Source: Sphaerochaeta sp. Phil3 (lineage in GTDB: Bacteria > Spirochaetota > Spirochaetia > Sphaerochaetales > Sphaerochaetaceae). Taken from it: a stretch of DNA of 64,000 bases. The stretch covers positions 1 to 64,000 of the forward strand of contig MSGT01000027.1 of NCBI GenBank assembly GCA_001940825.1, in the 5' to 3' direction. Position numbers and translations under genes: made by a program. Positions 1 through 64,000 of this stretch are shown here, piece by piece. Position 1 is the first letter of the stretch; the number at the start of each line of letters is the position of its first letter. The notes below the pieces were generated by a model. It made no database searches and had not been told where the DNA came from. It saw nothing but the letters and a program-made list of their open reading frames with translations.

Positions 1-51
1 GGAACTTAAATAAATAACTTACCCTCTCAAAGGGAATGGAGTGATTTTCGC

Positions 52-78
52 TTGACAATCTGCGGGGGGGGGTAGACT
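52..78 (+). promoter_or_regulatory. Poly-G spacer promoter of LRR lipoprotein
   Basis: A perfect -35 hexamer TTGACA (52-57) is followed by ATCTGC, nine G residues (64-72) and a -10-like TAGACT (73-78). The spacer is 15 bp, two short of the usual 17, and more than half of it is the G run. Slippage in the run would therefore change promoter strength directly. The predicted start of transcription falls close to the ribosome binding site AGAGG (86-90), so the leader would be very short. A matching promoter precedes the PEGA lipoprotein near 46.3 kb. Function is inferred. Confidence 0.65.
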
Positions 79-97
79 CAAGTCCAGAGGTAAAAAC

Positions 98-1672
98 ATG
101 AAAAAAAGCTTTTTTTGTTTACTGATTTTAGCACTTATTCTAGCAATAACGGGATGCGACAACGACAACTCGACAAAACTAATAACAATTACGTTAGACC
201 ACAATCGTCCTGACTACGATTTTAGCACAGTCCAAGAAACAATACCAGGAGATGGAATAGAACTATTAGACCTTTCTTGGGATACTCCAGACGGATATAC
301 TTTCATAGGGTGGTCAACATCAAAGGATGAAGATGCAATGATATACGAACCAGGTTGCGTCTTTTTTGCTACGGAATCGACTACGTTATTCGCAAAATGG
401 CTGAAAATAGATGGACCTATTGAATTCAGGTACGATTTCAAGTCTCATTCATTTGTAGTTATCGATTGCGATTACAACAAAAAGTCTGTAAACATCCCAA
501 AAACGATAGAAGGTAAAAAGGTTTCAGAAATTCAAAGCGGAGCTTTTTCTGGTTGCAAAAACCTTATTTCGATAACAATTCCAGACACAATAACGAAAAT
601 CGGGGAAAGAGCTTTTAGTAATTGTTCAAGTTTGACATCAATCGAACTCCCCTACGGAGTCAAGTCGATTGGAATGGAAGCTTTCAGTGGCTGTTCAAGC
701 TTGGCTTCAGTTACTCTTCCAGATGGAATTGGAGAAATATCCATTGAAATGTTCAAAGGATGCTCCAGTTTAACATCCATTTTGATTCCATATGGTGTTA
801 AAGCCATCAGAAATGAGGCTTTTTCAGGTTGCTCAAGCCTAACCTCAGTCACTATCCCTGATAGTACAACTTCAATTGGCGATAGAGTTTTTTCATATTG
901 TTCAAGTTTGATTTCAATAGTAATCCCTGACAGCGTTAATTCAATTGGAAGAGGAGTTTTCTGCGGCTGTTCAAGCTTGAAAAACATAAAACTCTCCACG
1001 CAAATTACATCGTTACCAGCTTATCAATTAGGTCAAGGTTTCTTTGAAGACTGTTCTGGATTGACTTCAATCACCATACCTGGAAACATAGCCATAATAG
1101 GCTGTACTGCTTTCAAAGGGTGCACTAATCTTACAAACGTCAACATCAACGAAGGAGTGGTTTCAATTGAAGACTGGGCATTTTGCGATTGCTCAAAGCT
1201 ATCCCTCGTGACCTTACCAGAAAGCATAACATCAGTAGGTTACAGTGTTTTCTCTGGATGTTCAAGTCTAACTTCAATGAAACTTCCATCAACGATAAAT
1301 CCAGCAGGGGGCATCTATTCGGGAACAGGATTGACATCCATCACAATTCCAAGTGGAATCGACTCTATTGAAATATGCGCATTCTCAAGGTGTAAAAGTT
1401 TGACTTCGGTGGTCATATCAGAAGGTGTGATCGCAATTAAAGCTGGGGCTTTCTATGGTTGCTCCCAATTAGACTCGATATCCATTCCAAAAAGCATGGA
1501 AACAATTGCAGAGGGAGTTTTCGACGATTGTGAAAAACTAACAAATGTAGATTATTCCTCAACAATGTCAAACTGGAACAGAATAGAGGATATCGCCTAT
1601 TTGACAACGAAGTATAACAATATTAAAACAGTTACCTGCACCGATGGAATAATAGATTTAACAACGATGTAA
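98..1672 (+). CDS. BspA-type leucine-rich-repeat surface lipoprotein
   Basis: This 524-residue protein begins with a lipoprotein signal peptide ending in the lipobox ITGC, so Cys20 should be lipidated. Residues about 30-100 resemble an InlB-type B-repeat (ending GYTFIGW...TLFAKW). The rest is a run of roughly 23-residue LRR_5/BspA repeats with the recurring phrase FSGCSSLTS followed by ITIPD or VTLPD, and a short non-repeat tail. BspA-like proteins of oral and gut bacteria and spirochaetes are cell-surface proteins often involved in adhesion; that role is inferred here. The ATG has AGAGG eight bases upstream. The gene is A+T-rich compared with the core genes further along and has no operon partner. 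Expression may vary through the poly-G run in its promoter. Confidence 0.85.
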   Translation: MKKSFFCLLILALILAITGCDNDNSTKLITITLDHNRPDYDFSTVQETIPGDGIELLDLSWDTPDGYTFIGWSTSKDEDAMIYEPGCVFFATESTTLFAKWLKIDGPIEFRYDFKSHSFVVIDCDYNKKSVNIPKTIEGKKVSEIQSGAFSGCKNLISITIPDTITKIGERAFSNCSSLTSIELPYGVKSIGMEAFSGCSSLASVTLPDGIGEISIEMFKGCSSLTSILIPYGVKAIRNEAFSGCSSLTSVTIPDSTTSIGDRVFSYCSSLISIVIPDSVNSIGRGVFCGCSSLKNIKLSTQITSLPAYQLGQGFFEDCSGLTSITIPGNIAIIGCTAFKGCTNLTNVNINEGVVSIEDWAFCDCSKLSLVTLPESITSVGYSVFSGCSSLTSMKLPSTINPAGGIYSGTGLTSITIPSGIDSIEICAFSRCKSLTSVVISEGVIAIKAGAFYGCSQLDSISIPKSMETIAEGVFDDCEKLTNVDYSSTMSNWNRIEDIAYLTTKYNNIKTVTCTDGIIDLTTM

Positions 1673-1729
1673 AAATCCATCTTAGTTAAACATCGTAAGT
1701 ATTCTGAAAATAGAAAAGGAAGTTTTTAA

Positions 1730-2224
1730 ATGACTATTGGAACAATTGACAGGAAAACGGAGAGAGAAAGAATGGCTATGGCTCTCTTGCTATTTCTTTT
1801 GGAAGATACGTTGAAACCGTACCTGAAAGATGTAAATGGCTACTACTTTGAAGTCTCACCAGCTCTGCCTTGCCAGAAACCAGAAATAATATACGGACGA
1901 AACGAAGACAATGCTGGAATTTCAATTTATGCGGAAATTCTTAGCAAAACTCCACAGTTGTTGCTCAAAGTCATGTTTTCAAACGAAAACAGTGTCTTCT
2001 ATATACCCAACATAATGATACATGAATCAATGAAATACAATGGAGTAGGAAAAGCAATGATACAAGTTTGCTTGAAAGTCGCTGGATATATGGGATGTAA
2101 ACTAGAATTAGTAGAAATGACAGATTCATTTCTCTACAGGATGCTAAAAAGAGGTGCTAAACAAATCGGCTATGACAGTGTTGAAATCACTGAAAACACC
2201 GATTTGTCAAAACACTTCAATTAG
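1730..2224 (+). CDS. GNAT-like acetyltransferase-fold protein
   Basis: This is a 164-residue soluble protein. The C-terminal half reads like the GNAT core: a beta strand (VFYIPNIMIHESMKYNG), then an acetyl-CoA-loop-like GVGKAMIQVCLKVAGYMG and a strand/helix pair LELVEMTDSFLYRMLKRGAK. The N-terminal half is unlike anything I recognise, and the pyrophosphate loop is shorter than the canonical Q/RxxGxG/A, so substrate and activity are unknown. AAGGAAG lies just upstream of the ATG. It follows the LRR lipoprotein on the same strand after 57 bases and could be co-transcribed. The family call is a pattern judgement. Confidence 0.5.
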   Translation: MTIGTIDRKTERERMAMALLLFLLEDTLKPYLKDVNGYYFEVSPALPCQKPEIIYGRNEDNAGISIYAEILSKTPQLLLKVMFSNENSVFYIPNIMIHESMKYNGVGKAMIQVCLKVAGYMGCKLELVEMTDSFLYRMLKRGAKQIGYDSVEITENTDLSKHFN

Positions 2225-2231
2225 GAGCGGG

Positions 2232-2296
2232 GAGGAACTTTCAAACTCTTTCATATGGCTTAGAACAACAAATCCACGCAAGTTTGGAAGTTCCTC
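2232..2296. repeat. Inverted-repeat element, copy 1
   Basis: Two 16-bp arms (2232-2247, beginning GAGGAACTTTC, and 2281-2296, ending GAAGTTCCTC) are inverted around 33 bases. The single mismatch would be a G-U pair in RNA. It lies between the convergent ends of the GNAT-like gene and the DUF3791-like gene, so it could end transcription in both directions, although no long T run follows. The same arms, 18 bp and perfect, recur at 35530-35592, which makes this a dispersed element rather than a private terminator. Confidence 0.7.
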
Positions 2297-2305
2297 TCAT
2301 AACAG

Positions 2306-2542
2306 TTAATTACCAAGAACAGATGAAACCAGCTCGCTTTCGTTTTCAAGCAAATCTTCTACGAGGTACCTATAATCCATGTTCTCTATGCCGTATTCGC
2401 AATGCTCAACCTGACTTGAACGCTTGCTTTTGAAGAATACATCCATTGCCTTTCTATAGCTACACCCCAATTTGTCAGCAAGGCAATCGATTATTCGTTC
2501 TTCAAGGTTTTCTATGTACACACGTTTGATTGAATCACTCAT
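2306..2542 (-). CDS. Small DUF3791-locus protein
   Basis: This 78-residue protein starts at an ATG preceded by GAGGT five bases away; an in-frame ATG four codons earlier overlaps the upstream remnant as ATGA. It is rich in charged residues, with MSDSIKRVYIENLEERI at the start and YGIENMDYRYLVEDLLE near the end. Small proteins with this ending commonly accompany DUF3791 and DUF3990 genes. Here it is the last gene of a three-gene row: DUF3791, DUF3990 remnant, this gene. The loci are suspected toxin-antitoxin-like modules. No biochemical role can be read from the sequence. Confidence 0.6.
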   Translation of the reverse strand: MSDSIKRVYIENLEERIIDCLADKLGCSYRKAMDVFFKSKRSSQVEHCEYGIENMDYRYLVEDLLENESELVSSVLGN

Positions 2543-2550
2543 CAGAGACC

Positions 2551-2682
2551 TCATATGAGAATAGAAACATAAGGTTCCTTGATTGGAGTGACATAAAACC
2601 CTCGGCCGAAATCCAAGTTTGTCCCAGAGAAAGAAACATCTAGCTTTGAAACCTCAACCACAGATCCGTGATACAAAATCAT
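2551..2682 (-). pseudogene. Truncated DUF3990 gene (43 codons left)
   Basis: The reading frame starts MILYHGSVVEVSKLDV and continues LDFGRGFYVT before stopping after 43 residues. Those motifs match the amino end of DUF3990 proteins, which have an ADP-ribosyltransferase-like look (LYHGS, then FGxGFYxT) and are normally well over 100 residues long. The start overlaps the stop of the DUF3791 gene as ATGA, and its stop overlaps an ATG of the next gene as ATGA, so the operon spacing is intact while the body of the gene is missing. An internal deletion that rejoined the ends is the simplest explanation. It may still make a short peptide. Confidence 0.7.
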
Positions 2683-2894
2683 CGTTGGTTCTCCCGTTCA
2701 GCAAGGAACGATGAAACATCATCAATAAGGTATTTCGTTCCTTGTGTGTGAAGCACATCGTAACTAGCAATGATATATTCGTCCAAAATCTTGGAATCAA
2801 CCAATCTACGGTACACTTCAGAAGGCGTCTGGTTGTAATAGGCAGCCAAAGAGTTGATTAGGAAAACAGCGAACATCACGGTCTTCTTTTCCAT
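2679..2894 (-). CDS. DUF3791 domain protein
   Basis: This 71-residue protein begins MEKKTVMFAVFLINSLAAYY and carries the DUF3791 pattern PSEVYRRLVDSKILDEYI followed by SYDVLHTQGTKYLIDDV. An in-frame GTG lies five codons earlier, but GGAG sits about nine bases before the chosen ATG. DUF3791 genes usually sit directly before a DUF3990 gene, and that is the order here, with a 4-base ATGA overlap. The pair is thought to act as a toxin-antitoxin-like unit. With the DUF3990 partner cut short, this copy is probably an orphan antitoxin-like gene. Confidence 0.7.
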   Translation of the reverse strand: MEKKTVMFAVFLINSLAAYYNQTPSEVYRRLVDSKILDEYIIASYDVLHTQGTKYLIDDVSSFLAERENQR

Positions 2895-2988
2895 TTCACA
2901 TATCTCCACTCATAAGATAACGCAAAACAGCCAAAACTCAAACATCTTTGTATTGCAACCAAAAACAACATCAATCTGTTGGCAATCC

Positions 2989-3060
2989 GTAGCAATGGTT
3001 GCAATTGGCAACAAGGTGAACAAGGTCGCAATGGCGAGCATGGTCGCAGTGGTCGAATCC
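2989..3060 (+). repeat. Degenerate 9-nt repeat array
   Basis: Eight consecutive 9-base units, most starting G-T or G-C and ending in G, such as gtagcaatg, gtcgcaatg and gtcgcagtg. The units differ but the 9-base spacing never slips. The array lies between the divergent DUF3791 gene and the queuosine transporter gene. It shares the GTAGC and GTCGCAGT cores with the arrays that flank the HUH-enzyme gene near 34 kb. No function is known. Confidence 0.6.
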
Positions 3061-3163
3061 CCACAATCCAAAGCCCACCCATACGACCAACAACCCCAGT
3101 GGTACAGCACACTCTTTTCTGCTATGCTCCAAGCCAACGAAAGGAAAAATGGAAGGAATCACG

Positions 3164-3868
3164 ATGGAAGACATAGACAAGACAGCAATCGCAAACCAGA
3201 AACAAGCCCACAAGAGAGATTTTCTTTTTGCACTCTTCATAGCATCGATGGTCATAGTCAACGTTTTGGGCACAAAAATCACCACAATCGCAGGAGTTAG
3301 GGTATCGGTTGGAATATTCTTCATGCCGCTACTGTTTCTCATAACGGATATTGTTGGAGAAGTCTACGGCAGAAAGGAAGCCACGCTCTTTGTCAACTAC
3401 GGAACCGTAATGCTTGTGTTCCTGTTCCTCATGATGAACCTGTGCATAGCAGTCAAGCCAAACGAGTCCTGGCACCTGCAGCCAGAATACAAGGCCGTCT
3501 TTGGATCGTCGCTAAGGATGACACTTGCAAGTCTCATAAGCTTTGTAATATCGCAGCATGTGGATGTGTTTCTCTTCGACTTCTGGAAAAAGGTCACCAA
3601 AGGCAAGCACCTGTGGATACGAAACAACGCCTCCACCATCACAAGCCAGCTCTTTGACACCATCCTTTTCGACTTCATTGCATTCTGGCACATAAACGAA
3701 ACCTACACCGCAGGCTTCCTATTCACCATCATCATCCCCTATTGGCTCTTCAAGGTCGTGTTCGCACTGCTCGACACCCCGTTCTGCTACTGGGGCGTGA
3801 GATGGCTTTCCGGCGGCACTCTGCCCAGCGACTGGAAGAGCTTCAGACGCACGGAAAAGGACATCTGA
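3164..3868 (+). CDS. Queuosine precursor transporter, VUT/YhhQ family
   Basis: This integral membrane protein of about 234 residues has six likely membrane segments. Family features include an early segment IASMVIVNVLGTK, the loop FFMPLLFLITDIVGEVYGRK and a late segment YWLFKVVFALLDTPFCYW. VUT/DUF165 proteins import queuosine precursors such as preQ0 or preQ1 for tRNA modification. The start with GGAAGGAATCACG upstream was chosen over an ATG five codons earlier. No preQ1 riboswitch can be seen; the 9-nt array occupies the upstream space. The gene stands alone. Confidence 0.85.
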   Translation: MEDIDKTAIANQKQAHKRDFLFALFIASMVIVNVLGTKITTIAGVRVSVGIFFMPLLFLITDIVGEVYGRKEATLFVNYGTVMLVFLFLMMNLCIAVKPNESWHLQPEYKAVFGSSLRMTLASLISFVISQHVDVFLFDFWKKVTKGKHLWIRNNASTITSQLFDTILFDFIAFWHINETYTAGFLFTIIIPYWLFKVVFALLDTPFCYWGVRWLSGGTLPSDWKSFRRTEKDI

Positions 3869-3975
3869 AAAACCGATGTCCTTGCCGTTTGACAGTCTGG
3901 TTGAAACTCTTTGTTGATTATTGACAAATCACACAATGCCGAGTTTTTCAAAGGCTTCCAATGCTCTTCAGTAAC

Positions 3976-4269
3976 TTAAAGAGCATTGCTTGTATAAGCA
4001 TAACTGTCTTCATAGACAGCTTCAGGTGCAATGTCTATTGCACCGTCTTTCCAGGTAATAACACCATGGAAAAGAGAAGGCGAAGAGAATACTTTTTCGT
4101 CTCTGAGAGGTTCAAAAGCTCCTCCGCTAAGATGGGAAGCATCAAAGAGTCTTTTTTCGCCAGTTGAGAAAGTGACAAGCATCATCATACCTCTGAGAGG
4201 CTTCACATCTGCAACTTTGATGCCGTCTTCCATCTTCCCTGCATAACAAATTCCATTTTTGACATACAT
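3976..4269 (-). CDS. DUF2442 domain protein
   Basis: This 97-residue protein contains the DUF2442 core: VADVKPLRGMMMLVTFSTGEKRLFDASHL followed by a second half ending TWKDGAIDIAPEAVYEDSY (quoted here with the middle omitted). DUF2442 proteins are small, often paired with DUF4160, and frequently counted among toxin-antitoxin-like modules. Here DUF4160 lies 15 bases upstream on the same strand but is interrupted by a stop codon. GAGAGG precedes the start. The role is unknown; the gene itself looks intact. Confidence 0.7.
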   Translation of the reverse strand: MYVKNGICYAGKMEDGIKVADVKPLRGMMMLVTFSTGEKRLFDASHLSGGAFEPLRDEKVFSSPSLFHGVITWKDGAIDIAPEAVYEDSYAYTSNAL

Positions 4270-4284
4270 TTTCTTTTCCTCTCA

Positions 4285-4548
4285 TTACATAGGCTTAATC
4301 TTGTCAAAATGCTCGCCCTTAACAGCTTGATTCCATGCCTTATAAGCTTCCTCTTCATGGAAGGCAAGCCACCCCGTTATCATTTTGAACTGTTTTTGGG
4401 GAAGAGAGCCCGCAAGAAGTTCTCCATCAATCGATATTGCAGCCTCATACTCGCCATAGTATACATGAACATGAGGTTTGTTGTGCTATCTATTATCCTT
4501 GAACAGCAGATAGATGACCATACCGGCAAAACGACTTAATTCAGGCAC
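4285..4548 (-). pseudogene. DUF4160 gene with in-frame TAG
   Basis: Translation from a GTG with GGAGG eight bases upstream gives VPELSRFAGMVIYLLFKDNR, then a TAG stop (4486-4488), then HNKPHVHVYYGEYEAAISID and continuation to residue 87. The joined sequence is a full DUF4160 protein: PELSRF start, HxHVYYGEYEA core, and a W-rich end. Only one base separates TAG from CAG or AAG. UAG is used as a normal stop elsewhere in the window, so recoding is unlikely. The upstream 20-residue piece cannot function alone. A recent nonsense mutation (or base-call error) is the likely cause. Confidence 0.8.
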
Positions 4549-4759
4549 AACATACCTCCATTCTTTAAAATATGAATCCAAACTCTATATCCCCAGTTTA
4601 CTGCAAAGTGTCATAGAAAGCAAATGTACAGGAATTGAATGCACGTCATAACAGCGATTAATGTAATCTCCTCAATCAACGATGGTTGGATGTTCCACGC
4701 AAGTTGTCAAGGAATTCCAACAGAGAGCGTAAGAGAGAGACAAAGCTAAAGGAACTCGC

Positions 4760-4783
4760 CAAACGGAAGTGCACTTCCGTTTG
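4760..4783. promoter_or_regulatory. Perfect 24-bp palindrome upstream of lon
   Basis: The 12-bp half CAAACGGAAGTG is followed directly by its exact reverse complement, with no spacer. It ends 34 bases before the lon start codon, where a repressor operator would be well placed. It is not the CIRCE element (TTAGCACTC-N9-GAGTGCTAA) known from heat-shock genes, and no T run follows it, so it is not a terminator. The binding protein is unknown. Confidence 0.55.
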
Positions 4784-4817
4784 CCAACATCATTGATAAC
4801 CATTATATTAGGAAGTT

Positions 4818-7502
4818 ATGAAAAATAGTGAAAACAACATCGAAAACCTGCCAAAGAACATACTCATCATTCCAATGAGAGGATGCCCTGTCTTTCCAGG
4901 TCTCTATACCACAATAGAAGTGTCCGACAAACAGGACATAGAGATAGTCAAGCAATCCGAGCGCTTCAACGGCTTTGGACTGGTGCTTCTCAAGAACGAG
5001 GACAAGTCATCGAAGGCCCTCACGATAGAGGATTTCTACCAGATAGGAACATTCGTAAGGGTCAAGAACCAGATAAACACCATATATGGAACGAAAAGTC
5101 TCTTCATAGAGACCATAGCTCGCTTCAGGATCCTTGCAATGCTCTCTCATGGAGGTCTCATAACCGCACAGGTGGAGTACATCCAGGAGGATGAGCTCAC
5201 ACCTACGGAGGACAAGGCATTCACGGCGGCGCTAAGGGAGGCACTCAACTACAGGGCGGACAAATCACTCATCCTTGAGAACCTGAGGTTCAACGCATCC
5301 AACATTCCAGAGGCCATAAGGCTTGCAGATTACCTTGCAGGAACGGTGGTTCCAAGGCATCAGCAGCAGGAGTTCCTTGAAACGCTCTCCGGACACGAAA
5401 GGATAATCAAGGTTCTCAAGGTCCTTGAGGAGGAGCTTACAGTCCAGAAGATGCACGATGAGATCCAATCCCTTGTGACAAAGAAGATAGATGCACGCCA
5501 AAGGGAGTATTTTCTCAGAGAAGAGCTCAGGATCGTAAGGCAGCAGCTCAAGAAGCTGGGAGCCCCTGACGACGACATAATGGACTTGACTGAGGATGAA
5601 CTTGAAGACTCCCTACGGGATGCCCTGGAAGGGGACGGCATACAGGAAGACTCGACAGCGGAAGGACAGGGAACAGGGACATCGGTCTCTGAAAAAAAGC
5701 CAAAGCCAAAAGCCAGACTCATAGACAGGCTAAAAGCCCTCAAGCTGGAAGGCGAGGCGTATGAGACGGTGTTCAACGAGTACCAGAAAATGCAGAACAT
5801 GGAGCCCAACAATCCAGAATACTCCATAATCCGCACGTATCTTGAGACCATTGCGGACCTGCCGTGGAACGATATGTCGCCGGATGACTTCTCGTTGGAG
5901 AAAGCCCGCAAGATCCTTGAAGAGGACCACTACGGCATAAAGGACGTGAAGGAGAGGATCCTTGAGTTCCTTGCGGTGAGAAAACTCAAGAACGACACCA
6001 AAGGTTCCATAATATGCCTCGTCGGCCCTCCAGGAACGGGAAAGACCTCAATTGGAATCTCGATAGCGAAGGCCCTCAACAAAAAGTACTACAGGTTCTC
6101 CGTTGGCGGCATGCGTGACGAGGCGGAGATCAAGGGCCATAGAAGGACGTACATTGGAGCCATGCCGGGTCAGGTCATCAAGGGTCTGAAGGTCACAAAG
6201 ACCAAGAACCCTGTGTTCGTCATAGACGAAATCGACAAGATGACGGTATCCAACCAAGGAGATCCCGCAGCAGCCCTTTTGGAGGTTCTGGATCCAGAGC
6301 AGAACACCACGTTCAGAGACCACTACCTTGACATCCCGTTCGATATCTCCAATGTGCTTTTCATAGTGACGGCGAACACCACCGACACAATCCCCCGCCC
6401 TCTTATGGACAGGATGGAGTGCATTGAGCTCAACGGCTACACGTCTGACGAAAAGCTTCACATTGGAAAGAAATACCTTGTTCCAAAGAGCCGCGCAAAG
6501 CATGGACTAAAGTCAACGGATGTAAAGTACACAGACAAGATACTCAAGAAGATTGCGGAGGAATACGCCCGGGAGGCTGGAGTCAGGAACTTTGAGAAGG
6601 CTTTGGACAAAATCCACCGAAAGGTCGCCATGGAGATTGTGGAGAACGAATACAAAATCGCAGACCTCAAGGCGGCGGGTGCAACGGAAGAGGACATAGC
6701 CAACAACAAGGAGCTTCTCCAAAGGCCTGTTAGGATAACGGACGACAAGCTCATAAAGTACCTTGGACAGCCAATCTTCCACGAAGACGAAGTCATAAGG
6801 GCCACAAGGCCAGGAATGTCAGTTGGCCTTGCGTGGACATCAATGGGGGGAGACGTCCTTGCAATAGAGGCGCAGCACATCCCTGGAAAGGGAGACCTCA
6901 AACTTACGGGACAGCTTGGAGATGTCATGCAGGAGTCTGCGAACATTGCATTCTCCTATGTGAAGAGCATAGCGGCCAACCATGGAATAGACATGAAATG
7001 GTTCGATTCCAACAACGTCCACCTGCATGTACCGGAGGGTGCTACACCAAAGGACGGGCCGTCTGCAGGAATCACAATGGCAACAGCCATCTATTCGCTG
7101 ATCACAAACCAAACGATGGCCCAGAACATGGCAATGACCGGAGAATTGTCGCTCTTGGGAAAGGTAATGCCTATTGGAGGGCTCAAGGAGAAGGTACTTG
7201 CAGCAAGGAGGAACCTTGTAAAGACAATACTGATTCCAAAGTTCAACAAGAGGGACTTGGACAAACTCGAAGACAACGTCAAGGAAGGAATCGAGTTCCA
7301 TCTTGTAGGAGACATGGAAGAGGTCCTCAAGTATGCGTTCCCAAACGACAGGTATCCTTACAGGGAGAATGCAGAGGTTCAGGACAAAGTGCAGCCATCG
7401 CCGGAGGAAAGGATAGCTGCAGCGGTTGCAAAGGCTGTGGCATCGGTATTGGGACAACCCCATGAGGCCACACAAGAAATCCAAGAAGAGAGTTCCAAAT
7501 GA
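4818..7502 (+). CDS. lon: ATP-dependent Lon protease
   Basis: This 894-residue protein degrades misfolded and regulatory proteins in the cytoplasm. The N-terminal substrate-binding LON domain covers about residues 10-220. A charged insertion around 255-300, with many Asp/Glu and then KPKPKARL, precedes the ATPase. Walker A is GPPGTGKTS near residue 403, and the family usually has V where this protein has T. Walker B is [10 protein letters not shown]. The serine-lysine dyad is seen in DGPSAGIT (about Ser749) and GGLKEKV (about Lys790). It runs longer than the usual 780-820 residues because of the insertion and a tail. AGGAAG precedes the ATG. It overlaps the U32 gene by four bases, so they share an operon. 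Confidence 0.95.
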
Positions 7503-8812
7503 AAAGCGACACCAAGTACAACACAGGCTATATGGAACTGCTCTCCCCTGCCGGAAGCATGGAGAAGCTGGAGACGGCGTTCGCATACGGTGCGGATGCC
7601 GCCTACATGGGGCTCAAGAGCTTTTCCCTTAGGACGAATGCCAAGAACTTCGAATACGACCAGGCGCAGGCCATAAGGGACCTCAAGACCAAGACAGGCA
7701 AGAAGCTGTACTGCACAGTCAACATCTACTTCCATGAAGACGACATAGCAAAGCTAAGGACAGAGCTGGAGGAGATGAAGGGGTATCCGTTCGATGCCTT
7801 CATAATATCGGACATAGGGATCCTTGACGTGATGAAAAACGCCTTCCCTGATGCAGAGATGCACCTATCCACACAGGCCAACTGCATAAACGCAGCCTCT
7901 GCAAGGATGTATGCCAACATGGGATTCGACAGGGTCATCCTTGGACGAGAGACCCCTCTTTCAGACATAAGGCGCATCCGCGATGCAAACCCAACACTTG
8001 GAATAGAGGCTTTCGTCCATGGAGCCATGTGCATGGCGTATTCTGGAAGGTGCTTCCTTTCGTCGCATCTCACAGGTCGCAGTGCGAACCAAGGCGACTG
8101 CTCGCACACATGTAGGTGGAACTACAGGTTTGCGGAATACTCTCCTGAATTCGCGCTTGAAGAGGAATCGCGTCCAGGACGCTACTACCCAATAGAGGGG
8201 GACAGCACCTACACCACAATCCTCTCCTCCAAGGACCTTTGCATGATAGACCACCTTGCAGACCTAAGGGATGCGGGTGTGGACTCCCTCAAGATAGAGG
8301 GCCGCATGAAGAGCATCTACTACGTTGCCACCATAACCCGTGCATACCGCAAGGCCTTGGACCACCTATATGATTCAAGCGTAGACTACAAGCCGTATCG
8401 TGACGAGCTCTTCAACGTAAGCCACCGAGAATTCGCAACAGGCTTCTTCTACGGCAACGGCCCAATAGACGTGAACTCCAACGAAGACGTGGTCTCCAAC
8501 AAGGACGAAGACCTCAAGGAAGCGAACCGCACCACAACACAGGGGTACCTTAGGGACTATCTATTTCTTGGAACCATTGGGAATGAAGTCAAGCCAAACG
8601 TCTACGAAGTTGACATAAAGAACCAGATACGCACAGGCGTTCCAATCGAATTCATAGGCCCCAACGTATTGTCCCTAAGAGAAGACAGTCCTGTGGTTTT
8701 GGATGAGGACTTCAACGAAACGGACCACATAGACCACTGCAGGACTGGCTACATAAAGACAGCACTCAAGCTTGAACCTGGCTACATGATAAGAAAGGAG
8801 ATAAAGGTTTGA
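7499..8812 (+). CDS. U32 family peptidase / tRNA hydroxylation protein
   Basis: This 437-residue protein matches the U32 family, which includes TrhP (YegQ/YrrO). TrhP proteins take part in prephenate-dependent 5-hydroxyuridine formation in tRNA; some relatives were named collagenases. The N-terminus MELLSPAGSMEKLETAFAYG and the centre EAFVHGAMCMAYSGRCFLSS are signatures. The conserved cysteines lie in MCMAYSGRC and, further on, DCSHTCRW, as expected for an iron-sulfur site. A small C-terminal barrel-like domain follows. It starts inside the end of lon (ATGA overlap), so translation is coupled. Which U32 subgroup it belongs to is uncertain. Confidence 0.85.
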   Translation: MKSDTKYNTGYMELLSPAGSMEKLETAFAYGADAAYMGLKSFSLRTNAKNFEYDQAQAIRDLKTKTGKKLYCTVNIYFHEDDIAKLRTELEEMKGYPFDAFIISDIGILDVMKNAFPDAEMHLSTQANCINAASARMYANMGFDRVILGRETPLSDIRRIRDANPTLGIEAFVHGAMCMAYSGRCFLSSHLTGRSANQGDCSHTCRWNYRFAEYSPEFALEEESRPGRYYPIEGDSTYTTILSSKDLCMIDHLADLRDAGVDSLKIEGRMKSIYYVATITRAYRKALDHLYDSSVDYKPYRDELFNVSHREFATGFFYGNGPIDVNSNEDVVSNKDEDLKEANRTTTQGYLRDYLFLGTIGNEVKPNVYEVDIKNQIRTGVPIEFIGPNVLSLREDSPVVLDEDFNETDHIDHCRTGYIKTALKLEPGYMIRKEIKV

Positions 8813-9597
8813 AGAAGATATTGGTGGCTGCGTTCTTTGCTACCGCTTTGATTCCAATGGTGTTTGCAGCTTCATCTGTAGATGCCATCCAGTACGTGGA
8901 CTCGTTCTCCTTCATGGCAGACAACGAGCAGTATGTAGGGCTCTATGAAGCCATAAATAACTGCATGTCCGCAAACGAGGTAGAATCCCGATACGAAACG
9001 CTCAAGGGGTCGCTTGGGACAACTGCACAGGACTGGATGACCCTTATGAAGGCATCGCTCAACTGCGCCCACTACCATTTGGAGGTCGCATCAAAGAAGG
9101 ATGCAAAGCGCGCCAAGGAGCTCATATCGTATGCACAAACGATCTACAAAGCCCTTGAAAAATCAGGCATAGATGAAAGGCTTCTCATGCCGCTTCACTT
9201 CTGCCTCCTCTCACTGGACTATCTGGCGCACCCGCTCAGCATTGCAAAAGGGTTGGAATCCGTATCGATAATCGACAAGGCATACGAAGCCTTCCCAAAT
9301 GAACTTGCAATCGCCAACCTCTACGCAGCACGACGGCTCAACGCCCCCGCAATAGGAGGAGGAAACGCAACGGAGGCCTTTGAGATCTACACATCCATCC
9401 TATCGTGCATAGCACCCTCAAAGACCGATGTCCCAGAGGTCTCCAAATGGGAGCTCTTCGATGCCTATGCAGGCATTGCGAAGTGCTACGAAAAGCAAAA
9501 GGACAGCGAAAACGCCCTTCTCTACTACAAGAAGGCACTTGCATTGTACCCTAGAAACGAAGTGGTTCTTGAAGCCATCAAGGGCATTTCCAAGTAA
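8809..9597 (+). CDS. Exported TPR-containing protein
   Basis: This 262-residue protein has a signal peptide (KKILVAAFFATALIPMVFAA, cleavage probable after AFA-A near residue 20) and is then mostly helical. A clear tetratricopeptide repeat closes the protein: YAGIAKCYEKQKDSENALLY followed by YKKALALYP. It is probably periplasmic and a protein-protein scaffold; no catalytic motif is visible. The start is a TTG that overlaps the U32 stop as TTGA, preceded by AGGAG. It is the last gene of the lon operon, which may hint at a link to protein quality control, but that is a guess. Confidence 0.7.
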   Translation: MKKILVAAFFATALIPMVFAASSVDAIQYVDSFSFMADNEQYVGLYEAINNCMSANEVESRYETLKGSLGTTAQDWMTLMKASLNCAHYHLEVASKKDAKRAKELISYAQTIYKALEKSGIDERLLMPLHFCLLSLDYLAHPLSIAKGLESVSIIDKAYEAFPNELAIANLYAARRLNAPAIGGGNATEAFEIYTSILSCIAPSKTDVPEVSKWELFDAYAGIAKCYEKQKDSENALLYYKKALALYPRNEVVLEAIKGISK

Positions 9598-9644
9598 AAA
9601 CCATCAAAAACCGCTAAAAAATGCATATTCTGCGTACTTTTCTG

Positions 9645-9672
9645 TTGATTTACTAAATCATTGTGCTAAAAT
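9645..9672 (+). promoter_or_regulatory. Promoter of histone-like gene
   Basis: TTGATT (9645-9650), a 16-bp spacer and TAAAAT (9667-9672), with TG one base before the -10 (an extended -10). The placement 37 bases ahead of the start codon suits a sigma-70 promoter. It also lies just after the TPR gene, so the histone-like gene is separately transcribed. Confidence 0.6.
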
Positions 9673-9708
9673 TCACTCATACATAGAACCTAAATGGAGG
9701 ACAGTTTG

Positions 9709-9885
9709 ATGACAGTTCATGAACAGCTTGTCGGTTTGTTTGAGACTTACGTCCACGAGAACCAGAAGTTTACAGAAAAAGGCGTAAAGGCATCTGCATC
9801 CAGAGCAAGAAAGGCTCTTGCGGAAATTGCCAAGCTCTGCAAAGAAAGAAGAAAGGAAATACAGGACGCAAAGAACGAAGAGTAA
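9709..9885 (+). CDS. Hc1-like histone H1 family protein
   Basis: This 58-residue protein matches the short Hc1/histone-H1-like family: ETYVHENQKFTEKG followed by the helix ASRARKALAEIAKLCKERRK. In Chlamydia, Hc1 condenses the nucleoid; the short forms in spirochaetes and other bacteria keep the helical part without the lysine-rich tail. A role in DNA binding is therefore inferred. An ATG five codons earlier is in frame, but GGAGG lies eight bases upstream of this one and inside that earlier reading, so this start is preferred. It has its own promoter and a strong terminator, suggesting high expression. Confidence 0.75.
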   Translation: MTVHEQLVGLFETYVHENQKFTEKGVKASASRARKALAEIAKLCKERRKEIQDAKNEE

Positions 9886-9924
9886 GACTCAAGTCCGTTG
9901 CAGATAGTACAACTCTTAAAGAAG

Positions 9925-9950
9925 GGCCAGCTGTACGCTGGCCTTTTCTT
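9925..9950 (+). terminator. Terminator of histone-like gene
   Basis: A 7-bp G+C-rich stem GGCCAGC / GCTGGCC with loop TGTAC is followed by TTTTCTTTG. It lies 40 bases past the stop of the histone-like gene. Confidence 0.85.
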
Positions 9951-9956
9951 TGTCTT

Positions 9957-10225
9957 TTGGTCATCTCTACGTCGTCGCTGCAGAATATGCCATGCAGCAA
10001 GCCTGGTTTCTTCATTTTTTGCGTTTTTTGGACGTTTAGGAAGAAAATTTTCTTCAGTAACCGTATTTTTCGCATTTACAGAAGAAAACCACTACGCATA
10101 GTTAGGATTCACCATACGGAAAAACAGCAAAAAAAGCCATAAATGACTATTGCCCATAATGCGGTTAAGCAGTAACATTCCATTGTTGACATTTTTTGAA
10201 AATCTGTCAAAAAAGGAGACAGGAA
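9957..10225. other. Intergenic stretch before acyl-CoA synthetase
   Basis: No gene is supported here. It holds a TTGACA (10185-10190) without a good -10 at 17 bp, a T-rich middle (10010-10080), and the ribosome binding site AGGAGA ahead of the next start codon. I see no riboswitch or repeat. Confidence 0.5.
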
Positions 10226-11890
10226 ATGATACAACTTGAAAAGGGCAACTACACGATAGACAAAATGGTCAGAGCCTGCACCCAAAGCTATGGAACGCTC
10301 ACAGCTCTTACTACATACAACAAGCCAGAAACCGCAATAGCCTACAATCAGCTGGAGGACATGGCGAACGATGTGGCGCTCCAGCTCATCAGGAAAGGAC
10401 TTCCAAAGGGAGGCAAAGCCGCAATACTATCAGAAAGCTGTCCAAACTGGGGGCTTTCGTACTTTGCCATAAACAAGGCAGGTGCCGTTGCAGTACCGGT
10501 GCTTCCAAACTTCAGCAAGACAGAGGTTGAGAAGATACTTGAGCATAGCGAAGCCCAGTATGTATTCGTAAATGCTGCAAACGCCGCAAAGGTCGTTGAT
10601 TCAAAAGCAAAGGTAATACGAATAGAGGACATGGCACAGATCCCTGTATGCGAAATGAAGAAGCTTGCAACGTGCAAGTTCGCAGACCTCATAGGAACCA
10701 GTCTGCTTGGTACGGATTCATTGAAGCGGAAAGACCAAATGATGCTTGAGGAGAGGGCTCCAAAGGAAGATGACATAGCATCTATAATCTACACAAGCGG
10801 AACGACTGGAACGCCAAAAGGCGTAATGCTCACCAACAAGAACCTAGTATGGAACGCAGTCACCTGCTCCACTCCATTCATAAAGATACACAGGGGCTGG
10901 AGCGCCCTTTCCATACTTCCACTGAGCCATGTATATGAGTTCACGATTGGTCTTCTTCTGCTTCTGATAAACGGCTGTACCATAACATATCTTGGAAAGG
11001 CTCCAAGCACGAACACCCTTATGCCTGCGCTCAAGGGAGTAAGGCCTCACATTGTGCTGTCAGTACCTCTTCTCATAGAAAAGGTCTATAGAAGGGCTTT
11101 GGCTCCAAAGTTCAAGGAAGGGACGACTCTTGCAAAGTTTGCAGGAAACAGACTTACGTCAAGGTTCGTATACAACATGGTGGGCCGTAAAGTCATCAAG
11201 ACCTTTGGAGGACGCCTTAGGTTCTTTGGAGTCGGTGGCTCCAAGCTGGATCCTGAAGTGGAAGCGTTCCTTGACAAGATAAACTTCCCGTATGCACTTG
11301 GATACGGTCTTACTGAGACAAGCCCGTTCATAGCGGGATGCGGACCAAAGGACCATGTGGTTGGAACGCTAGGAGCCCCAATAGAAGGACTGGATGTGAG
11401 GATCGCCCCTGAAGACGGTGAGATACAGCTCAAAGGTCCAAGCATCATGAAAGGATACTACAAGATGCCGGAGCTTACAAAGGAGACGTTCACTGAAGAC
11501 GGGTACTTCAGAACCGGCGACCTTGGAGCCTTCGAGGACGGAAGGCTCGTCATAAAGGGACGAAGCAAGAGCATGATACTTGGATCTGGAGGAGAGAACA
11601 TATATCCAGACAACATAGAGTCCCTCATCAACGCACAGGACTTCGTAGTCGAAAGCCTTGTAGTACCAGAGGACAGGAGCCTTACCGCAATGGTGAGACT
11701 TGACATCAAAGCACTGAACAAAACCTTCAAGGATATAGATATACAGGATTTTCTAGAGAAGATCCGCTCAGAGGTCAACCAAAAGCTTGCATCCTTCAGC
11801 AGAATCCATAGGATCAAGCTTCAGGAAACGCCTTTCGAGAGAACCCCAACCGAGAAGATCAAACGGTATCTATACACGAAGGCGATGTAA
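10226..11890 (+). CDS. AMP-forming acyl-CoA synthetase
   Basis: This 554-residue enzyme activates a carboxylic acid, probably a long-chain fatty acid, to the acyl-CoA through an acyl-AMP intermediate. The adenylate-forming signatures are IIYTSGTTGTPKGVMLT near residue 190, the GYGLTETSP motif near 370, YFRTGDLG near 430 and a C-terminal GGENIYPDNIE. The length and layout fit the long-chain (FadD-type) class. The ATG with AGGAGACAGGAA upstream was chosen over an in-frame TTG ten codons earlier. No fatty-acid synthesis or degradation gene is next to it, so uptake of host lipid is the likely context. Confidence 0.85.
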   Translation: MIQLEKGNYTIDKMVRACTQSYGTLTALTTYNKPETAIAYNQLEDMANDVALQLIRKGLPKGGKAAILSESCPNWGLSYFAINKAGAVAVPVLPNFSKTEVEKILEHSEAQYVFVNAANAAKVVDSKAKVIRIEDMAQIPVCEMKKLATCKFADLIGTSLLGTDSLKRKDQMMLEERAPKEDDIASIIYTSGTTGTPKGVMLTNKNLVWNAVTCSTPFIKIHRGWSALSILPLSHVYEFTIGLLLLLINGCTITYLGKAPSTNTLMPALKGVRPHIVLSVPLLIEKVYRRALAPKFKEGTTLAKFAGNRLTSRFVYNMVGRKVIKTFGGRLRFFGVGGSKLDPEVEAFLDKINFPYALGYGLTETSPFIAGCGPKDHVVGTLGAPIEGLDVRIAPEDGEIQLKGPSIMKGYYKMPELTKETFTEDGYFRTGDLGAFEDGRLVIKGRSKSMILGSGGENIYPDNIESLINAQDFVVESLVVPEDRSLTAMVRLDIKALNKTFKDIDIQDFLEKIRSEVNQKLASFSRIHRIKLQETPFERTPTEKIKRYLYTKAM

Positions 11891-11910
11891 CCACCTACTT
11901 TTTACCCCTT

Positions 11911-11986
11911 GAACAGGGGCTGCTGGAAGAAACCACGGACAATCGAGGGAGAGAGACTGCAATGGCAATTCCAACAACCCCTGTTC
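11911..11986. repeat. Inverted repeat after acyl-CoA synthetase
   Basis: GAACAGGGG (11911-11919) and CCCCTGTTC (11978-11986) are perfect 9-bp inverted arms around 58 bases. The left arm also forms a small hairpin with an adjacent CCCCT. There is no T run, so it is not a standard terminator; it might structure the leader of the following gene. Confidence 0.4.
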
Positions 11987-12065
11987 ACCCTTTGAGATGC
12001 AATGCGCATAACACAATCCAAAGAACGGTGTTGAATTCCAAACGAATGGCGACTAGAATCGAACC

Positions 12066-13256
12066 ATGGTCGAAAGAATAGAACGAAGCAACACGAACAG
12101 CGTCAAATACAACCCAAAGGCCATTGAGAACCTTTGTGGAAACCCAAACGCAGAACCGTTCTGGGTCGCAGACATGGACCTTGCATCCCCCAACGCCGCA
12201 AATGAAGCCCTTGTAGCAACAGCGCAGCTTGGACTCTACGGCTACCCCGCATTCGATGGTTTGGACCAAGCCTTCATAGATTGGGTCAGGATGCGGCACT
12301 CATGCACGCTTTCAAAGACCGATGTCGTTGTGTCCCCCGGCATCCTGGCAAGCATAGCAGTCATGACGGAGCTGCTACCAGGAAAGGATGTCATAATCCC
12401 AAGACCTGCATACAAACCGTTCGTGGACATTGCAAGAAACCATGGAAGGAGAATACACGACTGGCCTCTTTCATACGACAGGGAGGAAGGACGATTCGAC
12501 CTGGACTTCGCCGCTCTGGAAGAGATAGCTTCAAGACCAGGAAGCAAGATCCTGTATTTCTGTTCACCTCATAACCCATCTGGAAGGGTCTGGAACAGGG
12601 CGGAACTGGAAAAAACCGCAGAGATCTGCAAAAAGTACGACATCGTTGTATTCAGCGACGAGATACACTGCGACCTGACATTCCCAAGCCAGCATCACAC
12701 GCCGTTCTTCGAGGTAGCAAGGGAAATGGACCTTGAATGCATAGTGTTCATGGCTCCATCCAAGACATTCAACATTGCAGGAGAGCATTTCTCTGCAACG
12801 GTATTCACTGATCTTTCGACCAGAGAAGCGTTCAGTACCTATCTGGAAAAGATGAGAATGGGAGAGATATCGCTGTTCTCAGGTACGGCTGCGCTTGCCT
12901 GCTACAAACACGGCTATAACTGGCTCATGGAGCTTACCGCCTATCTTGAAGACAACGCAAAGCTCATAGGCGACTTTCTTAAGACGCAGCTTCCACAGGT
13001 AAGGTTCATCATGCCACAGGCATCCTTTGTAACGTTTCTTGACTGTTCTCAGGTAAGAACGATGCTCCAAAATGCAGGCAAGGACATTGATCTTGTGCAC
13101 TTCTTTGGAAAAGAGGCATCCGTTGCCATGAATGCAGGCCCTTGGTTCGGCGAAGGCTACGAAGACTTCCTACGATTCAACTACGGAACTGACAAGAACC
13201 ATATACTTGAGGCTCTCAAGAGAATGAAGAAGGCCGTGGAAGGAATCCCATCCTAA
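12066..13256 (+). CDS. MalY/PatB-type PLP C-S lyase or aminotransferase
   Basis: This 396-residue protein belongs to the fold-type I PLP enzymes of the MalY/PatB class, which cleave cystathionine or cysteine (beta C-S lyase). Motifs are the opening FWVADMDLASPNAA, the CSPHNPSGRVW loop, the cofactor aspartate in VFSDEIHCDL and the Schiff-base lysine in APSKTFNIAG. Length fits the family (about 390). No strong ribosome binding site precedes the ATG, so the start is moderately sure. It sits alone and converges on the MATE gene. In oral spirochaetes such enzymes release hydrogen sulfide; that is only a possible role here. Confidence 0.85.
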   Translation: MVERIERSNTNSVKYNPKAIENLCGNPNAEPFWVADMDLASPNAANEALVATAQLGLYGYPAFDGLDQAFIDWVRMRHSCTLSKTDVVVSPGILASIAVMTELLPGKDVIIPRPAYKPFVDIARNHGRRIHDWPLSYDREEGRFDLDFAALEEIASRPGSKILYFCSPHNPSGRVWNRAELEKTAEICKKYDIVVFSDEIHCDLTFPSQHHTPFFEVAREMDLECIVFMAPSKTFNIAGEHFSATVFTDLSTREAFSTYLEKMRMGEISLFSGTAALACYKHGYNWLMELTAYLEDNAKLIGDFLKTQLPQVRFIMPQASFVTFLDCSQVRTMLQNAGKDIDLVHFFGKEASVAMNAGPWFGEGYEDFLRFNYGTDKNHILEALKRMKKAVEGIPS

Positions 13257-13268
13257 GATGAAACCACA

Positions 13269-14639
13269 TCAACACTCAGCGACATCGGTTTTGGGGAGCT
13301 TTCTATAGACCGTGAAATACATGGTGAGAAAGCATGAGAGACCGCCTATGACATCCGATACAGGCTCTGACAGGAAGATGCCGTAGACTCCAAGGCCAAA
13401 TAGGTTTGGAAGGACAAGCGCGAATGGAATTACAAGGACGACCTTTCTGAAGAGCGAGAAGAACAGGGCATGCTTTGCCATTCCAAGGGCTGTGAATGTG
13501 CTTTGGCCGGTTGACTGGAACGCCATGAAGAACTGCATGCAGAAGAAAAGCCTTATTGCGATCTTGGCGCACTCAAGAACGGCGGAGTCCTTTACGAAGA
13601 GGCCTGCGAATGCACCAGGGAAGAGCATGAAAAGAACCCAGATTACAAGATAGTATCCAAAGATTATGGCGAACATCCATTTTATGGCATCGCGAACACG
13701 TTGGAATTTCTTTGCTCCGTAGTTGTAGCTTATGATTGGACGTGCAGCCCCTGTCGTGCCATGCATCAGCGTCATGAACACTTCCCTAAGCGAGTTTACG
13801 ACCGTCATTGCACCAACCCATGCATCTCCGCCAAGAAGCTGGAGCTTTGCATTGTAGAGCATGGAGACGGAGCTGTTGGTTATTGAGAAGCAGAACTCCG
13901 TCAGTCCAAGGGAGATGATCTTTGAAACCATGCGCCAATTTGGTCTGAACCCTTTGAATGACAGCCTCACCTCCACCTTGCCTCCGCAAAGGAACGACAG
14001 AACCCAGGCGGCACTCACGAACTGTGAGAGTATGGTTGCAAGGGCGGCCCCTTTGACACCCATGTCGAAGACGAATATGAACACTGGATCCAGGACGATG
14101 TTTATCACCGCCCCTATCATGACAGTGAGCATACCCACTTTGGCATAGCCCAAAGCGTTGATGTATGGGTTGAGACCAAGGGAGACCATGACGAACACGG
14201 TTCCAACCAAATAGACGTCAAGGTAGTCGTTTGCATACTGAAAGGTCTGGTTGGATGCTCCTATGATCCAAAGGACATCGTCCTTGACTATATAGCCAAC
14301 GACAGTCAGAACGATTCCTGTAGCTATGAGCATGAAGGCGGAGTTGGACATGTAGTCCTTGGCGATGGATTTGTCCCCTTTGCCCAAGGCCATTGAGAAC
14401 AACGGAGAACCGCCGGATCCAAAAAGGTTCTGGAATGCGGTTATTATCGTTATTATTGGAAATGCAAGCCCAATGCCGGTCAATGCCATGGCACCTACGC
14501 CTGGCATACGACCTATATAGATCCTGTCAACTACGCTGTAAAGCACGTTCACAAGCAACGCCAAGGTCATTGGTATTGCCATGCGAACTATGTTTTCAAG
14601 AACACTTCCCTTTGAGAAATCAACATTTTTGGACCGCAT
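13269..14639 (-). CDS. MATE family multidrug exporter
   Basis: This 456-residue membrane protein has the twelve-segment, two-lobe layout of the MATE family. Opening phrases such as MAIPMTLALLVNVLYSVVDR and IYIGRMPGVGAMALTGIGLAFP are typical, and the second lobe shows the related FFMAFQSTGQSTFTALGMAK. MATE proteins export drugs or metabolites by sodium or proton antiport. It starts nine bases after the stop of the flavodiiron gene on the same strand and is likely transcribed with it. Substrate is unknown. Confidence 0.9.
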   Translation of the reverse strand: MRSKNVDFSKGSVLENIVRMAIPMTLALLVNVLYSVVDRIYIGRMPGVGAMALTGIGLAFPIITIITAFQNLFGSGGSPLFSMALGKGDKSIAKDYMSNSAFMLIATGIVLTVVGYIVKDDVLWIIGASNQTFQYANDYLDVYLVGTVFVMVSLGLNPYINALGYAKVGMLTVMIGAVINIVLDPVFIFVFDMGVKGAALATILSQFVSAAWVLSFLCGGKVEVRLSFKGFRPNWRMVSKIISLGLTEFCFSITNSSVSMLYNAKLQLLGGDAWVGAMTVVNSLREVFMTLMHGTTGAARPIISYNYGAKKFQRVRDAIKWMFAIIFGYYLVIWVLFMLFPGAFAGLFVKDSAVLECAKIAIRLFFCMQFFMAFQSTGQSTFTALGMAKHALFFSLFRKVVLVIPFALVLPNLFGLGVYGIFLSEPVSDVIGGLSCFLTMYFTVYRKLPKTDVAEC

Positions 14640-14648
14640 GCGGATACT

Positions 14649-16514
14649 TTACTTTATCCTTTCGAATGCGTCCACTCCATGTTTGCATATAGGGCATATA
14701 TAGTCGGCGGGAAGTTCGTCGCCTTCATAGACGTAGCCGCATATCCTACAGACCCATCCTGTCTTGCCTTTCTCCTCTGTGGGACGGGGCTTTATATTGG
14801 AAAGATAATACGAATAAGTACAGGAAGGCTCATCTCCCAAACGCTCCGCGTGCGTTACGTCCGCAATATAGAGCCAATGGCTTCCAAGGTCCACGACCTG
14901 CTTCACTTTGGCGCTTATGTAGGCGTTCGTATTCTTTGAAATGTACAGCACACCGTTGCCACTTCTCTTTGCATCTTCAAAGCCTTGGAACTTGTCTGTA
15001 TCCCGCCCACTTGCAAATCCAAAGCGCTTTAACACATCCATCGTCGCGCTTTGGGTAAGGAAGCTCACGTTGAAAACACCTGTCTTCTGGATGAGTTCGT
15101 TGGTGTAGTTCTTCTTGTTCACAGACACCGTTATCGCCAAAGGCTCCTCCGCAACCTGGCACAGGGTATTGATTATGCAACCATTGTCCTTCAAACCTTC
15201 CCCTTCTCCACCTGCAGTCAAAACGAACAGTCCGTATGAGATGCTGTGAAGGGCTTTGCGGTCTATTATCACATTTGCTTTTTGGGGTTCCAAAACCGTA
15301 TTTTCCAGTCTTTTGCCCATGCTTTGGACAATTGCATCTGCTATATTTCCAAGTTCGGCAACATTGTCATCCTTAACGGACGACTTCAACGAAGAAGTCT
15401 CCTCAAGTATCGTCATGTTCTTCATGGACGACAGTATCTCTCTCATCAAGGCACCGCTTGTAGCGGCCCAACTGCCGTTCTCAACAACCGCCACCGTCCT
15501 GTTCTGGAGATTGTGGGCCTTGAGATCAAGGAGCACATTCTCCATGTTGACGAATATGCCAGAGTTGTATGTGGAGGATGCAAAAACAAGATGGCTGCAA
15601 CGGAACGCCTCTGATACTATCTCTGACGGGTGTGTCTTTGAAACATCATAGACTGCAATGTTTCTGACACCCTTGTCTGCAAGATCCCTTGCAAGGATGT
15701 TCGCTGCATTCTCGGTTCCGCCATATATGGAGCCGTATGCTATCATGACGGCATCGTCTTCAGGAGTGTAGGTAGCCCACTTTGTGTACTTGTCCACAAA
15801 CCAGGCTATGTCCTTCCTCCATATGGGACCATGGAGAGGGCATATCATGGCAATGTCCAGCCCACCGGCCTTCTTGAGAAGGGCTTGGACCTGGACACCG
15901 TACTTTCCAACAATGTTGGTATAGTAGCGTCTGGCTTCAGAAAGCCACTGCGTCTTGAAATCGTATTCGTCTGCGAATAGGTTTCCGTTCAAGGCACCAA
16001 AGGTTCCAAAGGCATCGGCACTGAAAAGGATCTTGTCCGTCATGTCGTATGTAACCATGACCTCTGGCCAGTGCACCATTGGAGCATTGACGAACGTGAA
16101 TACATGGCGGCCAGTCTTGAGCTGGTCGCCCTCCTTCACGGCATGGGATGGAATGGATGTATCAGCATCGAAGAACTGCCCTATCATGTCAAGTGCACGT
16201 TTGGTCGCAACGATCTGGGTCTCTGGATGTCTGAGACGCAGCTCTCCAATCGTTGCGGCATGGTCAGGCTCCATGTGGTTGACTATGAGGTAGTCCAAAG
16301 GCCTTCCTTCAAGGATGTGCTCAATGTTCTCAAGGAACACACCGGAAACGGATCTGTCAACTGTGTCTATAAGGACAGTCTTCTCATCCATCACAAGATA
16401 GGAGTTGTATGAAACTCCGTTTGGAATTGGAAACACGTTTTCGAAGAGTGCCAGCCTTCTATCGCTGGAACCTACATAGAACACATCTTCAAGGACTTTT
16501 CCGGTGCAGTGCAT
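14649..16514 (-). CDS. Multidomain flavodiiron protein
   Basis: This 621-residue protein reduces oxygen (or nitric oxide) to water in anaerobes. Four modules follow each other. A metallo-beta-lactamase-type diiron domain carries the ligands HMEPDH at residues 80-85. A flavodoxin domain begins MIAYGSIYGGTENAAN near 255. A flavin-reductase-like domain runs from about 415 to 575, starting LHSISYGLFVLTAGG. A C-terminal rubredoxin has the two pairs CRICG and CPICK. A fused flavin reductase and rubredoxin would bring electrons from NAD(P)H to the diiron site in one chain. AGGAGG stands eight bases upstream. Rubrerythrin lies 69 bases upstream on the same strand, so this is an oxygen-defence unit. 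Confidence 0.9.
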   Translation of the reverse strand: MHCTGKVLEDVFYVGSSDRRLALFENVFPIPNGVSYNSYLVMDEKTVLIDTVDRSVSGVFLENIEHILEGRPLDYLIVNHMEPDHAATIGELRLRHPETQIVATKRALDMIGQFFDADTSIPSHAVKEGDQLKTGRHVFTFVNAPMVHWPEVMVTYDMTDKILFSADAFGTFGALNGNLFADEYDFKTQWLSEARRYYTNIVGKYGVQVQALLKKAGGLDIAMICPLHGPIWRKDIAWFVDKYTKWATYTPEDDAVMIAYGSIYGGTENAANILARDLADKGVRNIAVYDVSKTHPSEIVSEAFRCSHLVFASSTYNSGIFVNMENVLLDLKAHNLQNRTVAVVENGSWAATSGALMREILSSMKNMTILEETSSLKSSVKDDNVAELGNIADAIVQSMGKRLENTVLEPQKANVIIDRKALHSISYGLFVLTAGGEGEGLKDNGCIINTLCQVAEEPLAITVSVNKKNYTNELIQKTGVFNVSFLTQSATMDVLKRFGFASGRDTDKFQGFEDAKRSGNGVLYISKNTNAYISAKVKQVVDLGSHWLYIADVTHAERLGDEPSCTYSYYLSNIKPRPTEEKGKTGWVCRICGYVYEGDELPADYICPICKHGVDAFERIK

Positions 16515-16583
16515 GTCAACCTCCTAATGCAAGGACGCAGCAACGAACCCGCCGCTGCGTCCAAACGCTCAATATTTCAAATA

Positions 16584-17120
16584 TCAGTAGTTCTCTGCGT
16601 TGAGCTCGAAGTACGCCTGTGGATGAGCGCATACAGGACACACTTCAGGAGCCTTCATGCCAACGCTTATGTGTCCGCAGTTGCGGCACTTCCAGATTCG
16701 TACGGCGCTTCTTTCAAAGACCTCGTCAGCCTTAACGTTGTCCAGAAGGGCTCTGTATCTGTCCTCATGGTGCTTCTCGATCTCCGCCACCATTCTGAAC
16801 TTAGCGGCAAGCTCCTTGAAGCCCTCTTGTTCAGCATCCTTTGCAAAGCCTTCGTACATGTCCGTCCACTCGTAGTTCTCACCGTCTGCCGCAGCCTCGA
16901 GGTTCGTGGAGGTATCGCCAAGAAGCCCAAGCTCCTTGAACCACATCTTGGCATGTTCCTTCTCATTATCCGCAGTTTCAAGGAAAATTGCGCTTATCTG
17001 TTCGAATCCTTCCTTCTTTGCAACCGATGCAAAGTACGTGTACTTGTTCCTAGCCTGAGACTCGCCGGCAAAGGCGGCTTCAAGGTTCTTCTCTGTCTTT
17101 GTTCCTGAATACTTTCCCAT
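16584..17120 (-). CDS. rbr: Rubrerythrin
   Basis: This 178-residue protein removes hydrogen peroxide in anaerobes. The N-terminal ferritin-like four-helix domain bears the diiron motifs [23 protein letters not shown] and, in the second half, [10 protein letters not shown]. The C-terminal rubredoxin domain has CRNCGH and [12 protein letters not shown]. The length is normal. AGAGG stands upstream of the ATG. Its neighbour downstream is the flavodiiron gene, matching the frequent pairing of peroxide and oxygen reduction. Confidence 0.95.
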
Positions 17121-17248
17121 AACAAACCTCTTTGTAATTCAACGATTGGCATGGCGGGATGCATGAAGTACACCTTGGCACCACGTCAATTAAAAGATAC
17201 ACCTGCTCTGCAGAAACGCAAAGCAAAAACACTATTTTTTACCCAATC

Positions 17249-17977
17249 CTAACGGATCTTCACAAAATCCACGAAAGCCCCAAGTTCCTTTGCAAACCCC
17301 TCAAGGTTCTCGTAGCTGTATTGGACTCCATCCCCAAGAGATCCATCAAGAGTCACCTTTGGGTTGAACCTTTGCAGGTAGAACCTTTTTGCGCCCTTGA
17401 CCCACAACCCAATCGAGGCAATGTCCTCTGGCTGAACGACGCCCTTTTCGAACGTAGTCCTGAACTCATAGTCCGGAGCCTTCCTCATCACGATGTCCAC
17501 GGAACGCCGCACGGCATCCACATCACGACAACCCACCGCACCATATCTTTGGACCGATGTCTTTATGTCCATGGCTACGTAGTCCAACAACCCTTCGTCC
17601 AAGGCCTTCTCCAGTTTGTCAGGAAAGCTGCCATTGGTGTCGAGCTTGGTCTTGAGCCCCAGCTTCTTGCCTTCACGAAGGAAGTCCAAGAGCCCTTCCT
17701 GAAGGCATGGCTCACCTCCGGAGACGACCATAGCATCAAGAAGGCCACGGCGCTGATTTATATAGGAGAATACCTTATCAACGGTGAAAGACTCAAAATC
17801 ATTGGCTTCTTCATTGTTTTGGGACATCGTTCCATCCCATACCAACGAGGGGTTGTGGCAGTATGGGCAACGAAAGTTGCAGCCTTTCGTGAATACGGTG
17901 CATGCTACAAGTCCAGGATAGTTGACCGAGTCCACACGGACGAAGCCCCCTATCCTGAAACTCCTGTCATTCAGCAT
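17249..17977 (-). CDS. nrdG: Anaerobic RNR activating radical-SAM enzyme
   Basis: This 242-residue radical-SAM protein installs the glycyl radical on the anaerobic ribonucleotide reductase. The [4Fe-4S] motif is CNFRCPYCHNP near residue 33, followed by the SAM-binding VVSGGEPCLQEG near 90. The length and the start RSFRIGGFVRVDSVNYPG match the pyruvate-formate-lyase-activase-like type of NrdG that often goes with NrdD in spirochaetes and Thermotoga. Its ATG overlaps the nrdD stop region by seven bases, so the two are translationally coupled. Confidence 0.9.
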   Translation of the reverse strand: MLNDRSFRIGGFVRVDSVNYPGLVACTVFTKGCNFRCPYCHNPSLVWDGTMSQNNEEANDFESFTVDKVFSYINQRRGLLDAMVVSGGEPCLQEGLLDFLREGKKLGLKTKLDTNGSFPDKLEKALDEGLLDYVAMDIKTSVQRYGAVGCRDVDAVRRSVDIVMRKAPDYEFRTTFEKGVVQPEDIASIGLWVKGAKRFYLQRFNPKVTLDGSLGDGVQYSYENLEGFAKELGAFVDFVKIR

Positions 17978-20361
17978 TTGTTAGCCCAGCTTACAATAGC
18001 GCCTGCACCTTGCAGTGCATTGTCCTTTGAACCGCCTACGAACATCACAGGAACGGACATGACACCATACTGCGCTGCAAGATCGGCATTTTCCTGAGCA
18101 TCCACGACCTTGTAGGCTATGCCCTTTCTATCAAGTGCAGCCTTCGCCGTAGGGCAGTTTGGACAGGTCTTCGTCGTAAAGAGAAGGTTCTCTGAAGAAC
18201 AGGAACACACAGGGGCATCGGTCTTGGAATTGCCCTTTTCATTCTGCGAATCGTGCGTGGCAGGCCCGTTCACCTTGGCACGCGATGCCTCGTCGAAGTC
18301 ATACGTCTCCCTTTCCTTGAACTCCTGGGCCTTTCCTGTGTTCCAGTTCTGGACAGGTCTGTAGTAGCCGGTGATTCTGGAATAGACCTCGGTTGGCTTG
18401 CCGCATTTTGGGCATGTGTAGTGCTCGCCGGTGATGTATCCATGCTCCTTGCACACGGAGTATGTTGGGCTTATCGTGAAGTACGGAAGCTTGTAGTTGG
18501 ATGCAATCTTTCTGACAAGCGATGCCACTGCCTCCCAGCTTGTAGGCTGCTCGCCAAGGAATACATGGAAGACCGTTCCGCTTGTGTACTTGGTCTGAAG
18601 CTCGTCCTGGATATCCATGGCCTTGAAGAGGTCGTGCGTGAAGCCAACAGGGAGGTTTGAGGAGTTGGTGTAGTATGGAGACTCCTGCGTACCTGCCGTG
18701 ATGATGTTTGGATAGCGCTTCTTGTCATGGATTGCAAGTCTGTATGAGGTGCTCTCTGCAGGTGTGGCCTCAAGGTTGTAGAGGTCGCCGTACATCTCCT
18801 GATAGTCGGAAAGCCTCTCCCTCATGTGGTCAAGCACCTGGGAGGTGAAACGCTGACCCCTTTCGTCCGTGAGATCGCAGCGCAGCCAATTTGCATTGAG
18901 GCAGGCTTCGTTCATGCCCACAAGACCAATGGTACTGAAATGATTGTTGAACGTTCCAAGATATCTCTTCGTATACGGATAGAGTCCGTTTTCAAGGAAT
19001 TTGGAAATAGTATTCCTCTTGACCTTGAGCGAGCGGGCTGCAATGTCCATGAGCTTGTCCAGCCTGTCATAGAAGTCCTTCTCGTCCTTTGCAAGGTATG
19101 CAAGACGTGGCATGTTGAGAGTCACGACACCAACCGATCCTGTGGACTCTCCGCTTCCAAAGAAACCGCCGCTCTTCTTCCTAAGCTCTCTGAGGTCCAA
19201 TCTAAGGCGGCAGCACATGCTTCTTACATCGCTTGGCTGCATCTCAGTGTTGCCAATGTAGTTGGAGAAATAGGGAGTTCCATACTTCATCGTCATGGAG
19301 AAGAGAAGCTCGTTGTTTGGATTGTCGGACCAGTCGAAGTCCTTGGTAAGTGAATACGTAGGAATAGGATACTGGAAACCGCGTCCGTTTGCGTCGCCTT
19401 CGAGCATGACCTCGAGGAACGCCTTGTTGACCATATCCATCTCCTTTTGGCAGTCGCCGTAGGTGAAGTCCATGTCCTCGCCTCCAACGATTGCAGGAAG
19501 ATCCTTGAGATCTGGTGGAACGGTCCAGTCAAGCGTTATGTTCGAGAACGGAGCCTGCGTACCCCAACGGGACGGCGTGTTGACGCCAAAGACGAAGCTG
19601 CTCACACACTGCTTGACCTCCCTGTAGCTGAGGTTCTCGGCCTTCACAAACGCAGAAAGGTATGTGTCGAACGAGCTGAACGCCTGCGCGCCGGCCCATT
19701 CGTTCTGCATGATTCCAATGAAGTTGACCATTTGGTTGCATAGTGTGTTCAAGTGTCTTGCAGGACGGGACGAAATCTTGCCCTCCACCCCGCCAAGGCC
19801 TTCCTTGATGAGCTGTTTGAGGCTCCACCCAGCACAATAGCCCGATAGCATTGAAAGGTCGTGAAGATGAAGGTCCGCATTCCTGTGCGCCGCACCTATC
19901 TCCTCGTCATAGATCTGAGAAAGCCAGTAGTTCGCGGTTATGGCTCCGCTGTTGGAGAGGATGAGACCGCCTATGCTGTAGTTGACGGTGCTGTTCTCCT
20001 TGACGCGCCAGTCATCGGCCTTGAGATAGCCGTCAACGGTCTTCTTGTAGTCTATCATGTTCTGCTCGGCGTTTCTGACGTTCTCATGCTGCTTGCGGTA
20101 GAGGATGTAGCTCTTTGCAACGTCGCTGTAGCCGCAAAGGGCAAGCGTGGTCTCCACGCTGTCCTGAATGGCCTCGACCCCAATCTCGCCGTCCTTGACC
20201 TTAGAGCCAAAGTCAGCTGCAGCCCTGAGGGCCAAGAGCCCCACTATTTGTCTGTTGGTTTCCTTTCCTGTGGCCTCGAAGGCTCTGGAAATCGCATTCT
20301 CAATCCTAGAAAGTTCGAAATCGACCTTAGATCCATTCCTTTTGACTACGGTGTTTATCAT
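17971..20361 (-). CDS. nrdD: Anaerobic ribonucleotide reductase with fused redoxin
   Basis: This protein of about 796 residues makes deoxyribonucleotides without oxygen. An N-terminal ATP-cone (TVVKRNGSKVDFELSRIENA) controls activity. The large catalytic barrel follows, then a zinc site with Cys and the CPKCG pair, then the glycyl-radical loop RITGYYRPV. About 80 extra residues at the end form a thioredoxin/glutaredoxin-like domain with the active site TCPNC and the cis-proline VPVM. Some NrdD subtypes take electrons from a thioredoxin or glutaredoxin rather than formate, and a built-in redoxin suits that. The ATG was chosen because GGAGGG lies just before it; the frame stays open a further 27 codons upstream. 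A near-consensus NrdR box sits 90 bases upstream. Confidence 0.9.
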   Translation of the reverse strand: MINTVVKRNGSKVDFELSRIENAISRAFEATGKETNRQIVGLLALRAAADFGSKVKDGEIGVEAIQDSVETTLALCGYSDVAKSYILYRKQHENVRNAEQNMIDYKKTVDGYLKADDWRVKENSTVNYSIGGLILSNSGAITANYWLSQIYDEEIGAAHRNADLHLHDLSMLSGYCAGWSLKQLIKEGLGGVEGKISSRPARHLNTLCNQMVNFIGIMQNEWAGAQAFSSFDTYLSAFVKAENLSYREVKQCVSSFVFGVNTPSRWGTQAPFSNITLDWTVPPDLKDLPAIVGGEDMDFTYGDCQKEMDMVNKAFLEVMLEGDANGRGFQYPIPTYSLTKDFDWSDNPNNELLFSMTMKYGTPYFSNYIGNTEMQPSDVRSMCCRLRLDLRELRKKSGGFFGSGESTGSVGVVTLNMPRLAYLAKDEKDFYDRLDKLMDIAARSLKVKRNTISKFLENGLYPYTKRYLGTFNNHFSTIGLVGMNEACLNANWLRCDLTDERGQRFTSQVLDHMRERLSDYQEMYGDLYNLEATPAESTSYRLAIHDKKRYPNIITAGTQESPYYTNSSNLPVGFTHDLFKAMDIQDELQTKYTSGTVFHVFLGEQPTSWEAVASLVRKIASNYKLPYFTISPTYSVCKEHGYITGEHYTCPKCGKPTEVYSRITGYYRPVQNWNTGKAQEFKERETYDFDEASRAKVNGPATHDSQNEKGNSKTDAPVCSCSSENLLFTTKTCPNCPTAKAALDRKGIAYKVVDAQENADLAAQYGVMSVPVMFVGGSKDNALQGAGAIVSWANKC

Positions 20362-20450
20362 ACAGCCCTCCATGGTTGTCTGTTGCTTTGTCACTTGATC
20401 CGGATAGCGTTGGAAAACGCTCAAACCCCAGTGTAACGACACTACGCTTC

Positions 20451-20466
20451 ACACAACATATAGTGT
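20451..20466 (-). promoter_or_regulatory. NrdR box upstream of nrdDG
   Basis: Read on the minus strand, 15 of 16 bases match the published NrdR consensus ACACWATATATWGTGT; the only mismatch is a G at the tenth position. It lies 90 bases upstream of nrdD, which it is expected to control when dATP/ATP is high. A second inverted pair AGTGT-AACG-ACACT (20430-20443) lies between it and the gene, but its half-sites are in the reverse order. Confidence 0.8.
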
Positions 20467-20618
20467 TGCTTTTGTGCCGGCTACGCAATTACTAGTACAC
20501 TGGAAACCTTGTGGCTGTCAACCTCTTTTTGGCCCGTTTGGCTGTTTTTGTAGGCGTTTTGCTTTGGAGAAGAGCCTGTGTATTGCCAAAAATCCTTGTC
20601 GTATCTATATTTCCACTC

Positions 20619-21242
20619 ATGGGAAAAACAAAGAAAATCGCAACTATTTTTCTGTCAGTCTATTTGGTCGTTTCAGGTACGATAGACCTCTTCATCCCTC
20701 AGGTAAGGACCAAGGCATGGTACGCCGTAGTGTCCCTTGCCGTCATCTGGCTCACACCTGTAGTGGTGAAGCTTTTCAAGCTGGAGATATCGGACATGAC
20801 ATACGTCCTTTTCATAACGTTCGTGGTCGTTGGGACATACACAAGCAACCGCCACAACCTATACAAAACGTTCTGGTGGTTCGATGTGGTGCTTCACCTT
20901 TCATCTGGTGTGATGCTGTCCATGATAGCAGGCGACATCTTCTTCCCAATCTCAAAGGAGCACAGAAACCCCCTGTGGTTCGAGATTCTTTTCATGTTCA
21001 TATTCGCCGTAGCGGCGGCTGGGTTCTGGGAGATAATGGAGTTCTCGTTCGACTGCATCACAGGTCAGGATGTCCAGAGGAACCTCCTGCGCGAGCATGA
21101 GATTATATCCACGACATGGCAGAACAACGGCATCATAGACACCATGAACGACATGATAAACGGCACTGTAGGAGGCATAGTTGGATGTACGCTGAGCTTG
21201 CTGACCCGCAGGAAAGCCCAGCGCCATGGAAAAAATGACTAG
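20619..21242 (+). CDS. YjdF/DUF2238-like membrane protein
   Basis: This protein of about 207 residues is membrane-bound with five to six hydrophobic segments. The family-like pattern is the chain of acidic and histidine residues FDVVLHLSSGVML, then FWEIMEFSFDCITG, then DTMNDMINGTVGGIVG. This set is seen in DUF2238/YjdF-type membrane proteins of unknown function. Neither possible start (a GTG at 20511 or this ATG) has a good ribosome binding site, so the start is uncertain. It is divergent from nrdD and shares that intergenic region, so it may also respond to NrdR. Confidence 0.6.
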   Translation: MGKTKKIATIFLSVYLVVSGTIDLFIPQVRTKAWYAVVSLAVIWLTPVVVKLFKLEISDMTYVLFITFVVVGTYTSNRHNLYKTFWWFDVVLHLSSGVMLSMIAGDIFFPISKEHRNPLWFEILFMFIFAVAAAGFWEIMEFSFDCITGQDVQRNLLREHEIISTTWQNNGIIDTMNDMINGTVGGIVGCTLSLLTRRKAQRHGKND

Positions 21243-21264
21243 TTGGAAGTATTAGTTAAAACGA

Positions 21265-22038
21265 CTAGTTGATCGAAACGTCTCCGCTTACCGTCTCGAA
21301 CTCGAACCTAGAGGATGCACCTTTTGGGTTGTAGCTTGCGCCACCGGATAGGTTTGCAGAGCTTGAGCGAAGCCTTCCGCTTACGGAATCGAACTCAACG
21401 GCATAGAGCGAACCCTCTGGAAGCGCAATGGAGAACGAGCCGGACACAGACTTGCCTTCGATCTCCCTAGGACATACTCCCAACGAAAGCGAAATCTCCC
21501 CGCTCACAGTCTCGAGCTCAATCTCCTTCACATAGTCCATCTGGGCTCTAAGGCTACCGGATACCGACTCGAAATCAAGGGCATCGGCCTGTATGGAGAG
21601 CGTTGTATCGGCTGAGACCGTCTCGATATCCACGTCTCGGAGGACGAGTCCACGTGGAATCCTTACAATGAGGTTCTTGTCCACGTTCTTGATGGCGAAG
21701 TCCGTCTTGGTGTATTTGACATACAGGCGACCGCTTTTGACTCTCCACCTTAGAAGCGCATCGTCGCTGATCTTGGAGCTGAACGTCTCGGAAACCTCAA
21801 TGGTGGAGCCGTCCCAATACTCTATGTCCACGCCTCCTGACACCCATGATATGTCGATGCCGTTGATGGACTCCTCTATGCTGGTGCCACCTGCATTGTA
21901 GCGAGATGCGTCGTCGTACCTATATTTGCCGGATGGCCAAAGGTTCCATGATGCAAATGCCGGGAACGCTGAAAAAACCGCTGTAAACAAAACAAGGGAC
22001 ATGGCTGCAACCAGTCCCTTACGTCCAAAACTATTCAC
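21265..22038 (-). CDS. Exported DUF4097 beta-strand repeat protein
   Basis: This 257-residue protein has an N-terminal signal peptide (LVAAMSLVLFTAVFSAFPAFA) and then a DUF4097 beta-solenoid. Repeated phrases VSG, such as ESVSGSLRAQM, ETVSGEISLSL, KSVSGSFSIAL and ETVSGDVSIN, mark about 20-residue rungs. Such proteins are exported and their role is unknown. It lies 14 bases after the 92-residue gene on the same strand, which places it at the end of the LacI-HAD transcript. Confidence 0.75.
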   Translation of the reverse strand: MNSFGRKGLVAAMSLVLFTAVFSAFPAFASWNLWPSGKYRYDDASRYNAGGTSIEESINGIDISWVSGGVDIEYWDGSTIEVSETFSSKISDDALLRWRVKSGRLYVKYTKTDFAIKNVDKNLIVRIPRGLVLRDVDIETVSADTTLSIQADALDFESVSGSLRAQMDYVKEIELETVSGEISLSLGVCPREIEGKSVSGSFSIALPEGSLYAVEFDSVSGRLRSSSANLSGGASYNPKGASSRFEFETVSGDVSIN

Positions 22039-22052
22039 TTTTGGGCTTCTCC

Positions 22053-22331
22053 TTATTTGTCAAGCTCCTGAGCCTTCTTGGTCTCAGCCTCGATCCTCTC
22101 CTGAATGAGCTTCTGGTATTCCTCAGCCTTCTCAGGGTTGGAGATTATGAAAGCCTTGCTGAAATAGATCTCTTCAGCCTTGAGCTCTTCTCTGACTACC
22201 GATGGCGGAAGCATGATGTCAGCCTCGGTGTCCCAATAATAGGTGTCGATGATTTTCTTGATCTGTCTTTTCTTCATGCCTTGAAGATACCATGTCATGC
22301 ACGCTTTGGCAATCGCTGAGCGCATTGCCAA
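22053..22331 (-). CDS. Small hypothetical protein
   Basis: The frame is open for 92 residues from a TTG directly after the HAD stop codon; an ATG at 22277 beginning MKKRQIKKIIDTYYWD is a more likely start (74 residues) though it lacks a strong ribosome binding site. The protein is highly charged, with a helical end AEEYQKLIQERIEAETKKA. I recognise no family. The tight packing between HAD and DUF4097 genes supports it as real. Confidence 0.45.
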   Translation of the reverse strand: MAMRSAIAKACMTWYLQGMKKRQIKKIIDTYYWDTEADIMLPPSVVREELKAEEIYFSKAFIISNPEKAEEYQKLIQERIEAETKKAQELDK

Positions 22332-22955
22332 TCAGAGAAGATCAATTTCCTCAAGGTGCTCCCTAAGAGATTCGGGACTTTGGAATCTGAAACCATTTAT
22401 GCCCAGAGAAACCGCAACATCAACGTTCTCCTGTCTGTCGTCAGTGAAGAACATCTCGTTTGGTGAGACCTTCTCAAAAGCAATGATCTTCTCGAAGAAC
22501 TCAGGCTCTGGCTTCACGCAATGCAGTCTGTCGGACGTATAGGCATAGTCGAACATCCCATAGTCATTGCGGTTGTCGTGCCAAATGCGGTGGGAGGGCT
22601 CTACGTTGGTCCCTGCAACCACCCTTATGCCGTTTTTCTTCAGATCCTCTATGACGGCAATCGTCTTTGGATTCTGAACAGGGTTGAAGAACTTCGTGTA
22701 GAGATGGGGTTCGTCAGGAACATTGATCCCTGTAATGCATGAGAACCTCTTCCAATACTCGTCTTCGTCGAAAAGTCCGGCGCCAAAATCCCTTATAAGA
22801 CCTTTCATATCCGGAGACAACGAAAGGAATGTGTCATTGTCTTCAACACCAAAATACCTGAGGAGCCTACGCTCCATCTCCCCGCCGTTGAAGAGATCGA
22901 CGACCCCTCCCATATCGAATACGCAGACTTTGATTTCATGTTCGCTGGACTTCAT
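22332..22955 (-). CDS. HAD-superfamily hydrolase
   Basis: This 207-residue protein is a HAD phosphatase of the class with an alpha-helical cap. The nucleophile motif is VFDMGGVVD near residue 12, where the general-acid Asp is replaced by Gly, as in many HAD-IA members. Motif III and IV are seen in CVKPEPEFFEK and FTDDRQENVDVA. It resembles haloacid-dehalogenase or glucose-1-phosphatase types (YihX-like). The ATG with GAGGTGA upstream was preferred over a GTG three codons earlier that overlaps the lacI-type stop. It follows the regulator, so it may dephosphorylate a sugar phosphate of this locus. Confidence 0.8.
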   Translation of the reverse strand: MKSSEHEIKVCVFDMGGVVDLFNGGEMERRLLRYFGVEDNDTFLSLSPDMKGLIRDFGAGLFDEDEYWKRFSCITGINVPDEPHLYTKFFNPVQNPKTIAVIEDLKKNGIRVVAGTNVEPSHRIWHDNRNDYGMFDYAYTSDRLHCVKPEPEFFEKIIAFEKVSPNEMFFTDDRQENVDVAVSLGINGFRFQSPESLREHLEEIDLL

Positions 22956-22960
22956 AGATT

Positions 22961-23968
22961 TCACCTCGTGCTTTCCCTCACGATGAACCTTGGAGGGATG
23001 AGAATATGCGTTTCGCAGGCATCGTCTTTGGACAATCGGCCCAGAAGAAGATCCGCCGATGTCTGTCCCATAAGTGAAATGTTTTGGGAGACAGTTGTCA
23101 ATGGCACCCTGCAGAAGCTTGCAGGGGCTATGTCATCGTAACCAATGATTGCAACATCCTCAGGAATGCGGACTTTTTTGGAAAGACCGTTCTCAAGACC
23201 AATGGCAACGTTGTCGTTCGATACGAATATGAGCGTGGGCTCTGTGGATGAAAGCATTCCTTCATCCAGTTCGACTGCGAACTGACGTCCTTCCTCAGAC
23301 GTTGGTATTGCATCATGGACTATGAGGTTCCTATCCTTGTCCACATTGTCCAAAAGGCCACGCAGCCTAAGGCTCATTGGCTGGTCGTTGAATCCTGCAA
23401 GGACAAGTATACGCCTGTAGATAGACGAATTGATGAACTGAGCCACAAGCCTGCCGCCTTCGTAGTTGTCTCCGGACACATACGCGACATCGGGGTCGTT
23501 TGGAACGCAGTTGACCACAACGAAAGGAAGTTCCGACTCCTTGAGGGCCTGTATTGAAGGAGAGGATGGCGAAGTTGCAGAAAGTATTACACCATCGACT
23601 TTGTTCCTAAGCAGGGTTTGGACGGTCTCAAGCTCCTTGTCTTCGTTCCAGTCCGTGAAGCAGAGCAACATGGAATACCCCTTTGCAGACAGCACCTGGT
23701 CTATCCCTTTGACGACCTCCGTGAAGAAGTAGTTGGTAAGCTCCCCTACGACCACACCTATTATCCTGGTTGGAGTGCCCGCAAGGCACTGTGCATAATG
23801 GTTGGGAATGTATCCATGTTGGTCCATTACAGACAGGATCCTTGCCTTGGTCTCAGCATTCACAGGGGCATTTCCAGTAAGGACTCTTGAAACCGTAGCT
23901 TTTGAGACCTTTGCCATTCTGGCTATGTCCGATATCGTAATTGGAGAATCTTCGTTTTTCTGCTTCAT
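22961..23968 (-). CDS. LacI-family transcriptional regulator
   Basis: This 335-residue protein has the LacI layout. The N-terminal helix-turn-helix is ITISDIARMAKVSKATVSRV followed by LTGNAPVNAETKARI. A hinge helix and a periplasmic-binding-protein-like sensor domain follow (from IIGVVVGELTNYFFTEV). It should repress the divergent sugar import and processing genes until a sugar or sugar phosphate binds. Several sites close to its typical palindrome stand in the shared intergenic region. The start begins MKQKNEDSP; a start seven codons upstream is also open. Confidence 0.9.
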   Translation of the reverse strand: MKQKNEDSPITISDIARMAKVSKATVSRVLTGNAPVNAETKARILSVMDQHGYIPNHYAQCLAGTPTRIIGVVVGELTNYFFTEVVKGIDQVLSAKGYSMLLCFTDWNEDKELETVQTLLRNKVDGVILSATSPSSPSIQALKESELPFVVVNCVPNDPDVAYVSGDNYEGGRLVAQFINSSIYRRILVLAGFNDQPMSLRLRGLLDNVDKDRNLIVHDAIPTSEEGRQFAVELDEGMLSSTEPTLIFVSNDNVAIGLENGLSKKVRIPEDVAIIGYDDIAPASFCRVPLTTVSQNISLMGQTSADLLLGRLSKDDACETHILIPPRFIVRESTR

Positions 23969-24053
23969 CCGTGGAATGGTAGCATACAAACAGCTCTTTG
24001 GAAAAGAAAAAACTCCATGTACAAGATCAAAAAAACAACTTTGCCACCAATTT

Positions 24054-24146
24054 TGGAACCGATTTCATGGAAACGGTTTCATTTTTAGCTTGCAAAAACC
24101 AAAAAGGTGGTTTAGTCTTAGAAACAGGTTTGTGAAACCGGTTTCA
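24054..24146. promoter_or_regulatory. Cluster of LacI-type operators and sugar promoter
   Basis: A perfect 14-bp palindrome TGAAACCGGTTTCA lies at 24133-24146, next to the ribosome binding site of the binding-protein gene. Two 12/14 matches, TGGAACCGATTTCA (24054-24067) and TGGAAACGGTTTCA (24068-24081), abut each other. A weaker site with GAAAC and GGTTT (24120-24133) abuts the perfect one. A possible promoter, TTGCAA (24090-24095) with a -10-like TAGTCT 17 bp later, is enclosed by them. The local LacI protein is the likely binder, and looping between the two pairs is possible. Confidence 0.75.
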
Positions 24147-24162
24147 TAAAAAGGAGAAAACT

Positions 24163-25473
24163 ATGAAGAAGTTCGTAACAGCCATCGTTCTGCTGAGCGT
24201 ACTCTGCTGCACTATGGTTTTTGCACAGGGACAGAAGGAAGCGGAAACAACAGGTCCAAAGGACGTCACACTCAAGGTCTATGCAAGGGCATACACATAC
24301 CAGCAGGATGATCCTTGGAAGAATGCAGAGAAGAAACTGCAGGATGCACACCCAGAGCTCAACATCACATTCGAATACGAAGGATTTGGTTGGGCAGACC
24401 TTAGGACGAAGTTCCTAACGGCAGCAGCCGGCGGAGAGGCCCCAGATGTCGTCATGACGGACATAATCTGGGTTGGTGAATATGCAGAAGGCGGTCTTAT
24501 CGCCGATGTCACAGAAAAGGCCGAGTCCTGGAACGAATGGGCAGACGTTGCACCACTCTACAAGGAAGCTACAAAGGTGGACGGAAGAATCTACGGAACA
24601 TGGCTCAACACCGATGTCAGAGTCATGGCATACAACAAAAAGCTCTTCAAGGCCGCAGGTCTCGATCCAGAGACACCTCCAAAGACATGGAGCGAGCTCA
24701 GAGCTGCAGCAAAGCAGATAAGCGATACTCTGGCACCTGCATCATACGGCCTTGGATTCCCTGCAACCCTTGAAGACGAAACAGCGCAGACGTTCTATGC
24801 ATATCTCTTCTCCCTTGGTGGAAAGATCCTGTCAGATGACAACAATCAGGCGCTCTTCAACAGCGAAGAAGGCGTAAGAGCCCTCTCGGAACTCGTTGAC
24901 ATGGTCCAGATAGGAGCCACCCCGGCATCCATCGTCGCAGGATCTTCAAGCGACATAAACAATGGCGTATTCCAGGACAAGTTCGCGATGTCCTACATGA
25001 CGAAGGCCTTTGGACTTGCAAAAGACCTCATTCCAGGACTCACTGCAGAGCAGTACCTCGAAGAGTTCGGCGTTGCAACGATTCCTTACGCAGACGGTGG
25101 CAGTGCTTCCACGATGTCAGGCGGATACCTTCTCTGCGTTCCTACAGGCTCCAAGAACCAGGACCTTGCATGGGAGTTCATAGAGTATGCAGCAGGCGCA
25201 GAGTCCCAGTTTGGATACACTGCAGCACGCGGCTATGTCCCAACGTTCACATCACTCATGGAAAGAGCGAGCGACTACTACGAAATAGACCCTTATTTCA
25301 GTGTAATCCTCGAGCAGCTCAACAACGCACACTTCAGACCAAGCATCCCTCAGTATACAGAGATCGCCGCTGAAGTACAGAATGCAGTTCAGGCAGCCGT
25401 CATGGGAGTCAAAACACCAAAGCAGGCACTGGACGACGCTGCAAAGGTTGTCAACCAGATTCTCAACGAGTAG
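24163..25473 (+). CDS. Sugar ABC transporter substrate-binding protein
   Basis: This 436-residue protein has a signal peptide ending VFAQG and matches the MalE/UgpB-type family 1 sugar-binding proteins: LKVYARAY, then APDVVMTDIIWVGEYAEGG, and the late YLLCVPTGSKNQDLAWEF motif. It captures a sugar outside the membrane and hands it to the two permeases downstream. AAGGAG precedes the ATG. It is followed by a stable hairpin before the permease genes, a common way to keep the binding protein at higher level. The sugar cannot be told from sequence. Confidence 0.9.
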   Translation: MKKFVTAIVLLSVLCCTMVFAQGQKEAETTGPKDVTLKVYARAYTYQQDDPWKNAEKKLQDAHPELNITFEYEGFGWADLRTKFLTAAAGGEAPDVVMTDIIWVGEYAEGGLIADVTEKAESWNEWADVAPLYKEATKVDGRIYGTWLNTDVRVMAYNKKLFKAAGLDPETPPKTWSELRAAAKQISDTLAPASYGLGFPATLEDETAQTFYAYLFSLGGKILSDDNNQALFNSEEGVRALSELVDMVQIGATPASIVAGSSSDINNGVFQDKFAMSYMTKAFGLAKDLIPGLTAEQYLEEFGVATIPYADGGSASTMSGGYLLCVPTGSKNQDLAWEFIEYAAGAESQFGYTAARGYVPTFTSLMERASDYYEIDPYFSVILEQLNNAHFRPSIPQYTEIAAEVQNAVQAAVMGVKTPKQALDDAAKVVNQILNE

Positions 25474-25491
25474 TCCATTGAACACCAAACG

Positions 25492-25515
25492 AATGGGCTG
25501 TGCAAACAGCCCATT
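25492..25515 (+). terminator. Hairpin between binding protein and permease
   Basis: A perfect 10-bp stem AATGGGCTGT / ACAGCCCATT with a GCAA tetraloop, 18 bases after the binding-protein stop. There is no strong T run, so it may act as an mRNA-stabilising hairpin or partial attenuator rather than a full terminator. Confidence 0.7.
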
Positions 25516-25539
25516 CTATATGCCCTTTTCAACGGACAA

Positions 25540-25624
25540 ATGAATCTTTGGACAAAGGCTTCTTCCAAAGGATTGAACGCATAGAGCTGACTTCAACCCT
25601 TTCAATGAATCTTTTGGACGAAAC
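25540..25624 (+). repeat. Short direct repeats in transporter operon
   Basis: Two near-identical 16-17 base runs, AAATGAATCTTTGGAC (about 25540) and CAATGAATCTTTTGGAC (about 25604), lie 64 bases apart between the binding-protein and permease genes. The rest of this gap has no gene. Confidence 0.45.
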
Positions 25625-25642
25625 ATAAACGGAGAGACCAAA

Positions 25643-26536
25643 GTGAAAATAAAGACAAAGAACATGATCCAAGGATACATTTTCATCCTTCCTATCGTAG
25701 TACTTCTTCTTGCATTGTCGTTCTATCCCCTTCTCAGAACCATATATCTGAGCTTCCAGAACGTAAAGCTCTCGACAATGAACAACATGAAGTTCTCAGG
25801 ACTCAAGAACTACAAAGTCCTCTTCACTAGAGAGGAGCCAAACTTCTTCAAAACAATCCTGCCCAATACCATATACTACGTAGTAGGAAGTGTCGTTGGA
25901 CAGATAAGCATTGGTTTTCTCCTTGCTTTCCTCGTAAACAAGAAGAGCATAAAACTAAGAGGCATCTTCAGATCAATAACGATTCTTCCATGGGTAGTCA
26001 GTGGAATAATAATCTCCATTTCCTGGAGGTTCATGTACGAACCAAGGCTTGGAATCCTCAACTTCCTATTGGGAAAACTTGGAGTTGAGAACCTTCCAAC
26101 ATGGCTCAATGATCCAAAGCTTGTACTTCCATGTCTCATAGTAGCGAATATATGGCATGGTATGCCGTTCAGTTTCATAATCCAGACTTCCGGACTGCAA
26201 AGCATAGACGAAGACATATATGAAGCAGCCGTTATAGACGGAGCCTCTGGTTGGCAGCAGCTCAGATACATAACCCTGCCTCTTTTGAAGCAGTTCCTAG
26301 TCATGAACCTGGTAATGACCAGCATGAACACCATAAACTCGTTCGATCTCATATATGCAACCACAAAGGGTGGTCCACTCTACATGAGTGAGGTCATGGC
26401 CGTACATATGTATAGAAGGGCCTTTGACTTTGGAAAGCTTGGAGAAGGTGCGGCGGTTGCAGTAGTCATACTCATTCTCAACCTGTTCCTGACGATTACC
26501 TATCTCAAACTGAACAGGGAAAAGGTATCCAAATAA
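25643..26536 (+). CDS. Sugar ABC transporter permease (MalF-type)
   Basis: This 297-residue membrane protein has six membrane segments and the inner-membrane-component loop EAAVIDGASGWQQLRYITLP, which docks to the ATPase. The start is GTG with GGAGAG upstream. It pairs with the next gene (12-base gap) to form the translocation pore. No ATP-binding subunit is present in the cluster, so a shared MsmK/UgpC-type ATPase from elsewhere is expected to serve it. Confidence 0.9.
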   Translation: MKIKTKNMIQGYIFILPIVVLLLALSFYPLLRTIYLSFQNVKLSTMNNMKFSGLKNYKVLFTREEPNFFKTILPNTIYYVVGSVVGQISIGFLLAFLVNKKSIKLRGIFRSITILPWVVSGIIISISWRFMYEPRLGILNFLLGKLGVENLPTWLNDPKLVLPCLIVANIWHGMPFSFIIQTSGLQSIDEDIYEAAVIDGASGWQQLRYITLPLLKQFLVMNLVMTSMNTINSFDLIYATTKGGPLYMSEVMAVHMYRRAFDFGKLGEGAAVAVVILILNLFLTITYLKLNREKVSK

Positions 26537-26548
26537 GGAGGCGGAGGA

Positions 26549-27391
26549 ATGATAAGCACGAAAACTTCAAAGAAGATATCCAAGATTGCAATCTACATCG
26601 TACTTGTTGTATTCGCGATCCTAACCCTCACACCACTGTATTGGTTGTTGAGCTCCACGTTCAAGACATCCACAGAGGCCATAGGATACCCTCCAACGCT
26701 GTTTCCAAAGAACCCCACTCTTCAGAACTTTGCAAGGTTGTTCGACGCTAGGAACTTCAACTTCAAATCCTTCTACCACAGCCTGATAGTTTCGTTTGGA
26801 GCAATGGCTTTGAGCTGTATAGTCGCAACCCTTGCAGGCTATGGCCTTTCAAGGCTCAAGTTCCCTGGAAAGAAACTCATAATGGTGGGGATAATGTTCT
26901 TCCAGATGGTTCCGGTATTGGCGCTCATCATACCTTTGTATCAGATATTCTCAACATACAGGCTCTACAACACCCATATTGGACTCATCCTCATCTATGC
27001 AACGTTGTCTGCACCCATGAACACATGGATTCTGAAGGGCTATTTCGACACGATACCCGATGCCATAGAGGAAGCGGCCATGATAGACGGCCTTTCCCAG
27101 CCACAAGCGTTCTTTAGAATAGCCCTTCCAATCGCAGCTCCAGGGTTATCGGCATCGGCCATATTCGCATTCTTCAAGGCTTGGAACGAGTACATTGTGG
27201 CTATGACGCTTACAAGCAGCATGAGACCATATACAGTGGAGCTCTATAGATTCATAGGAGAACAGGGAGAGGTTGACTGGTCACTTCTGGGAACCGCTGC
27301 ATTCATAGCGATCGTCCCAATATTCCTGCTCTTCTCGTTTGCACAGAAGTACTTCATCATTGGGCTCTCCGGAGGGGCTGTCAAATCATGA
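26549..27391 (+). CDS. Sugar ABC transporter permease (MalG-type)
   Basis: This 280-residue membrane protein is the second half of the sugar pore, with six segments and the docking loop EAAMIDGLSQPQAFFRIALP. The closing region FAQKYFIIGLSGGAVKS is typical of MalG-type permeases. GGAGG precedes the ATG. Its stop overlaps the start of the kinase-phosphatase gene by four bases, which ties transport to the processing enzymes. Confidence 0.92.
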   Translation: MISTKTSKKISKIAIYIVLVVFAILTLTPLYWLLSSTFKTSTEAIGYPPTLFPKNPTLQNFARLFDARNFNFKSFYHSLIVSFGAMALSCIVATLAGYGLSRLKFPGKKLIMVGIMFFQMVPVLALIIPLYQIFSTYRLYNTHIGLILIYATLSAPMNTWILKGYFDTIPDAIEEAAMIDGLSQPQAFFRIALPIAAPGLSASAIFAFFKAWNEYIVAMTLTSSMRPYTVELYRFIGEQGEVDWSLLGTAAFIAIVPIFLLFSFAQKYFIIGLSGGAVKS

Positions 27392-29271
27392 CGAAAAACT
27401 CAGGTACGTCCGGAAATGGATCTGTCAGAAAGATAGCTGTAATAGGTGATATGGCACTGGATTTCTCCTATTTTGCGGAGACTTCCAATGAGAGGTCAGT
27501 CGAAACCGGCCTAACGGTCGAGGATGTAAGGAAATACAACTATGACTGCGGAGGAGCTGCAAATCTGGCTGCCGACATAGCCAGCCTTGGAATGCCTTGC
27601 GACATCTACGGTGTGGTGGGTGAAGACATATTCGCAGACATACTGGAGGACAAGCTCAAGGAGCTGTCAGTTGGAACCTGTCACATTGCAAGGCAAAAGG
27701 ATTTCACGACATTCGTCTACCACAAGCACTATGACATGATGGGGAACGAACTTCCAAGGTATGATTTGGGAAAGACCAACAAATATGACCCAAAGGTCCT
27801 TGATGGAATGCTAGAGGACCTTTGCAGAAACATAGGCGAGTATGGAGCAATAGTCATCAATCAGCAGATTCCAAACAGCATACATCTAGATGCTTCCGCC
27901 AATGAATTCAGAAAAGGTCTTTCGAAAACCCTTGAAAACTTCAACGGCTCCGTTTGGGTGGATAGCCGCAATGACATCATGTACCCAAATTCATCCTACA
28001 AATTCAATCTCGTTGAAGCAAAGGCGAAGACGGGAGAAGATCTGGCCCAGAAAGCAGCAGAGCTCTTCCTCAAGAGAAAGCCCTCGCCAAAAGCCGTTGT
28101 GATAACAATGGGAAAGGAAGGTGCGTTTGGAACGAACGGTACAGATTCGTTCAGGATCCTTGGCATAAACGATGTAAAGAAGACGGACCCCGTTGGGGCT
28201 GGAGATGCTTTCCTTGCAGGACTGGTCGCAGCACAGGTAAGAGGTTTGGGTTTGAAGGAAAGCCTTGAATATGCAAATGCGAACGCCTCCATAAGCGCAG
28301 GGGTTCTCTTTTCAACAGGCCATCCAACCCAAGTCCAGACCCAGACCCTGTTGGAGGACCCAGACTACAGGTACAACCCAACACTTGCAAAGGACCCACG
28401 CCTTGCAAGGTATCTTGACGGAACGGACATTGAAATCGTCAATGCTGGGTTCGAACATCCTAAGGCAGGAGAATACCCCAAGGTCGCGATATTCGACCAC
28501 GATGGAACGATATCCACAATGCGTCATGGATGGGAGAAAATCATGCGCAGGATGATGGTTCAAGCCATTGCTGGAGACAGATTTGACTCCATTGCAGCAT
28601 TGGATCTGGACAAGATGTACAGCAGCGTGGATGCAATGATAGAAAAGACCACAGGCATCCAAACCATAGTCCAGATGAGCCAACTCATAGACATGATACG
28701 TGACTATGGATACGTTCCGGAAAACGAAATAAAGACACCGCTTCAATACAAGGACGAATACAGAAGCCTCCTGAACGAACAGCTCAAATGCAAATACAAA
28801 AGATTCGAGGAAGGAATATACAACGTCTACGACCTTACGATGAAAGGAGCCTTGGACTTTCTTGCAGAACTTGGAAAGAACGGAACGAAGGTGTTCCTTG
28901 CAAGTGGAAGCGACTATACGGACGTCAAATACGAAACCCACGCACTTGGATACGATTTATTGTTCACGGGAGGGATCTTTGGATCCGTAAGCAACTTATC
29001 CAAAGACCCAAAGAAGATGGTCATGGGTGAAATAATAAAGAACATAGACGCAGACAGCTCACAGGTCGTGGTCTTTGGGGATGGACCTGTGGAAATGAGG
29101 GAAGCCAAGAAGAGAGGATTCCTCACAGTAGGGATCATAAGCGACGAACATCAGAGATTTGGAATGAACCCAGCAAAGAGAGAGCGGCTCATACTTGCAG
29201 GTGCAGACATCCTCATTCCTGATTTCTCATGGATGAAAATACTGGAAAGCCACTTGGGATGGAGGAAATAG
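27388..29271 (+). CDS. PfkB sugar kinase fused to HAD phosphatase
   Basis: This 627-residue protein joins two enzymes. The first half (about 15-330) is a PfkB/ribokinase-type kinase closest in look to the HldE/RfaE kinase domain: VIGDMALDFSYF, the substrate loop CGGAANLAADIASLGM and the catalytic DPVGAGDAF with Asp273. The second half (about 365-627) is a HAD phosphatase: IFDHDGTIS (Asp370, Asp372), ASGSDYTD, and VVFGDGPVEM. In heptose synthesis a kinase and a HAD phosphatase act in turn on heptose phosphates, and this fusion carries both kinds of activity on one chain. It starts within the end of the MalG-type gene. The precise substrate is unknown. Confidence 0.85.
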   Translation: MTKNSGTSGNGSVRKIAVIGDMALDFSYFAETSNERSVETGLTVEDVRKYNYDCGGAANLAADIASLGMPCDIYGVVGEDIFADILEDKLKELSVGTCHIARQKDFTTFVYHKHYDMMGNELPRYDLGKTNKYDPKVLDGMLEDLCRNIGEYGAIVINQQIPNSIHLDASANEFRKGLSKTLENFNGSVWVDSRNDIMYPNSSYKFNLVEAKAKTGEDLAQKAAELFLKRKPSPKAVVITMGKEGAFGTNGTDSFRILGINDVKKTDPVGAGDAFLAGLVAAQVRGLGLKESLEYANANASISAGVLFSTGHPTQVQTQTLLEDPDYRYNPTLAKDPRLARYLDGTDIEIVNAGFEHPKAGEYPKVAIFDHDGTISTMRHGWEKIMRRMMVQAIAGDRFDSIAALDLDKMYSSVDAMIEKTTGIQTIVQMSQLIDMIRDYGYVPENEIKTPLQYKDEYRSLLNEQLKCKYKRFEEGIYNVYDLTMKGALDFLAELGKNGTKVFLASGSDYTDVKYETHALGYDLLFTGGIFGSVSNLSKDPKKMVMGEIIKNIDADSSQVVVFGDGPVEMREAKKRGFLTVGIISDEHQRFGMNPAKRERLILAGADILIPDFSWMKILESHLGWRK

Positions 29272-30378
29272 ATGAAGCAGTTCGATAGGTTTTCAATGGA
29301 ATACCTTCCAATAGAGGAGCGGTACAGCAAAGTCGATATCACAGAAGCAAGCATGGACCCAAACACCGTCTCCTGCGAACGTATATGTCCAAGGCAACTG
29401 GACTATTTCATTGGGATAGCTGATGAAATCAAAAGAGCCAAGGCCCTTGGAAGTTCAGTTGTATGCGCATTTGGAGCACATGCCATCAAAAACGGAATGG
29501 GAAGAGTTTTGGGAAAGCTCATTGAAGCCGGTTGGTTCACGCATATATGCACCAATGGAGCTGGAATAATACATGACTGGGAGTTCTCCTATGCAGGTAA
29601 AAGCAGCGAAGACGTAAGAGCAAATGTCAAGGAAGGCCATTTTGGAACATGGCAGGAGACAGGACTATACATAAACCTTGCAATCGCAGTGGGAGCCTAC
29701 AATGGTCTAGGATATGCCGATTCCGTGGGGGAACTCATCAGAAACAATGGACTTGAAATACCTTCGAAAGAAGAGTTGGAATCCATAGGATGTGATTCAA
29801 CCCAGAATCTGGAAAAGAGAGCTGCAGCCATAGACCTAATAAGAGAGATGGAAAACTGTGGCATTGAAGCAGGCCGTCTGGAACTTGAACATAGATTCAG
29901 AGACTACAGCCTTCAAGGTTATGTGGGGAGATCCAAAGGAAGATTCACCTGCCACCCAATGTTTGGACATGACGTGATATATACGCACTATGCAAACGAC
30001 GGTGCAGCTATAGGAAGGACAGCCCAAAGGGATTTCCTATCGTATGCAGACAGCATATCCAACCTTGAACACGGGGTCTATCTATCGGTGGGCTCTGCGG
30101 TCATGTCTCCAATGATATTCGAAAAATCCCTTTCGATGTCACGCAACGTAGCGCTCAGAGAAGGAAGAAAGATAGACGACTTCGCAATACATGTAGTGGA
30201 TCTGCAGCCAGCGACCTGGGACTGGTCGAAAGGAGAGCCTCCAGCAGACAATCCCGCCTATTACCTGAGGTTCATGAAGACGTTCAACAGAATGGGAGGC
30301 AGAGTAGACTACAGCTGCTACGACAACAAAGTATTCTTCACCACACTTCTTGCAGTGCTTGAAGGAAAGTACAGATGA
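29272..30378 (+). CDS. Deoxyhypusine-synthase-like protein of unknown role
   Basis: This 368-residue soluble protein starts directly after the previous stop codon. The central part, VVCAFGAHAIKNGMGRVLG followed by AGWFTHICTNGAGIIHD and then a SSEDVR run, resembles the NAD-binding core of deoxyhypusine synthase. That enzyme modifies eIF5A, which bacteria do not have. The rest does not match, notably the second half with RFTCHPMFGHDVIYTHYAND and DLQPATWDW. A sugar-related, NAD-dependent reaction is possible because it sits between the sugar kinase-phosphatase and a ROK kinase. The family similarity is a pattern judgement. Confidence 0.55.
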   Translation: MKQFDRFSMEYLPIEERYSKVDITEASMDPNTVSCERICPRQLDYFIGIADEIKRAKALGSSVVCAFGAHAIKNGMGRVLGKLIEAGWFTHICTNGAGIIHDWEFSYAGKSSEDVRANVKEGHFGTWQETGLYINLAIAVGAYNGLGYADSVGELIRNNGLEIPSKEELESIGCDSTQNLEKRAAAIDLIREMENCGIEAGRLELEHRFRDYSLQGYVGRSKGRFTCHPMFGHDVIYTHYANDGAAIGRTAQRDFLSYADSISNLEHGVYLSVGSAVMSPMIFEKSLSMSRNVALREGRKIDDFAIHVVDLQPATWDWSKGEPPADNPAYYLRFMKTFNRMGGRVDYSCYDNKVFFTTLLAVLEGKYR

Positions 30379-30400
30379 AACTTCAAATGGAGCTTTGACG

Positions 30401-31324
30401 ATGGGAAGATACCTTGGAATAGACATTGGCGGTACAAAGATTGGAGTATCGTTGGGAAACGGAGATGGAATCATAGAGAAACAGACGAAGTTTCCAACAT
30501 ACAGCACTCCAAACGAGAACATAGAAAGGATGGTCGCGGAGGCCAAGGCCTTGGTTCAAGACTGTAGTTCATGCAGTGAATCGGCAAAGGTCAACGCTGT
30601 TGGAATAAGCTGCGGAGGACCTTTGGACAGCAAAAAAGGCATCGTCCTCTCCCCTCCTCATCTTCAAGGATGGCACAACATACCAATAACTCAGATTCTA
30701 AGCGAAGAACTGAGCCTTCCTGTATTCCTTCAGAACGATGCAAACGCCTGTGCTCTTGCCGAGTGGAACTGGGGTAATGCCAAAGGCATGGACAATGCAA
30801 TCTTCATAACGTTTGGAACAGGTTTTGGTGCAGGACTAATCCTTGACGGAAGGCTGTACGAAGGCACTACGGGAATGGCTGGAGAAATTGGACATATACG
30901 AATATCCAAATCAGGTCCGTTCTGCTACGGAAAAAACGGCAGCATAGAGTCCTACTGTTCAGGAGCAGGGATGTCCCTGCTCCATGAACAGCTGTTTGGA
31001 GAAAAGCTTTCAGCAAAGGAAATCTGTTCTCTGGCGTATTCAAACGAAGAGAAGGCTGTAAAGACAATCGAATGCACCGCAAGGAAGCTTGGCTATGCAC
31101 TCTCCATACTAATTGACCTCTTCAATCCCCAATGCATCGTACTTGGCAGCATCTATACGAGGGACATGGACCTTTTCAAGGACATAGCCTTGGAGGTCAT
31201 AAAGGAAGAGACCCTTCCCCAAAGTTCAAGCGTATGCAGGATTCTGCCTTCAGCCTTGGGGGACAAGCTTGGCGATACCGCAGCTCTGGGCGTTGCCAAG
31301 TCATTCTACGAAAAAACGATATAG
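30401..31324 (+). CDS. ROK-family sugar kinase
   Basis: This 307-residue protein has the ROK kinase layout: phosphate loop GIDIGGTKIGVSLG, the CGGPLDSKKG and LPVFLQNDANACALAEW motifs with the catalytic Asp, and GTGFGAGLILDGRLYEGTTG then MAGEIGHIRI. The usual zinc motif CxCGxxGCxE is degenerate here (GPFCYGKNGSIESYC), as in some ROK members. It phosphorylates a hexose or N-acyl sugar. The ATG with GGAG nine bases upstream was chosen over an earlier in-frame start. It lies in the sugar operon between the deoxyhypusine-synthase-like gene and the SIS gene. Confidence 0.85.
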   Translation: MGRYLGIDIGGTKIGVSLGNGDGIIEKQTKFPTYSTPNENIERMVAEAKALVQDCSSCSESAKVNAVGISCGGPLDSKKGIVLSPPHLQGWHNIPITQILSEELSLPVFLQNDANACALAEWNWGNAKGMDNAIFITFGTGFGAGLILDGRLYEGTTGMAGEIGHIRISKSGPFCYGKNGSIESYCSGAGMSLLHEQLFGEKLSAKEICSLAYSNEEKAVKTIECTARKLGYALSILIDLFNPQCIVLGSIYTRDMDLFKDIALEVIKEETLPQSSSVCRILPSALGDKLGDTAALGVAKSFYEKTI

Positions 31325-31351
31325 ACAAATACGACATAGGATGCAATTGCA

Positions 31352-32032
31352 ATGGAAAGGAAGATTCAACCAAACTACAAGGAAAGGGCCACAAAACAGC
31401 TGGACATTCTAATAGAAAGAAGACCAGAGCTGCAAGTTCTTAGAAACAACATCCTCGATGCATACGAACTACTTTTGGAAACCGTCTCCAAAAACGGAAA
31501 GATCCTGATATGCGGAAACGGAGGAAGCTGTGCAGATAGCGACCATATTGTAGGAGAGCTTATGAAAAGCTTCTGCGCCAACAGACCAATCGAAGATGGA
31601 CTTAGAGAGAAACTGCTTGCAATCGACGGCATTGATGGAGAGAGGATTGCAAACGGCCTTGAAGGTGCAATACCAGCGATCAACCTTACCCAACACACGG
31701 CTTTGTCCACCGCTTATGGAAACGACAGTTCAGCTCCAATGGTCTTTGCCCAACAGGTGTACGGCTATGGAAAGGAAGGTGATGCTCTCATTGCAATTTC
31801 AACATCGGGGAACTCCCTAAACGTAGCACTTGCTGCAATCACGGCAAAAGCCAAAGGTATGCGCGTTGTTTCGCTCACCGGCAGCAACACTTCCAGACTC
31901 ACAGCCTTGTCCGACGTATGCCTAAACGTTCCTGAAACCGAGACCTACAGAATACAGGAGCTTCACCTGCCAATCTACCACACACTATGTCTCATGCTTG
32001 AAACGAGCTTCTGGCCGGTAAGCAAACACTAA
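31352..32032 (+). CDS. GmhA-like SIS-domain isomerase
   Basis: This 226-residue protein is a SIS-domain protein of the phosphoheptose-isomerase type: ILICGNGGSCADSDHIVGEL, then NLTQHTALSTAYGND, and ALIAISTSGNSLNVALA. GmhA converts sedoheptulose 7-phosphate to heptose 7-phosphate. Compared with GmhA it has an extra stretch (about residues 75-110, SFCANRPIEDGLREKLLAID onward) around the substrate site, so another ketose phosphate is possible. It is the last gene of the sugar operon. No clear ribosome binding site precedes the ATG. Confidence 0.8.
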   Translation: MERKIQPNYKERATKQLDILIERRPELQVLRNNILDAYELLLETVSKNGKILICGNGGSCADSDHIVGELMKSFCANRPIEDGLREKLLAIDGIDGERIANGLEGAIPAINLTQHTALSTAYGNDSSAPMVFAQQVYGYGKEGDALIAISTSGNSLNVALAAITAKAKGMRVVSLTGSNTSRLTALSDVCLNVPETETYRIQELHLPIYHTLCLMLETSFWPVSKH

Positions 32033-32070
32033 GATCTTACGCTTAAGTATGCGAAGTGCTCTCTTTGATG

Positions 32071-32180
32071 CGTCCTGATGCGCCTTCATACGCCTTGGTA
32101 CGCCCTAGTCCGCCGTAGTCCGCCCTCATACGCCTTACTACGCCCCACTACGCCAACTTGCGCCAACATATGCCCACATA
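32071..32180 (+). repeat. Phased 10-nt repeat array
   Basis: Eleven units of exactly 10 bases, mostly CGCC followed by six variable bases that often end in TA or TG, such as cgccttcata, cgccttggta and cgccttacta. A 10-base period is about one turn of DNA, so the CGCC blocks would all face the same side of the helix. It lies downstream of the sugar operon and before a membrane-protein gene, in an otherwise empty 240-base gap. No palindrome or T run accompanies it. Confidence 0.8.
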
Positions 32181-32273
32181 AATCATCAACACCAACTTTT
32201 CCTTGTGCCACCCCGACTCCAAGTGTTATTCTAATAACAGAATCTTATAGAACCATCAGAGGTCATTCAAAAA

Positions 32274-32921
32274 ATGCCTTTCAAAGCCAGAAGCAAACGA
32301 CTTAAGAAGAATCTCAGGCAACTCAAACGCAAGAAGATAGAAGGCGAAAAATACATAAAAGACTTCTACATAGAGAACGACCTTGCGTTCATTACATGCA
32401 ACGTAAGACGCTACAACGACATAATAGACCCGTTCTCGTCAGAGGGCTACGAATGGCCAAACAAGGACTTCGTCCGTTTCGTGGAGTCCAACGCAGAATA
32501 CATACCCGTCGAATACCCAATAGTCCTTGAAATAAACGGCAAAACCTTCACGGAAAATGAAAAGAACGTAATAAGGGAAACAATCCACGATTACTACGCA
32601 CTCAAAATGGGGGATGCACAGCTTGCAATAGGAGCCAACCGCTGGAAAGCCGTGACACTCATCATAACGGGATGTCTGCTTGCGGTTGGTGTGGATTTGA
32701 TCGCACGATTCACGACGCGACTTCCATTCAGGGAGGCTGTCATCATGCTTTTCTGGCTATTCCTGTGGGAGGGCATCGACTGCCTCATTCTGGATGGTCG
32801 CAGACTACGCGAAAAAAAGACCTATGCCGCCCAAATGGCGAACATTACGGTGTCATTCAGAGACGAGCCCGAGATTACCGAGTTCTCAGACGTAGTGTCG
32901 GACGAGGACGACAGGGAATGA
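32274..32921 (+). CDS. Hypothetical membrane protein
   Basis: This 215-residue protein has a very basic start (about residues 3-25, KARSKRLKKNLRQLKRKK), a soluble middle and two membrane segments near residues 125-165 (VTLIITGCLLAVGVDLIA and EAVIMLFWLFLWEGIDCLIL). The C-terminal tail is acidic. I recognise no named family. It stands alone between the 10-nt array and the reverse-rubrerythrin gene. Confidence 0.65.
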   Translation: MPFKARSKRLKKNLRQLKRKKIEGEKYIKDFYIENDLAFITCNVRRYNDIIDPFSSEGYEWPNKDFVRFVESNAEYIPVEYPIVLEINGKTFTENEKNVIRETIHDYYALKMGDAQLAIGANRWKAVTLIITGCLLAVGVDLIARFTTRLPFREAVIMLFWLFLWEGIDCLILDGRRLREKKTYAAQMANITVSFRDEPEITEFSDVVSDEDDRE

Positions 32922-32963
32922 TGGCCGAAACCGACATTGAAAAAAAAACGTTGCAAGATGTGT

Positions 32964-32992
32964 TTGACAAAGAATTGCAATTTTACTATACT
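32964..32992 (+). promoter_or_regulatory. Strong sigma-70 promoter of reverse rubrerythrin
   Basis: TTGACA (32964-32969), a spacer of exactly 17 bp and TATACT (32987-32992), 85 bases before the start codon. The spacer holds the 10-bp palindrome AATTGCAATT, a possible operator. Confidence 0.8.
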
Positions 32993-33076
32993 GCCCCACT
33001 ATTTTGAGGTATCCTTGAAGCAGCGATGCTTGAAGGTCGCTTGAAAAGACAAAACGAATACACGGAGGAAACGATC

Positions 33077-33646
33077 ATGAAGAAATGGGTATGTCCAATA
33101 TGCGGATACGTACACGAAGGCGACCAGCCACCTGCATTCTGTCCACAGTGCAAGTGCCCTGGAAATAAGTTCACGGAGCAGAAAGGCGAAATGACATGGG
33201 CTGCAGAGCATGTCGTAGGCGTTGGCAAACAGTTTGGAGCCGATGTCCCAGAGGATGTCAGAAACGAAATCATTGCTGGCCTTAAGGCAAACTTCGATGG
33301 CGAGTGCTGCGAAGTTGGAATGTACCTTGCAATGGCAAGGGTCGCCCATCGCGAAGGCTATCCTGAAATTGGAATGTACTGGGAGAAGGCTGGACTCGAA
33401 GAGGCAGAGCACGCTGCAAAGTTCGCAGAGCTACTTGGCGAGGTTCTCACAGACAGCACAAAGAAAAACCTTGAGATGCGCGTAGAGGCAGAGAACGGCG
33501 CAACTGCAGGCAAGACAGAGCTTGCAAAGCTTGCAAAGAAGTACAACCTTGATGCAATCCACGACACCGTCCATGAGATGGCCCGCGACGAAGCCCGCCA
33601 CGGCAAGGCTTTTGCAGGACTCCTTGCAAGGTACTTTGGAAAGTAA
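33077..33646 (+). CDS. Reverse rubrerythrin
   Basis: This 189-residue protein has the rubredoxin domain first ([20 protein letters not shown], paired CPIC and CPQC) and the ferritin-like diiron domain second, the reverse of ordinary rubrerythrin. Diiron ligands sit in [26 protein letters not shown]-type helices and [12 protein letters not shown]. In clostridia, reverse rubrerythrins act as NADH-dependent peroxidase and oxidase and are strongly induced by oxygen. The ATG with GGAGGAA upstream was chosen over one 17 codons earlier. It has its own strong promoter and a terminator. Confidence 0.9.
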
Positions 33647-33674
33647 GCCCAAATAAGCTTTTTGCAAAAACAAT

Positions 33675-33732
33675 CAAGACTGCTACGAAACCCAAAGGCA
33701 TTGGACCTTGGATAAGTGGCAGTCTTGTTTTT
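33675..33732 (+). terminator. Terminator of reverse rubrerythrin gene
   Basis: CAAGACTGC (33675-33683) pairs with GCAGTCTTG (33719-33727), followed by TTTTT. Inside the loop CCAAAGG and CCTTGG form a second small stem. It ends 18 bases before the 9-nt array. Confidence 0.75.
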
Positions 33733-33749
33733 ACGAGACGAAGGATTCA

Positions 33750-33860
33750 ACAACCGCAACAGACACGACAGATGCTACAATTGGGACAAACGCTACAATC
33801 CCTACACTTGCTACAAGTGCGACACTTGCCACAGACGCTACAGAACGGCTACAGATTGCT
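33750..33860 (-). repeat. 9-nt array left of HUH-enzyme gene
   Basis: On the plus strand, eleven units begin ACA; on the minus strand they read TGT plus six variable bases, most often TGTAGC. Ten units keep a strict 9-base spacing; the one nearest the gene is 11 bases. The array runs right up to the stop codon of the HUH-enzyme gene (33859-33861). Two units, tgtagcatc and tgtagcaag, are identical to units in the array on the other side. Read outward from the gene, both arrays begin with a similar 11-base unit (tgtagccgttc here, tgtaggcgatt there). Confidence 0.8.
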
Positions 33861-34548
33861 AGCTTATCCAAGGCACAGAGACATCTGCCTTGAAGAGCCT
33901 GTCGTTGTCGGCTTTGGTCCAGTCCTTGAAGCGGGCCTTTGCGGCATTGTATACGGCCTTGTAGTCGTTGTCGCGGTAAAAGACGCACAGCTCCTTCTCC
34001 GTCATGCCAAATAGAAGAGGATAGATATCTTTGTCGTATGGTTTGCACTCGATACCCCTTTCCAAGAACCAGAAACAGTCGTAGGGAACAAATTCGCCCT
34101 TGTCCAATACGCTTCTGACGTTGTCGTAGTCGTACTTGCCAACGGTGGTGAGTTCGACTATATCCTTTATCACTCTGTAATGGGGGCTCGACTCGAACAC
34201 GGTCCTACCGTTTCTGTACTTCGTTGGAGATTTCTTCCTGACCCTGTGTGATACAGCGGTGTTGACGAGCCTCAACGCATCCACGATATCCCTCCATTTC
34301 TCTGCAACGAGTACATCATGTGTGTGATTGCTCATGGTGACGGAGAAGATTATCTTTATGTTGCGCTGCGAACATATCCTACACAGCATATTGTGCCTGT
34401 ATTGCCCAAGCTCCTTGTCAAAGATGAACTCCTTGTTCGACACCCGTTGGGTTGCATGGTAGAAACGTCCGTTCCTATCTATACTTCCCTTTCGGAGCAT
34501 ACATTCCTCATTGTCCTTTGAACCGATTATTTCACTGAAACTGACCAT
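33859..34548 (-). CDS. Y1 HUH transposase, RAYT-like
   Basis: This 229-residue protein resembles IS200-like Y1 transposases and especially REP-associated tyrosine transposases. The start RFYHATQRVSNKEFIFD matches the usual opening, the metal-binding HUH motif is MSNHTHDVL, and a candidate catalytic tyrosine lies in ELTTVGKYDYDNVRSV. The C-terminal part is unlike standard members. Such enzymes cut and join single-stranded DNA; RAYTs act on short dispersed repeats rather than on their own ends. Here the gene is framed by two inverted 9-nt arrays. GGAGG lies before the ATG. There is no IS200/IS605 tnpB or hairpin end next to it. Confidence 0.75.
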   Translation of the reverse strand: MVSFSEIIGSKDNEECMLRKGSIDRNGRFYHATQRVSNKEFIFDKELGQYRHNMLCRICSQRNIKIIFSVTMSNHTHDVLVAEKWRDIVDALRLVNTAVSHRVRKKSPTKYRNGRTVFESSPHYRVIKDIVELTTVGKYDYDNVRSVLDKGEFVPYDCFWFLERGIECKPYDKDIYPLLFGMTEKELCVFYRDNDYKAVYNAAKARFKDWTKADNDRLFKADVSVPWIS

Positions 34549-34599
34549 AGTTTCCTCCTATTAGATTAATACGAGAAACCTGTCACTTTCATTCACGGT

Positions 34600-34718
34600 T
34601 GTAGGCGATTTGTCGCAGTTGTAGAGGTTGTAGCATCTGTAACGCCTGTAGCATCTGTCGCAGTTGTAACGTCTGTACCACCTGTAGAGGTTGTAGCAAG
34701 TGTTGAACTTGTAATTAC
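34600..34718 (+). repeat. 9-nt array right of HUH-enzyme gene
   Basis: An 11-base unit (34600-34610) and twelve 9-base units (34611-34718), all starting TGT, with TGTAG in half of them, read away from the gene on the plus strand. Exact duplicates inside the array are tgtagcatc, tgtcgcagt and tgtagaggt (two each). It begins 52 bases upstream of the HUH-enzyme start and mirrors the array on the far side. A minus-strand frame across it would encode a Tyr/Arg/Cys-rich repeat peptide and is not believable as a gene. Confidence 0.82.
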
Positions 34719-34733
34719 TCGCTTGCAATTCCG

Positions 34734-35600
34734 CTATGCAAGAAACGACAGCTGAGGCATATATCCGCACTCCATTATGTATGCGAGCATGGATGCAAAT
34801 CCCTTTGGATCACGTATTTGGTACTGCATGTGGTTGTAGCCTTCGAACACTGGGAAGTTGGCGTTTGGATATGCCTTCATCACAGCGTCTCTATACTTGA
34901 AATGCTCCTCTACGCTGCCAAACTCGAAGAACATGCGTTTTTGGAACCCAACCGGAAAAGACGGGAACGCAACATCCTCAAGGCTATCCATCATCATTCT
35001 GTGGAGGTTTGCATACCTAAGGTTGCGACCTGCTTCAATGAAATAGGGCTTTATCGAATCATCAGAGCACCACATGACCTTGCCAAGGGTCTTTCCCTTG
35101 GACCAATAGAGGCTTTTGATGGCAAGGTAAAGGAACGGGACCATAATCCTTCTCGTGCCCTTCCCTATTTGCGCAAACTGTCCACCATCGAAGAATGCAT
35201 ATTTTACAGAAATCCTAGAATGGACAAGGAAAGTCAAAGTAAGGTCTGCACCCAAAGAAGAGGCGACGACGAGTTCAAGTCTATTCACACCATGAGAACG
35301 AAGAAAATCCTCGACCTGACGTACTTCGTCGGCTTTGCCAACATATCTCTGTCCTTTGCAGTAGACGGTGGCCGTTGGCATTATGCAATAGTAGCGGTCG
35401 CAAAGGAACGAAGCGACAGGCTCGCTGCTTCTTCCTACGACACCCATGGCATGGAAGAAAAGCACAGCGGGTTTGGATGAATCACCTAAAGTTTCGAACA
35501 ACACAATGAAGCCTCCTTCAAAACCATACAGAGGAACTTTCAAAACTCCTCCATGTCCAATCCACATAAAGCATAGTTTTGAAAGTTCCTCTACAGTCAA
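34734..35600 (-). CDS. Alpha/beta hydrolase
   Basis: This protein of up to 288 residues belongs to the alpha/beta hydrolase fold. The strand and oxyanion region are PAVLFFHAMGVVG, the nucleophile elbow is VVASSLGADL (Ser-x-Ser with the usual first Gly replaced by Ala), and the late His is in FEGYNHMQYQ. The likely ester or amide substrate is unknown. The first 20 residues are encoded inside the inverted-repeat element, so the start is unsure: a TTG right after the upstream stop, an ATG (MWIGHGG) or a TTG after GGAGGA are all possible. It follows the ATC-hydrolase-like gene as an operon. Confidence 0.7.
   Translation of the reverse strand: MTVEELSKLCFMWIGHGGVLKVPLYGFEGGFIVLFETLGDSSKPAVLFFHAMGVVGRSSEPVASFLCDRYYCIMPTATVYCKGQRYVGKADEVRQVEDFLRSHGVNRLELVVASSLGADLTLTFLVHSRISVKYAFFDGGQFAQIGKGTRRIMVPFLYLAIKSLYWSKGKTLGKVMWCSDDSIKPYFIEAGRNLRYANLHRMMMDSLEDVAFPSFPVGFQKRMFFEFGSVEEHFKYRDAVMKAYPNANFPVFEGYNHMQYQIRDPKGFASMLAYIMECGYMPQLSFLA
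35530..35592. repeat. Inverted-repeat element, copy 2
   Basis: Perfect 18-bp arms (35530-35547, beginning AGAGGAACTTTC, and 35575-35592, ending GAAAGTTCCTCT) around 27 bases. The arms match those of the element at 2232-2296, and both loops contain AATCCAC. This copy covers the start region of the hydrolase gene, where its hairpin could hide the ribosome binding site. Confidence 0.75.
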
Positions 35601-36233
35601 TCATTTTAGTTTCTTGTACCCACAGTCGCAGTATGGACCACCTGAAGCCAGTGTATATTCACGAACGAACTTGGAGGCACCCCCGGCTTTGCTCATGGAA
35701 TAGTCAAGCCTGCACAAAGCAGGTGTAAGGTCGTACAGACCAAGGTCCTTCATGATATGGCAGATTCCGCAGGTGTAAAAACGCGCTTCGTAACCGCTTC
35801 CGTCTTCATATTCAAAGAAATCCATGTTCCACGAGTAAGGGTTGCGGTCACCGGCCCTGAGCGCAGCGGTCGCCTTCATACCCGCTATGTCCTTTGCGGA
35901 AAACTTTGATTTGCCGGCCTTCCTACAGAACCATCTCATAGGGGACGTCATCATTGACTCTTCATAGTACTTGGTAAGGTCCTCCACTGAGGGGCGTTTT
36001 GGCATATTGACGACGAATGACCCCAAAAGGACGGCGTTTACAGCGTTCATCTTGAAACGGTCTTCCCTCTCGAACTCGGGAAGGGATGCTATCAACTCCT
36101 TGTACTTCACCTTTGCCTTACGAGAAATGGCCTTGGCGGAACCAACGTCAATACCAAAGACCGATGTCAGATGCCTTTCGAACGACTTTCCAAACAGCAA
36201 CCACATTCCAGTGGGCATTCCTGAGTATTTCAT
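35601..36233 (-). CDS. ATC-hydrolase family protein
   Basis: This 210-residue protein matches the L-2-amino-thiazoline-4-carboxylate hydrolase family, which in Pseudomonas hydrolyses a cyclic cysteine precursor. Family-like parts are NAVNAVLLGSFVVN, FYTCGICHIMKDLGLYDLTP and LCRLDYSMSKAGG followed by a CDCGYK end. Most family members in gut bacteria have no tested activity. The ATG was chosen because AGGAGGG stands eight bases before it; an in-frame GTG lies nine codons earlier. It is followed at once by the hydrolase gene. Confidence 0.75.
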   Translation of the reverse strand: MKYSGMPTGMWLLFGKSFERHLTSVFGIDVGSAKAISRKAKVKYKELIASLPEFEREDRFKMNAVNAVLLGSFVVNMPKRPSVEDLTKYYEESMMTSPMRWFCRKAGKSKFSAKDIAGMKATAALRAGDRNPYSWNMDFFEYEDGSGYEARFYTCGICHIMKDLGLYDLTPALCRLDYSMSKAGGASKFVREYTLASGGPYCDCGYKKLK

Positions 36234-36314
36234 GACAAACACCCTCCTTGCGGAATCCACACCGACTCCAGCTCCAAGAACAATAGTTAGTATACTCTAA
36301 CCGCAGCCTATTTG

Positions 36315-36347
36315 AAAAGCCGCACAAAGGCGGCTCTTCAAGTTTTT
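36315..36347. terminator. Bidirectional terminator
   Basis: AGCCGC (36318-36323) and GCGGCT (36330-36335) form a stem with loop ACAAAG. An A run before it gives the T tail for the minus-strand Arc-type gene; a T run after it (36342-36347) could serve the plus strand. Confidence 0.65.
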
Positions 36348-36373
36348 CCAGTCAATGCAAGGTGAAAGAGGCG

Positions 36374-36544
36374 TCAGACATCCTTTTTGCGACGCTTTCT
36401 TACAGCCTCGGTCAAAAGATACTCTATTTGGCCGTTGAGACTGCGAAAATCGTCCTGAGCCCATGCAGACAGTTCATCGAACAACGTCTTTGAAAGTCTC
36501 AAAGGAACCTGTTTCTTGGTCTTGTTCTGGTCCTGCTCAGTCAT
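36374..36544 (-). CDS. Arc-type ribbon-helix-helix protein
   Basis: This 56-residue protein reads MTEQDQNKTKKQVPLRLSKT and continues LFDELSAWAQDDFRSLNGQI with a helix and a basic end KRRKKDV. The strand VPLRLS followed by two helices is the Arc/MetJ ribbon-helix-helix DNA-binding fold, and the strand contacts the DNA as a dimer. Such tiny genes often follow an SPFH/band-7 gene, as here (26-base gap), and may regulate it. It is short and easily missed. Confidence 0.75.
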   Translation of the reverse strand: MTEQDQNKTKKQVPLRLSKTLFDELSAWAQDDFRSLNGQIEYLLTEAVRKRRKKDV

Positions 36545-36570
36545 AACACCTCTATACCGGACACACTACA

Positions 36571-37584
36571 TCAATAGATCGAACCTGCGTTAAGAACAGG
36601 GTTGGCTTCCTTGTTTCCGCAGAGAACCACAAGGAGATTGGAAACCATCTGGGCTTTGCGTTCCTCGTCAAGATCAACGACGGAATTGGCCTTGAGTTGA
36701 TCCAAAGCCATCTCCACCATGCTCACGGCACCTTCGACTATCTTGCGTCTTGCAGCTATAATGGCAACTGCCTGTTGTCTTTGGAGCATTGCGGCTGCAA
36801 TCTCTGGAGCGTATGCAATCTGGTTTATGCGAACGTCAACAATCTCTATCCCAGCCTCCTCCACCTTGTCGGCGAGCTCCTTCTTCATCTGCTCTGCGAT
36901 GAGACTGGACGAACCGCGAAGCGTAAGTTCCTCGGCATCGTTGTCCTCAGAGTCGTCCATATCGTCGTATGGGTAGAGACGAGCCACATTCCTTATGATG
37001 GAATCGGTCTGATTGGAAAGATACTCTATATAGTTGTCTATGTTTATGACAGCCTTCGTCGCATTGACCACCTTCCAGATAACGATTGCTCCAACCTCGA
37101 TTGGATTTCCAAGCTTGTCATTGACCTTCTGCGCGCCATTGACGAACGTCGATAGTTTGGTGGAAATCTTCTTCTGGATGGACACAGCCATCAAATCCTG
37201 TCCGTTTTTCTTGGAATCCGCTACTTTTACGGCGGCATCGTCGTCACGTTTCTTTGGATAGATTGCCGTGCAGAACGGATTCACATAATGAAAGCCGCTT
37301 TCGTATATTGTACCGTAGTATTTTCCAAAAAGAGACAGAACCAGAGCCTCGTTTGGCTTTATGATCTTGAGTCCAGGAACGCAAACCAGATCTACAACCA
37401 ATACCAGGGAACTCAAACCAAGAAGAACCCCTCCTAGGACGATGCTTCCCTTGTCAATACTGATTCCTCCAAAGACGCAACCTGCACTGGCCAACAGAAA
37501 AACCAAAAGCAGAAGAAATAGGATTCCAAACCCGTTCTTTGTCTTGAGCCTCTTCTCTTCAACGTTTTTCACAGAAGCAACCAT
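36571..37584 (-). CDS. SPFH/band-7 membrane protein
   Basis: This 337-residue protein has two N-terminal membrane segments (FGILFLLLLVFLLASAGCVF and SIVLGGVLLGLSSLVLVVDL) and then an SPFH/band-7 domain from IIKPNEALVLSLFGKYYGT to MLQRQQAVAIIAARRKIVEG. SPFH proteins form large rings in membrane microdomains and often help proteases or quality control. The ATG with GGAGGTG eight bases before it was chosen over one four codons earlier. It is divergent from the APC permease and followed by the Arc-type gene. Confidence 0.88.
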   Translation of the reverse strand: MVASVKNVEEKRLKTKNGFGILFLLLLVFLLASAGCVFGGISIDKGSIVLGGVLLGLSSLVLVVDLVCVPGLKIIKPNEALVLSLFGKYYGTIYESGFHYVNPFCTAIYPKKRDDDAAVKVADSKKNGQDLMAVSIQKKISTKLSTFVNGAQKVNDKLGNPIEVGAIVIWKVVNATKAVINIDNYIEYLSNQTDSIIRNVARLYPYDDMDDSEDNDAEELTLRGSSSLIAEQMKKELADKVEEAGIEIVDVRINQIAYAPEIAAAMLQRQQAVAIIAARRKIVEGAVSMVEMALDQLKANSVVDLDEERKAQMVSNLLVVLCGNKEANPVLNAGSIY

Positions 37585-37626
37585 GTTCACCTCCAAGCAG
37601 CGGAACGAGAGTCCGCATTAAAATCT

Positions 37627-37648
37627 TTTTGATATCAAAACGATATCA
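37627..37648. promoter_or_regulatory. Overlapping palindromes in divergent region
   Basis: TTTTGATATCAAAA (37627-37640) is a perfect 14-bp palindrome, and TGATATC / GATATCA (37630-37648) is a 7-bp inverted pair spaced by AAAAC. They lie between the SPFH gene and the APC permease gene. An operator is likely; the binder is unknown. Confidence 0.45.
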
Positions 37649-37758
37649 CACACCTGTAAAGGCAGTCAAGCATTTACAAAGTGTTTCCCCAAAGTTGCCA
37701 AGAGAGGGGATTCTCGGTATCATCGGGCTAAGAAAGAATCATGAAGTGGAGGGCTTCC

Positions 37759-39102
37759 ATGTCGAAAGAAGAAAGCAAGATTGGACTTTTCACCTGTGTC
37801 ACGATTATCGTGGGGAGCATGATTGGGAGTGCGATTTTCTCGCTTTCAGGGCTTACGATGTATAAGGCGGGTCCAGCTGCGGTGCTTTCATGGATACTTG
37901 CGGCGGCCGTGATGCTTGTCTACGGTCTCATATGTGCGGAGCTGTCCACCCGCTTCCCGCGTTCAGGTGGAGTTTTCGTGTTCCCTTCCAAAGCCCTTGG
38001 CAAGGACGGAAAAGACAGCTCGTTCTGGGGCTGGATATCCACATGGGGATACATAAACGCAAATATAGTCGCTGTCGCATTCGCTGCAATCTATGTAGCC
38101 ACATATCTTGGAGCCGGATTCAACCTTCCAAGCGGCGTGCAGATACCACTTGCCATTGCGACCATTGCAATTTGCCTTGTCCTCAACTCAATACGCTTCT
38201 CCGTAGCGGGCAAGCTCAACAGCGTACTGGTTGCAGCGCTCATAGCCGCCTTAAGCGTGTACGTTTTGGCATGTTTCTTTGGAGGTAGCTGGGATGGGGC
38301 AATGCTCACCCCGTTCTTCACGCAGGGAAAGACAGGAACGTTTGGTTTCATGGCTGCCGTTCCAACGGCAATGGTGGGCTATGGCTCAATAGTTGCAATA
38401 GCCTTCATGGTATCTGAAGTCAAGAATCCATCACGCAACGTTCCAAAGGCGGTACTCATTGCAATGTCCATAGTCGCAGCGATCTATGTCCTCATAATCC
38501 TCGCAACACTTGGACTTGTCTCCGCTTCGTTCTTGGAAGAGAACCCAGGAATGAGGTATATTCCACTCTACGCTGCATGCTTTACAAAGCTTGTGCAGTT
38601 CCCTTGGCTTGCAAAAGTGGTCTCGATAGCCGCTATACTTGCACTGGTGACGACGATACTAGTGGTTTTGGCTCTCACCGCCCGTGCAATACAGGCGGCG
38701 GCGCAGGACGGGCTTCTTCCAAAGGCGTTGGCAAGGTCAAATCGCTTTGGAGTTCCAGCCGTTGCAGCAGGCATGGTAGCAGTAGGTGCAGCCATAATCT
38801 CGTGCTTCCCGTCGTTTACAGAGGAGATAGTAGGATTTGGTACGCTGTTCGCAGCGGTCACAATATCCATAAACATAGTATCTTTGTACGCAGCAAGAAG
38901 GCGCAATCCTTCGCCTGAAGGCATCTTCAAGGCACCTGGCGGAAACGTCCTACCAGCGGTTGCTCTTGCGCTCATAATCGCATGCTACATCCCGGACATC
39001 ATCTCCGGTGGCTGGAAGATCTGGGCCTACACGATAGCCTGGTATGCACTTGGATATGCAATCTTTAGATTTGGCTACAACCGCTGGAGCGCAAAGGCAT
39101 AA
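37759..39102 (+). CDS. APC-family amino acid permease
   Basis: This 447-residue protein has twelve membrane segments. The start SKIGLFTCVTIIVGSMIGSA carries the GSMIGS substrate loop in segment 1 that defines the amino acid-polyamine-organocation family. The ATG with GGAGGG five bases upstream was chosen over one six codons earlier. It likely imports or exchanges an amino acid; which one cannot be told. No riboswitch is visible in the leader. Confidence 0.85.
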   Translation: MSKEESKIGLFTCVTIIVGSMIGSAIFSLSGLTMYKAGPAAVLSWILAAAVMLVYGLICAELSTRFPRSGGVFVFPSKALGKDGKDSSFWGWISTWGYINANIVAVAFAAIYVATYLGAGFNLPSGVQIPLAIATIAICLVLNSIRFSVAGKLNSVLVAALIAALSVYVLACFFGGSWDGAMLTPFFTQGKTGTFGFMAAVPTAMVGYGSIVAIAFMVSEVKNPSRNVPKAVLIAMSIVAAIYVLIILATLGLVSASFLEENPGMRYIPLYAACFTKLVQFPWLAKVVSIAAILALVTTILVVLALTARAIQAAAQDGLLPKALARSNRFGVPAVAAGMVAVGAAIISCFPSFTEEIVGFGTLFAAVTISINIVSLYAARRRNPSPEGIFKAPGGNVLPAVALALIIACYIPDIISGGWKIWAYTIAWYALGYAIFRFGYNRWSAKA

Positions 39103-39144
39103 AGGCCTCGCCCACCACTGAGGCTTCCATCACTGCGACGCCCT

Positions 39145-40098
39145 TCAAAGACGTTCAAGAAAGCCACATATCCTCCTGACAACCGCCTTGGACTCCGCAA
39201 GGGCCGTCATCACTGGATAGACATGCATGAGTCCATGGGCCATGTCCAACGTGCAGTCCACACCCAGCCCCGCCATCTTTTCGTGAAGGACAACGGCATC
39301 GTCTCTAAGCACCTCACAGTCCGATGCCGTTATATACACCGGTGGAAAGCCAATGAAATCCCCATTTATGGGCGATGCCAAAGGGTCTTTTAGAATGTCA
39401 GGGTCTTTTGTCTGGAAGTATTCGGATAGGACCTCTTCCATGAAGTTCGTGAGCATGCAGTCCGTTTCAAGGTTCTGTGTATGGCTTGGTAGTGTGCGCT
39501 CGAACTGCACACATGGTGAAATGAGGACAATGCCCTTTGGCAACGCAATTCCTTTTCTTTTTGCATAGTTGGCTACAGCCAAGGCCATCGTTGCTCCTGC
39601 GCTCTCACCGCAAAGGACAATGTCTGAAGCACCATTTGTCAAATCATTGCACAGGTTTTTATAGACATTGAAACAATCGTCGATACCCTGCGGAAACGGG
39701 TGCTCTGGAGCCAAGGCATAGTCGGTACTGTAGACTTCGTAGCTTGAATTCAACGCAAGTTCACGGCAGAACGCCCTGTCAGTGCTTCTATTTCCACGCA
39801 CGAACGAACCGCCATGAAAGAAAAGGACAACACCCTGAATGGTGCGGTCTTCGTCGCAGGCCTGCTTTCTACGAATCCACTCACCCAGGACTCCTCCTAT
39901 GACCGACTCCTCAATGTCTATGTCGTTGAAGGACATTGGGCCTGAGCCAAGGTTCCTCTGCGCAGCGTAATCGGGCCTAAAACTGGGGTTGTAGGGGCGT
40001 TTGTGTCTATCGAAGTATCTGAAAAGGCTAGCGTGGTCCATGTCGTCTAATAGAGATATATTCCATTTTGCAGTGGAAATCAACGATGCAGACCTCAT
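39145..40098 (-). CDS. Alpha/beta hydrolase fold-3 esterase
   Basis: This 317-residue protein belongs to the hormone-sensitive-lipase-like esterase family. It shows the oxyanion motif VLFFHGGSFVRGN, the nucleophile GESAGATMAL, the acid in ITASDCEVLRDD and the His in MAHGLMHVYP. It hydrolyses small esters, perhaps acetylated sugars or xenobiotics. The start is uncertain; a later ATG (MDHASLFRYF) is also possible. It is convergent with the APC permease gene. Confidence 0.85.
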   Translation of the reverse strand: MRSASLISTAKWNISLLDDMDHASLFRYFDRHKRPYNPSFRPDYAAQRNLGSGPMSFNDIDIEESVIGGVLGEWIRRKQACDEDRTIQGVVLFFHGGSFVRGNRSTDRAFCRELALNSSYEVYSTDYALAPEHPFPQGIDDCFNVYKNLCNDLTNGASDIVLCGESAGATMALAVANYAKRKGIALPKGIVLISPCVQFERTLPSHTQNLETDCMLTNFMEEVLSEYFQTKDPDILKDPLASPINGDFIGFPPVYITASDCEVLRDDAVVLHEKMAGLGVDCTLDMAHGLMHVYPVMTALAESKAVVRRICGFLERL

Positions 40099-40173
40099 TG
40101 GTTCAGTCTTTTGGACAAGGCAGGTCCCTTAGCCCCATTGACAATTATCATTCAAGGAATAGGATTGGAAGTC

Positions 40174-41490
40174 ATGGATGAAGTCTCTCTTTCAATGATG
40201 CTTGAATGTCGCGAGAACAGGGCTAGGACCCAACGGGAATTGATCTCCATGTATGGAAAGCCCGTTGTCTCCTTCACAATGAACATCGCAGGGCCTGTCA
40301 AAACGAGCTATCTGATAGAAAGAGGGTTCTCCATTGGTGTGGAAAGCCTTTTGGGAACCCTCCTCTGCCACAAGGCGACCATCCTTTATAAGAAAACCAA
40401 CTTCTTGGTTACAGGTCCTGAAGGCTTCTTCGTCGTTGATATGGAGCCATGCAGGCTCAAGTCCATCTGCACCCGAATTGAAGACAGAAACCCTATTGGA
40501 AGGCTGTTCGACATAGATGTGATAGACGTTGACGGAACCAAGCTTGAGAGGAAGGAGGTCCGCCGCTGCCTGATATGCAACGAACCGGCGAAGATATGCT
40601 CTTCAAGACGCATCCATGCAATCGAGGATGTCTGGAACAGGACGAACGAAATCCTGACGAAGGCCGTCCTGCAGCATGATTCCAACGCCGTTGCAGCTAT
40701 GGCTGTGAAGGCCCTTCTATTCGAAGTCCTGACGACTCCAAAACCCGGACTTGTAGACCGCAGTAACAATGGCTCGCATACTGACATGGATCTGTTCACA
40801 TTCTCTTCAAGTGCATCGGTCCTGTTCCCATATTTCAAGAAAACATACTCGTTGGGATGGTGCTCAGTGGATTTGAAGAAATGCTTTGCAGAGCTGCGGG
40901 AGCTTGGAAAGGATGCCGAGCACACGATGTTCTTTGAGACAAACGGCGTGAACACGCACAAAGGAGCTATCTTCTCCCTTGGGATAGTCTGCTGTACAGC
41001 AGGCTTCACGGCAATGAACGGAGGAGATGTCTTCCAATGCTGCGCTTTGATGACAAAAGGAACCACGGATGAGCTTAAGGACGGTTCCCAAATGGAGACC
41101 AACGGAAAGCGCTTGTTCGCCAAATATGGACTCAGGGGAATCCGCGGAGAACTCGAAGACGGTCTACCCTCCGTTAGGAACATAGGACTGCCCATGCTTG
41201 AAGAATACCTGGAAAAGGGACTGTCCCTGGAGGAAGCGGGCTCAAGGGTCCTAATAGCCCTTGTCTCACAGCTTTCCGATACGAACATGATTGCAAGAGG
41301 TGGAAAGGAAAAGGCGGACGAGGCCATGAAAATGGCTGCTGACTTGCTTTCATCAGACTCCTTTGGGCCTTTGGACATCGAAAGGCTTGACGAATACTTC
41401 ATTTCCCAGAACCTCTCACCAGGAGGCTCTGCGGATCTTCTTGCCGTCTGTTTCTTCCTGCATTTTCTAAAGGAGAGGTTCAATGTTTGA
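40174..41490 (+). CDS. citXG: CitX-CitG fusion for citrate lyase cofactor
   Basis: This 438-residue protein unites two steps of citrate lyase assembly. The first half is CitX, which loads the prosthetic group onto the acyl-carrier subunit: SLSMMLECRENRARTQREL and the signature GRLFDIDVI. The second half is CitG, which makes the triphosphoribosyl-dephospho-CoA precursor: EVLTTPKPGLVDRSNNGSHTD, GVNTHKGAIFSLG and SDTNMIARGG. Fused CitXG is known from other bacteria. GGAAG precedes the ATG; the frame is open farther upstream. It overlaps citC by eight bases. The lyase subunit genes citDEF are not in the window. Confidence 0.88.
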   Translation: MDEVSLSMMLECRENRARTQRELISMYGKPVVSFTMNIAGPVKTSYLIERGFSIGVESLLGTLLCHKATILYKKTNFLVTGPEGFFVVDMEPCRLKSICTRIEDRNPIGRLFDIDVIDVDGTKLERKEVRRCLICNEPAKICSSRRIHAIEDVWNRTNEILTKAVLQHDSNAVAAMAVKALLFEVLTTPKPGLVDRSNNGSHTDMDLFTFSSSASVLFPYFKKTYSLGWCSVDLKKCFAELRELGKDAEHTMFFETNGVNTHKGAIFSLGIVCCTAGFTAMNGGDVFQCCALMTKGTTDELKDGSQMETNGKRLFAKYGLRGIRGELEDGLPSVRNIGLPMLEEYLEKGLSLEEAGSRVLIALVSQLSDTNMIARGGKEKADEAMKMAADLLSSDSFGPLDIERLDEYFISQNLSPGGSADLLAVCFFLHFLKERFNV

Positions 41491-42529
41491 CTATTTCGTC
41501 TCCACCGTGGACAAATCCGACTCATACACCCTAAAGAAGGTAGAGGAGCTTCTTGCCCGCGAAGGAATAAAAAAGGACAGAAACCTTGAGCATATCTGTG
41601 CCGTCTTCGATTCCAACTTGAATGTAATTGCCACAGGTTCTGCGTTTGGAAATACGCTAAGATGCTTTGCTGTAAGCTCCGAGCATAGAGGCGAGAACCT
41701 CCTGAGTCTAATCATGGGACATCTCCTTGAGTGGGAGTTCCTTAGGGGCAACGACCACGTCTTTCTCTATACGAAACCGGATTCGGCAAAGTTCTTCAGG
41801 GATCTTGGCTTCTACGAGATAGCGCAGGTAGACTACTCTCTGGTATTCATGGAGAACAAGAGAAACGGGTTCTCCTCATATCTTGGAAAACTATCAAAGC
41901 TACGATTCGACCAAGGAGTCTCAGGCTGCATAGTAATGAATGCAAACCCTTTCACGAAAGGACATAGATACTTGATCGAGCATGCCTGTAGCGTCTGCGA
42001 CCACCTTCACCTCTTCGTAGTCAGCGAGGATTCGTCACTTGTACCATACACAACAAGGCTGAAGCTTATAGAGGAAGGAACCGCCGACCTCAATAACATA
42101 AAAATCCACGAAAGCGGGTCCTACATCATAAGCAACGCCACCTTCCCAAGCTATTTCCTGAAAGATGACGAAGAAGCAATGAAGATCCATGCAAAGCTCG
42201 ATGTCCAACTGTTCAAATCAATTGCAAAGACCCTGGACATAAAGGTCAGGTTCGTGGGGACGGAACCAAGCAGCGTTGTAACGGGAATCTACAATCAGGT
42301 ACTTTGCGAGGAACTGTCGAAAAGCGCAATTGAACTGGACATCGTTCCAAGACTAGAGATCGATGGCATTGCCGTCAGTGCATCATCTGTGCGAAAGGCG
42401 ATATTCGAAAACGACTATGACACAGTGAAAAAGCTCGTTCCAGAGACCACATACAAATACCTCATTTCAAAGGAAGCCGATCCTTTGAACGAGAAGATCA
42501 AAAGGTCTCCAGAGTCCATCCAGCATTGA
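41483..42529 (+). CDS. citC: Citrate lyase ligase
   Basis: This 348-residue enzyme acetylates the prosthetic group of citrate lyase with acetate and ATP, switching the lyase on. The N-terminal GNAT-like domain (AVSSEHRGENLLSLIMGHL) is followed by a nucleotidyltransferase domain with the HxGH-like motif NANPFTKGHRYLIEHA and late SASSVRKAIF. AGGAGAGG precedes the ATG, and the start lies inside the end of citXG. Citrate use would need the lyase subunits from another locus. Confidence 0.9.
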   Translation: MFDYFVSTVDKSDSYTLKKVEELLAREGIKKDRNLEHICAVFDSNLNVIATGSAFGNTLRCFAVSSEHRGENLLSLIMGHLLEWEFLRGNDHVFLYTKPDSAKFFRDLGFYEIAQVDYSLVFMENKRNGFSSYLGKLSKLRFDQGVSGCIVMNANPFTKGHRYLIEHACSVCDHLHLFVVSEDSSLVPYTTRLKLIEEGTADLNNIKIHESGSYIISNATFPSYFLKDDEEAMKIHAKLDVQLFKSIAKTLDIKVRFVGTEPSSVVTGIYNQVLCEELSKSAIELDIVPRLEIDGIAVSASSVRKAIFENDYDTVKKLVPETTYKYLISKEADPLNEKIKRSPESIQH

Positions 42530-42670
42530 AGAGTTCAACCCACACCTCTTTTGACAAAGAGCCTGAGCCGGCTCGTTGCATTTTGTTGCACTTTTCTCTG
42601 TACAACCGCTTTTCCAAGAGTTAGAATGAAGGAAGTCTAAACCCTACATAACATCAAAGGAGAGTAATGT

Positions 42671-43975
42671 ATGGAAAAATTCTTCAAACTCAAGGAAAGG
42701 GGAACGGATGTAAAGACCGAGATCATCGCTGGTATCACGACCTTCATGACGATGGCCTACATCCTTGCAGTCAACCCAATGATCCTTTCGGCCTCAGGTC
42801 TGGATGGCTCCAAGGTCTTCGCTGCAACCGCAATCTCATCCGCAGTGGCTTGTCTCGTGATGAGCCTCGTCGCAAACCTTCCATTCGCCCTCTCGGCAGG
42901 TATGGGAATCAACGCGTTCTTCGCATACACGATTTGCATTGGAATGGGCTATTCCTGGAAGTTCGCCCTCACAGCAGTCTTCGTGGAAGGAATCATCTTC
43001 ATCCTTCTTACGATCTGCAACCTTAGGGAAGCGATCGTAAACAGCATTCCTGAGAACCTCAAGAAGGCAATCGGAGCCGGCATCGGACTCTTCATCGCCT
43101 ACATCGGACTCAAGAACGCCGGAATCATCATAGGCGATGCAAGCAACGTCTCGGCACTCAACGCATCATGGCACTCGGGTTCGTCGCTCCTTGCAATGAT
43201 CGGCCTCGTGATAACGAGCGCACTACTCGTCTTCAACGTCAAGGGAGCCCTCCTCATTGGAATCGTTGCAACGACCATCATAGGAATCCCATTCGGCGTG
43301 ACGTCCTACGCAGGCGGCAGCTACCTTCCTCCAGCACCATACTTCTTCGATTTCGCATTCGATGAAGCATTCGCGAACGGAAAGGCCATCTTCGACTTCA
43401 TCATCGTCATGTTCACGTTCCTCTTCGTCGACATGTTCGACACGGTCGGAACGCTCATCGGATGTGCAGGCAAGTCCGGCATGATCCAGAAGGACGGATC
43501 GATTCCAAACTGCAAGGAAGCCCTCTTCGCCGACGCTATTGGAACGACGGTCGGTGCAATTCTCGGAACATCCACGATCACAACGTTCGTCGAGAGCTCC
43601 GCAGGTGTCGCAGAAGGCGGAAGAACAGGTCTTACATCCCTCACGGTTGCAGTCCTCTTCGTCCTCTCGCTGTTCCTCGAGCCTATCTTCGGATCAATCC
43701 CAAGCGCAGCAACGGCTCCAGCGCTCATCATCGTCGGCGTCATGATGGTCACACCAGTCAAGGACATCGCATGGGACGACTACTCGGAAGCGATCCCGGC
43801 ATTCCTCTGCATGATCTTCATGGTCTGTGCATCCAGCATCTCCGATGGTATCATGTTCGGCGTCGTGTTCTACGTCCTCTGCAAGGCTCTTGGCGGAAAG
43901 GCCAAAGACATCAACAAGATGACCTGGGTCCTCTTCGTCCTGTTCATTGCAAAGATCGTCGTCAACGCTCTTTGA
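42671..43975 (+). CDS. NCS2/AzgA-type purine permease
   Basis: This 434-residue membrane protein matches the AzgA/PbuG purine transporters (hypoxanthine, adenine, guanine). Typical parts are ERGTDVKTEIIAGITTFMTM, GMGINAFFAYTICIGMGYSW, IDFIIVMFTFLFVDMFDTVG-type and ESSAGVAEGGRTGLTSL. GGAGAG lies before the ATG. A strong terminator follows, and then adenine deaminase, so the pair imports and uses adenine. No purine riboswitch is evident in the 140-base leader. Codons are unusually biased (atc, ctc, ttc), a sign of high expression. Confidence 0.92.
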   Translation: MEKFFKLKERGTDVKTEIIAGITTFMTMAYILAVNPMILSASGLDGSKVFAATAISSAVACLVMSLVANLPFALSAGMGINAFFAYTICIGMGYSWKFALTAVFVEGIIFILLTICNLREAIVNSIPENLKKAIGAGIGLFIAYIGLKNAGIIIGDASNVSALNASWHSGSSLLAMIGLVITSALLVFNVKGALLIGIVATTIIGIPFGVTSYAGGSYLPPAPYFFDFAFDEAFANGKAIFDFIIVMFTFLFVDMFDTVGTLIGCAGKSGMIQKDGSIPNCKEALFADAIGTTVGAILGTSTITTFVESSAGVAEGGRTGLTSLTVAVLFVLSLFLEPIFGSIPSAATAPALIIVGVMMVTPVKDIAWDDYSEAIPAFLCMIFMVCASSISDGIMFGVVFYVLCKALGGKAKDINKMTWVLFVLFIAKIVVNAL

Positions 43976-43993
43976 CCGAATCGAACGAATCAT

Positions 43994-44025
43994 ATGCCGC
44001 AGGCCCAAACCTGCGGCATTTTTTA
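43994..44025 (+). terminator. Terminator of purine permease
   Basis: A perfect 10-bp stem ATGCCGCAGG / CCTGCGGCAT with loop CCCAAA is followed by a T run. It separates the permease from adenine deaminase, which must have its own promoter or depend on read-through. Confidence 0.93.
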
Positions 44026-44078
44026 AAACCGAGTCGCAAGGAGGCACAACGACATCGGGCTAAAAAAAGGGGTACAAA

Positions 44079-45812
44079 ATGGAGAAATCACAGCTCAAGC
44101 ATCTTATAGATGTAGCCGCTGGCAGAGAGGCCGCAGACCTCTGCATAAAGAACTGCAACATAATCGATGTCTACAACAAGGACACCTTCCATGGTGATGT
44201 ATATATAACCGACGGCCTCTTCGCAGGCTTTGGAGGGGAAGGCTTCCCCGCAGCCAAGAAGACGGTGGATGCAGAGGGACGCTTCATGGCACCCGGCTTC
44301 ATAAACGGACATGTGCACATAGAATCGTCGCACCTCTCCCCCGCCGAGTTCGCACGCCTTGTGGTGCCGCACGGAACGACGACAGTCATCGCCGACCCCC
44401 ATGAAATTTGCAACGTCTGCGGCATAGCGGGCCTCGACTACATGCTCAAGGCTTCCGAGGGGCTCCCTCTGACCGTATACCTACAGATTCCGTCGTGCGT
44501 ACCTGCAACCCCTTTCGAGAACGCAGGCGCCACGCTGCTTGCCAAGGACATCGCCACACGCATAGACAACCCACGCGTGCTGGGGCTTGGAGAGCTCATG
44601 AACTACGTAGGGACGGCCAATGCCGACGGCGACGTACTGGACAAGATAATGGTGGCCAAGGACGCAGGCAAAGTCGTAGACGGCCATGCCCCCGCAATCG
44701 AAGGCGCCTACCTTGATGCCTACAGCGCAAGCGGAGTCTGCAACGACCACGAATGTGCGACAGGCGACGAACTTCGCGACAGGATACGCCACGGCATGTA
44801 CGTGCTCATCCGTCAAGGGTCCGCCTGCCACGACGAACGCAACCTGCTCAAGGGTGTAGACAAGCACAATGCAGACCGATGCCTTTTCTGTACGGACGAC
44901 AGGCAGCCAAAGAGCCTTGTAGAGGAAGGTGATATTGACAACAACATAAGGATTGCCCTGTCAGAAGGCTTCGATGCCCCTACAGCAGTGGCCATAGCCT
45001 CGTTGAACGCCGCCCAATGCTACGGCCTCAAGGACCGCGGAGCGATAGCCCCAGGCCTCAGAGCGGACTTCGTGCTTGTGGACAACCTTGAGGATTTCAA
45101 CGTGAATGATGTCTACTTTGCAGGTCGTCTTGTTGCCTCGAACGGTGAATACCTTGCCCCTAGCGTGCATGTAGACCCCGTTGGGGTAAGCGGATGCATG
45201 AACGTAAAGGGATTCTCCCCTGCCCGCTTGGCTTTGAAGCTTTCTGGCAATTCAGTGCGAACCATAGATATCATACCTGGCTCCGTAGTGACAGAGGAAG
45301 GAAGAGCCGTTGTCTCTGTGAAAGACGGTGTATGGGTGCGTAACGAGCAGGATGTTGTGAAGATTGCTGTAGTTGAAAGACACAAGGGAACCGGCAACGT
45401 TGGTCTTGGACTCATACGCAACTATGGTCTCAAAGGCGGCGCCGTTGCAACAAGCGTTGCCCATGACTCCCACAACATCATAGTGGTAGGCGACAGCGAT
45501 GCGGACATGTCCGTTGCAGTTGAAAAGCTCGTGGAACTTGGAGGTGGAATCGTTGTCGTCAAGGGCGGCAAGGTATTGGATTTCATCCAACATGAAATCG
45601 CTGGACTCATGACAGACAAGCCCGGCAGCTACGTTGAAGAGAAGATAAGCTCCATGCAGGCGCTTGCCCGCAAGGAACTTGGCATAAATGACAACGTGGA
45701 TCCATTCATGACGCTTTGCTTCATGGCCCTTCCCGTCATCCCCGCCATCAAAATCACCGACATGGGTCTCTTCGATGTCATCAAATTCGCCTTCACGCCA
45801 ATAGAAGTATAA
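44079..45812 (+). CDS. ade: Adenine deaminase
   Basis: This 577-residue metalloenzyme turns adenine into hypoxanthine and ammonia. The amidohydrolase domain carries FINGHVHIESSHLSPAEFA, the metal ligands in VVDGHAP and HECAT, and the phrase FCTDDRQPKSL. The C-terminal region with VAHDSHNIIVVGDSDADM is typical of microbial Ade. It follows the purine permease, forming a purine salvage pair. AAGGGG precedes the ATG. Confidence 0.93.
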   Translation: MEKSQLKHLIDVAAGREAADLCIKNCNIIDVYNKDTFHGDVYITDGLFAGFGGEGFPAAKKTVDAEGRFMAPGFINGHVHIESSHLSPAEFARLVVPHGTTTVIADPHEICNVCGIAGLDYMLKASEGLPLTVYLQIPSCVPATPFENAGATLLAKDIATRIDNPRVLGLGELMNYVGTANADGDVLDKIMVAKDAGKVVDGHAPAIEGAYLDAYSASGVCNDHECATGDELRDRIRHGMYVLIRQGSACHDERNLLKGVDKHNADRCLFCTDDRQPKSLVEEGDIDNNIRIALSEGFDAPTAVAIASLNAAQCYGLKDRGAIAPGLRADFVLVDNLEDFNVNDVYFAGRLVASNGEYLAPSVHVDPVGVSGCMNVKGFSPARLALKLSGNSVRTIDIIPGSVVTEEGRAVVSVKDGVWVRNEQDVVKIAVVERHKGTGNVGLGLIRNYGLKGGAVATSVAHDSHNIIVVGDSDADMSVAVEKLVELGGGIVVVKGGKVLDFIQHEIAGLMTDKPGSYVEEKISSMQALARKELGINDNVDPFMTLCFMALPVIPAIKITDMGLFDVIKFAFTPIEV

Positions 45813-45834
45813 ACAGCCTTATCTACAGAATAGC

Positions 45835-45868
45835 AAAGCCCCGCAAGGTAGTCACCAAGCGGGGCTTT
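45835..45868. terminator. Hairpin between ade and PEGA gene
   Basis: AAAGCCCCGC (45835-45844) and GCGGGGCTTT (45859-45868) make a perfect 10-bp stem between convergent genes. The T tails are short on both sides, so termination efficiency is uncertain. Confidence 0.75.
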
Positions 45869-45884
45869 GTTGAGTTGCTTCAAA

Positions 45885-46277
45885 CTACAATGTGGGTTGA
45901 TTTTCTTCTGTAAGCGAGACGAATACTTTTTCAGGTTTCAACTTATATCCGTTGGGAGAAACCAAATCGACAATGTTTCCGACAAAACCTGTTGTGACAA
46001 CATCGAGAACCTGCCATCCCCATTTGACACTCTTCTTCAAAGTCACAAACTCACTTCTATATCCTTCTTTTGAAATCTCAACTGTATGAGATGTACCAGA
46101 ATCCAGATTCAAAGCAACAGGAGTTTTACCCATAGGATATCCATCAACTTTAACAACGGCACCAGCAGGGTCAGAATTAATGACTATACCACTTGTATCA
46201 TCATCAAAAAGAGTCGCACAACTTGTCAAACAAGTACAACACACAACGACCGCAAATAAAAACAACAACTTCTTCAT
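45885..46277 (-). CDS. PEGA-domain lipoprotein
   Basis: This 130-residue protein has a lipoprotein signal peptide (LLFLFAVVVCCTCLTSC, lipobox LTSC) and then a PEGA domain: GIVINSDPAGAVVKVDGYPM followed by GKTPVALNLDSGTSHTVEI. PEGA domains are surface-layer-like modules in outer-membrane and cell-wall lipoproteins. GGAG stands before the ATG. The gene is A+T-rich. A promoter with a nine-G run lies upstream, and the same promoter design precedes the LRR lipoprotein, so expression may be phase-variable. Confidence 0.85.
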   Translation of the reverse strand: MKKLLFLFAVVVCCTCLTSCATLFDDDTSGIVINSDPAGAVVKVDGYPMGKTPVALNLDSGTSHTVEISKEGYRSEFVTLKKSVKWGWQVLDVVTTGFVGNIVDLVSPNGYKLKPEKVFVSLTEENQPTL

Positions 46278-46343
46278 TTCTTCTCCTTTTGAGCGTTGCT
46301 CGATAAAATAACAGATGAAGCAAAACCTACCCCACCGAAGCCC

Positions 46344-46371
46344 AGCATACCCCCCCCCAGCATATTGTCAA
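46344..46371 (-). promoter_or_regulatory. Poly-G spacer promoter of PEGA lipoprotein
   Basis: On the minus strand, TTGACA (46371-46366) is followed by ATATGCT, nine G residues (46358-46350) and the -10-like TATGCT (46349-46344). The spacer is 16 bp. The -35 and its next bases match the LRR lipoprotein promoter (TTGACAAT-TGC before the G run). The transcript would have a leader of about 60 bases. Confidence 0.65.
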
Positions 46372-46483
46372 GAAAAACTTTCGAGAAACCGACTAGCATG
46401 TTTGACATACTCATAAAACTGAAATATGTCATTTTGGCAGATTTATCCTTGAATAATATGCCAATATGGCATAAAATCCAGAC

Positions 46484-46954
46484 ATGAACTTGAAGGAGTT
46501 AAGAACACAAGGACATCTTACCCAACAAAAAGCCTCTGAAATAACGGGACTTCCATTGCGAACTTATATCCGTTACGAGAACGATGAAACAAAGTCAGAA
46601 ACAATAAAATATATATATGCTGCAGAAAAACTTGCAGAGTATAACAGAATAGATGAAACAAAAGGAATTCTTTCAATCGAAAAAATCAAGGAAATAATTT
46701 CTCCAATACTGGCAGAAAACGACATAGAGCTATGCATTTTGTTTGGAAGCTATGCAAGAGGCACTGCAACGGAGAAAAGTGACATAGACCTATTGATAAA
46801 AACGAAACTGAAGGGCTTGTCTTTCTATGGTTTGTTTGACCAAATAAAAGAAGCCCTTCACAAAAAGATTGACCTGTTAAGAATCGAGGACTTGAAAGAC
46901 AACTCAGAGCTACTCTCTGAGATTCTCAGATATGGAGTGAGAATTTATGGATAA
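46484..46954 (+). CDS. HTH-fused MNT nucleotidyltransferase antitoxin
   Basis: This 156-residue protein combines an N-terminal XRE-type helix-turn-helix (HLTQQKASEITGLPLRTYIR) with a minimal nucleotidyltransferase domain showing GSYARGTATEKSDIDLLI. In MNT-HEPN systems this protein neutralises the HEPN toxin by AMPylating it. The fused DNA-binding domain suggests it also controls its own operon. It overlaps the HEPN gene by eight bases. The pair is A+T-rich like the other accessory genes. Confidence 0.85.
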   Translation: MNLKELRTQGHLTQQKASEITGLPLRTYIRYENDETKSETIKYIYAAEKLAEYNRIDETKGILSIEKIKEIISPILAENDIELCILFGSYARGTATEKSDIDLLIKTKLKGLSFYGLFDQIKEALHKKIDLLRIEDLKDNSELLSEILRYGVRIYG

Positions 46955-47282
46955 TGTCAAAGACGACTCCTATTACATTAAGAAGATAATCGATGATATA
47001 GATTTCGTTCTAAAACATACGAAGGGGCTCAGTCTTCAATATCTAAAGAAAAATGAAGTGCTTGTTGATTCAGTAATGTTCAGATTCATACAAATAGCAG
47101 AAAACGCACAGGAACTGTCACCCTCTTTCCGAGAAAAGTCGAAGATTCTACCATGGAATCAACTCAAAGGAATCAGAAATAGAATCGTTCATGCGTACAC
47201 CGCTATACGAGTGGATATAGTCTATGACACAGTTATGAACGATTTGGAACCATTCAAAAACGAATTAGAAAAAATGTTTTGA
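46947..47282 (+). CDS. HEPN-domain toxin, HepT-like
   Basis: This 111-residue all-helical protein matches HepT/DUF86. The RNase motif RxxxxH is RNRIVHAY near residue 82, and the tyrosine just after it is the residue that the MNT partner AMPylates in related systems. The start lies inside the MNT gene, the usual order being antitoxin then toxin here. It probably cleaves RNA when released. Confidence 0.85.
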   Translation: MDNVKDDSYYIKKIIDDIDFVLKHTKGLSLQYLKKNEVLVDSVMFRFIQIAENAQELSPSFREKSKILPWNQLKGIRNRIVHAYTAIRVDIVYDTVMNDLEPFKNELEKMF

Positions 47283-47396
47283 GAAGCAAAAGTCAAAAAA
47301 GGCAGATGCGTACAGGAACACCGTCAAGTGTTATGTTGGTATATGAGTCGTCATAAACCCTAAGTTTACAAAAGAACGGATAATCGCTGCTATACC

Positions 47397-47441
47397 TTCT
47401 GAACCATTGGAACCCTTGTGACCACTGGAACCATCGCTACG
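47397..47441 (+). repeat. 9-nt repeat tract ending in ACC
   Basis: Five 9-base units, four of them ending ACC (ttctgaacc, attggaacc, cttgtgacc, actggaacc), then atcgctacg. Spacing is strict while sequence varies. Located in the non-coding space after the HEPN gene. Confidence 0.5.
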
Positions 47442-47606
47442 GATCGCCTACGGATCGGACGCAACCCATGACGGCATATTGGATCTGCAAGCATTATCGT
47501 AACCCCTTTCGCTTCCCTTCCCAAACGGTCTTATGGCTTGGATGCCCCCTTTCAATCCCAATCTCTCATCCCCGCGCTTTTCGCAAAGAACCGAATTAAA
47601 GCGCAT

Positions 47607-47642
47607 TAGTAGGTGTAGTGGGTGTAGTGAGTGTAGTGAGCA
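47607..47642 (+). repeat. 9-nt repeat tract TAGTRRGTG
   Basis: Four units (tagtaggtg, tagtgggtg, tagtgagtg, tagtgagca) with 9-base spacing. Shifted by two bases each holds TGTAG, the core of the arrays beside the HUH-enzyme gene. Confidence 0.65.
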
Positions 47643-47732
47643 CAAAAGCAAGCGCAAAAACTTTTCAACCAAAACCCAAAAAACGGAAAAAAGGTTGAAA
47701 AAACAAGACACGAATACTATCGTTCAAGAGAA

Positions 47733-48029
47733 ATGAATTGGGACAAAACGAAAACCACCATGAGGAAGGTGTTTCTGCTGCCAGTAAAGGCGTACCAAAA
47801 GCTCATATCCCCAATGCTAGGTGCAAACTGCATCTACAGCCCAACCTGCTCTGAGTATTTCAAGCAGGCGGTGATGCGGCATGGCATCGTGAAAGGGACG
47901 ATACTGGGAACATCAAGAATCCTTAGGTGCAACAGGTTCTACATGGGAGGCCCTGACCCTGTGCCGGACAAATTCAGCTTCAAATACATAAGAGACAGGA
48001 GAGTAGCATTCCGCCGCCACAGGCACTAG
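47733..48029 (+). CDS. yidD: Membrane protein insertion efficiency factor
   Basis: This 98-residue protein matches YidD: LPVKAYQKLISPMLGANCIY then SPTCSEYFKQAVMRHG and a late GGPDPVPD. It helps YidC insert proteins into the membrane. The start may also be ten codons later (MRKVFLLPVK). It lies apart from the usual rnpA-yidC neighbours. Confidence 0.88.
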   Translation: MNWDKTKTTMRKVFLLPVKAYQKLISPMLGANCIYSPTCSEYFKQAVMRHGIVKGTILGTSRILRCNRFYMGGPDPVPDKFSFKYIRDRRVAFRRHRH

Positions 48030-48104
48030 ACACATACACTGAACAAAGCATTAGGCACAGGTGTCTGCATCAAGGCAAGATGCAAATACACAACTCCAAG
48101 GATA

Positions 48105-48725
48105 TCAGTCTTCGTCCTGTGAGATTTCGCGCACGAACGAATTGAGGACCTTCATGGCCTTCTCATTGTGACCGCCCTCCGGGACTATGAGGTCTGCAAA
48201 CTCCTTGGTTGGCTCTATGAACGAGAAGTGTCCGGGGCGGACGACCTCCATGTACTGCTTGACCACGCTCTCAAGGGTACGTCCTCGTTCAAGAATATCG
48301 CGCTGGAGACGGCGGATGAACCGTATGTCGTGAGGGGTGTCCACATAGATCTTAAGGTCCAGAAGCTCCCTTATCTCAGGTTCATAGAAAATCATGAGGC
48401 CATCGATTATCACCAAAGGGGCAGGCTCTATATGAATGGTCTCCTCGCGCCTGCAGTGATGCACGAAGTCGTACTGGGGCATGTCGATGGGCTTTCCAGC
48501 CTTGAGCATACGGATATGCTCGCAGAGAAGCTCGTTGTCAAAGGCATCGGGATGGTCGAAGTTGAAGGCCGTGATGTTGGCGTTGTTCACGTATGAAGCG
48601 CTCTTGTAGTAGCTGTCCTGAGCTATGGATACAAACGACTTGCACACTTCGCCTATCTTGCGCACGACGGTCGATTTGCCGCTTCCGCTTCCACCTGCAA
48701 TGCCTATGACCTTGACTTCCTTCAC
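48105..48725 (-). CDS. udk: Uridine kinase
   Basis: This 206-residue protein phosphorylates uridine and cytidine in pyrimidine salvage. The P-loop is GIAGGSGSGKST at the start, followed by AQDSYYKSA, NFDHPDAFDNELL, and IIDGLMIFYEPEIRELLDLK. The GTG start was chosen because AGGAGG lies seven bases upstream; it begins one base after the galM stop. An ATG ten codons earlier would overlap galM. Confidence 0.9.
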   Translation of the reverse strand: MKEVKVIGIAGGSGSGKSTVVRKIGEVCKSFVSIAQDSYYKSASYVNNANITAFNFDHPDAFDNELLCEHIRMLKAGKPIDMPQYDFVHHCRREETIHIEPAPLVIIDGLMIFYEPEIRELLDLKIYVDTPHDIRFIRRLQRDILERGRTLESVVKQYMEVVRPGHFSFIEPTKEFADLIVPEGGHNEKAMKVLNSFVREISQDED

Positions 48726-48726
48726 C

Positions 48727-49809
48727 CTATGCCTCCTTTGACGCTGCATCCGCACACATCTTCACACATGAACCCGCATTGGGGAGATCAGTGTAGAAAT
48801 GGAATGCAGTGGTACTTTCGAACAAATCGCCTGCTTTGATTATGCAGGACGGAAAATCGCTGTGGTTCACGCAATCTGGAAAGAACTCCGTCTCAAGGCA
48901 GAAACCGCATCTGTTGCCGTAGCCTTCTATGCCGTTCAGGAAGTTTCCAGTGTAGAAATGGAACGCAGGGAGGTCCGTGAAAGCCTGCATCATACGTCCG
49001 CTTGACGGCTCGTAGATGTGTGCAAACTGAGTGAAGCCTCTGTGGACATCGCAGTCACGCCCAAACCTGTCTATAACAAACGCGTGGTCGTATCCACCGG
49101 TTCTCGAAAGGCACGGGTCGTCTATATTAGAGCCTATCGCCTTACCGGACCTGAAATCAAACGGAGTTTTTGAAACATCCACCAACGAACCGTCTGGAAT
49201 AAGGCCTTCATCCACACTAAGGACATGGGAGCTGTTGAACTTGGCAACATGGCTGCAGATATCACGGGAAGAATCCCCTGTTAGATTGAAATATGTATGG
49301 TTGGTTACGTTCAAAGGACAGTCCTTGGAGCTTGTAGCCGAATAGTGGATGCGAAACACCCCGTCGCAGGACATGGAGAAACGAACCCTTATGTCCAAGT
49401 CTCCAGGAAAGCCATCCTCCATATCCTTGACCTTAAGAAGGCACGTAAAACCATCAGATTCCTTTCGTACATCCCATATGCGAGACCAAATGCCATGAGG
49501 ACCGCTGTGAAGGAGGTTGTTCCCATCGTTTGGAGGAAACGAATACCCAACACCATCAAGCTCAAATGAAGCCCCAGCGATTCTATTTGCAAAACGTCCC
49601 ACAGTCATACCAAAGAAGGCATTGGTATTTGTAAGCTTTGAAGGATTCGACACCCCATCATGGAAAGGAAGCACAACATTTGCGATGTTTCCATTCCTAT
49701 CAGGACATCGTATACTGGTGACGGCACAACCAAGATTCAAAATGGAAAACGAATAGTCCCCGTTCTTGAACGAAAACTCATTGACTCCAGCCGCACCGCA
49801 ATGTTCCAT
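48727..49809 (-). CDS. galM: Aldose 1-epimerase
   Basis: This 360-residue protein interconverts alpha and beta aldoses such as galactose. GMTVGRFANRIAGASFELDG, HSGPHGIWSR, the catalytic His in NVTNHTYFNLTG and the late Glu in CLETEFFPD are the family marks. GGGGGAA lies just before the ATG; the frame opens eight codons earlier. It is followed immediately by udk. Confidence 0.92.
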   Translation of the reverse strand: MEHCGAAGVNEFSFKNGDYSFSILNLGCAVTSIRCPDRNGNIANVVLPFHDGVSNPSKLTNTNAFFGMTVGRFANRIAGASFELDGVGYSFPPNDGNNLLHSGPHGIWSRIWDVRKESDGFTCLLKVKDMEDGFPGDLDIRVRFSMSCDGVFRIHYSATSSKDCPLNVTNHTYFNLTGDSSRDICSHVAKFNSSHVLSVDEGLIPDGSLVDVSKTPFDFRSGKAIGSNIDDPCLSRTGGYDHAFVIDRFGRDCDVHRGFTQFAHIYEPSSGRMMQAFTDLPAFHFYTGNFLNGIEGYGNRCGFCLETEFFPDCVNHSDFPSCIIKAGDLFESTTAFHFYTDLPNAGSCVKMCADAASKEA

Positions 49810-49845
49810 ATCATTCCCCCTTTGCAGAATCACTTACCAAAAAAC

Positions 49846-51663
49846 TCACTGGCGATCAGTGTCCTTGCTCTTGAGGACGGCAAGGTAGGCACTCTGTGGA
49901 ATCTCCACGTTTCCAACAAGCTTCATGCGCTTCTTTCCCTCCTTCTGCTTCTCAAGGAGCTTTCTCTTACGCGTTATATCGCCCCCGTAGCACTTGGCGG
50001 TGACATCCTTCCTGAACGCATTGATGGTCTCCCTTGCTATGATATTACCACCAATGGCCGCCTGGATTGGAATCTTGAACTGATGCCTTGGAATCTCCTC
50101 CTGAAGCCTTTCGCAGGCCTGTCTACCACGCGACACGGCATTGTCCCTGAACACGAGCATGCTAAGGGCGTCGCAGGCCTCACCGTTGACGAGAATGTCC
50201 ATACGCACCAAGTCCGTCTTCCTATAGCCGATTATCTCGTAGTCGAACGACGCATAGCCGCGAGAAATGGACTTGAGCCTGTCGTAGAACTCAAAGAGGA
50301 CCTCAGCAAGAGGCATCTCATAGACAAGCTCCACACGCTTTTCGTCAATGTAGTTCATGCCAGTCTGGACACCACGCTTCTCCATACACAGGGTGATGAC
50401 AGGTCCAACATAGGTCGATGGTGTTATGACACTAGCCCTTATGTAAGGCTCCTCCGAATAGTCTATCTTGACCTGCTCCGGATACTCCAAAGGATTGTCT
50501 ATCTCAAGAACCTCACCGTTCTTCATGTGTATGAGGTACCTTACGGACGGGCTCGTAAGCACGATCGAGAGCCCAAACTCCCTCTCGATCCTTTCCTGGA
50601 CGACCTCAAGATGCAGCATCCCCAAGAAACCACACCTAAAGCCCTGTCCAAGGGCTACGGAACTGTCCTTCTCGTAGACAAGGGAAGCATCGTTGAGCTT
50701 AAGGCGCTCTATGGCATCCAAAAGCTCCTCGTAGTCGTTGGTGTCAACAGGATATATGGAGCTGAACACGACAGGTTTGACTTCCTTGAAGCCATCACAT
50801 GGACTTTCCGCAGGGCGGGATGCCAATGTCACCGTATCGCCTACACGAATGTCGGCAATAGTCTTTATGCCAGCTATGAAGTAGCCAACGTCTCCGGACC
50901 TAAGAGTCTTCGTCCTTACAAGATCAAGCTGGAAGACACCCACCTCCTCCACCTTGTAGACGGCGCGGCTGTTCATGAACATAATCTCCTGACCCTCGCT
51001 TATGGAGCCTTCGAAGATTCTGAAATGGACTATGACTCCTCTATACGGGTCATAGTGGCTGTCGAAGATAAGAGCCTTTAGAGGTTTGTCAGAGTCGTCC
51101 TTTGGAGCCGGTATGTACTTGACTATGGCCTCGTACAGATCAGGAACGCCCTCGCCTGTCTTTGCAGAGACCTTTTGGGCCATATCCGGGTCAAGCCCTA
51201 GGTCATGGTCTATCTGATGCAGGCAGGAGTCAATGTCCGCACTTGCAAGGTCTATCTTGTTTATGACAGGTATTATCTCAAGGTCGTGGTCCATTGCCAT
51301 GTAGAGGTTCGCAAGCGTCTGGGCCTCTACCCCCTGCGTGGCATCTATGAGAAGAAGTGCTCCTTCGCAGGAGCTTATGGCGCGGGAGACCTCATACGAG
51401 AAGTCAACATGGCCCGGAGTGTCTACAAGATTGAGTTCGTAGAGATCCCCGTCCTTGGCTGTATACGGAACGGTCACGGCCTGGCTCTTTATGGTTATGC
51501 CACGCTCGCGCTCTATGTCCATGTTGTCCAGAATCTGCGTCTGGGCTGGACCTCTTGACGTGACGAGCCTTGCCGTCTCAATGAACCTGTCGGCCAAAGT
51601 GGACTTGCCGTGGTCTATATGTGCTATTATGCAGAAATTTCTTTTGTGGGCGGAATCAACCAT
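49846..51663 (-). CDS. lepA: Elongation factor 4
   Basis: This 605-residue GTPase binds stalled ribosomes. Motifs are G1 AHIDHGKST, G3 DTPGH in LVDTPGHVDFSYEV, and G4 NKID in VINKIDLASAD. The C-terminal LepA-specific domain ends RKRKLLEKQKEGKKRMK. The length is typical (about 600). AAGGTGA precedes the ATG. Confidence 0.96.
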   Translation of the reverse strand: MVDSAHKRNFCIIAHIDHGKSTLADRFIETARLVTSRGPAQTQILDNMDIERERGITIKSQAVTVPYTAKDGDLYELNLVDTPGHVDFSYEVSRAISSCEGALLLIDATQGVEAQTLANLYMAMDHDLEIIPVINKIDLASADIDSCLHQIDHDLGLDPDMAQKVSAKTGEGVPDLYEAIVKYIPAPKDDSDKPLKALIFDSHYDPYRGVIVHFRIFEGSISEGQEIMFMNSRAVYKVEEVGVFQLDLVRTKTLRSGDVGYFIAGIKTIADIRVGDTVTLASRPAESPCDGFKEVKPVVFSSIYPVDTNDYEELLDAIERLKLNDASLVYEKDSSVALGQGFRCGFLGMLHLEVVQERIEREFGLSIVLTSPSVRYLIHMKNGEVLEIDNPLEYPEQVKIDYSEEPYIRASVITPSTYVGPVITLCMEKRGVQTGMNYIDEKRVELVYEMPLAEVLFEFYDRLKSISRGYASFDYEIIGYRKTDLVRMDILVNGEACDALSMLVFRDNAVSRGRQACERLQEEIPRHQFKIPIQAAIGGNIIARETINAFRKDVTAKCYGGDITRKRKLLEKQKEGKKRMKLVGNVEIPQSAYLAVLKSKDTDRQ

Positions 51664-51739
51664 ACTTTCACCTTAGCTTCCAACGATACATAAAAGAAGG
51701 CTCTTTTACAACAGCAAGGCGGAAAAAGAACAGGTAAAA

Positions 51740-51783
51740 CGACAAAATAAAAGGACCACCCTCCACTCATTGGAAAGCGGTCC
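51740..51783 (-). terminator. Terminator of ftsH
   Basis: On the minus strand GGACC and GGTCC pair (51783-51753) around an inner TCC/GGA stem, followed by TTTTATTTTG. It lies 29 bases past the ftsH stop. Confidence 0.7.
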
Positions 51784-51811
51784 CTCATTCACATCAAAAC
51801 AAGCAGAGCAA

Positions 51812-54079
51812 TCAGCTTAGATCAGAATTCTTGCCTTCTACGAGCTCGAATCCAAGGAGGGCCCTGACTTCGTTGTCGTCCAAGGTCTCCTTTGCCATGA
51901 GCTCGGTTGCAAGCTTGTCAAGCTGGTCCCTATGCTCTGTGAGGATGCGGGTTGCATCTGTCATGCATTCGTCAAGGATTGCATTGATCTCTGCATCTAT
52001 CCTCTTTGCGGTCTCCTCACTGAAATCCTTGTGCTGCGCTATCTCACGGCCAAGGAACAAAGGCTCGCCTTCAGATCCAAGGGAGATGAAGCCAAGATTG
52101 CTCATACCCCACTCAGTGACCATCCTTCGTGCAATGTCCGTAGCCTGCTTTATATCAGAGCTTGGACCTGTGGAGGTCTGGCCGTTGAGAAGCTTTTCAG
52201 CAATGTAGCCTCCCATTGCCATCTTTATATGGCTCATGAGGGCGCTTCTCTTCATGTACGACTCATCGTTCTCTGGAAGACCCATGGTAACGCCTCCGGC
52301 ATTGCCGTGAGGTATTATCGTGACCTTGTACAGAGGATCTATGTCAGGAAGGTAGTAGAACAGAAGAGCATGGCCTGACTCGTGGTAGGCTGTAAGCCTC
52401 TTGTCGTCCTCCGTCATGACATGGCTCTTCCTTGCAACCCCAAGGACCATCTTGTCCCTAGCCTGCTCAAAGTCTGCAAGCGTGACCTGTGAGCGCTTCT
52501 GCCTTGTTGCGAACAAAGCAGCCTCGTTGACCAGGTTGGCAAGATCCGCACCTGATGCACCAGGGGTCGCCCTTGCAATCCTTCTGAGGTCTACGTCAGG
52601 AGACATCTTGACCTTTGCAGCATGTATCTTGAGGATGTCCTCACGCTCCTGGATGTCAGGAAGCGAGATTGCAACCTGTCTGTCGAAGCGTCCAGGTCTG
52701 AGAAGCGCAGGGTCAAGGACATCGGCCCTGTTGGTTGCGGCTATGACGATTACGCCTGCTGAGGTGTCGAATCCGTCCATCTCGACGAGGATCTGGTTGA
52801 GTGTCTGCTCCCTTTCGTCGTGGCCACCTCCAAGTCCGCTTCCCCTAGAACGTCCAACAGCGTCTATTTCGTCTATGAAGAGTATGCACGGTGCGTTCTT
52901 GCGTCCTTGGTCGAAGAGGTCTCTTACCCTTGCAGCACCCATACCTACGAACATCTCGACGAAATCGGAACCGCTTGTATGGAAGAACGAAACGCCGGCT
53001 TCGCCAGCGACGGCCTTTGCAAGAAGAGTCTTACCTGTTCCAGGAGGGCCTACAAGAAGGACGCCCTTTGGAATCCTTGCACCTATGGCTTCGAACTTCT
53101 TGGGTTCCTTGAGGAAGTCCACGACCTCTTGAAGCTCGTACTTGGCTTCCTTCTGGCCTGCGACATCCTTGAACTTCACCTTCACATCCTTGTCCGAATA
53201 CTGCTTGGCATGGCTCTTTCCAAACTGCATGAGCTGTCCGTTGCCTGCGGACTGCTTGAAAAGCATGATGGAGAACCCAATGAAGATTATCCAAGGAAGA
53301 AGCTGTATGACCAAGGCCAATACGGAGACGTCCTGATCCGATCCCTTGACCTCCACTCCATACTTGTCCAAGTACGTAAGAAGCCCCTCATCGTAGTACG
53401 GAATCCTTGTCTTGTAGAGCGTACCGTCACTTGTCGTGAACTCGATTATGGTACTGTCCTTTATGTTAGCAGTCGCCACCCTTCCGTTCTCGACGGCGGT
53501 CTTGAAGTTGCTGTACGAGACCACTGGAGTCGATGCACCCTGATTGAACAGCGTGAACGAGAATATGATTATGATGGCAAGGAACACAAGAAGCCCTATG
53601 CGGTTCTTCCTGGATCCAAACGGACCGTCAGGGCCATTGGCGCCACCTCTAGGAGGTCTGTAGCCACCATCACCTGAGCCGTTGGAGCCACCAAAGCCCG
53701 AGCCGTTGCCGGAATTGCCGCTGGAGCCGTTCTGACCACTGGAAGAGTATCCACCGTTTCCACTCGAACGAGGTCTCCAGTAGTCGTCAGGATTGCTTTT
53801 TTTGCGCTCATCCTTGGATTTTGGGCCATTGGTCTGGTTTCCTGGCTGGCTGTTGGACTGCTCATTCGAGGAACCGGCTTCAAGTCCTGCGAACTCTGTT
53901 GGCTTCTCCTTCTGCATTCCTTCATAAGGGGACTCCTTCCAATAGGAAGGGGTCTGGGCCTTTGGAGAGTCGCTGTTTGAGGAGCTACTGGAATCGACAT
54001 TCGCGGAATTGTCCACGGAACCCTCTGGAACACTTGGGCCAACGCCATCCTTCTCTTTGTCTTTCTCTTTATCTTCCAT
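51812..54079 (-). CDS. ftsH: FtsH zinc metalloprotease with long N-terminal extension
   Basis: This protein of about 755 residues degrades membrane and short-lived proteins. Two membrane segments ([18 protein letters not shown] and [19 protein letters not shown]) flank a periplasmic domain. The AAA module has [23 protein letters not shown] and the second-region-homology arginines. The zinc site is HESGHALL. Unusually, about 160 residues precede the first membrane segment: an acidic/polar stretch and then a Gly/Ser/Asn-rich run of three-residue repeats. The ATG is seven bases after the tilS stop, so the genes are coupled. Confidence 0.93.
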
Positions 54080-54086
54080 AGAAAAC

Positions 54087-55541
54087 TTAACCTTTCTGTA
54101 CAATATATTCCACAATATATAGAGTAAAACTGTTTGGGGCAAGAGAAGTTCTGAACTTCACACAAATTCTATCAACGCCACCAAAGACGCTTCCAAACAC
54201 CGCACAGACACCATCCTCATCAACCAGAACAGGAACCTTTGGTCTAAGGTCTACAGGAACCTTCATATCCTGCAACAGCCTCCTCACCATACGTTTTCCG
54301 CCTTTGAGCCTTATGCAGTCGCCCTCTCTTGCAAACCTTATGCAAACCTTTCCCTTGAAAGCCGTTGTGTCTATGAAAAGCATCCTGGATCTATCCATTC
54401 CAATGGTGGCCTCCATTGCAAAAAGGCCGCTCTTGAACGAAAGGCCATGGGGAAGTTCAATGCACTGCGCCTCATCAGGGTCGAAAACCCGCTCAAAGGC
54501 ACTTCCCTCCAATTGGTCTTCCTTGGAAAGGCCAAACCTTCCCCTATACAGGGAAAACACACCCCCATTTGCACCAATACGGCAATCATCACCACATTCA
54601 AGAGCCCTGAGCACACGCATCGCAAGGGTCATTGGAAGGTCAACCTCCCCCATGACAACGTCCCAAATGCAGAAAAGGGCCATGGTCCTACACGCAGGAT
54701 TCATCCCATCGAAGACCGATATCCTTGTCCACGCACACCCCTGTCCAATCTCCATTTCAAGCAATGATGGATCAAAGCCTTCAACGGCCTTTGCAGCTGC
54801 ACGTGACAACGAAAGAAGCTTCTCGTCACACGAGGGCCACAGGCTGCGGACGTTTGGAAGGACATCGTTTCTGAAACGGTTTCTGGAATAGGAGGAGTCA
54901 GCGTTCGTTGAGTCCGTACTCCACTCAAATCCTTTCGTTGCAAGGTATTCTTCAAGTTCAGCCCTATCGAACGAAAGAAGTGGTCTGACAAGATGCCGTA
55001 GATGGTCGAACCTTGCAATCCCCCTAAGAGAACCTATGGGAGAACCGGATGAAAGCCTCATTGCAACGGTCTCTATCTGGTCCTGCCTATGATGAGCCGT
55101 AGCCACGGCAAGGCACGAATGCTCAATGCGCTTTGATTCCAAGGCTTCATATCTAAGTATCCTTGCAGCCTCTTCTATGCCGCATCTACGACTGAGGGAC
55201 AAGGCCAGGACCTTTCCCTCCTCCAAAGTGCAGACCTCAAGCTCCAAACCAAGCCTTTTGCAGTTGGATTCGTTGAGAGCTATCTCGTTTCCAAGTTCCT
55301 CCGCATTTCTAAGGTTATGGTTGACGTAGACGGGAAACACCCTTCTGCGACCCAATGACGATACTGCAAGACAAAGAAGTGCAAGAGAGTCGCACCCCCC
55401 TGAGAATGCTACGACAAGGCCATTGCCTTCGTCTTCGTCATGTTCATCATACGACGACATGGACTCCAGCAGAGGCCCAAGAATATCAGAGAAGTCCTTT
55501 TCTATTGTATTCAAGCTGTAGCTCTTCAACGGTGGCTCCAC
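54087..55541 (-). CDS. tilS: tRNA(Ile) lysidine synthetase
   Basis: This 484-residue protein converts the wobble cytidine of the AUA-reading tRNA-Ile to lysidine. The PP-loop is VVAFSGGCDSLALLCLAV, and TAHHRQDQIETVAMRLSSGS is the second motif. A C-terminal substrate-binding domain follows (FAREGDCIRLKGGKRMVRRL). The start is uncertain: this GTG overlaps pth by 56 bases; an ATG (MSSYDEHDED) 27 codons later, with GGAG upstream, avoids overlap. The order rplY-pth-tilS-ftsH is conserved in spirochaetes. Confidence 0.9.
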   Translation of the reverse strand: MEPPLKSYSLNTIEKDFSDILGPLLESMSSYDEHDEDEGNGLVVAFSGGCDSLALLCLAVSSLGRRRVFPVYVNHNLRNAEELGNEIALNESNCKRLGLELEVCTLEEGKVLALSLSRRCGIEEAARILRYEALESKRIEHSCLAVATAHHRQDQIETVAMRLSSGSPIGSLRGIARFDHLRHLVRPLLSFDRAELEEYLATKGFEWSTDSTNADSSYSRNRFRNDVLPNVRSLWPSCDEKLLSLSRAAAKAVEGFDPSLLEMEIGQGCAWTRISVFDGMNPACRTMALFCIWDVVMGEVDLPMTLAMRVLRALECGDDCRIGANGGVFSLYRGRFGLSKEDQLEGSAFERVFDPDEAQCIELPHGLSFKSGLFAMEATIGMDRSRMLFIDTTAFKGKVCIRFAREGDCIRLKGGKRMVRRLLQDMKVPVDLRPKVPVLVDEDGVCAVFGSVFGGVDRICVKFRTSLAPNSFTLYIVEYIVQKG

Positions 55542-56100
55542 CTATGTATTTGACTATTGCCATCGCCGCATCGTCAATGGCCTTCTCTATTGCATCCTTC
55601 CTTTCGCCGTCAGGCTCGCGTCCAAGGACATGGTCCACAACCGCAGTACCGTCCAAAGGTCTTCCAATTCCAATGTAGATACGAAGGAAGTCGCTCCTAC
55701 CAAGCTGCTGGGCAATGCTGCCCAGACCTTTCTGTCCAGAGGCTCCACCTCCTTTCCTTATACGAAGGCCACCTGCGGCAAGGTCCATGTTGTCGCACAC
55801 AACCACGAAATCGCTGGCATTGTCAAAGAACCTTACAATGTCCCCACTTGCGTTCATATACGTCAAAGGTTCGACAAGCGAAGCCTTATGGACCATCTTT
55901 TCAGGCTTTGAAGAGGAGGATTCACAAGAAGCGTCAGAGGAAGGGCCAAAGACCCTGGCCTCCCTGTATAGACGGAAACAGCGTTTCCTCAGCTTGACCT
56001 GAAGAAACGCTGCTGCCTTGTCCACGGCATCGAACCCTACGTTGTGTCTGGTGTGCTCATAGGACGCACCTGGATTGCCCAGGCCCATTACGACAATCAT
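55486..56100 (-). CDS. pth: Peptidyl-tRNA hydrolase
   Basis: This 204-residue protein frees tRNAs from dropped peptides. It shows VMGLGNPGASYEHTRHNVGF with the catalytic His, YMNASGD, VCDNMDLAAGGLRIRKGGG and SGQKGLGSI. The latter replaces the GHNG seen in E. coli, a variant found in some other bacteria. A serine-rich insertion (FGPSSDASCESSSSKPEK) sits where most Pth have a short loop. It starts seven bases after rplY. Confidence 0.92.
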   Translation of the reverse strand: MIVVMGLGNPGASYEHTRHNVGFDAVDKAAAFLQVKLRKRCFRLYREARVFGPSSDASCESSSSKPEKMVHKASLVEPLTYMNASGDIVRFFDNASDFVVVCDNMDLAAGGLRIRKGGGASGQKGLGSIAQQLGRSDFLRIYIGIGRPLDGTAVVDHVLGREPDGERKDAIEKAIDDAAMAIVKYIGGATVEELQLEYNRKGLL

Positions 56101-56107
56101 GCGACCA

Positions 56108-56389
56108 TCATACGATCTGGAAATCGGCATGAAGGAGTGTTCCATACATGACGTTTTCCTGAAGAGCCTTGAGGACGCACTTGTAGGTCTTGCCTTCAAG
56201 GGCGATCTCACACTCCATTCCTACGCCAACCTTTCTGAGGTCGAGGTCGAAATCGTGTGCGTTGAGGACGATGTGGATGTTTCCATCCTTGCCGTACATC
56301 TCTGCAGGAAGGTAACCAGCGCGGACAAGTCTTCTTGAACCTGCGGAACCAAAGTCTTCCTTTCTGAGTGTTGCGTTGATTGTAACCAT
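56108..56389 (-). CDS. rplY: Ribosomal protein L25, short form
   Basis: This 93-residue protein binds 5S rRNA. It starts MVTINATLRKEDFGSAGSRR and has the usual LVRAGYLPAEMYG and LKALQENVMYGTLLHADF. It lacks the CTC C-terminal domain, so it is the short L25 type. AGGAGA precedes the ATG. It heads the rplY-pth-tilS-ftsH operon. Confidence 0.93.
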   Translation of the reverse strand: MVTINATLRKEDFGSAGSRRLVRAGYLPAEMYGKDGNIHIVLNAHDFDLDLRKVGVGMECEIALEGKTYKCVLKALQENVMYGTLLHADFQIV

Positions 56390-56573
56390 GGTGTTCTCCT
56401 ACTCTCGTTGGGGCTGTCTCGATTGGAATTTCCAAAAGGACATCCAACTACCATTGAATTGGTCCGGCTGCAAGCCGAACTCTGGCAACTATAGCAGACA
56501 AATCCAAATGTGTCCATATTTTCATATCTTCAAGACCTTCAAAAGACATGTGATAAGATGTACCATCCGTATT

Positions 56574-57767
56574 ATGAAAAACAGAAAGCTTTCGTTCATA
56601 TTCATAGCGGTGCTCGCAGTTGCAGCCTTGATCCTGGCATTGGACATGACAGGCGCAATCGACTTTGGCAAAGACGATGCCCAGCACGTCCAATACAAAG
56701 ATTTCATTGAGATGGCGAATCTAGATGAAGTGCAGTCTGTGACCATTGGAAACGACTTTGTCATGTTCACATCAAACGGCAAGACATTGAAGACGTCCAA
56801 CCCAAACTACGACGGCTTTGTACGCGATATGTTGGAGCATGGCATAGAGGTCACAGATGAGACCAAGGGCGATGACGCATTCAACAATGTCATGGATGTG
56901 GTCTTCAACGTGTTTTTCATAGGTTTGATTGCATTTGGAGCCATTAAGCTCATCCAATACAGCAGAAAGACCTTCAAGGTCGTAAAGCATACGGGAGTGA
57001 GGTTCAGCGACATTGCCGGCATGGATGGGCTCAAAAAGGACATGATGTTCCTTGTGGATGTCCTCAAGAACCCCAATGCCTACAAATGCAAAGGCGTAAG
57101 GCAGGTAAAAGGGGTTATCCTTGAAGGGCCTCCTGGAAACGGAAAGACCCTTTTCGCAAAGGCCCTTGCTCAGGAGGCAGGTGTCAGATTCATAGCCACA
57201 AAGGGCGCAGACTTCCAAAGCGCCATGATGTCCATGGGTTCAAGGAAGATCCGCATGCTCTTCTCAAAGGCCAACAGGAACAAGCCCTGCATAGTGTTCA
57301 TAGACGAATTCGACAGCATTGGAGAAAGAAGGAACTACGCAGGTACGGGCATAGACAAGGAGAACAACAGGATAATCACGGCCATGCTCAACGAAATGGA
57401 CGGTTTTACAGCCAACAACGGCCTTTTGGTCATAGCGGCAACGAACTCGTTCGCATCGCTCGACCCGGCATTGGTCAGGCCGGGGAGGTTCGACCTCAAG
57501 TACCACATTGGCGAGCCGGACTATGCAACAAGGCTTAGGCTCGTTGAGATATACACAAAGGACAAGAAGCTTGAAGACGGCCTTGACGGTGCAGCCCTTG
57601 CAGTCTCATTTGACGGCCTCAGCTGCTCTGCGATAGAAGCCGTACTCAACGAAGCAAGCGCAATAGCGGTGCAGCACAGCTCAGAGATATCGGTCCAGGA
57701 TATATTGGACGCCGCTGCAAAGACAGGCTCAAGGCTGGCGACCAAGCCAAGGACGAACAAGCGATAG
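56574..57767 (+). CDS. FtsH-like AAA ATPase without protease domain
   Basis: This 397-residue protein copies the front of FtsH: a first membrane segment (LSFIFIAVLAVAALILAL), a small external domain, a second segment (VVFNVFFIGLIAFGAIKL) and an AAA module. The AAA has FSDIAGMDGLKKDMMFLVDV, Walker A GPPGNGKTLFAKALAQEAG (Asn where FtsH has Thr), Walker B CIVFIDEFDSIGERR and the LVRPGRFDLK arginine region. It ends soon after the lid; there is no HExxH and no room for one. It is divergent from rplY and faces the true ftsH. It could unfold or extract membrane proteins or partner with FtsH. No good ribosome binding site is visible. Confidence 0.85.
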   Translation: MKNRKLSFIFIAVLAVAALILALDMTGAIDFGKDDAQHVQYKDFIEMANLDEVQSVTIGNDFVMFTSNGKTLKTSNPNYDGFVRDMLEHGIEVTDETKGDDAFNNVMDVVFNVFFIGLIAFGAIKLIQYSRKTFKVVKHTGVRFSDIAGMDGLKKDMMFLVDVLKNPNAYKCKGVRQVKGVILEGPPGNGKTLFAKALAQEAGVRFIATKGADFQSAMMSMGSRKIRMLFSKANRNKPCIVFIDEFDSIGERRNYAGTGIDKENNRIITAMLNEMDGFTANNGLLVIAATNSFASLDPALVRPGRFDLKYHIGEPDYATRLRLVEIYTKDKKLEDGLDGAALAVSFDGLSCSAIEAVLNEASAIAVQHSSEISVQDILDAAAKTGSRLATKPRTNKR

Positions 57768-57799
57768 CAAGCGGAAAACGATATAGGTAAGTAGAAGAC

Positions 57800-57837
57800 G
57801 GAGGGTTGCTTGGAAGGAGAGAGGTTCGCAACCCTCC
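57800..57837 (+). other. Stable hairpin after FtsH-like gene
   Basis: GGAGGGTTGC (57800-57809) and GCAACCCTCC (57828-57837) pair perfectly over 10 bp. No T run follows, so it may be an imperfect terminator or mRNA-end stabiliser. The rest of the 57768-58034 gap holds only A+T-rich leader sequence. Confidence 0.55.
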
Positions 57838-58034
57838 TGAGAGATCTGAGAACAACAGCAACATAACCCACAATGCCTTTTGGCGATATAGTAATGCTCA
57901 CACGTTTTCGTGGTGCAGAACAGTCCAAAGTTGAACTTTAACCACCCCTTTGTCGTCATCGATTGTCTTTTTACAAAGACTTGGTATCTTTTTCCTTGTT
58001 GGTTGGTTTGACCAATTGAATAGGAGAGTCCACT

Positions 58035-58778
58035 ATGACAAAACAGACTAGAAATTTGATGACCATGCTCGCAGTCGTAGCAATGTGCCTTGTTTTTGCA
58101 GTATCCTGCGCCAGTTTGCCAGGTGCAAAGGCCCAGACAGAGAGGACCATAAGCGTTTCAGGAACCGGAACGGTAAGCCTTGAAGCGAACATGGTATCGT
58201 TCAGAATTGAAGTGTCGGAGACAGCCGATACTACAGGTGAGGCCCAGCAGGCGACGAACAAGAAGATGAGCCAGATCCTTTCCATCCTTAGGGACAGTGG
58301 AATAGAGGACAAGGACATCTCGACCACAGCCCTCAACTTCTCCACCAAATACGCTTGGAAGGACGGAGTCCAGACAAAGGTTGGCGAAGAGGTCGATCAG
58401 ACGGTGTATGTAAGGCTCTATGATATAGAGGCCTTTGCACCTCTTGCGGATGCAATAGGCTCCAACGTATCGGGCATTTCCTTCTACAATGTCTCGTTCG
58501 ATTCGTCCGACAGGAAGGAAGCCGAGAATCAGGCAAGGGAGCTTGCATACCAGGATGCCCTGACCAAGGCTCAGATCTACGCAAAGGCCGCAGGTCTTGA
58601 ACTTGGTGAGCCAATCACAATCCAGGATGGGTATTCGTCATACGTCAGAAACACACTTGAAACGGGAGCTGTAATGTATGCAAAGGCTGAAGCTGCAGAC
58701 GAGTCATACGCAACGGAAGCACCTACCGGGCCACTTACAGTCACATCCAACGTTGACATTGTGTTCCAACTCAAGTAG
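58035..58778 (+). CDS. SIMPL-domain (DUF541) lipoprotein
   Basis: This 247-residue protein has a lipoprotein signal peptide (MLAVVAMCLVFAVSC) and a SIMPL/DUF541 domain: RTISVSGTGTVSLEANMVSF, NKKMSQILSILRDSGIEDKD and NQARELAYQDALTKAQIYA. SIMPL proteins are periplasmic or outer-membrane with a largely unknown role; some affect oxidative-stress resistance. GGAG lies nine bases before the ATG. The end of the gene overlaps the promoter of the tRNA-Gln gene. Confidence 0.88.
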   Translation: MTKQTRNLMTMLAVVAMCLVFAVSCASLPGAKAQTERTISVSGTGTVSLEANMVSFRIEVSETADTTGEAQQATNKKMSQILSILRDSGIEDKDISTTALNFSTKYAWKDGVQTKVGEEVDQTVYVRLYDIEAFAPLADAIGSNVSGISFYNVSFDSSDRKEAENQARELAYQDALTKAQIYAKAAGLELGEPITIQDGYSSYVRNTLETGAVMYAKAEAADESYATEAPTGPLTVTSNVDIVFQLK

Positions 58779-58781
58779 TAT
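58753..58781 (+). promoter_or_regulatory. tRNA-Gln promoter within upstream gene end
   Basis: TTGACA (58753-58758), 17 bp and TAGTAT (58776-58781). It overlaps the final codons of the SIMPL gene and would start transcription a few bases before the tRNA. Confidence 0.65.
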
Positions 58782-58791
58782 TTGAGCGAAT

Positions 58792-58863
58792 TGGCCGTTA
58801 GCCTAATGGTTAGGGCACCGGGTTTTGGCTCCGGCTGTGGTAGTTCGATTCTACCACGGCCAG
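58792..58863 (+). tRNA. tRNA-Gln (TTG)
   Basis: This 72-base tRNA has the acceptor stem TGGCCGT / ACGGCCA and discriminator G. The anticodon loop is TTTTGGC with anticodon TTG, and the T arm is GGTAG-TTCGATT-CTACC. No CCA is encoded. A T run follows. Confidence 0.95.
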
Positions 58864-58921
58864 TTTTTTATAGAGCCTTGCAATAGAGAAATCTGCCCTA
58901 TTGCAGTTACACCAATAAGAG

Positions 58922-59722
58922 CTAGAACGTCACAGATACAGCTGAGAACCCGTTGCAGTCTATCGCATCTCTGTCAGATAGAAGGATCCAACAGCTTCCA
59001 CTACCCGTAAGCAAAAGACGTTCGCCTTCTTCCAAACCAAGGTTCGGCCTTTTGTTGACCAGTTTAAAATCGTTTCTGAAACGCCACTGGCCACAGGGCT
59101 TGGCATATTCATTGACAAGTGAATCTTCCAAATCCAAGGCCGGAACGCTTTTCCTCCTGTCCAAAGCATTGTATGCCGTAGCGGTCGAAACCTTCTCATC
59201 GTACGGAATCAACACAAAGCCTTTGAGATCATGGCGTGCCGTTATTGGATGGACGTCCTCCCCTATTCCAAACACGCATGCGGCGTCGCAATCATACATG
59301 AAAAAAGGTACGTCGCACCCCACCTCAAGCCCAAGTCTGCACAGCGTCTCGAACGGGAGCTTCACGTCAGCAAGCGAATTAAGCGCAAGCAGAACCGCCG
59401 CGGCATTGGACGACCCACCGCCCAGACCGCTTTGCACGGGGATGTTCTTCTTGATGGATACAAGGACATCGGCCTTGGAGAGGGTTGCCTTGCGCCAAAG
59501 GGAAACGGCCTTGTCAACCGTGGAATGGCCCGCTTGCACATAATCCTCAAGACCTGTGATTGTTGTCCTAGATTGGTAGCCTTGCATGGACACGGTCACG
59601 ACATCATGCATGCTGACCCGTTGGAAGACCGATGCTATTGGGTGGTATCCATCAGAACGACGTTCCCCAACTGCCAAATGCCAATTCACCTTGGCGTATG
59701 CATTTACGGTCAATGCTGGCAT
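58922..59722 (-). CDS. ispE: CDP-ME kinase of isoprenoid synthesis
   Basis: This 266-residue GHMP kinase phosphorylates 4-diphosphocytidyl-2-C-methyl-D-erythritol in the MEP pathway. It starts MPALTVNAYAKVNWHLAVG, and the ATP loop is IPVQSGLGGGSSNAAAVLLA. A third motif is LLTGSGSCWILL near the end, with C in place of the usual A or G. GGGGTGTGG stands before the ATG. It overlaps the end of the glycosylase gene by 13 bases. Confidence 0.92.
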   Translation of the reverse strand: MPALTVNAYAKVNWHLAVGERRSDGYHPIASVFQRVSMHDVVTVSMQGYQSRTTITGLEDYVQAGHSTVDKAVSLWRKATLSKADVLVSIKKNIPVQSGLGGGSSNAAAVLLALNSLADVKLPFETLCRLGLEVGCDVPFFMYDCDAACVFGIGEDVHPITARHDLKGFVLIPYDEKVSTATAYNALDRRKSVPALDLEDSLVNEYAKPCGQWRFRNDFKLVNKRPNLGLEEGERLLLTGSGSCWILLSDRDAIDCNGFSAVSVTF

Positions 59723-60444
59723 TTCCACACCCCTGCATTGGAAAGCATTGCAATCGTCTTCTCCGCCCATCCGTTGTTGGCCTGCGGGTTTCCTGGACTT
59801 GGGTGGATTATGGAGATCACTAATCTTGAAGGGTCTTCGTTCACGCTTTGAAGCTTTGCCTGTGCATACTTACCAACGCCTATGAGGACCTGAGGTTCTA
59901 TCATGCCAATCACATCCCTAAGGTATGAATCGCACACATCTTCAAGAGCCGTTCGCTCATCCTTTCTGAGTTTGTCCGGCGTAAAGTTCTTGGCTGTCTT
60001 TCCAGACTCCAGGAATCCAAGCGGACAGTAGTTGAACACGCTGTTGTTCTTGAAGAATTCGTCTGGCGTGTCGTATTCCTGAGAGAAAAGCCCCCAAAGG
60101 CGCTTGCCGCTCACTTCAGACCTTTTGCATTCAAAGCCAAGGACAGGTCTTGCAGGATGTTCGTTACTTGGCTTGCCAACAGTCTCTTCAATCCCCATCC
60201 AGATCTTCACGAAGCCTACTTCTCCAAAGGGCACACCCGTCTGCATCATTCCAAACGGACCTGGGTTCATTCCAAGGAAGAAGGCCTTCGCCCCTTTGTG
60301 GACATATCTTTTCAAATATTCCGAATGCGGCTGCCAAGCATAGTCCAAAGGATTGTATATATACCCGTCGAACGTAAAATCAAGCAAATCCACCTGAGTT
60401 TTAAGCTCCATCGTCCTATCCAAAAGTCTTTGAGTGAAGTCCAT
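59710..60444 (-). CDS. SMUG1-like uracil-DNA glycosylase
   Basis: This 244-residue protein resembles single-strand-selective monofunctional uracil-DNA glycosylase (SMUG1). The water-activating motif is FLGMNPGPFGMMQTGVPFGE and the minor-groove loop is HPSPGNPQANNGW. SMUG1 is mainly an animal enzyme, with scattered bacterial relatives. It removes uracil and some oxidised pyrimidines. GGGAAA lies before the ATG; the gene overlaps ispE. Confidence 0.9.
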   Translation of the reverse strand: MDFTQRLLDRTMELKTQVDLLDFTFDGYIYNPLDYAWQPHSEYLKRYVHKGAKAFFLGMNPGPFGMMQTGVPFGEVGFVKIWMGIEETVGKPSNEHPARPVLGFECKRSEVSGKRLWGLFSQEYDTPDEFFKNNSVFNYCPLGFLESGKTAKNFTPDKLRKDERTALEDVCDSYLRDVIGMIEPQVLIGVGKYAQAKLQSVNEDPSRLVISIIHPSPGNPQANNGWAEKTIAMLSNAGVWKCQH

Positions 60445-60470
60445 TTTCCCTGCCTTGGTTGTCTGTCAAC

Positions 60471-60500
60471 AAAAAAGGCTGTAGCTTCGAGCTACAGCCT
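60471..60500 (-). terminator. Terminator of tRNA-Val
   Basis: On the minus strand a 10-bp stem AGGCTGTAGC / GCTACAGCCT with a five-base loop is followed by six T residues, eight bases past the tRNA-Val end. Confidence 0.92.
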
Positions 60501-60507
60501 TGTCCTA

Positions 60508-60579
60508 TAGGCGCGATTGGGTTTGAACCAACGACTTCCACCGTGTGAAGGTGGCACTCTCCCACTGAGTTACACGCCC
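60508..60579 (-). tRNA. tRNA-Val (CAC)
   Basis: This 72-base tRNA has an acceptor stem with two wobble pairs (GGGCGTG / CGCGCCT) and discriminator A. The anticodon stem CCACC / GGTGG encloses TTCACAC, anticodon CAC. The T arm has TTGG-TTCAAAC-CCAA. No CCA is encoded. Confidence 0.93.
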
Positions 60580-60590
60580 GATTGCACCTT

Positions 60591-60619
60591 ACTATAACCA
60601 AACCCACGGCTTTTGTCCA
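60591..60619 (-). promoter_or_regulatory. tRNA-Val promoter
   Basis: On the minus strand TGGACA, 17 bp and TATAGT lie just upstream of the tRNA, a near-consensus sigma-70 promoter. Confidence 0.75.
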
Positions 60620-60631
60620 TAACATGTTGTG

Positions 60632-61225
60632 TTATTCACCAACTCTTCCAACCACTATCCCAGGGTCACTATGATTCCTTGTTTCGTAGATTGCCTTCAA
60701 TTCCGCTATCACGTCTTCTTTTCTACGAACAAAACCTTTAAAGTGGCTGACAAGCAGAAACGAAGCCTTCAGACTCTCCAACACTTCAATCTCTTCCCTC
60801 AAGAGCTGTGCATTGTAGACATAACAACCGTTTTGGACTTTGCAGTAGGTGGCATCGCCAACGAATGCATAGGTGTTGTAAACCTCCAGCCCAAGACATC
60901 CTTTGGCATGACTGGAAGGCAGATGAAAAACACGAAGGTTTCCTATCGTCATGTCATCGTATACAACCGTCCCTTTATGAATATGGTTGAAAGTCTCCTT
61001 CGACACGAAAAGCTCTCTCAGTTGAATCTTATCAATATTATCTGTATGGTCTTGGTGGAAATGTGACAGAACGACGTTGTATCTTTCACCCAAGCCCATT
61101 TCCCCACTACCGACATCATAGAGCCAAGTTGCATCATTCTCTCGTACGATGCCAATCTCTGCAGACAAAGGTTTTTCACGAGATGGAATGTAACTGATTC
61201 TGTCGTTTATTCTGATTTCATCCAT
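60632..61225 (-). CDS. Metallo-beta-lactamase-fold hydrolase
   Basis: This 197-residue protein has the metal motif LSHFHQDHTDN (HxHxDH), followed by His and Asp ligands in LPSSHAKGCLGL and YAFVGDATYC. It lacks the glyoxalase-type C-terminal helix set and is short. The substrate is unknown. The start MDEIRINDRISYIPS was chosen because GGGA lies upstream; the frame is open farther. It lies upstream of tRNA-Val on the same strand. Confidence 0.82.
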   Translation of the reverse strand: MDEIRINDRISYIPSREKPLSAEIGIVRENDATWLYDVGSGEMGLGERYNVVLSHFHQDHTDNIDKIQLRELFVSKETFNHIHKGTVVYDDMTIGNLRVFHLPSSHAKGCLGLEVYNTYAFVGDATYCKVQNGCYVYNAQLLREEIEVLESLKASFLLVSHFKGFVRRKEDVIAELKAIYETRNHSDPGIVVGRVGE

Positions 61226-61880
61226 TTGACAAATCCCTTGTCTTGCATTTTGCCACGCTCCAGTACGCCACTGCAATACTTGCAGGCAACCATTAAAAAA
61301 CAACGTCTTTGGTCTACACACAGACGTTTGATTTCTATCCGAACCCTGTTTTCCGCGTTTTCGATATACTTTTTTCTATCCAAATCGCTGTTTTCTCGAA
61401 AAGGATACAAAACGCAAAGATGAATCTTCCACTGAAAACGGATTATTCGCACCAACAGTGGAAGTTTTTCCACAAAAACGAGTTTTTTTCTTCTTTCAGA
61501 GGAAAACCCCTTCGCAGTTATTTGCGATGGGATACTAGGAACGAAGCATAAGGCAGTACTCTTTGTACGACTTATGCTGAAGTGACAACGTAGACCGCGC
61601 AAAGAACAAAAAAGCTCGCTTTCGCAGTTAGCTGGACAAGGTACTAGGAAGGAACGATGGACAGTGCTGTTTGCACGGCTTGAGTGAACTGACGAAGTAG
61701 ATTGTTCAGATAACAAAAAAGAAGGCTTGGAGTCTCGCTGCGCTTTCAGGATTGGGGTGGGGAGAAAAATTCACAGCAAGACCCCCAAGCCACCACTAAC
61801 ATACCATGTACATGAAATAAATGCAAGCGTAATTTTACTAAACTTTTGTCGGCTTCAGACTTTTTTACATTTGCTTTACA
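61226..61880. other. Gene-poor stretch
   Basis: No convincing gene lies in these 655 bases. 61322-61510 is A+T-rich with nothing I can name, 61511-61730 is a tandem repeat of 110 bases, and 61731-61880 is plain A+T-rich sequence before the flavoprotein end. Confidence 0.55.
61511..61730 (+). repeat. Two tandem 110-nt structured copies
   Basis: Copies at 61511-61620 and 61621-61730 are the same length and roughly two-thirds identical. Shared blocks are TTCGCAGTTA, TACTAGGAA, GTAGA and AACAAAAAAG. In the middle, GTAC-TCTTT-GTAC of copy 1 becomes GTGC-TGTTT-GCAC in copy 2, a change on both sides of a stem that keeps pairing. Copy 1 also has an outer stem GCATAAG / CTTATGC. The blocks GATG-TACT and AGTAGA-CG recall the 3' half of 5S rRNA, but the match is loose. 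Confidence 0.6.
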
Positions 61881-63539
61881 TTAATTTGAAAAGAAGAGTT
61901 CAAGGCAGGAAGAGGCGCATCTGATGCCATCTACTGCAGCGCTTACTATGCCGCCGGCATAGCCGGCGCCTTCGCCGCAAGGAAAGAGTCCTGAAAGGGA
62001 TGTACTTTCAAGGGTATCGGGCTTACGAGTGATCCTTATAGGACTTGAAGTGCGAGTCTCCGTGCCAATGAGGATCGCCTCGTTGGTGAGAAAGCCATGG
62101 GCGTAGCGTCCAAATGTCTGGAAGGCGAAGGAGAGGGCGTGGCTTGCAAATGAGGGAAGGACGGATCTCATGTCGCAGGGTGTCAGACCGGGGGAATAGC
62201 TGGTTGCAGGGAGGGACGAACTGGTGCGGTCCTCTATGAAATCGACCATGCGTTGGGATGGCGCTTTTTGCGTGCAGCCTGCGGCTTTGAAGGCGGCGTT
62301 CTCGAGACCTTGTTGGATATCCATCATGCACAGCGGGTTCTGGCGCACGTAGTCATCATCTCCAGCAAGCGATGTAGAGAACTCCACCACCATGCCGCTG
62401 TTTGCCCATTTGGAGCCACGGCTGCTTGGAGACATGCCATTTACAACGACTTGGTCCGCATTTGACGCGGCGGGGACGACGAAGCCTCCCGGACACATGC
62501 AGAACGAGTAGACACCAAGAGTTCCCCTTCCACCTGAAGAGTCGATTGAAGGGACCTGCGTTGCAAAACTGTATTCCGCAGCAGGCAGGAACTCCCCCCT
62601 TCCGTTTGGATTGTGGTACTGTATGCAGTCTATCAGGTGCTGTGGATGTTCAAGGCGCACGCCCATTGCAAGATCCTTGGCCTCTACATGGACACCTTTG
62701 TCCAACAGCATCTGGAACGTGTCGCGTGCGGCATTGCCCACAGCAAGGATTACAGGTCCTGAGATGGAATCTTCGTGACCTGTCTCCAAATCCTTGGCTA
62801 TGCACCCAACGCAAACGCCTTTCTCTACAAGTATGTTTGTCATTTGGGTTTGGAAACGCACTTCACCACCATGTTGGATTATGGCATTGCGCATGGCTTC
62901 CACGATCTTTGGAAGCTTGTCTGTACCTATGTGGGGATGAGCTTCGTAGAGAATGCTTTCAGAAGCTCCGAACTGGACGAACATATTCAGTACCTTGGAG
63001 TTTTCGCCCCTTTTCTTGCTGCGGGTGAAAAGCTTGCCGTCAGAGAATGCGCCGGCTCCTCCCTCTCCAAAGCTGTAGTTGGATTGGGGATCGACCTTTC
63101 CCTGCGTTGAGATGAGTGCAATGTCACGGCGCCTTGAATGGACATCACGGCCTCGTTCAAGGACTATTGGTTTTATCCCTTTCTCCAAAAGCGTCAAGGC
63201 TGCGAACAGACCAGCTGGACCGCTTCCCACAACGACGACCTGACTTGGTTGGCTTGCAGAGACAACGCCGGCAGCACCACTGCAGGCATTGGAGCTTGGA
63301 CCAAAGCCATGGCTTGAGAATCCAACATCCTTCAGCTGGATTGGCTCGAACAGGGGTTTTTCAGGATTCACTCGCACTACAAGATCAACCATGACATCCC
63401 TACGCCTGGCGTCTATGGATTTCTTTACAATGACGAATCTGTCGTCACGCCCAAGACCAAGTGCTTTTCTCAAGCTTCCTTCATCAAGAGCCTTCCATGG
63501 CGGCAGTCTAAGCTGTACATCCTTCTGAACCTTCTGCAT
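61881..63539 (-). CDS. FAD-dependent dehydrogenase, COG2509 type
   Basis: This 552-residue flavoprotein has an N-terminal basic extension and a dinucleotide-binding motif VVVVGSGPAGLFAALTLLEK near residue 98. YSFGEGGAGAFSDGKLFTR, GVYSFCMCPGGFVVPA and the end LFPCGEGAGYAGGIVSAAVD mark the uncharacterised COG2509 group. The electron acceptor and substrate are unknown. It is one of the longer genes in the window and stands alone. Confidence 0.88.
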   Translation of the reverse strand: MQKVQKDVQLRLPPWKALDEGSLRKALGLGRDDRFVIVKKSIDARRRDVMVDLVVRVNPEKPLFEPIQLKDVGFSSHGFGPSSNACSGAAGVVSASQPSQVVVVGSGPAGLFAALTLLEKGIKPIVLERGRDVHSRRRDIALISTQGKVDPQSNYSFGEGGAGAFSDGKLFTRSKKRGENSKVLNMFVQFGASESILYEAHPHIGTDKLPKIVEAMRNAIIQHGGEVRFQTQMTNILVEKGVCVGCIAKDLETGHEDSISGPVILAVGNAARDTFQMLLDKGVHVEAKDLAMGVRLEHPQHLIDCIQYHNPNGRGEFLPAAEYSFATQVPSIDSSGGRGTLGVYSFCMCPGGFVVPAASNADQVVVNGMSPSSRGSKWANSGMVVEFSTSLAGDDDYVRQNPLCMMDIQQGLENAAFKAAGCTQKAPSQRMVDFIEDRTSSSLPATSYSPGLTPCDMRSVLPSFASHALSFAFQTFGRYAHGFLTNEAILIGTETRTSSPIRITRKPDTLESTSLSGLFPCGEGAGYAGGIVSAAVDGIRCASSCLELFFSN

Positions 63540-63684
63540 AGCGGAATACTACCCAACGGAGGACCTTTTGTGTAGTCCTACAACGCCTTGGACGTTTTGG
63601 AAGTGCCCATTGGGTTATGACAACTATCATGACAACCGAATCATGACAATTGAACCGCAGGGCTTTTTCTGCTATTAAGAACGT

Positions 63685-64000
63685 ATGAATGCAGTATCGG
63701 TCTACAACGTATCCAAAACCCTCAAGGACGAAGCGCTCTTCTCCAACGTTAACTTTGGCCTCGACATAGGGGAAAGGATAGGGCTTGTAGGCAGAAACGG
63801 CGCCGGAAAGTCCACATTCCTCAAGATAATCGCCGGCATCCTTGAGCCCGATTCCGGCGAGGTCACAATAAACAATTCATGCCGCGTAGCATATCTCGAA
63901 CAGGACGTACACTTTCCTGAAGGATGCACCTTGGAGCAGTTCGTGCTTCTTGGAGACGACCCCCATGTAAAGCTCTTGAGGGAGTTCCAAGACGGCAACC
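63685..64000 (+). CDS. ABC-F ATPase, partial
   Basis: The first 105 codons of an ABC-F protein run off the right edge. It starts MNAVSVYNVSKTLKDEALFS and has Walker A GLVGRNGAGKSTFLKII. The next block, RVAYLEQDVHFPEGCTLEQF, fits the Uup/EttA-like group, which act on ribosomes rather than in transport. The rest cannot be judged. Confidence 0.85.
   Translation, partial: MNAVSVYNVSKTLKDEALFSNVNFGLDIGERIGLVGRNGAGKSTFLKIIAGILEPDSGEVTINNSCRVAYLEQDVHFPEGCTLEQFVLLGDDPHVKLLREFQDGN

Follow-up and report, generated by a model that had tools for sequence, protein, structure and literature searches.

A RAYT-like Y1/HUH gene flanked by inverted arrays of short direct repeats in Sphaerochaeta

The window analyzed here, a stretch of 64,000 nt of Sphaerochaeta sp. 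Phil3 DNA, contains a Y1/HUH gene that is bracketed by two arrays of short direct repeats, while other arrays stand in the window without a gene. The features are as follows.

32061-32185, plus strand: solo array without a gene, 10-nt units (TNNTNCGCCN)
33744-33857, minus strand: downstream arm, AATC followed by the 11-mer tgtagccgttc and 11 nine-mers, reading outward from the gene (from the sequence)
33859-34548, minus strand: Y1/HUH (RAYT-like) gene, 229 aa (from Pfam, alignment, AF2 model and fold match)
34549-34599, minus strand: leader with a ribosome-binding site and a promoter-like block gtgaatgaaagtgacaggtttctcgtatta (from sequence comparison)
34600-34718, plus strand: upstream arm, the 11-mer tgtaggcgatt followed by 12 nine-mers TGTNNNNNN, reading outward from the gene (from the sequence)
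47390-47460, plus strand: solo array of another family, GAACCATTG units
47600-47640, plus strand: short solo array, GTGTAGTGG units

A preliminary description of this DNA had reported two arrays of TGT-started 9-mers that read outward from a Y1-type gene, each beginning with an 11-base unit. Both arrays were located, at 34600-34718 and 33744-33853, with this orientation and a gene-side 11-mer in each. The 11-mer of the upstream arm occupies 34600-34610 on the plus strand, and that of the downstream arm occupies 33843-33853, from which the nine-mers run on the minus strand to 33744. The reported contact of one array with the stop codon also holds, the downstream tag ending 1-2 nt from this codon (33859-33861), as does the occurrence of GTAG in about half of the units. 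Arrays were assessed by a Dirichlet-multinomial column score, with thresholds set by us and with shuffles and other Y1 loci as controls. The two window arrays scored 50.4 and 45.8, far above the shuffle maxima of 7.6 and 9.4 (30 shuffles each).

The encoded protein contains the motif MSNHTHDVL, as had been described, and is matched by PF01797 (Y1_Tnp) of Pfam with an E-value of 4.9e-7. Its HUH motif is H75-T-H77, with a predicted catalytic Tyr139 and with Asn143; H75, H77, Y139 and N143 are invariant across 24 homologs, at identities down to ~18-25%. Pfam assigns PF01797 to 20 of the 24 clade members and detects no HTH family in them. The class 2 Y motif (Y---NP) has its proline in only some of the members (YDYDNV in the window protein, YLYENP in the L003 protein). 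For the AlphaFold2 model of the window protein (mean pLDDT 92), the closest solved fold is E. coli TnpA_REP on a REP hairpin (4er8; Z 12.6, 144 residues, 3.2 A), and IS608 TnpA and ISDra2 TnpA rank next. The conserved residues and the predicted fold are those of TnpA_REP/IS200 Y1 enzymes. Against the NCBIfam equivalog for REP_Tyr_transpos (NF047646), the protein reached 24.1 bits with a cut-off of 80, and because it lies far under this cut-off we regard it as a divergent relative of RAYTs.

A promoter-like block of the form GTGAATGGAAA-N5-GGTTTCTTGTATAT lies upstream of Y1 genes and of one unrelated lipoprotein gene (L088), where it follows an array. This block is probably a general promoter type of the lineage, and the leader at 34549-34599 is probably a host promoter located outside the element. 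The conserved leader (GAATGGAAA...TTTCTTGTATAT) was also considered as a site of the enzyme and rejected, as it likewise precedes the L088 gene and distant Y1 genes without paired arms.

The source genome (2.36 Mb, 72 contigs) and the other assemblies are draft MAGs, and the genome-wide counts given here come from pattern searches and from sampled stretches totaling ~400 kb. The named relatives are MAGs assigned to Spirochaetales/Sphaerochaetaceae, most of them of rumen and gut origin. Six paralogs occur in the source genome, 35-63% identical to the window protein, and every one of them lies between inverted arrays. The unit is particular to the paralog, with a length of 9 nt in five of them and of 10 nt in one (L006). 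The units are of the TGTAG type in the window, the CATGGG type in L002, the TCTAG type in L003 and the GCCC type in L004 and L005. In congeneric genomes, nearly all close homologs have inverted arrays with other units. A scarcity of arrays beside homologs had been named beforehand as evidence against a connection with the gene; homologs do carry them. The preliminary description in fact understated the case: the pattern is common to all paralogs, solo arrays are dispersed, and other families have no GTAG. GTAG as the recognition key is not supported, because GTAG sits in the unit of the window family only and is absent from the other unit consensuses; as a common key it was rejected. Two homologs, L012 and L023, have no proper arm pair near the gene. 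More distant Y1 genes, which share 21-22% identity with the window protein, possess a mutually inverted pair of 8-nt arrays, both upstream of the gene and not bracketing it:

1052-1137 and 1304-1406 of L014/L064 (G001): 8-nt array pair of a distant Y1 gene
1123-1411 of L022 (G003): 8-nt array pair of a distant Y1 gene

Paired arms were counted where each side of the gene had, no farther than 450 nt away, an array with a score exceeding 15, the two having the same period and an inverted similarity above 2. Such arms were found at 17 of the 25 clade loci and at 0 of 30 further Y1_Tnp loci from the phylum, among which is L224, an IS200-type TnpA gene of the source genome. In every one of the 14 elements with two 9-nt arms, the best match of the upstream arm was its own downstream arm; the mean similarity was +7.0 for the own arm, -2.6 for arms of other elements and -3.0 for the wrong orientation (permutation p 1e-5, 14 elements). 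That the arrays belong to the enzyme, as first suggested for the window locus, is upheld by these inverted arms with their paralog-specific unit and by their distribution over the Y1_Tnp loci. The same two results, 17 of 25 against 0 of 30 and the own-arm match in 14 of 14, tell against the reading that the arrays are independent selfish or slippage-prone DNA, unconnected with the enzyme and beside Y1 genes by chance. Although arrays do occur alone and, within the sampled sequence, some array families have no cognate gene, we consider this reading very unlikely. Unit similarity showed no correlation with protein similarity, orthologs excepted, and co-variation therefore gives no support for recognition of the unit by the enzyme.

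The period itself could be a coding relic, as the preliminary description had cautioned, or chance repetition. Nine is a multiple of three, and the downstream array of L016 and L017 is translated as a C-terminal repeat tail. However, arrays with 10-nt units (L006 and solo copies) and 8-nt units (L014, L022) exist, most arrays lie outside ORFs, and the scores are far above those of shuffles. Given the 8- and 10-nt families and the mostly non-coding location, the period is not a coding relic, and we attach next to no probability to this explanation.

Copies of the arrays are also dispersed without a gene. In the L002 family, the gene-side end is GCGCACGGATTNCGCACGGATT, composed of two 11-mers. 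This pattern has 17 matches in the genome, 16 of them with an array on the same side (the two arms of the L002 gene and 14 solo copies), and its reversed control has 0. In the window family, runs of TGTNGNNNN occur at about 19-20 places, of which two are the gene arms and about 17-18 are solo copies; almost all solo copies begin with AATC-TGT[AG]GC[CG][AC]ATC before the 9-mers, and their far end is irregular. The dispersed copies accordingly are constant at their gene-side end and contain differing numbers of units. In ten congeneric genomes, neither family was found beyond background. Two genomes with the gene contain 5.0 and 5.4 non-coding arrays per 100 kb, as against 0.5-1.5 in two gene-less genomes of the family (400 kb), where they are mostly AT-rich low-complexity runs; equal abundance of arrays where the gene is lacking, which had been raised as a possible objection, was not seen. 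No relatives were found in plasmids, phages or viral contigs.

The solo arrays of the window have counterparts elsewhere. The array at 32061-32185 is clearly the same repeat as those at L037:10808 and L035:16375. The L037:10808 array resembles the arms of the sixth paralog, L006, and direct comparison of the window array with these arms gave scores that barely exceed those of shuffles. The array at 47390-47460 is, as read by eye, near-identical to L030:16189-16280, and no gene was found for this dispersed family. At the latter site, the block of this type (tctgaaccattggaacccttg..ggatcgcctacggatcggacgcaac) adjoins a window-family solo array. The short array at 47600-47640 resembles L037:14465-14530, again as read by eye.

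Solo arrays of different families were found fused to one another. Eight loci have a block in common in which a family H array is followed by a window-family array, the outside sequence being unrelated, and in about six of these eight the family H array has an inverted partner across a spacer of ~30 nt. At L191, L197, L201 and L203, solo arrays run on into an L002-family array. These mosaic blocks resemble the BIME and REPIN organization of palindromic REPs. No gene belonging to family H or family Y turned up in the sampled sequence.

Comparison of close species revealed turnover within the arrays. In orthologous elements of two close species (G005/G007; L016/L017; L008/L010 and L021), the genes and flanks are near-identical and the arrays differ in the number, order and content of their units; no change is seen in the innermost units or at the outer junction to the neighboring gene. 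The translated tail of the L016 and L017 proteins, a Gln-Thr-His/Pro repeat, differs in length between the species. A solo array of G007 (L130:2005-2085) lies in-frame within the linker of a SpoU-type rRNA methylase and lengthens it, nine congeneric homologs having a shorter, unrelated linker; because the linker itself is variable, the exact insertion target is blurred. Between valS and a zf-HC2 anti-sigma-like gene (L133:9353-10585, G007), the sequence appears to vary from species to species, with solo arrays in G007 and Y1 genes of different types near the same flanks in G001, G003 and G006. Owing to this variability, the G007 solo locus beside valS offered no clean precise empty site, and the window locus offered none because no usable rubrerythrin ortholog exists among the congeners. 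Across the genomes compared, no transposition event or precise empty site was caught.

These copies bear on a reading in which the arrays are iteron-like operators, namely rows of double-stranded DNA sites for the Y1 protein or a host protein that serve in autoregulation or DNA bridging, with the dispersed copies being regulatory or architectural. A period of 8-10 nt is close to a helical turn, direct repeats that are not palindromic would suit a row of bound proteins, and the arrays adjoin the start and stop of the gene. Yet each paralog has a different unit, and inverted arms on both sides together with dispersed, mosaic and even in-frame copies in an unrelated gene make the arrays look mobile rather than regulatory; an operator is thus an unlikely explanation. 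Alternatively, the locus could be a transposon with long TIRs (a TIRtron) that moves as a unit, the TIRs having degenerated into arrays by slippage so that only the gene-side end matters. TIRYT genes with TIR families are known (PMC3733652), conservation is highest at the gene-side end (16 copies of GCGCACGGATTNCGCACGGATT), and gene-less inverted arm pairs with a short spacer occur. On the other hand, most solo copies are a single arm of a given family. Moreover, the 9-nt register and the unit consensus are kept despite unit turnover and arrays persist in all families, which suggests that the repetition is used. We judge this reading to be about as improbable as the operator.

Single-strand structure was compared with shuffles. 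For the window arms, folding did not surpass that of shuffles (z -0.9 to +0.6), and the remaining arms examined (z -2.5 to +0.2) have no hairpin in common; hairpins inside the arms were rejected as a general feature, since there is no general excess over shuffles. Duplexes between an arm and its own partner, in contrast, amount to -33 to -91 kcal/mol, as against means of about -8 to -28 with the arms of other elements. Shuffling the unit order hardly alters arm-arm pairing in the window element, so its arms can pair in many registers. Co-linear pairing kept by unit order was also considered; it is absent for the window element, and a slight excess was seen in L004-L007, L016 and L017. Because unit order is irrelevant in most elements, arm pairing may be a by-product of the common unit.

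At the level of sequence, the system comprises paralog-specific inverted arms, dispersed gene-less copies, a fixed end, mosaics and unit turnover. We think it rather probable that this is an array-based REPtron, in which the gene of a RAYT-type Y1/HUH single-stranded DNA nuclease/transposase lies between inverted copies of its own non-coding element. The element would consist of one or two 10-11-nt units that form the fixed gene-side end, followed by a variable run of degenerate 9-nt units, or of 10-nt units in the case of one paralog. The enzyme would act on single-stranded DNA by recognizing its own unit there, perhaps once the two arms have annealed, a step that we propose because single arms barely fold and yet anneal strongly to their partners. 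Nicking would take place at the fixed gene-side end or close to it, and arrays would be moved or copied in trans, as is thought for TnpA_REP with REPs. Unit number could be altered by slippage, by unequal exchange, or by nicking and rejoining between units. The window family has a CT dinucleotide at AATC|TGT, which not all families have; TnpA_REP cleaves at C|T (PMC8266576), with which this dinucleotide would be consistent. More tentatively, and at somewhat less than even chances, this HUH clade may have swapped the hairpin for a phased direct-repeat array, the recognized feature being either the sequence and phase of the units or a duplex between the arms in any register, and the pairing of each enzyme with its own unit may have led to a fast-evolving, BIME-like repeat landscape.

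REPtrons are RAYT/TnpA_REP genes with REP, BIME and REPIN elements in E. coli, Pseudomonas and Stenotrophomonas (PMC6006769, PMC8266576, PMC3116915). The spirochaete system is similar in that the gene of a Y1/HUH enzyme of the same fold (4er8 being the top match) has inverted copies of a dispersed repeat family of its own on either side, with several gene-repeat pairs per genome, gene-less dispersed copies, two-arm copies, mosaics and an occasional in-frame copy inside a gene. It differs in that the element is a 9/10-nt direct-repeat array with a fixed end, whereas a REP is a palindrome with a GTAG foot; in addition, an arm by itself has little hairpin structure, the number of units varies, and the window protein is far under the REP_Tyr_transpos cut-off. 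The GT[AG]G foot is absent from all unit consensuses other than that of the window family, and since the system lacks both of the defining REP features tested, the hairpin and this foot, we do not file it as a REPtron member.

TIRtrons with TIRYT genes (Di Nocera 2013, PMC3733652) largely correspond to TnpA_Y1 subclass 2.1 of PMC6006769, and many of their long TIRs have a GGGGWSAS motif or self-complementary tracts (PMC3733652). They share with the present system RAYT-like genes between terminal inverted repeats, some TIR families being dispersed, as dimers or clusters. Subclass 2.1 is marked by GGGGWSAS and a C-terminal HTH domain; the unit consensuses of the present system are without GGGGWSAS, and Pfam detected no HTH family in the proteins. 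In the searched passages of PMC6006769 and PMC3733652, no mention is made of short-period tandem arrays next to genes of this type, or of Spirochaetes as hosts of TIRtrons. IS200/IS605 elements (IS608, ISDra2) have the Y1/HUH core and catalytic Tyr in common with the window protein; unlike them, the window arms have no subterminal hairpin, and the genome has no near-identical copies, the paralogs having diverged to the identities given above. In Beggiatoaceae, intergenic sets of the short direct repeat TAACTGA occur upstream of start codons (PMC4679880). These sets are also dispersed intergenic rows of short direct repeats, but that repeat is 7 nt long, near-exact and placed before start codons, and the words transposase and IS200 are absent from PMC4679880. 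We found no description of arrays of this kind with Y1 genes in the open-licence literature. To judge from the sequences, the system is one that would work like a REPtron or TIRtron, with a RAYT-like gene amid inverted copies of its own dispersed repeat, and it is best read as a mobile system akin to REPtrons and TIRtrons, with a direct-repeat array taking the place of the palindrome as its element.

The known single-strand transposases (IS200/IS605, TnpA_REP) recognize hairpins. The range of HUH recognition would be widened if a related clade is tied to paralog-specific direct-repeat arrays, with at least six enzyme-array pairs within one genome. If so, the puzzling short intergenic tandem arrays of gut spirochaetes would be products of RAYT-like enzymes, which bears on the origin of REP families, and the system would represent a new substrate class of Y1 transposases and a new route to short tandem arrays in bacterial genomes. 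It would come near to being categorically new only if repetition itself is the recognition feature.

Repeats of other kinds were also observed. A separate dispersed non-coding repeat of ~300-650 bp (GATTGTCAATCAGCTGTGTGTTACCTGTGCG...) is present at L133:9823-10480 and L130:17350-17500; G005 has many copies of it, and it also has matches in G009. Long repeat units (ccaaggatggccccgttcgacgggatttgaggcgaggacaaggaggaagaacagcgacag) lie beside solo arrays in intergenic positions of contig C26, at L037:14565-14745 and 18790-18919.
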